Source of the DNA: a virus
Strand: one strand, 5' to 3'
IMG/VR virus record: IMGVR_UViG_3300021960_000538
Coordinates: 1-23,210 of that record
Length of the DNA: 23,210 nt
The first letter of the stretch is position 1. Every line of letters begins with the position of its first letter. Under the pieces are notes generated by a model that had not been told where the DNA came from, did no database searches, and worked only from the letters and a program-made list of their open reading frames with translations. Shown here in pieces: positions 1 through 23,210 of the stretch. Made by a program: the position numbers and the translations under genes.

Positions 1-3000
1 CCTTGAATCGGATCAATGTAATCTAAATATTCTTCAACAATTTTTGTATCTTTATTATAAACCGAAATACCTTTGATTTTATCAAGATTAACCAGAGGTC
101 TTGCATTACGCTTTCTTTCCCAAAGTCTTGAATTTAATTTTACTCTATAATCTAAAACTAATCCTGATGAATTATTATTTTCACGTGTATACTGTGGTAA
201 TGAAACATAAATGTGATTACCTTTGATTAACATTGTTCTACCAAAGTACAATGTTCTTTTATCAGCAAATTCTAATTTGTCGCTGTAAACGTATCTATTA
301 CCTAACAATTCAAATACAAAAACTTCACCTGTGTCAACAAGTTTTGATGTAAATCTTGTCGTAGCATTATCAAATACTGTAGTACCTGAATCTATCTCTG
401 TATTACTAAACAGATCACCACCTGCTGAGTGTACAACAATTCTATCATTGTCGTATCTAACCACTGTACCAAATTTTTCGTTTGGTAATCCTTTAGGTCC
501 TATTAGATGCTGTACTTGTTCAAATCTTCCGTTAACCTGTTCGTATATGAATACTGTACCTTGATTTGCATATGTGTCAGTATAGTTAGGTGCACCAACT
601 GCAATAAACTTTCCATCAGTAGACACTGCAATAGAGTCACCATAATTAATATTAGCATACGGAGCATCTATCATCTGATCAAATACATAATGACCTAACA
701 ATGATTTTCTGTAAATTACTAATTTTCTTGTTGCTATAGAACTATCAACAGCATCACCGTACTTGGCAATAGTTGTTAATACATCACCTGTGAAACTTAC
801 ACCAAACTGTGTTCCAAACTCATATAAATTATCAGTTTCAATTGCACTGTCGGTGCCTACAATAAATCCTGTGCTGTTTGGTAAGAATCCGTTTAGGTCA
901 ACACCTGTTGTAATTTCTTCCCAGTCGTTTGTATTGAACACACCTGGTATTAGATTAGTTTTTGCTTGATATACATTCCCGTTTTGTTTTACGTATTCGT
1001 CTTTGAAATAAGTTACAGTTTGTAAGAAGTCACCTCTATAATCTTCATCTGCGCCAAGTTTCCAACCGCCGTTTACTGACCAGTTAACAATGTTTATTCT
1101 TCCTGGTTGATCAAATGTGCCGTTACCCTTACTTAAAATGTAAGCACTGTAAGTATTATTTGTATGTGATACAATTTTAATATCACTACCAAGATAACGT
1201 TCTGATTCAAGATCTGGTGTTACGTAAATTCCGTTTAATTGATAGAAGTTACTTGCATTACGTTCGTAAATTGCATATGCACCCTGTCTTTGCAACGTAC
1301 TTGCTGTTCCGTTTTCATCTGCTGGAATATTATAAACTCTTTGCCAATCGTTGTTAGTTTTAGATGGAGGATTAGCATCTCTTGCAATACCATCTAATAA
1401 CTCTGATTTGTAAACCCAATATTCAAATCCTTGAAGTGTACGTGTTGTTCCTCTTGGAAGGTTTGTTCCTCTATCAACTACAACAATAAATCCTGCTGTT
1501 GTTGACTGTAAATTTACTGTATCAGTTGTACCTACAAGTCTAACAACTCCTACACCTTGTGAGCCACCAACAATACTTAAACTTGATATGTTTCCGTTGT
1601 TTAAACCAAGTTTCCAAGTTCCTGTTTTATTTTTTATCCATAGTCTTAAATCGTTAAATGTTTTTTCAACATAGGTAACTTCAGCAGTAGCAAGTGTGTC
1701 GTTGTCTTGTACAATATCACCAACAACTGGAATAAATGGATTACCGTAATTAGGATTATAATCAGCATCACCCTCTGTAGGCGATCCTCTATCATCAAAG
1801 TTTGTTAAGTTTACTTCAATCCAACCGTCCCACAAGTCATCAATTGTATGAGCATTGTTGTTGAGATAGTCATGTGTAATAACACTTGAAATTACTGACG
1901 GATCTTGTAGTAAGTTATCTGCATTTCTATATTCATTAAAGAAAAAGTTTAAGGTATCTCCTACTGCTAAGTTAGCATCTAAAGACCTTGGTGCTCTAAA
2001 TACCCACTTGTCAGCAATTTCGTCACCATCGTCACCTGTAAATGTAAGTGACTCAATGAATGATGTTACTGTAGGTGAACTTGCATCATCTGTAATTCTT
2101 AAAACATTTTCATAGTAGTTTGGTGTTCTACCTGATCCTTCTTGAATTACATCTTTGATAACAAGGTATGGTTTTGTTTCAATAGTTGCAATAGATTGAT
2201 AATTACTTCCAACATTAATTTTCCACCAGCCGCCAAGTCCGTCTACATCTTGTTCAACTGCTCTTTCATATGCTCCAATAGCAATATCACCTACAAATAA
2301 ATTACCTGTAGATTCAAAGTCACCATTCGCATCTCTAATATAAATTAATGTTCTGTTATCACCCGTTGTATATGCAAACGCAACTATACCAACTGCTGTT
2401 GAACTGCTTATAGTTTCGCCTACACTTGGAATTGCTTGGGTATTATCAACTAATAATATATCATCAATCTTGTCTACAATTTCGTGTCTGCCGTTAAAGA
2501 ATGTTTTACTTAATGTAGGATTGCCATTAAATGGTTGCACACCACTTGGATACCTTGAATTAATATCATTCCATACTAATTCAAGTTCGTCTCCTGGTGT
2601 TGTTGCAACGTATGCAAGCCTTGGTGCTCTAATTAGAACATGATCAGTTTGTTCTTCTTGAAATAAGAAGTTTCCTCTAAGAATATAATAAATGTTATCA
2701 TATTGATTAGTAGTTGTGTCATATGTGCTAATCAAATGTTGCAAGTGCGAACTAAAACTTGGAAAATCTAAACTTGGATCTGTTGGCTCAATAATGCTTT
2801 TTGCTTTCCAATATTGATTAGTATATTTTACAATTTCATCTTTTTGGTAAACTGCCGCTGATGCAAATTGTCCTCTGTATTTTGTTTTTACATTAGATGC
2901 ATACGGCACGCCAACAAACAACCACTTGCCGTCTGAACTTAATGCTGTTGCACGACCAAAACTGTTTTCGCCACTTAGATAATTTTCTGGACAATCAATT

Positions 3001-6000
3001 GATTGTGATAGCACAAGATTAATATTCTCACCAGGTCTAAAGTGAATATCTACTCTACCTGCTTCTGTTGTTCCTGGCGATCCTGCAACAACTATTGTAT
3101 TATTACTGTTTGCAGAAATGCTTGTGCCAAAAGATCTTGTGTCTGTTCCTAATGTACCTGGAATAGTACCATTAACAAGACTTTGATGCAGTTCATAATT
3201 GTTTGTGTTTTCAACAACTGTCCATCTATTGTTTTCGTCATTATCAACCCAAACACGCTCTTGTGTAGAATAATTGTCTCTTGTAATTTTGCTGTTTACA
3301 TCGTTTAGTGTTGATACACGTGAACTAACAAGTTTTAAAATAAATCCGCTTGTTTCTTCAGCATCGTCAACTTCGCCTGTGGTTTGTGCATAGATAACAT
3401 CTAAACTTACTCTTAAAACTTTATAGAATCTATTTTGTGATGTACCAACACCTAATACACCAATTATATCATCTTTCTCAACTATTGGTGCTTTACGTGT
3501 TTTAATTTCTATAGATTTAGAACTGTCACTATTAGTAATACTGACAACCTTCATATCGGTTTCAGTTTGACGAAGTACGTCCCAAGTTTGTCCTTTTTTA
3601 GCAACCCAAATATACTGGCCAACGCTAACTTGATTTAGATCTAAATCTAAAATATCATTATAATTTGTTACTTTAAAATTAATATCTTCTTCTGCAACAT
3701 AACCAGCAGTCTTAATATACGTATCATTTTCATCAATGTATTTTGTTGGGAATGGTGCATGATTATAATTTTCAGGCTTATTATAAACATCAACCGGAGT
3801 ATATCTGTAAACCAAGTCTGTAGCAAGAGGATCAATAGTTTGTGTTAATTGGAACGGCTGTGGACTAAGTCTTATTTTAGATTCATCAAGTTCGTATTCA
3901 ACTTCTTCAAATGAATCACTCGCACCGTATTGTCCTACTTTGAATGCCCAGTCTTCAAAAAATTCTAAACTTGAATTTTCTGTATTTGATAAAGCATCAA
4001 ATAATTTTTCTAAAGAATTTAATGTACCTTTATCTTGAATGAATCCTTGATAGAATTTATATTGTGATACATCGTCATTGATAATATTTTCAAGGTATGT
4101 ACGTTTTTGATATCCTATTAAATGTTGTGCAAGACGCTGTTGCTCACTGTCAAAATTATCTGTATCTAAATCATAAAAATCTGCAAACTGATTTGCTTTG
4201 TAATCAAAGTTTGGAATAAGTTTAGGTTCTGGTTTTTCAGTTAACAAATACCAATCATCATCATTAAATTCTGTGGCACCAGGAATTTTATATTTTGCAC
4301 TATAGTAACGTGTTTTATAATAAACAACATCTGAAATATTATAATCTATATTTTCTTCCCAGTTTGTAATTTTTACATTGTCAAGGGTGAATCCCGGAAT
4401 GTTAATACTTCCGTTCCAGTCTACACTTCTGTAACCAAGTACTCTAACTCTTTGCTGTCTATATCCTGGACCAGGATTATAAATTGTGTCATTGAACACT
4501 GTTGTATTATCAAGTAAACATACGTGTTCTTTTTGTATAAGTGGTAATTTTACAAAATAAATTCCATCTGCTGTATTTTTAAGAGTTAATCCAAATTCAT
4601 TTTGACTGCTTCTAATTGTGTTAGCAAAGTCTTCTTGGAGTTTCTGTCCATCTGCTTTTAACAGTGTATAATCATAAAAATTATCAAATATATTATCTAC
4701 AACTGCATAATCTCTGTAAAACTGTAGATTAACTGCACTTGGAGACAATGTAATTAATGCACCCGAATTCCAATTTTGTGTAGTCCAGAATAAAAATTCT
4801 CTTGCACTTAGTTCCCAATTTTCAATAGTCTCTATGGTATTGTTAAATTTACTAAAAACAAACCCTTTATCTTCTAAGTATTTTCCATATCCAAGTAAAA
4901 AGTCTACTACTTCCTGTGTGGTTCTGTACAAAGTACCATAATTTAATTTTGCTGTTTCTGTTTCAAAAGTTCTACGCAGGATTGCATCTCTACCTCCTTC
5001 GATAGGAAGTTCTGTAAGTTTTGCAAAATTGTCTTGTTCGAAAGTATCAAACGTTCCACTTACTTTAACTCTAAAGTAATTGTCACCAAATCTAACAATC
5101 TGATCTTTTTGGTAACGCTGTCCGGATTGCCATTCAAGAAACGATTCACTAACACCACCTACATTAATTACAGGATCCTTTGCACGTTCAATATATGGAT
5201 AATAATTAAAGTAAGGTTTTGCTTTATCGTATCCTCTTACAATATAACCGCCTGGACGTTTTTCAATAATTACACCACTATAAGATACTGTGTCAACAGG
5301 AGAAGATGTGTTTACAAATATTTTATAATTTTCTTCTGGAATAAACACATTCCCTTTGTTATTAGGTGTACGAGAATCTAAAATTAATCTAAACTTATCT
5401 TTTGTAGTAAATCCGCCAATCTTAAATCCAAGTTGAACAGATAGATTTTTTACTTCGTTACTATAAGTTTTATTAAGTTTAGTAACATCTGCATTAATGT
5501 AATTAAAAATATAATTTACTAAACCAGCAGTAGTTACCCTAACTGTACTATCTGTGGTATTAGGAAAAATTAAATCGCTCAATCTAATACGCTTATCATT
5601 TCCTGTGTACACTAAATCTTTTGCCGCATTACGTTTGGTTCTTGATCTGTCAAAACCAAGACCGATTACTTTTGCAGGTTGATGAATAGTCCATGCAGTA
5701 ATATATGCAAACGGAAGTTCAGAACTTCTACGCCATGCTGTTTCTGTTGGTGCTTCATCTCCAAAGACAAACTGTCTATTTGTTTCTGGAACAATTAATC
5801 CTTGGGCATAACCAGACTCATATGGACTTAGCAATACACCTTGACTATTAACTGGAATATATTTTAATAAATCTTTTCTTGCATAATTAGGTCTATATCT
5901 TATAGGATTATTAGGCTGACGTACTCTACCTTCTTGTAAATCTTCCCATAAGATTAAATTTTCTTTTGTATATGGTGCAGGACCATAAACTGTTTCCCAC

Positions 6001-9000
6001 CAATCCGGCTTATCAATAAATCCTAAAATCTTCCAAGGTGTTGTATGAGGAGAGTCAGTTCCAAAGTATTGTTTGTAGATTGCTCTCCAAAAACCAGGTA
6101 AAGGTTTGCTATCTGGATCTGACATATAACTATAGTTCCATGTAAAACTATTTGTTCTATCATAAAAACTATTATCTGTATAATCAGGATCGCCTGCTAT
6201 TGACAACCATTCAGCAAAATCTGTAATGATAATATCATCTAAGTCTTCATTTGTAAATCCTGTATCTCTGGACTTATGACCGATGAAACTATCTACATCA
6301 AAAATTTCTTTATCGTATGCTACTTTAATATTATTGTAAATTCTTCTTTCTAACTCTAAAATAACATCGTCACGATAATCACCATATGCTTTTACAATAC
6401 TACCATCATGACCTTTAATTACAGTTTGCGGAGTTTGATATGTATTGTCTATATATTTCGATGGAATATGTAAAGGCCATAATCCTAACTTTGTAGGAGT
6501 AGGCGGAATGTACGAAGCATCAGTTGATTCGTACTCATAAACATCTACAATATCATCTACTGCCAAAGTTACCTTATTAGTAATTTGAATAAATCCTTCA
6601 TCAGTAAATGTGTAATCTCTGTTGTGTAACAGTTGTTCATCGTTGACATAAACATATACCGCTTTTGCAGAAACATCATTTAAATTAAATGGAGTTGTTA
6701 AACTATAAAACTTATTTCCTGAATCAACAACAGTAAAGGAACGCTTGTTATTTGCACCACTGCCAATCATGTCAGTCCAATAAAATGCTGTTTGTTTAGA
6801 TTTTTCTGACTTAAACTTTTCAATAATTTTATCAGTAAGAAATCTTGCGTTACTGTCAATGCCTAATTCACTGGCTATTGAAATAAAGGTTCTTTTAAAT
6901 TTTGCATATTCTTTTCTTGCAAATCTTAACGATTTTACAATGTTATAATTTTTGTTTGTAATATGATAACTTGCAAGAGATACAGGTCCGCTGTGCTGTA
7001 CAAATTTTGTACCATATTCTGATAACTGTCCTAAGTTTCGTAAATTACTACTTCCTGGATATGTTCCTGTAAATCCTTCAACACTTTCAATAATAGTTGT
7101 TACGTGATCAGCAACTTCGCCGTATGTAAAATCAACTATATTATCATTCAATGGATTATTCTGTAAGTTGACAGGAAATGCATAATGTCCATTATCGTTT
7201 TTGTCTGTTTCACTTGTGCAGTGTAAAATAATATTATCACCGTTTGTTAAATTTTTAGTAAACGTAATGTATGCTATTCCGTTTTCTCTATTAATTTCCC
7301 AATCAGTTCTGCGTTCGTTGTTTACAAAAACTTTAACATCTAATTCGTTTAGGTCTCCGCTTCTGTTATAAACATCAACTGCAAAATTATTCTTTTGTCC
7401 TTCAACCACATATTGACGTATAACTTTTTGTTTACTGTCTGTTGCCGCTTTTTTCCAGCCACTAACATTTTCGTATGCGTTTAGATCAGTATATTTTCTT
7501 AATGTTGCAACATCAGTTTTTTGTGTGTAACTAACTTGTCCAACTTGATATGTAAATTCATTATTAAGTAGATCGAAACTAAAAACAATATCACCACTGT
7601 TTTCAATATTTCTATAAGTTAACGGAAATCCAAGTACTGTGTCATTTGCACCACTACCTTCTTTATATGAAAATAACTTTGTTCCGGTAAAGGTATTACT
7701 TTCATATGTTGAAAATGTAGTGTCGCTGTCGTCATACAAATCAAACAACGGTGCTTGATTTGAAGTTAATTTATCTTGTGCTTTGATCCACTTGGTACCA
7801 TTATACCAATAAATTTTACCTTGGTTTTCAGTACCGTTCTGCACTAACACAGTTTCATTTAGTTGAGGATCTGTATCTGTTTCTTCCTGTAACGCAATTT
7901 GTCTTGTACCAAGATGATTAATAAACTTGACTTTATAAATTCTACCATTTACTCTGATATCAGGATCTGCTGTAAACAATACTCGCTGTCCTTCAATTAA
8001 ATCAACTCCATCAACGTTGTAACCAATAGAGCCTTCAATAATTGAAAACACATCATTAGTTTTATCATCAATTAAATCAACATTTGATTTAAACTTAGAT
8101 CCATAATTATATAATCTTAATCCTGGATCAAATTCGATGATAGGTCTTTTAGCACGTTGTGATTGATCTATATCAACTTCTGTACTGTTTGCTTTTGCAA
8201 CTTTTTCTATGACATCTCTATGGAACCATCTGTTGTGTCTTGACCATTGGTTTCCGTCAATTGCCGCACGATTAATTGTAATGTAATCTTGTTCTTTAGG
8301 ATAATTTAGTGCTTGACCAAATGGAAGTTTATCAAAATTTTCTGTGTCAAAAGGTACAAACAAATTAGAACTGTAAGCACCTGTGATTTCTAAATCATTT
8401 TTATTAATAAGTTTGATACTATCTCCTACGCCTTCTACGTACCAAGTACCTTCGCCGTATTTTGCAGGAGTTACATCACCAAGAAACTCAACAAGCATAC
8501 CGTTTGATAAATCAACATCTGTTCTTGTTGTGTATGTTTTCTTTTGAAGTATTTCTTCTTCTACATTAATTTCTGTATTTTCTAAGATGTTATACATTAA
8601 TATAGTACCACTTGTATTAACATCATTTTTACTAATATAGAATAATCTATCTGGTGCATCTAAAGGCACCGTAAATTTAAGTGTTCCTTTCTCAACAAAC
8701 ACTGTTGCTGATTCTACGCCATCTGTATAAAGTGTAGAAACGTCATCGCCTTCTGTCCATCCTGTAATTCCGCCTTCAACTGGTTCTACTATGTATTCGC
8801 CAGTATCATAGCCGTCGCTGTCAAAAAGTTCTGCTTCAAACTTACCAGGTGCCAACACACCTTCTACTGTTTCAGTAATAATTGCTTGTCCTGGAGTAAA
8901 GGCTCTATTAGTTGCGAATGCTATAGGATGTCCTGGACAGTCAACTTCAAAAATGTAAGTCTGACCTTTATAAAGTTTTAAAGTAGGATTTTGTGTTAAA

Positions 9001-9572
9001 CCTGTTGGTGTAAATTTATAAACTACGTTGTCATCATTCTCCTCCAATGATACTTTAAAAGTAGAAACTATCTCTTTGTTTTGTCCATAGATAGGTAATA
9101 CCTGTGGGCCGCTTGGTAACCAATAGTATTCTCTAAAGTTAACAAACTTGTCCCAATCAATATGCGGATTCCATGCATAATATTCTTGTGCATTAATTTT
9201 GCTATGATCTTTGTTATTGTTACCAAAAGAACGTAACTGATTAATGTAGTCGTTATAGTCTTTGTAGAAATTAACATTATCTACATTATCTTTTAAAACC
9301 ACTGCTGGCTCTAATTGATAATCTTCTCTTTGTTTTGAAACATCACCGACATAGTTGTCGTCTTGTGTAAATGCTTTCGCATCTTTTCTACCATAATAGG
9401 AATTAAGTTTCTCAACTACACCTGGCTGTGTTAATTGATCAAGTGTACTTGTTAAAAACTTTTTATTTGCTGGAGTTCTAAAATAACGAGGTAAATGGCT
9501 TAAACTGGTTCTTTTTTCATTTTCACCATCTGGATTAATTGGAAATTCGTTTTGATCATTATCATATGCCAT
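1..9572 (-). CDS. Giant virion structural protein, C-terminus beyond the left edge
   Basis: An ATG at 9572 opens a frame that is still open at base 1, so at least 3190 residues are visible; the last readable ones are YLDYIDPIQ. I read the frame along the whole stretch and met no stop. The N-terminus (MAYDNDQNEFPIN) leads into a conserved-looking region with YYAWNPHIDWDKF and FREYYWLP near residues 125-150. Most of the middle is unrecognised beta-rich sequence full of Tyr, Asn and Asp. Four aromatic CBM5/12-like modules lie near residues 1481, 1738, 2232 and 2845. FG-GAP motifs start at 2148 and 2205, then at 2923, 2977, 3034 and 3110. No signal peptide or membrane segment was seen. The start overlaps the gp6 stop as TAATG, and the GGAGG that could serve as its ribosome site lies in gp6's last glycine codons. 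T4 has gp7 in this slot, so a baseplate or fibre role is inferred from position. Gene reality is near certain; function is tentative. Confidence 0.85.
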   Translation of the reverse strand, partial: MAYDNDQNEFPINPDGENEKRTSLSHLPRYFRTPANKKFLTSTLDQLTQPGVVEKLNSYYGRKDAKAFTQDDNYVGDVSKQREDYQLEPAVVLKDNVDNVNFYKDYNDYINQLRSFGNNNKDHSKINAQEYYAWNPHIDWDKFVNFREYYWLPSGPQVLPIYGQNKEIVSTFKVSLEENDDNVVYKFTPTGLTQNPTLKLYKGQTYIFEVDCPGHPIAFATNRAFTPGQAIITETVEGVLAPGKFEAELFDSDGYDTGEYIVEPVEGGITGWTEGDDVSTLYTDGVESATVFVEKGTLKFTVPLDAPDRLFYISKNDVNTSGTILMYNILENTEINVEEEILQKKTYTTRTDVDLSNGMLVEFLGDVTPAKYGEGTWYVEGVGDSIKLINKNDLEITGAYSSNLFVPFDTENFDKLPFGQALNYPKEQDYITINRAAIDGNQWSRHNRWFHRDVIEKVAKANSTEVDIDQSQRAKRPIIEFDPGLRLYNYGSKFKSNVDLIDDKTNDVFSIIEGSIGYNVDGVDLIEGQRVLFTADPDIRVNGRIYKVKFINHLGTRQIALQEETDTDPQLNETVLVQNGTENQGKIYWYNGTKWIKAQDKLTSNQAPLFDLYDDSDTTFSTYESNTFTGTKLFSYKEGSGANDTVLGFPLTYRNIENSGDIVFSFDLLNNEFTYQVGQVSYTQKTDVATLRKYTDLNAYENVSGWKKAATDSKQKVIRQYVVEGQKNNFAVDVYNRSGDLNELDVKVFVNNERRTDWEINRENGIAYITFTKNLTNGDNIILHCTSETDKNDNGHYAFPVNLQNNPLNDNIVDFTYGEVADHVTTIIESVEGFTGTYPGSSNLRNLGQLSEYGTKFVQHSGPVSLASYHITNKNYNIVKSLRFARKEYAKFKRTFISIASELGIDSNARFLTDKIIEKFKSEKSKQTAFYWTDMIGSGANNKRSFTVVDSGNKFYSLTTPFNLNDVSAKAVYVYVNDEQLLHNRDYTFTDEGFIQITNKVTLAVDDIVDVYEYESTDASYIPPTPTKLGLWPLHIPSKYIDNTYQTPQTVIKGHDGSIVKAYGDYRDDVILELERRIYNNIKVAYDKEIFDVDSFIGHKSRDTGFTNEDLDDIIITDFAEWLSIAGDPDYTDNSFYDRTNSFTWNYSYMSDPDSKPLPGFWRAIYKQYFGTDSPHTTPWKILGFIDKPDWWETVYGPAPYTKENLILWEDLQEGRVRQPNNPIRYRPNYARKDLLKYIPVNSQGVLLSPYESGYAQGLIVPETNRQFVFGDEAPTETAWRRSSELPFAYITAWTIHQPAKVIGLGFDRSRTKRNAAKDLVYTGNDKRIRLSDLIFPNTTDSTVRVTTAGLVNYIFNYINADVTKLNKTYSNEVKNLSVQLGFKIGGFTTKDKFRLILDSRTPNNKGNVFIPEENYKIFVNTSSPVDTVSYSGVIIEKRPGGYIVRGYDKAKPYFNYYPYIERAKDPVINVGGVSESFLEWQSGQRYQKDQIVRFGDNYFRVKVSGTFDTFEQDNFAKLTELPIEGGRDAILRRTFETETAKLNYGTLYRTTQEVVDFLLGYGKYLEDKGFVFSKFNNTIETIENWELSAREFLFWTTQNWNSGALITLSPSAVNLQFYRDYAVVDNIFDNFYDYTLLKADGQKLQEDFANTIRSSQNEFGLTLKNTADGIYFVKLPLIQKEHVCLLDNTTVFNDTIYNPGPGYRQQRVRVLGYRSVDWNGSINIPGFTLDNVKITNWEENIDYNISDVVYYKTRYYSAKYKIPGATEFNDDDWYLLTEKPEPKLIPNFDYKANQFADFYDLDTDNFDSEQQRLAQHLIGYQKRTYLENIINDDVSQYKFYQGFIQDKGTLNSLEKLFDALSNTENSSLEFFEDWAFKVGQYGASDSFEEVEYELDESKIRLSPQPFQLTQTIDPLATDLVYRYTPVDVYNKPENYNHAPFPTKYIDENDTYIKTAGYVAEEDINFKVTNYNDILDLDLNQVSVGQYIWVAKKGQTWDVLRQTETDMKVVSITNSDSSKSIEIKTRKAPIVEKDDIIGVLGVGTSQNRFYKVLRVSLDVIYAQTTGEVDDAEETSGFILKLVSSRVSTLNDVNSKITRDNYSTQERVWVDNDENNRWTVVENTNNYELHQSLVNGTIPGTLGTDTRSFGTSISANSNNTIVVAGSPGTTEAGRVDIHFRPGENINLVLSQSIDCPENYLSGENSFGRATALSSDGKWLFVGVPYASNVKTKYRGQFASAAVYQKDEIVKYTNQYWKAKSIIEPTDPSLDFPSFSSHLQHLISTYDTTTNQYDNIYYILRGNFLFQEEQTDHVLIRAPRLAYVATTPGDELELVWNDINSRYPSGVQPFNGNPTLSKTFFNGRHEIVDKIDDILLVDNTQAIPSVGETISSSTAVGIVAFAYTTGDNRTLIYIRDANGDFESTGNLFVGDIAIGAYERAVEQDVDGLGGWWKINVGSNYQSIATIETKPYLVIKDVIQEGSGRTPNYYENVLRITDDASSPTVTSFIESLTFTGDDGDEIADKWVFRAPRSLDANLAVGDTLNFFFNEYRNADNLLQDPSVISSVITHDYLNNNAHTIDDLWDGWIEVNLTNFDDRGSPTEGDADYNPNYGNPFIPVVGDIVQDNDTLATAEVTYVEKTFNDLRLWIKNKTGTWKLGLNNGNISSLSIVGGSQGVGVVRLVGTTDTVNLQSTTAGFIVVVDRGTNLPRGTTRTLQGFEYWVYKSELLDGIARDANPPSKTNNDWQRVYNIPADENGTASTLQRQGAYAIYERNASNFYQLNGIYVTPDLESERYLGSDIKIVSHTNNTYSAYILSKGNGTFDQPGRINIVNWSVNGGWKLGADEDYRGDFLQTVTYFKDEYVKQNGNVYQAKTNLIPGVFNTNDWEEITTGVDLNGFLPNSTGFIVGTDSAIETDNLYEFGTQFGVSFTGDVLTTIAKYGDAVDSSIATRKLVIYRKSLLGHYVFDQMIDAPYANINYGDSIAVSTDGKFIAVGAPNYTDTYANQGTVFIYEQVNGRFEQVQHLIGPKGLPNEKFGTVVRYDNDRIVVHSAGGDLFSNTEIDSGTTVFDNATTRFTSKLVDTGEVFVFELLGNRYVYSDKLEFADKRTLYFGRTMLIKGNHIYVSLPQYTRENNNSSGLVLDYRVKLNSRLWERKRNARPLVNLDKIKGISVYNKDTKIVEEYLDYIDPIQ
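190..806 (-). repeat. FG-GAP repeat group of four (second propeller segment) in the giant protein
   Basis: Four blade-like motifs start at residues 2923 (FGVSFTGDVLTTIAKYG), 2977 (YGDSIAVSTDGKFIAVGAP, then GTVFIYEQ), 3034 (FGTVVRYDNDRIVVHSAGGD, then GEVFVFE) and 3110 (FGRTMLIKGNHIYVSLPQY). The spacing of 54, 57 and 76 residues suits beta-propeller blades. The 2977 copy is the clearest FG-GAP match; the 3110 copy is degenerate. More blades may lie beyond the left edge. Confidence 0.65.
913..1040 (-). repeat. CBM5/12-like aromatic module 4 in the giant protein
   Basis: Residues 2845 to about 2887 contain YRGDFLQTVTYFKDEYVKQN, then NVYQAKTNLIPG, and close with NTNDWEEI. This is a full-length module by eye. 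It lies just before the second FG-GAP group, so modules 3 and 4 bracket the roughly 700-residue stretch between the two propeller segments. Confidence 0.6.
2785..2879 (-). repeat. CBM5/12-like aromatic module 3 in the giant protein
   Basis: Residues 2232 to about 2262 contain YRGQFASAAVYQKDEIVKY followed by NQYWKAK. It sits directly after the first FG-GAP pair. It shares the opening YRG and the Tyr-x-Lys-Asp-Glu core with module 4, so these two copies are the closest relatives. Confidence 0.55.
2895..3131 (-). repeat. FG-GAP repeat pair (first propeller segment) in the giant protein
   Basis: Two tandem motifs start at residues 2148 and 2205 of the giant protein, 57 residues apart. The first reads FGTSISANSNNTIVVAGSPG and continues through GRVDIHF. 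The second reads FGRATALSSDGKWLFVGVP. Both fit the FG-GAP pattern (Phe-Gly, small residue, Ser or Ala, a D/N-G turn, hydrophobic run, V/A-G-x-P) of integrin-type beta-propeller blades. A CBM-like module follows directly. Assignment is by motif only. Confidence 0.65.
4237..4361 (-). repeat. CBM5/12-like aromatic module 2 in the giant protein
   Basis: Residues 1738 to about 1779 begin WEENIDYNISDVVYYKTRYY, continue with SAKYKIPG and end with DDDWYLL. The spacing (Trp, Tyr, Ser-Asp-Val-Val-Tyr, Tyr-Tyr-Ala-like core, final Asp-Trp) is the best match of the four copies to a complete CBM5/12 module. Confidence 0.6.
5060..5132 (-). repeat. CBM5/12-like aromatic module 1 in the giant protein
   Basis: Residues 1481 to about 1505 read WQSGQRYQKDQIVRFGDNYF. 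This is the Trp, Tyr, Asp-x-Val, Tyr layout of small chitin-binding-type (CBM5/12) modules that are common in phage tail proteins. It resembles three other places in the same protein. The similarity is by eye, and the fold and ligand are inferred. Confidence 0.5.
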
Positions 9573-9590
9573 TAGTTACCATAACCTCCG
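9570..9590 (-). promoter_or_regulatory. TAATG overlap with ribosome site inside gp6
   Basis: The last A of the gp6 stop is the first base of the giant gene's ATG. The only strong Shine-Dalgarno match, GGAGG, lies in the final glycine codons of gp6, about 12 bases upstream, a slightly long spacing that suits termination-reinitiation. Confidence 0.65.
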
Positions 9591-12500
9591 CCACTTGAAC
9601 CACTACTGCTTGAAGTAGATGTGCTTGTGCCTGTAGTTATATTTGCAACAGAACTTGTGACACCTGCATTTTGCGTTGATGCTGTTGTTACAACAGCGCC
9701 AGATGCTTTTAATCTTGATGCTGTAATACTGTCTATGATTTGAATATCTTCTACTGTTGCACTTGAAATAAAGATCTCATCACTTTCGGTTGTAATTTCA
9801 TATAAACTTCCGAAAACTTTGTCAGTTTGTTTTGGTACTAACACTATCGTATTAATGTCCGGTGCTAAACTATTCATGATGAAAGTTGCTAACTCTGTAA
9901 AACTAAACTTATCGCCAAAGTCCCAAAACTCTAAACTAAAGAATTGATTAATTGCTGTAACAATACGTAATTTAATATCATTGTCATTTGTTACTTGCTC
10001 AGAATTTTTTACAACTTTAAATGTTGCTTGTAAATCAGTATCTGCTTTGTCACCAAATAGTATTTTGTATTTTACAGGATGATAAATTACTTCGTCACTG
10101 ATACTCTTAATCTTATTAATACTTGATCCAAAGTTTTGAAATAATTCATCTGAACTTGGAGGTAAAGGTTTATTGTTTACTGCACCACTCAAATACTGTC
10201 TAAAACTTCTATCATAGGTTGATGTTAATAGATAAGTATCAATTATATTTGTACTGCTCGGATCTAATCTATTGTTTTCATCTGCACTATGAACATACTG
10301 GAATTTAATTTTATCTCTACCTTTGTATGCTCTATAATTTGTAATTAATGTTAACATTCCTGTAGATGAACTGTACTGTTTAAAGATATCTGCATCTGTA
10401 AAGTAAAAAATTGTTCCATCATCAAACGTTGATAGTGGACCAGTCGATGATTCAAATTCGTATACTTTAATGTTTTCTACTTGTGGATTTACATAATTAA
10501 AATTAGTTGACTGATTGTTTGTAATTTCTTCTTTTAAAAATACCCACTTAGTTAACGGATCAACATTAGGTGCAACAAAAGTTAAAAATGAATCTGGATT
10601 ATCAATAACTCCGTCGGCATCACTATCATAGAAACTTATTTCAACTTTCTTACTGTTTACATAACCTTGTTCATCTCTAAATTCTTTTGTAATTTGCCAA
10701 GGATAATCAATTGTAAATGCTTCTGTGCTACCAGGCTGTTTATTAATAGATAATAAATTTATTTTATCAGTAATTATTTTACCGGATCTACTGTCATAAA
10801 TTTGATCTGTTTCGTCATAGTAGAATCTTACTTCTTTATCACTTTCAAAAATATATCTCACACCTCTGTATGTAATTGTATATTTTTCACCATCTGTTTC
10901 AAACAATAATAACCAACTTGAGTCTAAGTTTTGATTAGATGAATCACCAGTTCTACCTGTGTTAAATGCATTACCAATACTTAGGTTGCTGTTTAAAATG
11001 ACTCTCCATTCTCGATCTGCAAGACTGTAACGTAAACCAAATGTTTTATACGCAAAAATTTGATCAATCATTTGCGAAATTACGTCATCTGTAAGTGATG
11101 TAGCAAACTTAGGTTTAATTTCATTTAATAATGCACCTGTTGGAATAACCTCATTAAAGATTATCGGGCCTTGGCCGTCTTCATAATTCTCAGTACCATC
11201 ACTGTTAACTTGAACTACCTTTGTCCAAATAAAAGTTGTAGCATTTGGATGATCCGCGGCGCCGTCCATTAACTTATTATAATCGTCAGTCATAAAATGC
11301 TTACCAGCAGGAGCAATAAATTTAATAAGTGCGCCTGGTTCTAAATATCTTAGTGTACTACCTGTAAATGTTCCTGTGGTTAGTTTGATATTATTTGTAT
11401 CTTCTAAGTAACCGCTTGAGTTATTAGTCTGTCTTGCAACTTGTGTCCATGTGGCTCCTAAATCATCAGCCGCCGTTTTTGGAAATTCGCTAAGATAAAA
11501 ATTCTTAATAAGAACATTTCTTAAAATAGGTTGTACAGTATTTTCAATAGCGCCTTCAACATCTGTTCTTGTTACAAATGAAAAGTTAATTTTTTTGTCA
11601 AATACTTCTCTATAAATTGCACCGTCATCTCCATAGATATTTGTGCTTGAATATTTTCCTGTAGAATCAATTAAGTCAAAGTATCTACTAATACCACTTG
11701 ACGTTCTATTAATACTTTTACTTTTAATAATTTCTTGGCTAATCGACCTTGGTGCTACTTGATAATCTTCACCTGTGATCATTCTATTTTGTGTATAGAA
11801 TGTTGACGGTGCATTTGTTTTAATACTTGTGTTTGTTTCTGTAGCACTTGCATTATCAACTGTATATTTTAATGAAGCAGTAATAGTAATAGTTTCATTA
11901 CTGCCTGTTCTACTTTCATAAGGAACAGTAATAGAAATATTTGTTAACTCTTCTGGTTGAATTGCAAATCTTCTACCAATAGATTTTCTGTAGTAAACTC
12001 TAAATCTTCCTTTAGGTAAATTACCAAACGTTCCGTCTGCAAATAATAAACTAATTCTATCTTCAATACGTGTTAATACAGTATAGATATCTCTTTGACT
12101 TTTACTAAGACTATTGTAAATTACGTTGTTACCTTCAATTGCATCAACCTTTGTCCATTGCGATGCTTCGTTACCATTTGAATCTAATTTATAAAGCCAA
12201 ACATCACTGTTATTAATATTAGTTGCATCAATTGCAACTGTTTGGTTTGTAGTAGGTGTATCAATTGTAAATGTGCCGTTGTCTAAAACACCTTGTCTAA
12301 AATGGACAAAGTATCCTGTATTAGAACTACCAGCGCCTTTGCCATCTTCTCTATATAAGAATGCTAAACTGTTACCAGGTAAAGGTGTTTCTTCGTAAAT
12401 TTTGTCTGGTGTAATACCTGCAGATGTAACTTCAAACACCATATTTTTCTCGCCAACGTTTTTGTTAAAACTATAAACTGGCAAGTTTGCATTTGTAGCA

Positions 12501-13069
12501 TTATAACGATACTGTTCTGTTGTAATACCGTTAATTGTTTCTTTTTTAATTGGACGACCAACGATAGCATTTTCAGGTAATGCCGCATTCAAAACTTTGC
12601 GGAACTGCTCTGACCAGTCTGGATTACTTGGGTCATTCCAAATAATTGTTTGGTTAGAAAGATTTACTCCATTGCTATCTGTAATATCTTCTGAAGTTTG
12701 TACGCTTTCAAACTTTAACAAACCGTTTGCTGTTTGATTACGCTTTGGATTGTAAGAAAGTAAACGTGCAAGACGTAGTACGCTTTCTCTACGCTCTGCA
12801 AGTTCTAAGTAGTTTTCACGAGCATTTAGATCTACACGGAAAGCAAGGTTTTGACCTAAATATGCAATTAAATCAATAAGTGCAAGGTACTCTGAACTTT
12901 CAATATAATCGTTGAAATCTTCTGGATAATTTTCACGCAGATAGGAGATCATTGTTCGACGTAGACTATCAAAATCATACGACTTAAAGTCTGCGTTTTT
13001 AAATGTTTGATATACTCGCTTCCAATCTTCTGCAAGTAATAATCTGTTCTGTCTATCTGTTGTTGACAT
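9572..13069 (-). CDS. gp6: Baseplate wedge protein gp6, enlarged form
   Basis: T4 gp6 forms the inner wedge ring of the contractile-tail baseplate. Residues 1-110 are strongly gp6-like (SLRRTMISYLRENYPEDF, then LIDLIAYLGQNLAFRVDLNA and ESVLRLARLLSYNPKR). The gpJ-family motif TQNRMITGEDYQ lies near residue 425. The C-terminal third (IYHPVKYKILFG, FFSLEFWDFGDKFSFTEL) also suits a baseplate J-like protein. At 1165 residues it is much longer than the roughly 660 of T4 gp6; residues about 530-950 look like added material. The last 35 residues are Ser/Thr/Gly-rich and probably disordered. The start has a good AAGGA six bases upstream, in a short leader from its own late-type promoter. The stop overlaps the next start as TAATG. 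Confidence 0.93.
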   Translation of the reverse strand: MSTTDRQNRLLLAEDWKRVYQTFKNADFKSYDFDSLRRTMISYLRENYPEDFNDYIESSEYLALIDLIAYLGQNLAFRVDLNARENYLELAERRESVLRLARLLSYNPKRNQTANGLLKFESVQTSEDITDSNGVNLSNQTIIWNDPSNPDWSEQFRKVLNAALPENAIVGRPIKKETINGITTEQYRYNATNANLPVYSFNKNVGEKNMVFEVTSAGITPDKIYEETPLPGNSLAFLYREDGKGAGSSNTGYFVHFRQGVLDNGTFTIDTPTTNQTVAIDATNINNSDVWLYKLDSNGNEASQWTKVDAIEGNNVIYNSLSKSQRDIYTVLTRIEDRISLLFADGTFGNLPKGRFRVYYRKSIGRRFAIQPEELTNISITVPYESRTGSNETITITASLKYTVDNASATETNTSIKTNAPSTFYTQNRMITGEDYQVAPRSISQEIIKSKSINRTSSGISRYFDLIDSTGKYSSTNIYGDDGAIYREVFDKKINFSFVTRTDVEGAIENTVQPILRNVLIKNFYLSEFPKTAADDLGATWTQVARQTNNSSGYLEDTNNIKLTTGTFTGSTLRYLEPGALIKFIAPAGKHFMTDDYNKLMDGAADHPNATTFIWTKVVQVNSDGTENYEDGQGPIIFNEVIPTGALLNEIKPKFATSLTDDVISQMIDQIFAYKTFGLRYSLADREWRVILNSNLSIGNAFNTGRTGDSSNQNLDSSWLLLFETDGEKYTITYRGVRYIFESDKEVRFYYDETDQIYDSRSGKIITDKINLLSINKQPGSTEAFTIDYPWQITKEFRDEQGYVNSKKVEISFYDSDADGVIDNPDSFLTFVAPNVDPLTKWVFLKEEITNNQSTNFNYVNPQVENIKVYEFESSTGPLSTFDDGTIFYFTDADIFKQYSSSTGMLTLITNYRAYKGRDKIKFQYVHSADENNRLDPSSTNIIDTYLLTSTYDRSFRQYLSGAVNNKPLPPSSDELFQNFGSSINKIKSISDEVIYHPVKYKILFGDKADTDLQATFKVVKNSEQVTNDNDIKLRIVTAINQFFSLEFWDFGDKFSFTELATFIMNSLAPDINTIVLVPKQTDKVFGSLYEITTESDEIFISSATVEDIQIIDSITASRLKASGAVVTTASTQNAGVTSSVANITTGTSTSTSSSSGSSGGGYGN

Positions 13070-13089
13070 CTGCTTTCCTTGTTATAAAG

Positions 13090-13116
13090 TATTTATTTGA
13101 TTCGATTATCAGAGTA
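13090..13116 (-). promoter_or_regulatory. T4-late-type promoter for gp6 and the giant gene
   Basis: AATAAATA (13097 to 13090) sits in the 56-base gap after gp25, with TACTCTGATAAT (13116 to 13105) seven bases upstream. Predicted transcription start is 13084, with a 15-base leader holding AAGGA before gp6. Box, following CTT and upstream 12-mer are shared with the site at 18869-18894. Confidence 0.65.
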
Positions 13117-13125
13117 CTTAATTCT

Positions 13126-13572
13126 TTAACCTAAGAAGCCATTTTTCTGATCAAACTGCAATTTCATTTGCTCAGAGATGTTATAAGGTAGGTATTGTAG
13201 TTCACACTCGATTTGAATACCACTTTCATACTGATCAACAATTACTCTGTTTGCATTAATCCTTGGATCGCTGTTAATAATTGTTGAAACATTGTTTGCT
13301 ATTGCTTCTTTTAGTGTTTCTGTTAACGGTTCAAATAAAACGTCCCAAATAATTGTTCCAAATTCAGGATTTTCTAATTTTTCTCCTTGTCTAATATGAA
13401 AATGATTTAGTAGGTCTTGTTTGATCAAGCCTATGTCGTATAATGTATAAGATAAGTTGTCAGGATTAACTGTGCTTAAACCCCTGTAAGTTTGTTGTTT
13501 TACAACAGGCTTTTGCTTTAGATTTTCCTTTACTTTTACATTCTTAATTGTATCTTTTTCTAAACTACTCAT
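13126..13572 (-). CDS. gp25: Baseplate wedge protein gp25
   Basis: This 148-residue protein is close to T4 gp25 (about 132). The family core is clear: the lead-in YDIGLIKQDLLNHF, then GEKLENPEFGTIIWDVLFEP, then IINSDPRINANRVIV. gp25-like proteins join gp6 and gp53 in the wedge core and help couple the baseplate to the sheath. The first 30 residues are Lys-rich and vary in the family. No Shine-Dalgarno sequence precedes the ATG. Instead CATAAATA ends five bases before it, spaced so that a T4-type late transcript would begin at the ATG itself. An 18-base gap separates it from the gp5 stop and a 56-base promoter-bearing gap from gp6. Confidence 0.93.
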   Translation of the reverse strand: MSSLEKDTIKNVKVKENLKQKPVVKQQTYRGLSTVNPDNLSYTLYDIGLIKQDLLNHFHIRQGEKLENPEFGTIIWDVLFEPLTETLKEAIANNVSTIINSDPRINANRVIVDQYESGIQIECELQYLPYNISEQMKLQFDQKNGFLG

Positions 13573-13577
13573 ATTAA

Positions 13578-13585
13578 TATTTATG
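13578..13585 (-). promoter_or_regulatory. Possible late-type promoter giving a leaderless gp25 transcript
   Basis: CATAAATA, one base from TATAAATA, ends five bases before the gp25 ATG. T4 spacing would put the first transcribed base at 13572, the A of the start codon. It lacks the 12-base upstream element of the other two sites, so it may be a chance AT-rich match. Confidence 0.35.
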
Positions 13586-13590
13586 TGCTA

Positions 13591-15063
13591 TTACGCACCG
13601 TCTTTCTTAAATGTATCTGGTATTGTATCTATGTCTGTAGCAGATGGAATCTCAACATCATTTGTTCTATCTGTTTGCTCAGGTGAATACTGTTCTGGAT
13701 CCACGTTTTCGTGGTGTCCCCACGGCTCATGCTGTGGTAAGCGTTTGTGCAAGGACGCGACAGCGGTAGCGGTAGCGCCGGGAACCATGTGAGTGGACAA
13801 CGGAGTTGTGGCTACAGCGGTTGGACCGTTCATATGGATCTGTAGTGCAGTTTCAAAATGTCCTAATCCACTGTTAATATTAGATGTTGTTCCGCTTGTG
13901 ATATTAGTTGATAAACCTGCCAGTGATTGAATAGAAGTTGTAGTTTCTAAATTAATACCAAGGTTTGTAAGTAGATTAAATGATCTACCTGCCTGTAAAT
14001 TAATATCTCTGTCAGCAGTAATGTTTAGATCATTCTCAGTGTGCATACTGATTGAGTCTTTTGCATACACATCAATTTTACCATTAGCACTCATTTCAAT
14101 CCATGAATTACCACTGCCATGATCTATACGCACAAGATCTTCTGTGTTATGAAAAAGTATTTGATGCCCTGTACGTGTTCTAATACGCATCAGTTCATTT
14201 GCTGGTAAATCTGCACGTCCAGATGTATCACCTTTACCTACATTTGCATATTCTTTTTTAGTGTTTGTAGCGAAACCTTTGCGTAAAAATTTATCGTCAC
14301 CGTCATCCATTACAAAATGCGTTCCGCCGAGGCGGCCAAATGGAATATCCGCTTGTGTTCCTGCAGTACCGTACTTGGCTTTTTGATAGCCTGGTCGTTT
14401 ATCATAAGGTCCTGGAGTTGAAATACCAAATACCATGCTTGGTACTTCACGTCTTGCACTTGCAGTACTCAGTCCACGCACACCATCGCTGGCTAATCCT
14501 TGTTGGCCTAATATTTCCATCCAGTCTTCGTTGATGGGTTTTTTAAACTTAGTAGGATCGTTGCCTTTGTTATCTTCAAGATTCTTTTTGTTTATTTCGC
14601 CAACTACTGCTTTGCCTGTGTAGAAAACACTGTCTACACTGCCTTTGGTTTCAGGGGATCCAGTGTAGTGTGTTGTTGCTACCCTGTCAGGCATTGAGAA
14701 GTTGATATAATTGTCTTGGACACAACCAATCCAGAATCCCATGTTAACCTGTCCTTCAATAAACACCACAATTACTCGTGTGCCAATATCTGGAGGGGTC
14801 ATCCAAAAGCCATATGCTTGTTGTGTGTATTTGTGTCCTTGATTTTTAGTAAGTCCTGTTGCAGGAGTTTGTCCTACAAACGGTCCACCGTATTTTACTT
14901 TTACTGTTTGTCCGTCAAGTCCTTGGTTACTACTTGTGCTTAGTTTAATCAACTCAACTTCAATTGCACCCATGTAGTTAGGATCAAGGTGGCCTACTAC
15001 CCTGCCGATATACGGCCCGGGAAAATATTTAGGTTCGTTGCCGGCGGTACGTGTTTCTTGCAT
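13591..15063 (-). CDS. gp5: gp5-like baseplate central spike without a lysozyme domain
   Basis: The N-terminal 135 residues form a gp5-type OB-fold domain (GPYIGRVVGHLDPNYMGAIE, YGFWMTPPDIGTRVIVVFIE, MGFWIGCVQDNYIN). Residues 320-399 are ten uninterrupted octapeptides (for example NDLNITAD, RDINLQAG, LGINLETT), the pattern of the intertwined beta-helix needle of T4 gp5C and VgrG. Between them T4 carries a lysozyme domain; here residues 150-300 show no T4-lysozyme-like motif, so the spike probably only punctures. The C-terminal tail has an unusual His-rich segment, LPQHEPWGHHENVDPEQY. At 490 residues it is shorter than T4 gp5 (575). The start is backed by TAGGAAATATAAT, ten bases after the hub-candidate stop. 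The last 150 coding bases are markedly GC-rich. Confidence 0.88.
   Translation of the reverse strand: MQETRTAGNEPKYFPGPYIGRVVGHLDPNYMGAIEVELIKLSTSSNQGLDGQTVKVKYGGPFVGQTPATGLTKNQGHKYTQQAYGFWMTPPDIGTRVIVVFIEGQVNMGFWIGCVQDNYINFSMPDRVATTHYTGSPETKGSVDSVFYTGKAVVGEINKKNLEDNKGNDPTKFKKPINEDWMEILGQQGLASDGVRGLSTASARREVPSMVFGISTPGPYDKRPGYQKAKYGTAGTQADIPFGRLGGTHFVMDDGDDKFLRKGFATNTKKEYANVGKGDTSGRADLPANELMRIRTRTGHQILFHNTEDLVRIDHGSGNSWIEMSANGKIDVYAKDSISMHTENDLNITADRDINLQAGRSFNLLTNLGINLETTTSIQSLAGLSTNITSGTTSNINSGLGHFETALQIHMNGPTAVATTPLSTHMVPGATATAVASLHKRLPQHEPWGHHENVDPEQYSPEQTDRTNDVEIPSATDIDTIPDTFKKDGA
13867..14106 (-). repeat. Ten tandem octapeptide repeats (needle beta-helix) in gp5
   Basis: In register, the octads are SWIEMSAN, GKIDVYAK, DSISMHTE, NDLNITAD, RDINLQAG, RSFNLLTN, LGINLETT, TSIQSLAG, LSTNITSG and TTSNINSG. 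Position 3 is usually Ile, Leu or Phe, position 4 is Asn in six of ten, and position 5 is usually hydrophobic. Eight residues per rung is the known period of the T4 gp5C trimeric beta-helix. Confidence 0.85.
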
Positions 15064-15073
15064 ATTATATTTC

Positions 15074-17686
15074 CTACGTTGTACTATTCAAAGCGCCTTG
15101 GCCTTGTGCCGCGGCTTCAGCGTTTAAAATCTTTTGATTGTTTTGACTTGCAATAATCAAATCTGCATTTTCTCCATCTTCGCCCACTTCTTCAGCCAAC
15201 TGTGCTTTTTGTATATTTTTGATTGCATTGCCAGTAAGTTTAGGTTTAATCTCTTGATTAGTCTTGCTCTCTGTATCCTGTGAAGTAACTTTCTTAGGAT
15301 ACTGATTGCTTCTACGTATACATTCAAGTGTTTGCTTGAACTGACCATCTGAAATCATATTCTTTACTGTGGTTACCAAATACAATCCGCTAAATGCATC
15401 AACTGAAACTGTTTCGTCTGGAAATCCCATCATTCCGTTTTCTTTGTAATCAACCGGCGTTCTAAAATTAATAACAATATCCACTTCGCCGTATTGATAG
15501 TCAACGTTTCCGTCTGCATCAATGTTTATTAGTTCTGTGTTCTCAGAATTGTAGTTTCCGATTCCGCTGTCTGAAAGATAATAAGGATCTCCCCAAATTT
15601 CCATTTCAACTGATAACAAGTCAGCATCTGAATTTACAATAGCATCGTTGAATCTACGTGCTATCTCTACTCGCATATCATCAACGTTTACTGCACCTGC
15701 GGCAATACTTTTGTTTTCTAACACAGGAGCAGACTTACCGCTAATTGCTTGATCGTTGTCTGCAGGTGTTTGCTCAATATGTTGTTCTGGATTTTCACCT
15801 TCTTTGCCGCCTTCTTCAACATTGAGTCTTGGTAAAACTCCTGGACTCATGCTTTTAAAGAATGTGTTATCTAAATTAATGTTGAAGTTAATAATGTCTT
15901 CGTTCCTACCACTGTAGATGTAGTTGTATTCTTTACACACTTGTTTTTTCAATGCGCCAATACCATAAGGAATTTTATCAGGTGATAAAAACTTGGCTTC
16001 GTGTACTTTGTATGGCAAAATTCTAAACACATAAATTCTTGGTGGTTGGCCTGTTTTCTTTTCTGTTGTAGGATCTGTGATGTTAAACACCTGTGTGTCA
16101 ATTTTAAACCAGTCTTTGAATCCTGTTCCGTCACTTGGCGCACTAATAACATTTCTACCATATGAACTAATGATAATAAGTTCTTCAATAATATCTTGAA
16201 TACGTGTTCCTTGTGCAAACTTGATTTCTCCAAGTCCTGGTGCAATTTGCATTTGTCCGCCATCTCTGGCCCAAACATTTAATTCTTTATTCCAAGTAAA
16301 ACTTGCATCTCCAAACGGTTGTTGAGTTGAACCAAGTTCTTCAAGATTAAACATTTTTGATACACCAATTACGTTGGCATTTTCTTTACCAGTTTGCTTA
16401 TCTGTAATCTCTTGTCCTAACGATGTTGTTGATACCATTGTAGTTAGGTTTTCGATATATGTTTCAAACTCTTCTTTAGGTATCTCACCGTCTTTTAATT
16501 TTTTGTATATTTCTTGAATCTTTGCACTACTGACTGTGTTACGTGTCGACTGTTGACTGCTAACAGATACACTCGGTGAGGCATTGTTTTGTGCAGTAGT
16601 TGCACTGTTGCCGCCATCGCTGGTAACACCTGAAAGATTGCCTTTGGTAGCACGAGCCTTTGGAAATACTATAAAGTATTGATCTGCTGTGCTAATTGTG
16701 CCGTCAATGGCTTTTTTAGCAAAATATTTGTTTAATTCATTTGCTAAACTTTTTGGACTACTTTGTAGTAGGTCTTCAAGTGTTCTACCTGTTAGAGTTA
16801 CATCTACAGGAATACTTTGAGTAGCGTCTTTTAGTGCGCCTTCGTTATATGCAACTCCTTCTACAACATAAGAACTACCGCCATTTGTAACTTCAAGTTC
16901 ACTGCCTACAAGTTTGAAAGGTAATTTTTTTGATGCTTGTGGAACATTAACTGGATTACCATCTTGGTCATAACCAACAAAATCCAAAGTTAACAAAAAA
17001 GGACTTTCAGTATAGTTTTGATGTCCTGCTTGATATGCCGCCATTTGCAGTGTTTGTAAAAATAGTCCCATACTGTAAGGTTCTAAAATTTCTAAACGAA
17101 ATCCTACAGCATTGGTTGTACCTTTTCTTCTACTTGGTGAAATAATACTTTCAATTTCTAAACTGTTGCAGAAAAATTCAATCTTTCTACCACTGCTTTC
17201 ATATGCTGTTAAAACTTTTGAATTTCCTAAGCCGCCGCCACTTTGCATAATTGCAACTTCTGGTTTTTTAATTTTATAAGTTGCGTCTGGATTATTAATC
17301 TCTTCGTTTGTAAGTGCATACATTCCAATAATGTAATTGTAACTTGCAAACTGTCTTAAAGAATTAGGCAAAGGTAATTGTAATACTCTACCATCTGCTG
17401 TGTATGCTGTCTTCTGAGGATCAATTGTTACTTTTTCAACAACAGTTGATTTTGTTTCACTGGGTTTTACTTTTTCTTCCGGTGCGTCAGTTGCTTTTTC
17501 TTTATTAACTGTGGTGTCAGTGGACGATGCATTAGTATCAATGTCTGAACTATCTGGTGTTCCTGGACCATAATCACCATCAGTAAATTGATTGGCATCA
17601 GCATTTAGGGCATCTTTGTTTTCATTAACAAAGTCTCTCATTAGATCTGTTGGACTTTTTCCTGGGGGTGCTAATGGTTTGGCCAT
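15074..17686 (-). CDS. Large structural protein, probable baseplate hub (gp27-position candidate)
   Basis: This 870-residue protein lies between gp53 and the gp5-like spike, where a hub that carries gp5 would be expected. After a polar N-terminus, residues about 40-90 are an acidic, Ser/Thr-rich linker. A folded region follows (IEFFCNSLEIESIISPSRR, then RLEILEPYSMGLFLQTLQMA). Near residue 495 is IQDIIEELIIISSYGRNVIS. Near residue 766 is GLYLVTTVKNMISDGQFKQT with LECIRRS, resembling the final domain of hub proteins of the gp27/gpD type. The last 90 residues are polar and may be coiled or disordered. T4 gp27 is only about 391 residues, so homology is not established; the hub role rests on position and that C-terminal motif. 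The start is supported by TAGGAG, inside the end of gp53, three bases of gap before the ATG. Confidence 0.75.
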   Translation of the reverse strand: MAKPLAPPGKSPTDLMRDFVNENKDALNADANQFTDGDYGPGTPDSSDIDTNASSTDTTVNKEKATDAPEEKVKPSETKSTVVEKVTIDPQKTAYTADGRVLQLPLPNSLRQFASYNYIIGMYALTNEEINNPDATYKIKKPEVAIMQSGGGLGNSKVLTAYESSGRKIEFFCNSLEIESIISPSRRKGTTNAVGFRLEILEPYSMGLFLQTLQMAAYQAGHQNYTESPFLLTLDFVGYDQDGNPVNVPQASKKLPFKLVGSELEVTNGGSSYVVEGVAYNEGALKDATQSIPVDVTLTGRTLEDLLQSSPKSLANELNKYFAKKAIDGTISTADQYFIVFPKARATKGNLSGVTSDGGNSATTAQNNASPSVSVSSQQSTRNTVSSAKIQEIYKKLKDGEIPKEEFETYIENLTTMVSTTSLGQEITDKQTGKENANVIGVSKMFNLEELGSTQQPFGDASFTWNKELNVWARDGGQMQIAPGLGEIKFAQGTRIQDIIEELIIISSYGRNVISAPSDGTGFKDWFKIDTQVFNITDPTTEKKTGQPPRIYVFRILPYKVHEAKFLSPDKIPYGIGALKKQVCKEYNYIYSGRNEDIINFNINLDNTFFKSMSPGVLPRLNVEEGGKEGENPEQHIEQTPADNDQAISGKSAPVLENKSIAAGAVNVDDMRVEIARRFNDAIVNSDADLLSVEMEIWGDPYYLSDSGIGNYNSENTELINIDADGNVDYQYGEVDIVINFRTPVDYKENGMMGFPDETVSVDAFSGLYLVTTVKNMISDGQFKQTLECIRRSNQYPKKVTSQDTESKTNQEIKPKLTGNAIKNIQKAQLAEEVGEDGENADLIIASQNNQKILNAEAAAQGQGALNSTT

Positions 17687-17689
17687 TGT

Positions 17690-17983
17690 TTATTCTCCTA
17701 ACAACTGTCTTAGTCTACTGCCCTTAGGAACATATATTTCTAAACCTGATCTAAAATCAAACACTGGATCTTTAAGAGAGTCCATATTTCTCTGAGCAAA
17801 CACCCACCAAAGTTTTGGGTCACCATACATATCGTATGCTAACAGATCAGGTCTTTGATGATACTGCGGTTGAATTTCATACACTACATCGTCACCATCT
17901 TCTGGCACTGTACGAATACTTAAAATATCCAAGTATTCATTTCTTACAAAACGTGTTTTACCCCATGGAGAATTATTAGCCAT
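17690..17983 (-). CDS. gp53: Baseplate wedge protein gp53, short form
   Basis: The 97 residues are almost entirely the conserved gp53 core: the lead-in YHQRPDLLAYDMYGDPKLWW, then VFAQRN, DPVFDFRSGLEIYVPKG. gp53 joins wedges into the hexagonal baseplate around the hub. T4 gp53 is about 196 residues, with a LysM-like part; this form is half that length but looks complete, ending just after the IYVPKG motif. The ATG overlaps the preceding stop as TAATG, with AAAGGA nine bases upstream, so translation is probably coupled to the cap gene. Its last codons contain the ribosome site of the next gene. Confidence 0.87.
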   Translation of the reverse strand: MANNSPWGKTRFVRNEYLDILSIRTVPEDGDDVVYEIQPQYHQRPDLLAYDMYGDPKLWWVFAQRNMDSLKDPVFDFRSGLEIYVPKGSRLRQLLGE

Positions 17984-18846
17984 TAAATAAATCCTTTACC
18001 AGTTTCAATATAGCCGCCTTTAACAAAAGTGTCTAAACTGAATTTTTCTACTTCTGCTCTTGAGTAGATTGGTTGTAGTGTAACTGTTACCTGGCTTTCT
18101 ACAGGAACATAAGCAATATGTCCTCTGTCAGTATTTCTTGTAATAGTATTAATAGTGTCTGCACCATTAAAACCAAAATCAAGATCTACAGCAAGATAGT
18201 CAACATCAGTTGGCATATCTAAAGTAAAGTTTGTAATGATAACAGGAACATCTTTGAATACATAATCTCCATATCCGTTTAATTTTACAATCGGTGGCGG
18301 AGCACCTTGATTAGATGTTTGTCCATAAAACATTTTTGTAACACTTCGCAAATAATGCAACATTGCAATCCAATATTCGCCTTCTAAAGAATTTTGTACA
18401 ATAAACTGGCCTGTCAATGTCATTGCATCCACACTTGAGTTCTGGTATGCAAAGAACGGATAATTACTATGTACTGGTGTAATTGCATTATAACTTGCTT
18501 GATGACTCATAATAATTGTAGGCGTATATGGAAAACACAATCCGCCCGTAGAAGTAATCAAACGTTGAATGTAAGGACTTTCTGTAAATGCTTTAAGAGG
18601 AGGTATACTTAGTTTGACTCTCCAATCCTTTGAATTAGGATCCTGTGCCCAACTTGCACTTGCAACTTCAATATTTGGTGGCTCTCCATCTGTAGGAATT
18701 GTGCGAGAACGAATTGCTTTCATGAAACCTTTGCCACCCGCAGATAATACATCGACAGTTTGTTTTGCTAAATCTTTAGTCGTGTCAATAATATCCCCTG
18801 TAGTTATCGGAGTTTTAAATTCGTTAAAGTCAAATGTGTCAGCCAT
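17983..18846 (-). CDS. Baseplate/tail-tube junction protein, gp48/gp54 class
   Basis: This 287-residue protein is first in the virion block. Its features suit the tube-like fold of T4 gp48 and gp54, which cap the hub and start tail-tube polymerisation: VDAMTLTGQFIVQNSLEGEY with WIAMLHYLRSVTK recalls the gp54 stretch around YRAMQDWVNSV. DVPVIITNFTLDMPTDVDYL followed by a beta-strand and PVESQVTVTLQPIYSR recalls the gp48 C-terminus. I cannot choose between gp48 and gp54; marine relatives are usually labelled gp48. A GAGGA lies about ten bases before the ATG, in a short leader from the late-type promoter at 18869-18894. It ends in a TAATG overlap with gp53. Confidence 0.7.
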   Translation of the reverse strand: MADTFDFNEFKTPITTGDIIDTTKDLAKQTVDVLSAGGKGFMKAIRSRTIPTDGEPPNIEVASASWAQDPNSKDWRVKLSIPPLKAFTESPYIQRLITSTGGLCFPYTPTIIMSHQASYNAITPVHSNYPFFAYQNSSVDAMTLTGQFIVQNSLEGEYWIAMLHYLRSVTKMFYGQTSNQGAPPPIVKLNGYGDYVFKDVPVIITNFTLDMPTDVDYLAVDLDFGFNGADTINTITRNTDRGHIAYVPVESQVTVTLQPIYSRAEVEKFSLDTFVKGGYIETGKGFI

Positions 18847-18868
18847 AATTGGTAATCCTCGTTACAAG

Positions 18869-18894
18869 TATTTATTGACAAAATTATCAGAGTA
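18869..18894 (-). promoter_or_regulatory. T4-late-type promoter for the baseplate block
   Basis: On the minus strand AATAAATA (18876 to 18869) is one base from the T4 late consensus TATAAATA. With T4 spacing, transcription starts at 18863, giving a 17-base leader containing GAGGA before the cap gene. The element TACTCTGATAAT (18894 to 18883) lies six bases upstream and recurs before gp6. Confidence 0.65.
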
Positions 18895-18903
18895 TATTAT
18901 AAT
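18875..18903 (+). promoter_or_regulatory. Consensus sigma70 promoter for gp55
   Basis: TTGACA (18875-18880) and TATAAT (18898-18903) are separated by exactly 17 bases, a perfect consensus match. Transcription would start near 18910, leaving an 18-base leader with GGAG before the GTG of gp55. Its -35 and spacer overlap the leftward late-type promoter. Confidence 0.85.
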
Positions 18904-18927
18904 AAGGCTTATAAATGGAGAAAAAGT

Positions 18928-19761
18928 GTGAAAAGAGTAAACTATCTGAACAACAAAGACATATTAGCAGAGATACACAAATCAAAAAGCAGTTATTGCA
19001 GTTTTGTAGACCAAGACTACAATCAATTTGACATTATTTTACCCAGCATTGATAAAATTAACGTTAGAACTATTGCAGAAGCAAAAAGAAATAAAGCAAA
19101 AAGATTAGGTGATGCAGATTATGCCGCACGTAAAGAAGCAGGCGAAAAGGTTAAACAGGCAGACTGTGCTATAGACTATAGAAAAATCACAAAAGAAGAA
19201 TTGATCTTCCGTATTATGACATTTGATCACATTCCGGAAGAAAAAGGACGTAAGAAAAATCCTAAAACAATAGCAGACACAAAAGTAAAATTAAATTTTC
19301 CACCATTCCAGCATTTCAAGTTTGATGATAACGACAACTTAATTTGCGTTGGAAAAAGTCACTGGGAAGGTGGTATGGAAAATGGTACATTTAACTTAGG
19401 AGTAGGAAAAGCAACTCAAAAACTTGCTATGATGTGGATGAAATTATGTGATCGCTATGCTACAAGAGGAAATGTAAGAGGCTATACCTACAATGACGAA
19501 ATGCGTGGACAAGCAATTCTACAACTTGCTCAAATTGGTTTGCAATTTGATGAATCAAAGTCCCAAAACCCGTTTGCATACTACACAGCGGCCGTTACAA
19601 ATTCGTTTGTAAGAGTCATTAATATTGAAAAACGTAATCAAAATATACGTGATGACATTTTAGAAATGAACGACATGACTCCAAGTTATACTCGTCAAAG
19701 CCAAGGTGAATGGGAAAGACAAGTTGAAGAACAAAGAGCAAAAATGGCTAAGGGCGAATAA
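18928..19761 (+). CDS. gp55: Late-transcription sigma factor gp55
   Basis: gp55 is the T4-family sigma factor that, with gp33 and the sliding clamp, redirects host RNA polymerase to late TATAAATA promoters. Residues 4-14 (VNYLNNKDILA) match the T4 N-terminal YVNNKELLQ. Residues 160-245 are the sigma core: LAMMWMKLCDRYATRG, YNDEMRGQAILQLAQIGLQF, DESKSQNPFAYYTAAVTNSF and NIEKRNQNIRDDILEM, collinear with T4 gp55. At 277 residues it is about 90 longer than T4 gp55 (185), and the extra length is a Lys-rich segment between residues about 20 and 150. It starts at GTG, with GGAG seven bases upstream. A consensus sigma70 promoter lies directly upstream, which suits early expression. Confidence 0.9.
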   Translation: MKRVNYLNNKDILAEIHKSKSSYCSFVDQDYNQFDIILPSIDKINVRTIAEAKRNKAKRLGDADYAARKEAGEKVKQADCAIDYRKITKEELIFRIMTFDHIPEEKGRKKNPKTIADTKVKLNFPPFQHFKFDDNDNLICVGKSHWEGGMENGTFNLGVGKATQKLAMMWMKLCDRYATRGNVRGYTYNDEMRGQAILQLAQIGLQFDESKSQNPFAYYTAAVTNSFVRVINIEKRNQNIRDDILEMNDMTPSYTRQSQGEWERQVEEQRAKMAKGE

Positions 19762-19765
19762 GTTC

Positions 19766-19794
19766 TTGACTTTATTAAATTTTTGTTGTAAAAT
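19766..19794 (+). promoter_or_regulatory. Sigma70-type promoter for gp47-gp46
   Basis: TTGACT (19766-19771) and TAAAAT (19789-19794) are 17 bases apart, each one base from consensus. They lie in the 62-base gap between gp55 and gp47. Transcription would start near 19801, 23 bases before the TTG start, and would include the GAGG ribosome site. Confidence 0.7.
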
Positions 19795-19812
19795 AATAAG
19801 ACAGTAAAAATA

Positions 19813-19826
19813 GAGGTATTATTTTG
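19813..19826 (+). promoter_or_regulatory. Ribosome site fixing the TTG start of gp47
   Basis: GAGG (19813-19816) is seven bases before TTG (19824). The TTG start keeps the DIHFG metal-binding motif at residues 10-14, as in Mre11-family proteins; the next ATG lies well past it. Confidence 0.75.
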
Positions 19827-20828
19827 TTTAAAAAATGTGCAGTATTTACAGACATTCACTTTGGGTTGAAATCTAACTCAAAGGCGCACAACGAAGACTG
19901 TGAAGAATTTATTGATTGGTATATTGAAAAAGCCAAAGAGCATGGATGCGAAACAGGCATCTTTATGGGCGATTGGCATCATAACAGAAACAGTTTGAAC
20001 ATTGTTACTATGGATTATTCAATCCGTAGTCTTGAAAAACTTGGAAAAGCATTTGAACAATTTTTTTACTTTCCAGGCAATCACGACTTGTATTACAAAG
20101 ACAAAAGAGATATTCAAAGTGTAGAGTTTGCAAAACACATTGAAGGTATTACTGTTGTTGACGAAATTACAACTATTGGTGATAGCACTATGGTTCCGTG
20201 GCTGGTTGGTGAAGAATGGAAAAAGATTCCTAAAATCAAAAGCAAATATATGTTTGGTCACTTTGAACTTCCAAACTTTTACATGAATGCTATGGTACAA
20301 ATGCCTGAAACAGGCGAACTACAATCAAAACATTTTGTACATCAAGACTATGTGTTTAGTGGACACTTCCATAAAAGACAAACACAAGGTAATGTAACTT
20401 ATATTGGTAATGCATTTCCACACAACTATGCAGATGCTTGGGATGACAAGCGTGGTATGATGATTCTCGAACATGGTGGAGAACCTCAATATCTTGATTG
20501 GGAAGGTTGTCCTAAGTATAGAACTGTAAAACTTAGCCAACTAATTGATCAAAAAGACACATTGATGAAAGAAAAAATGTATCTTAGAGTAACACTGGAC
20601 ATTAATATTAGTTACGAAGAAGCAAGTTTTATCAAAGAAGAATTCCAACGTCAGTTTAACTGTCGTGAAATTACACTTATTCCAAGTTTACAAGATGATC
20701 AAATTAACACTGACATCGATATTACTAAATTTGAAAGCGTTGACCAGATTGTAGCAGAAGAAATTAACGCTATCGAAAGTGAAAACTACAACAAACAAAC
20801 ACTGCTAAACATTTATAACGAGTTATAG
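19824..20828 (+). CDS. gp47: Recombination endonuclease subunit gp47 (Mre11/SbcD family)
   Basis: Metallophosphatase nuclease that pairs with gp46 to resect DNA ends for T4-type recombination-dependent replication and host DNA breakdown. The phosphoesterase motifs are all present: DIHFG (D10, H12), GDWHHNR (D50, H52), GNHD (N86, H87), GHFE (H146) and GHFHKR (H181, H183). The 334 residues match the family (T4 gp47 about 339). Translation starts at TTG with GAGG seven bases upstream; starting at the next ATG would lose the first metal motif. It has its own sigma70-type promoter in the gp55-gp47 gap and is followed by gp46 after three bases, so the two are probably made together. Confidence 0.95.
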   Translation: MFKKCAVFTDIHFGLKSNSKAHNEDCEEFIDWYIEKAKEHGCETGIFMGDWHHNRNSLNIVTMDYSIRSLEKLGKAFEQFFYFPGNHDLYYKDKRDIQSVEFAKHIEGITVVDEITTIGDSTMVPWLVGEEWKKIPKIKSKYMFGHFELPNFYMNAMVQMPETGELQSKHFVHQDYVFSGHFHKRQTQGNVTYIGNAFPHNYADAWDDKRGMMILEHGGEPQYLDWEGCPKYRTVKLSQLIDQKDTLMKEKMYLRVTLDINISYEEASFIKEEFQRQFNCREITLIPSLQDDQINTDIDITKFESVDQIVAEEINAIESENYNKQTLLNIYNEL

Positions 20829-20831
20829 AAT

Positions 20832-22601
20832 ATGTTGATCAAAGATTTAACCGTAAAAAACTTTATGAGCGTTGGTAATCAAACGCAGGCTGTTGATTTC
20901 AGTAATAGACAACTTACACTTGTCCTTGGAGAGAATCTTGATCAAGGAGGCGATGATAGTGGCTCCCGAAACGGAACTGGTAAGACCACTATCATTAATG
21001 CCCTTTCATATGCATTATATGGACAAGCACTAACTAACATTCGTAGAAACAATCTAATTAATAAAACTAACGGCAAAGGAATGTTAGTTACACTTAATTT
21101 TGAAAAGAATGGTACAAAGTACAGAATTGAAAGAGGCCGAGGACCTAATGTACTAAAGTTTTTTATTAACGAAGAAGAAAAAGAAATTACAGACGAGTCG
21201 CAAGGCGATTCAAGAGAAACACAAAAAGAAATTGACGACTTATTACAAATGAGTCACGATATGTTTAAGCATTTGGTTGCACTAAACACGTATACCGAAC
21301 CGTTCTTAAGTTTAAAACCAAATGATCAACGTGCTATTATTGAACAATTACTTGGTATTACTATACTTTCTGAAAAAGCAGAACAATTAAAAGTAAAACA
21401 AAAAGAAACACGTGACGGTATTACAGAAGAAACTGCGAGAATAAACGGTATTCAAACTGCAAATGAAAAAGTTGCGGAAACTATTGAAAGTTTAAAAGTA
21501 AAATCAAGTGCATGGCGTCAACAAAATGCTAAAGACTGCGAACGTTTACAAAACGGCATTGACGAATTAGAACACTTAGACATTGAAACAGAACTTGCAA
21601 ATCACGAATTGCTATCTAAATGGTCTGAAAACGACAAACACAAACGCAATTTAGAAAAAGAACGTGCTACACTTGAAAGTGCATTAAGTCAAACAGACAG
21701 ACAAGTTGATAAATTTACAAAAGACTTAGAAGGTTTGAATGATGCAAAGTGTCATGCTTGTGGACAAGACTTACACGAAGATAAAAAACACGAGATTGAA
21801 ACTAAACTTCAAGAAGAATATGGCGAAACTATGTCATATCTATTTGAAATTAACACAAAGTTTGAAAAGGTTCAAACTAAACTGTCTGAAGTAGGTGATT
21901 TAGATTCTAAACCAACTACATTTTATGAAACTGCAAAAGAAGCATATGATCATAGAAGCAATGTTGAGAATCTAAAACAAGCATTGAAATCAAAAGAAAC
22001 AGAAAGCGATCCTTATGTAGATCAAATTGAAGAACTTGAGAACACTGCTATTCAAGAAGTAACCTGGGACAAAGTTAACGATCTAACTGTAGAGCAAGAA
22101 CACCAAGCATTCTTATATAAACTGTTGACAAACAAAGATTCGTTTATTCGTAAGAAAATTATTGAACAAAATCTTGCATATCTTAACAATAGACTTACAT
22201 ACTATCTTGATAAAATTGGATTACCGCATACAGTTGTATTCCAAAACGATCTTGCAGTTATGATTACACAACTTGGACAGGATTTAGACTTTGATAACTT
22301 GTCAAGAGGTGAACGTAACAGATTAATCTTAGGATTAAGTTTTGCATTCCGTGATGTATGGGAAAGTTTATATCAAAACATTAACTTGTTATTTGTTGAC
22401 GAACTTATTGACAGTGGAATGGACACAGCAGGTGTAGAACACAGTTTGGCTATTCTTAAGAAAATGGGTAGAGAACGTAAAAAGAACATTTATTTGATCT
22501 CACACAAAGACGAATTACAAGGTCGTGTTAATAATGTACTTAAGGTTATAAAAGAAAACGGCTTTACCAGTTATGCAAACGATATTGATGTAGTACAATG
22601 A
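20832..22601 (+). CDS. gp46: Recombination endonuclease subunit gp46 (Rad50/SbcC-like ATPase)
   Basis: SMC-like ATPase partner of gp47. Walker A is GSRNGTGKTT at residues 44-53. Long charged helices follow (about 170-430), interrupted by a zinc-hook CHAC (C307, C310). The C-terminal lobe has the ABC signature LSRGER (490-495), Walker B LLFVDELID (D523, E524) and the H-loop ISHKDE (H558). All catalytic elements are intact. The 589 residues are close to T4 gp46 (560). The ribosome site is weak (GAG about ten bases upstream), consistent with translational coupling to gp47. The stop overlaps the next start as ATGA. Confidence 0.96.
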   Translation: MLIKDLTVKNFMSVGNQTQAVDFSNRQLTLVLGENLDQGGDDSGSRNGTGKTTIINALSYALYGQALTNIRRNNLINKTNGKGMLVTLNFEKNGTKYRIERGRGPNVLKFFINEEEKEITDESQGDSRETQKEIDDLLQMSHDMFKHLVALNTYTEPFLSLKPNDQRAIIEQLLGITILSEKAEQLKVKQKETRDGITEETARINGIQTANEKVAETIESLKVKSSAWRQQNAKDCERLQNGIDELEHLDIETELANHELLSKWSENDKHKRNLEKERATLESALSQTDRQVDKFTKDLEGLNDAKCHACGQDLHEDKKHEIETKLQEEYGETMSYLFEINTKFEKVQTKLSEVGDLDSKPTTFYETAKEAYDHRSNVENLKQALKSKETESDPYVDQIEELENTAIQEVTWDKVNDLTVEQEHQAFLYKLLTNKDSFIRKKIIEQNLAYLNNRLTYYLDKIGLPHTVVFQNDLAVMITQLGQDLDFDNLSRGERNRLILGLSFAFRDVWESLYQNINLLFVDELIDSGMDTAGVEHSLAILKKMGRERKKNIYLISHKDELQGRVNNVLKVIKENGFTSYANDIDVVQ

Positions 22602-22804
22602 GCATACAAGACGACACTCACGACAAATTAACAAAAGCATATTTGGAATATTTCAAAGCAAATGAGCGTTTTGAGAAAAATCGTGGTGTTAGAACTATGC
22701 AGGACACTCGGAAGTGGCTCAGAGAAATACGTACACTTGCTAAAATACGTATGGAAGAAGTAAAAAGCACTTACGATTCCAAAAAAGACACCAAGGCACA
22801 ATAG
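22598..22804 (+). CDS. Small conserved-looking hypothetical protein
   Basis: A 68-residue, highly charged, probably all-helical protein (YLEYFKANERFEKNR, then TRKWLREIRTLAKIRMEEVK). The ATG overlaps the gp46 stop by four bases (ATGA), which supports it as a real, coupled gene. I do not recognise a named family, though the arginine/lysine helix resembles short hypothetical proteins seen in marine T4-like phages. It could be a small DNA-binding or accessory protein of the recombination complex, but that is only suggested by context. Confidence 0.75.
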   Translation: MSIQDDTHDKLTKAYLEYFKANERFEKNRGVRTMQDTRKWLREIRTLAKIRMEEVKSTYDSKKDTKAQ

Positions 22805-22822
22805 TCTCGGGTAAGTATCCAT

Positions 22823-23210
22823 ATGCAATGGACTTACAAAGGACAAGAAGTAACAGAAATCCCAGAAGGCATAGAAGGCTTTGTTTACCTTATAACTAAT
22901 TTAACAAACAATCGTAAGTATGTAGGCAAAAAACTCGCAAAATTCAAAAAAACTCGCCCACCACTTAAAGGCAAAAAAAATAAACGTAGAAGCAAAGTAG
23001 AATCAGACTGGAGAGACTATTGGGGATCTTCAGATCATTTACTTGAAGATGTACAAAACATAGGCCCTGAAAAATTTACCCGAGAAATTTTACACTACTG
23101 TGAAAGCAAAGGCGTATTAAGTTATCTTGAAGCCAAAGAACAATTCGATAGACGTGTCTTAGAAACTGATGAATACTATAACGGCATTATTAATGTGCGT
23201 GTTGGAAGTT
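22823..23210 (+). CDS. GIY-YIG-family nuclease-like protein, C-terminus beyond the right edge
   Basis: An ATG at 22823 opens a frame running off the window (129 codons visible). Residues 20-37 read FVYLITNLTNNRKYVGKK, in which VYL and YVG are the two halves of a GIY-YIG motif. SDWRDYWGSS (61-70), KFTREILHYC (84-93) and YLEAKEQFD (101-109, with a candidate catalytic Glu) follow in the usual order. Such proteins are sometimes homing endonucleases of the Seg type, but here there is no sign of an intron or interrupted gene, so a resident phage nuclease is equally likely. The ribosome site (GGGTAAG) is weak; the gap to the previous gene is 18 bases. Confidence 0.8.
   Translation, partial: MQWTYKGQEVTEIPEGIEGFVYLITNLTNNRKYVGKKLAKFKKTRPPLKGKKNKRRSKVESDWRDYWGSSDHLLEDVQNIGPEKFTREILHYCESKGVLSYLEAKEQFDRRVLETDEYYNGIINVRVGS

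Follow-up and report, generated by a model that had tools for sequence, protein, structure and literature searches.

Late promoter activity in bacteriophage T4 requires gp55, gp33 and gp45 and takes place during replication. The promoters consist of an 8-bp box and are described as having no upstream or −35 element, gp33 not reading DNA sequence (PMC2988020), and CTAAATA is a reported variant of the late box in Aeh1 (PMC1524935). For gene 55, T4 uses Pe40.4 and Pm55; its MotA boxes are centred at −30, where they replace the ordinary −35 contact (PMC6024815). The small T4 protein DsbA has specific sites overlapping two late promoters, shows weak AT-rich binding and is encoded by a non-essential gene (PMC2988020). 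In phi29 the activator of the late promoter is a product of early transcription, and it opens that promoter while closing the early promoters from which it is itself expressed (PMC3100819).

Results

The gp55 locus

The window analysed here is an IMG/VR virus fragment of 23,210 bases originating from a large T4-related phage, whose features are collected in Table 1. The gene for a gp55 homologue, which is followed by homologues of gp47 and gp46, faces away from a baseplate/structural cluster that runs leftward from position 18846. The 81 bp that separate gp55 from the leftward baseplate genes contain two complete, opposed predicted promoters that are interleaved over ~35 bp. Read along the plus strand, the late −10 box comes first, followed by the sigma70 −35 hexamer, an upstream (−30) element of the late promoter and the sigma70 −10 hexamer. 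A separate 10/12 sigma70-like site (TTGACT-17-TAAAAT) is found at 19766-19794 between gp55 and the gp47 homologue, the latter having an apparent TTG start at 19824.

An earlier sequence-only reading of this DNA had taken the gp55 gene product for the late sigma factor, an assignment supported by its match to phrog_12791. The comparison with T4 gp55 (PDB 7d7c_F) gives a sequence E value of 3e-8 and a fold probability of 1.00, in the sigma2 part only, and the phage hence encodes the homologue expected where T4-type late promoters are in use. The family carries in addition, lying after the N-terminal helix and ahead of the sigma2 part, a region of ~135 residues (about 23-160) that is absent from T4 gp55. 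This region is modelled confidently (pLDDT about 90) and is a candidate for reading the −30 element; in a PDB fold search it had no match, only the sigma2 part being matched.

Table 1. Positions of the genes and predicted promoter parts in the window.
Feature	Position	Strand	Basis
gp55, late sigma factor, 277 aa, GTG start	18928..19761	+	phrog_12791 E=6e-76; PDB 7d7c_F (T4 gp55)
Divergent virion structural gene, heads the leftward baseplate cluster	17983..18846	-	phrog_12050 E=2e-46
gp6 homologue, baseplate wedge subunit	9572..13069	-	phrog_10646 E=1e-293
−35 hexamer TTGACA of the predicted gp55 early sigma70-type promoter	18875..18880	+	TTGAC invariant in 62/62 distinct sites of relatives
−10 hexamer TATAAT of the predicted gp55 early promoter; predicted start near 18910	18898..18903	+	invariant, 62/62
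Late-promoter −10 box AATAAATA, core TAAATA 18869-18874; predicted start near 18863	18869..18876	-	NTAAATA, then Shine-Dalgarno and start codon in relatives
Late-promoter upstream (~−30) element, ATATACTCTGATAAT on the late strand; inside the sigma70 spacer, abuts its −10	18883..18897	-	gp6 matrix
Late box AATAAATA of the gp6-homologue gene; comparison promoter without sigma70 overlap	13090..13097	-	box and gene identity
Second 12-mer copy TACTCTGATAAT, upstream element of the gp6 late promoter	13105..13116	-	fixed spacing in 31/31 relatives

Two opposed predicted promoters in one gap

The sequence-only reading had placed a perfect sigma70 promoter in front of gp55, with a −35 hexamer overlapping a leftward late box by two bases and a shared 12-mer inside its spacer, and all three observations hold. 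The TTGACA-17-TATAAT arrangement expected of a sigma70 early promoter is present at gp55 (18875-18903, plus strand, a 12/12 match) and is the sole 12/12 sigma70-like site within 15000-23210, and the pattern TTGAC-N18-TATAAT matches once in the window against a chance expectation of 0.04. Bases 18875-18876 are common to the −35 hexamer and the AATAAATA box, the core TAAATA merely abutting TTGACA. The 12-mer ATTATCAGAGTA occurs in exactly two copies in the window, at 18883-18894 and at the gp6 late promoter (13105-13116), each time upstream of a late box.

That the leftward site is a late promoter, as also proposed before, is supported by its anatomy, nearly all relatives having the box, a Shine-Dalgarno sequence and a start codon 16-27 nt past the box; in most of them the box reads CTAAATA. 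More generally, −10 boxes resembling TATAAATA stand upstream of late structural genes (the gp55-divergent gene and gp6), and upstream of genes the late box is over-represented, ~8-fold for both ATAAATA and TAAATAC, the class "late" resting here on box, position and gene identity. The two copies of AATAAATA in the window both lie upstream of leftward structural genes, but 4.4 would be expected, so that their number is not used as evidence.

Conservation of the overlap

Retention of the overlap in close relatives was the check that the sequence-only reading had itself put forward. From IMG/VR and GTDB genomes we obtained 213 distinct regions upstream of gp55, among which 162 belong to a gp55 at least 60% identical to that of the window; leaving out L415, whose upstream region is coding, gives 161 comparable sites, and 158 of these keep the overlap. 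In 155 sites TATTTA (plus strand) is found 0 or 1 nt before TTGAC, beyond which there are two with TATACT as −10 and one with an additional second promoter; a count by a stricter pattern also comes to 155. The conserved part is a ~40-bp block with scrambled flanks, TATTTAG-TTGAC-N4-TTA-N5-GTA-N2-TTATAAT, which is almost letter-perfect: there is no variation in TTGAC, in TATAAT or at the inner positions of the late box, whereas beyond the block the information content of most columns is below 0.6 bits. With at most one mismatch allowed, 19 of 20 long contigs have the pattern made of spacer and hexamers at gp55 (the L056 contig is the exception), and in viral contigs 103 of the 119 matches to TTGAC-N4-TTA-N5-GTA-N2-TTATAAT precede gp55, ~7 more being cut off by contig ends. 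Since it is conserved to this extent, in 158/161 sites and 19/20 long contigs, the overlap is more than chance. All gp55 matches in the isolate collection searched were below 60% identity, so none is a close isolate, and a BLASTN search of phage records with the intergenic region gave unrelated AT-rich matches only.

In the gp55 tree the overlap is confined to one clade, with a nested loss. The three exceptions, L056 (=L251), L079 (=L267) and L284, form a single nested clade (support 100/97) with a new sigma70 promoter ~60 bp to the right; the old hexamers have decayed and the late box and spacer element are retained at the same distance. L085 has two sigma70-type promoters upstream of gp55, one overlapped and a second just downstream, and is apparently an intermediate toward separated promoters. 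Relatives with a gp55 less than ~60% identical (PA5oct, 121Q, Vibrio 2.275.O, SCTP-2, XaC1, L474-L477) do not have this overlap; in those that are annotated gp55 and the structural cluster still point away from each other, and many PA5oct-like relatives have no late box within the stretch examined. Being kept above ~60% identity and missing below it, the overlap is a derived feature of one broad clade. In L474, L475, L476 and L477 (58-60%) a TTGCTT/TTGCAT-17-TATACT-like site faces gp55 from the other side of the late box; it lies inside the divergent leader and is conserved across the four MAG contigs.

A −30 element shared by a subset of late promoters

A listing of late-like boxes in five sequences, the window and four long relatives, brought out the spacer sequence upstream of gp6 as well. 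In 31/31 distinct gp6 promoters the late box is accompanied, at one fixed distance, by a partly palindromic element with the consensus TTAASTACGYASTTAA, also written AATTAWATACGYASTTWW, and the bases that separate the two are conserved much less than the element. A matrix built from the gp6 sites and applied at the exact gp6 distance matches 11/12 gp55-divergent promoters against 3/1116 control TAAATA boxes (Fisher 5e-23, for sites of relatives that are not independent samples and contigs that are metagenomic fragments). The remaining gp55 site of the twelve matches with a one-base shift; in the window the element stands 1 nt closer to the box than usual, so that such a shift is expected for its site. 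Symmetry peaks at −17 from the box in both the gp6 and the gp55 set, reaching only ~0.5 against a background near 0.3, which would put the centre of the element at about −29/−30 if, following T4 numbering, the box is taken as −12 to −6.

Could this sequence instead be part of the sigma70 promoter? This possibility was rejected: the gp6 promoters carry the element without sigma70 hexamers, and it persists after decay of the sigma70 promoter at gp55. In L390 (~52% identical), Atu_ph07 (~39-40%) and L407/L408, TTAAC/TTAAG stands 9-10 nt past the late box and no sigma70 promoter is found there, which pointed to the late promoter as the owner. Together with L056, L079 and L284, seven relatives thus keep the element beside the late box despite the absence of the sigma70 promoter. 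On this evidence the spacer sequence belongs to the late promoter, a point missed by the sequence-only reading, and the interleaving is accordingly deeper than a two-base overlap. A paired change of the element at gp55 and gp6 within one genome was also considered and is not general, the L023/L158 contig having CTCTG at gp55 and CGCAC at gp6.

Most other late boxes are without the element, which therefore marks a subset of late promoters. Similar elements lie upstream of tail-tube homologues and of genes for proteins of 95-97 aa, the latter giving no match in a PHROG search. When the element is written as a regular expression, 20 of 36 matches fall within 90 nt upstream of genes, against 7% expected. 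General matrix scans of whole genomes stayed at background level in coding sequence, so that only enrichment upstream of genes and fixed spacing are counted here. At a few genes the element is found at other distances, at the box or downstream of it, and this variable placement, together with its restriction to some late promoters, would fit a repressor as well as an activator. T4-type late promoters are described as showing no sequence conservation upstream of the box; given the conserved −30 element on a subset, we file the present promoters as a variant of the T4-type gp55-dependent late promoter.

Elsewhere, perfect palindromes like ATATCTACGAAGTAGATAT or a close variant of it occur a few to ~20 bases upstream of late boxes in G001 (L202-L208, ~83997), G004 (~58041), G021 (~96214) and G025 (~74550), and are possibly another operator of the factor that would read the −30 element. 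An element TAACTACGTAGTT is located 17 nt before a radical-SAM-like gene (phrog_14086) in G004 (L428-L433, ~9659), where no adjacent late box was seen.

Discussion

The arrangement is probably best explained as a switch built from interleaved promoters. Early in infection, host sigma70 polymerase would use the consensus rightward promoter to express gp55, and gp55-programmed polymerase, once available, would take the leftward promoter of the baseplate genes and keep the host polymerase off the gp55 promoter. Polymerase footprints cover some 70 bp, which means that both sites could hardly be occupied at once; the proposal of the sequence-only reading that two polymerases would be unable to sit there together thus finds support in footprint size. 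Mutually exclusive promoter use combined with negative feedback on gp55 would be the outcome, and this is the likeliest function of the locus. The −30 element would strengthen the late side, its reader probably being either the late polymerase or a DNA-binding factor of the phage, and since the element occupies the sigma70 spacer and touches the −10 hexamer, its binding should also shut the gp55 promoter. On the other hand, gp55 might be made mainly before any late polymerase exists, in which case the feedback could be negligible, and it counts against the switch that relatives below ~60% identity do well without the overlap. A more general formulation, to which we give somewhat less than even chances, is that the late promoters of these phages are two-part, with a partly palindromic −30 element read by a phage factor and a gp55 box, and that at gp55 such a promoter is intertwined with the two parts of a sigma70 promoter; when the factor or the late polymerase binds, the baseplate genes would at one stroke be turned on and the sigma gene turned off.

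An additional DNA-binding protein may act at the element, and one can imagine that it is the principal actor. A phage dimer bound to the −30 element could work as an operator-binding protein like p4 of phi29, activating the late promoter and repressing that of gp55, with polymerase competition being secondary. The element is centred alike in gp6 and gp55 sites (the symmetry peak at −17), some of the late promoters share it, its position within the sigma70 spacer is one at which repressors often act, and there is a precedent in phi29, whose p4 is an activator of late A3 and a repressor of early A2b/A2c (PMC3100819). However, no such protein was found and the symmetry of the element is imperfect; we consider this possible, at roughly one chance in three. 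A dual-acting DNA-binding factor would in any case be an extension compatible with the switch.

The main rival, which we regard as unlikely and which is itself compatible with the switch, is that the overlap represents an evolutionary trap: both promoters are needed, they became interleaved in a short gap, and as every base now serves one promoter or the other the overlap persists by constraint, with no useful switching. Phage genomes are compact, the gap has only ~80 bp, and the promoters are separated in distant relatives. Moreover, a new sigma70 promoter apparently has to arise before escape is possible, L085 having both and L056, L079 and L284 having replaced the old one by another ~60 bp away. 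That only one escaped clade is seen among ~160 sites, even though separated layouts work in relatives, argues weakly against a mere trap. Finally, the idea that AATAAATA beside TTGACA is chance AT-rich sequence and that the sigma70 promoter alone matters is very improbable, because the box may not be over-represented in the window by itself but box, element, Shine-Dalgarno sequence and start are kept over ~160 sites and are common to the gp6 promoters.

If the switch exists, the phage would limit its own late sigma factor by geometry alone, without an extra protein, in a design that hardly varies within a large clade of mostly marine phages not yet cultured. With or without the switch, the −30 element contradicts the textbook view of gp55-dependent late promoters as having no upstream element, and points to a partner of gp55 that reads DNA and has no T4 counterpart, or else to a regulator specific for some of the tail/baseplate genes. 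The assignment of the spacer sequence to the late promoter is new here. Among the titles and abstracts listed by full-text searches, which mostly do not extend to subscription journals, none described gp55-dependent promoters with an upstream element, and none an early promoter of gp55 that is interleaved with a late promoter.

Compared with the late promoters of T4, the present ones are alike in their gp55 homologue, their NTAAATA-type −10 box about one turn before the predicted start and the structural genes they precede, and differ in that some of them have the −30 element at a constant distance. Pfam models of T4 gp33 and DsbA gave no matches here, their controls being silent too. The MotA box of the MotA/AsiA middle promoters is likewise a phage-specific element centred near −30, but it works with sigma70, while the element described here accompanies a gp55-type late box. 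In layout the locus resembles the A2c-A2b-A3 region of phi29, regulated by p4 and p6, where early and late promoters are also packed closely on opposite strands. In phi29, however, DNA-binding activators act with the host sigma factor, whereas in the present phages the early gene codes for a sigma factor and the interleaving extends to the promoters themselves.
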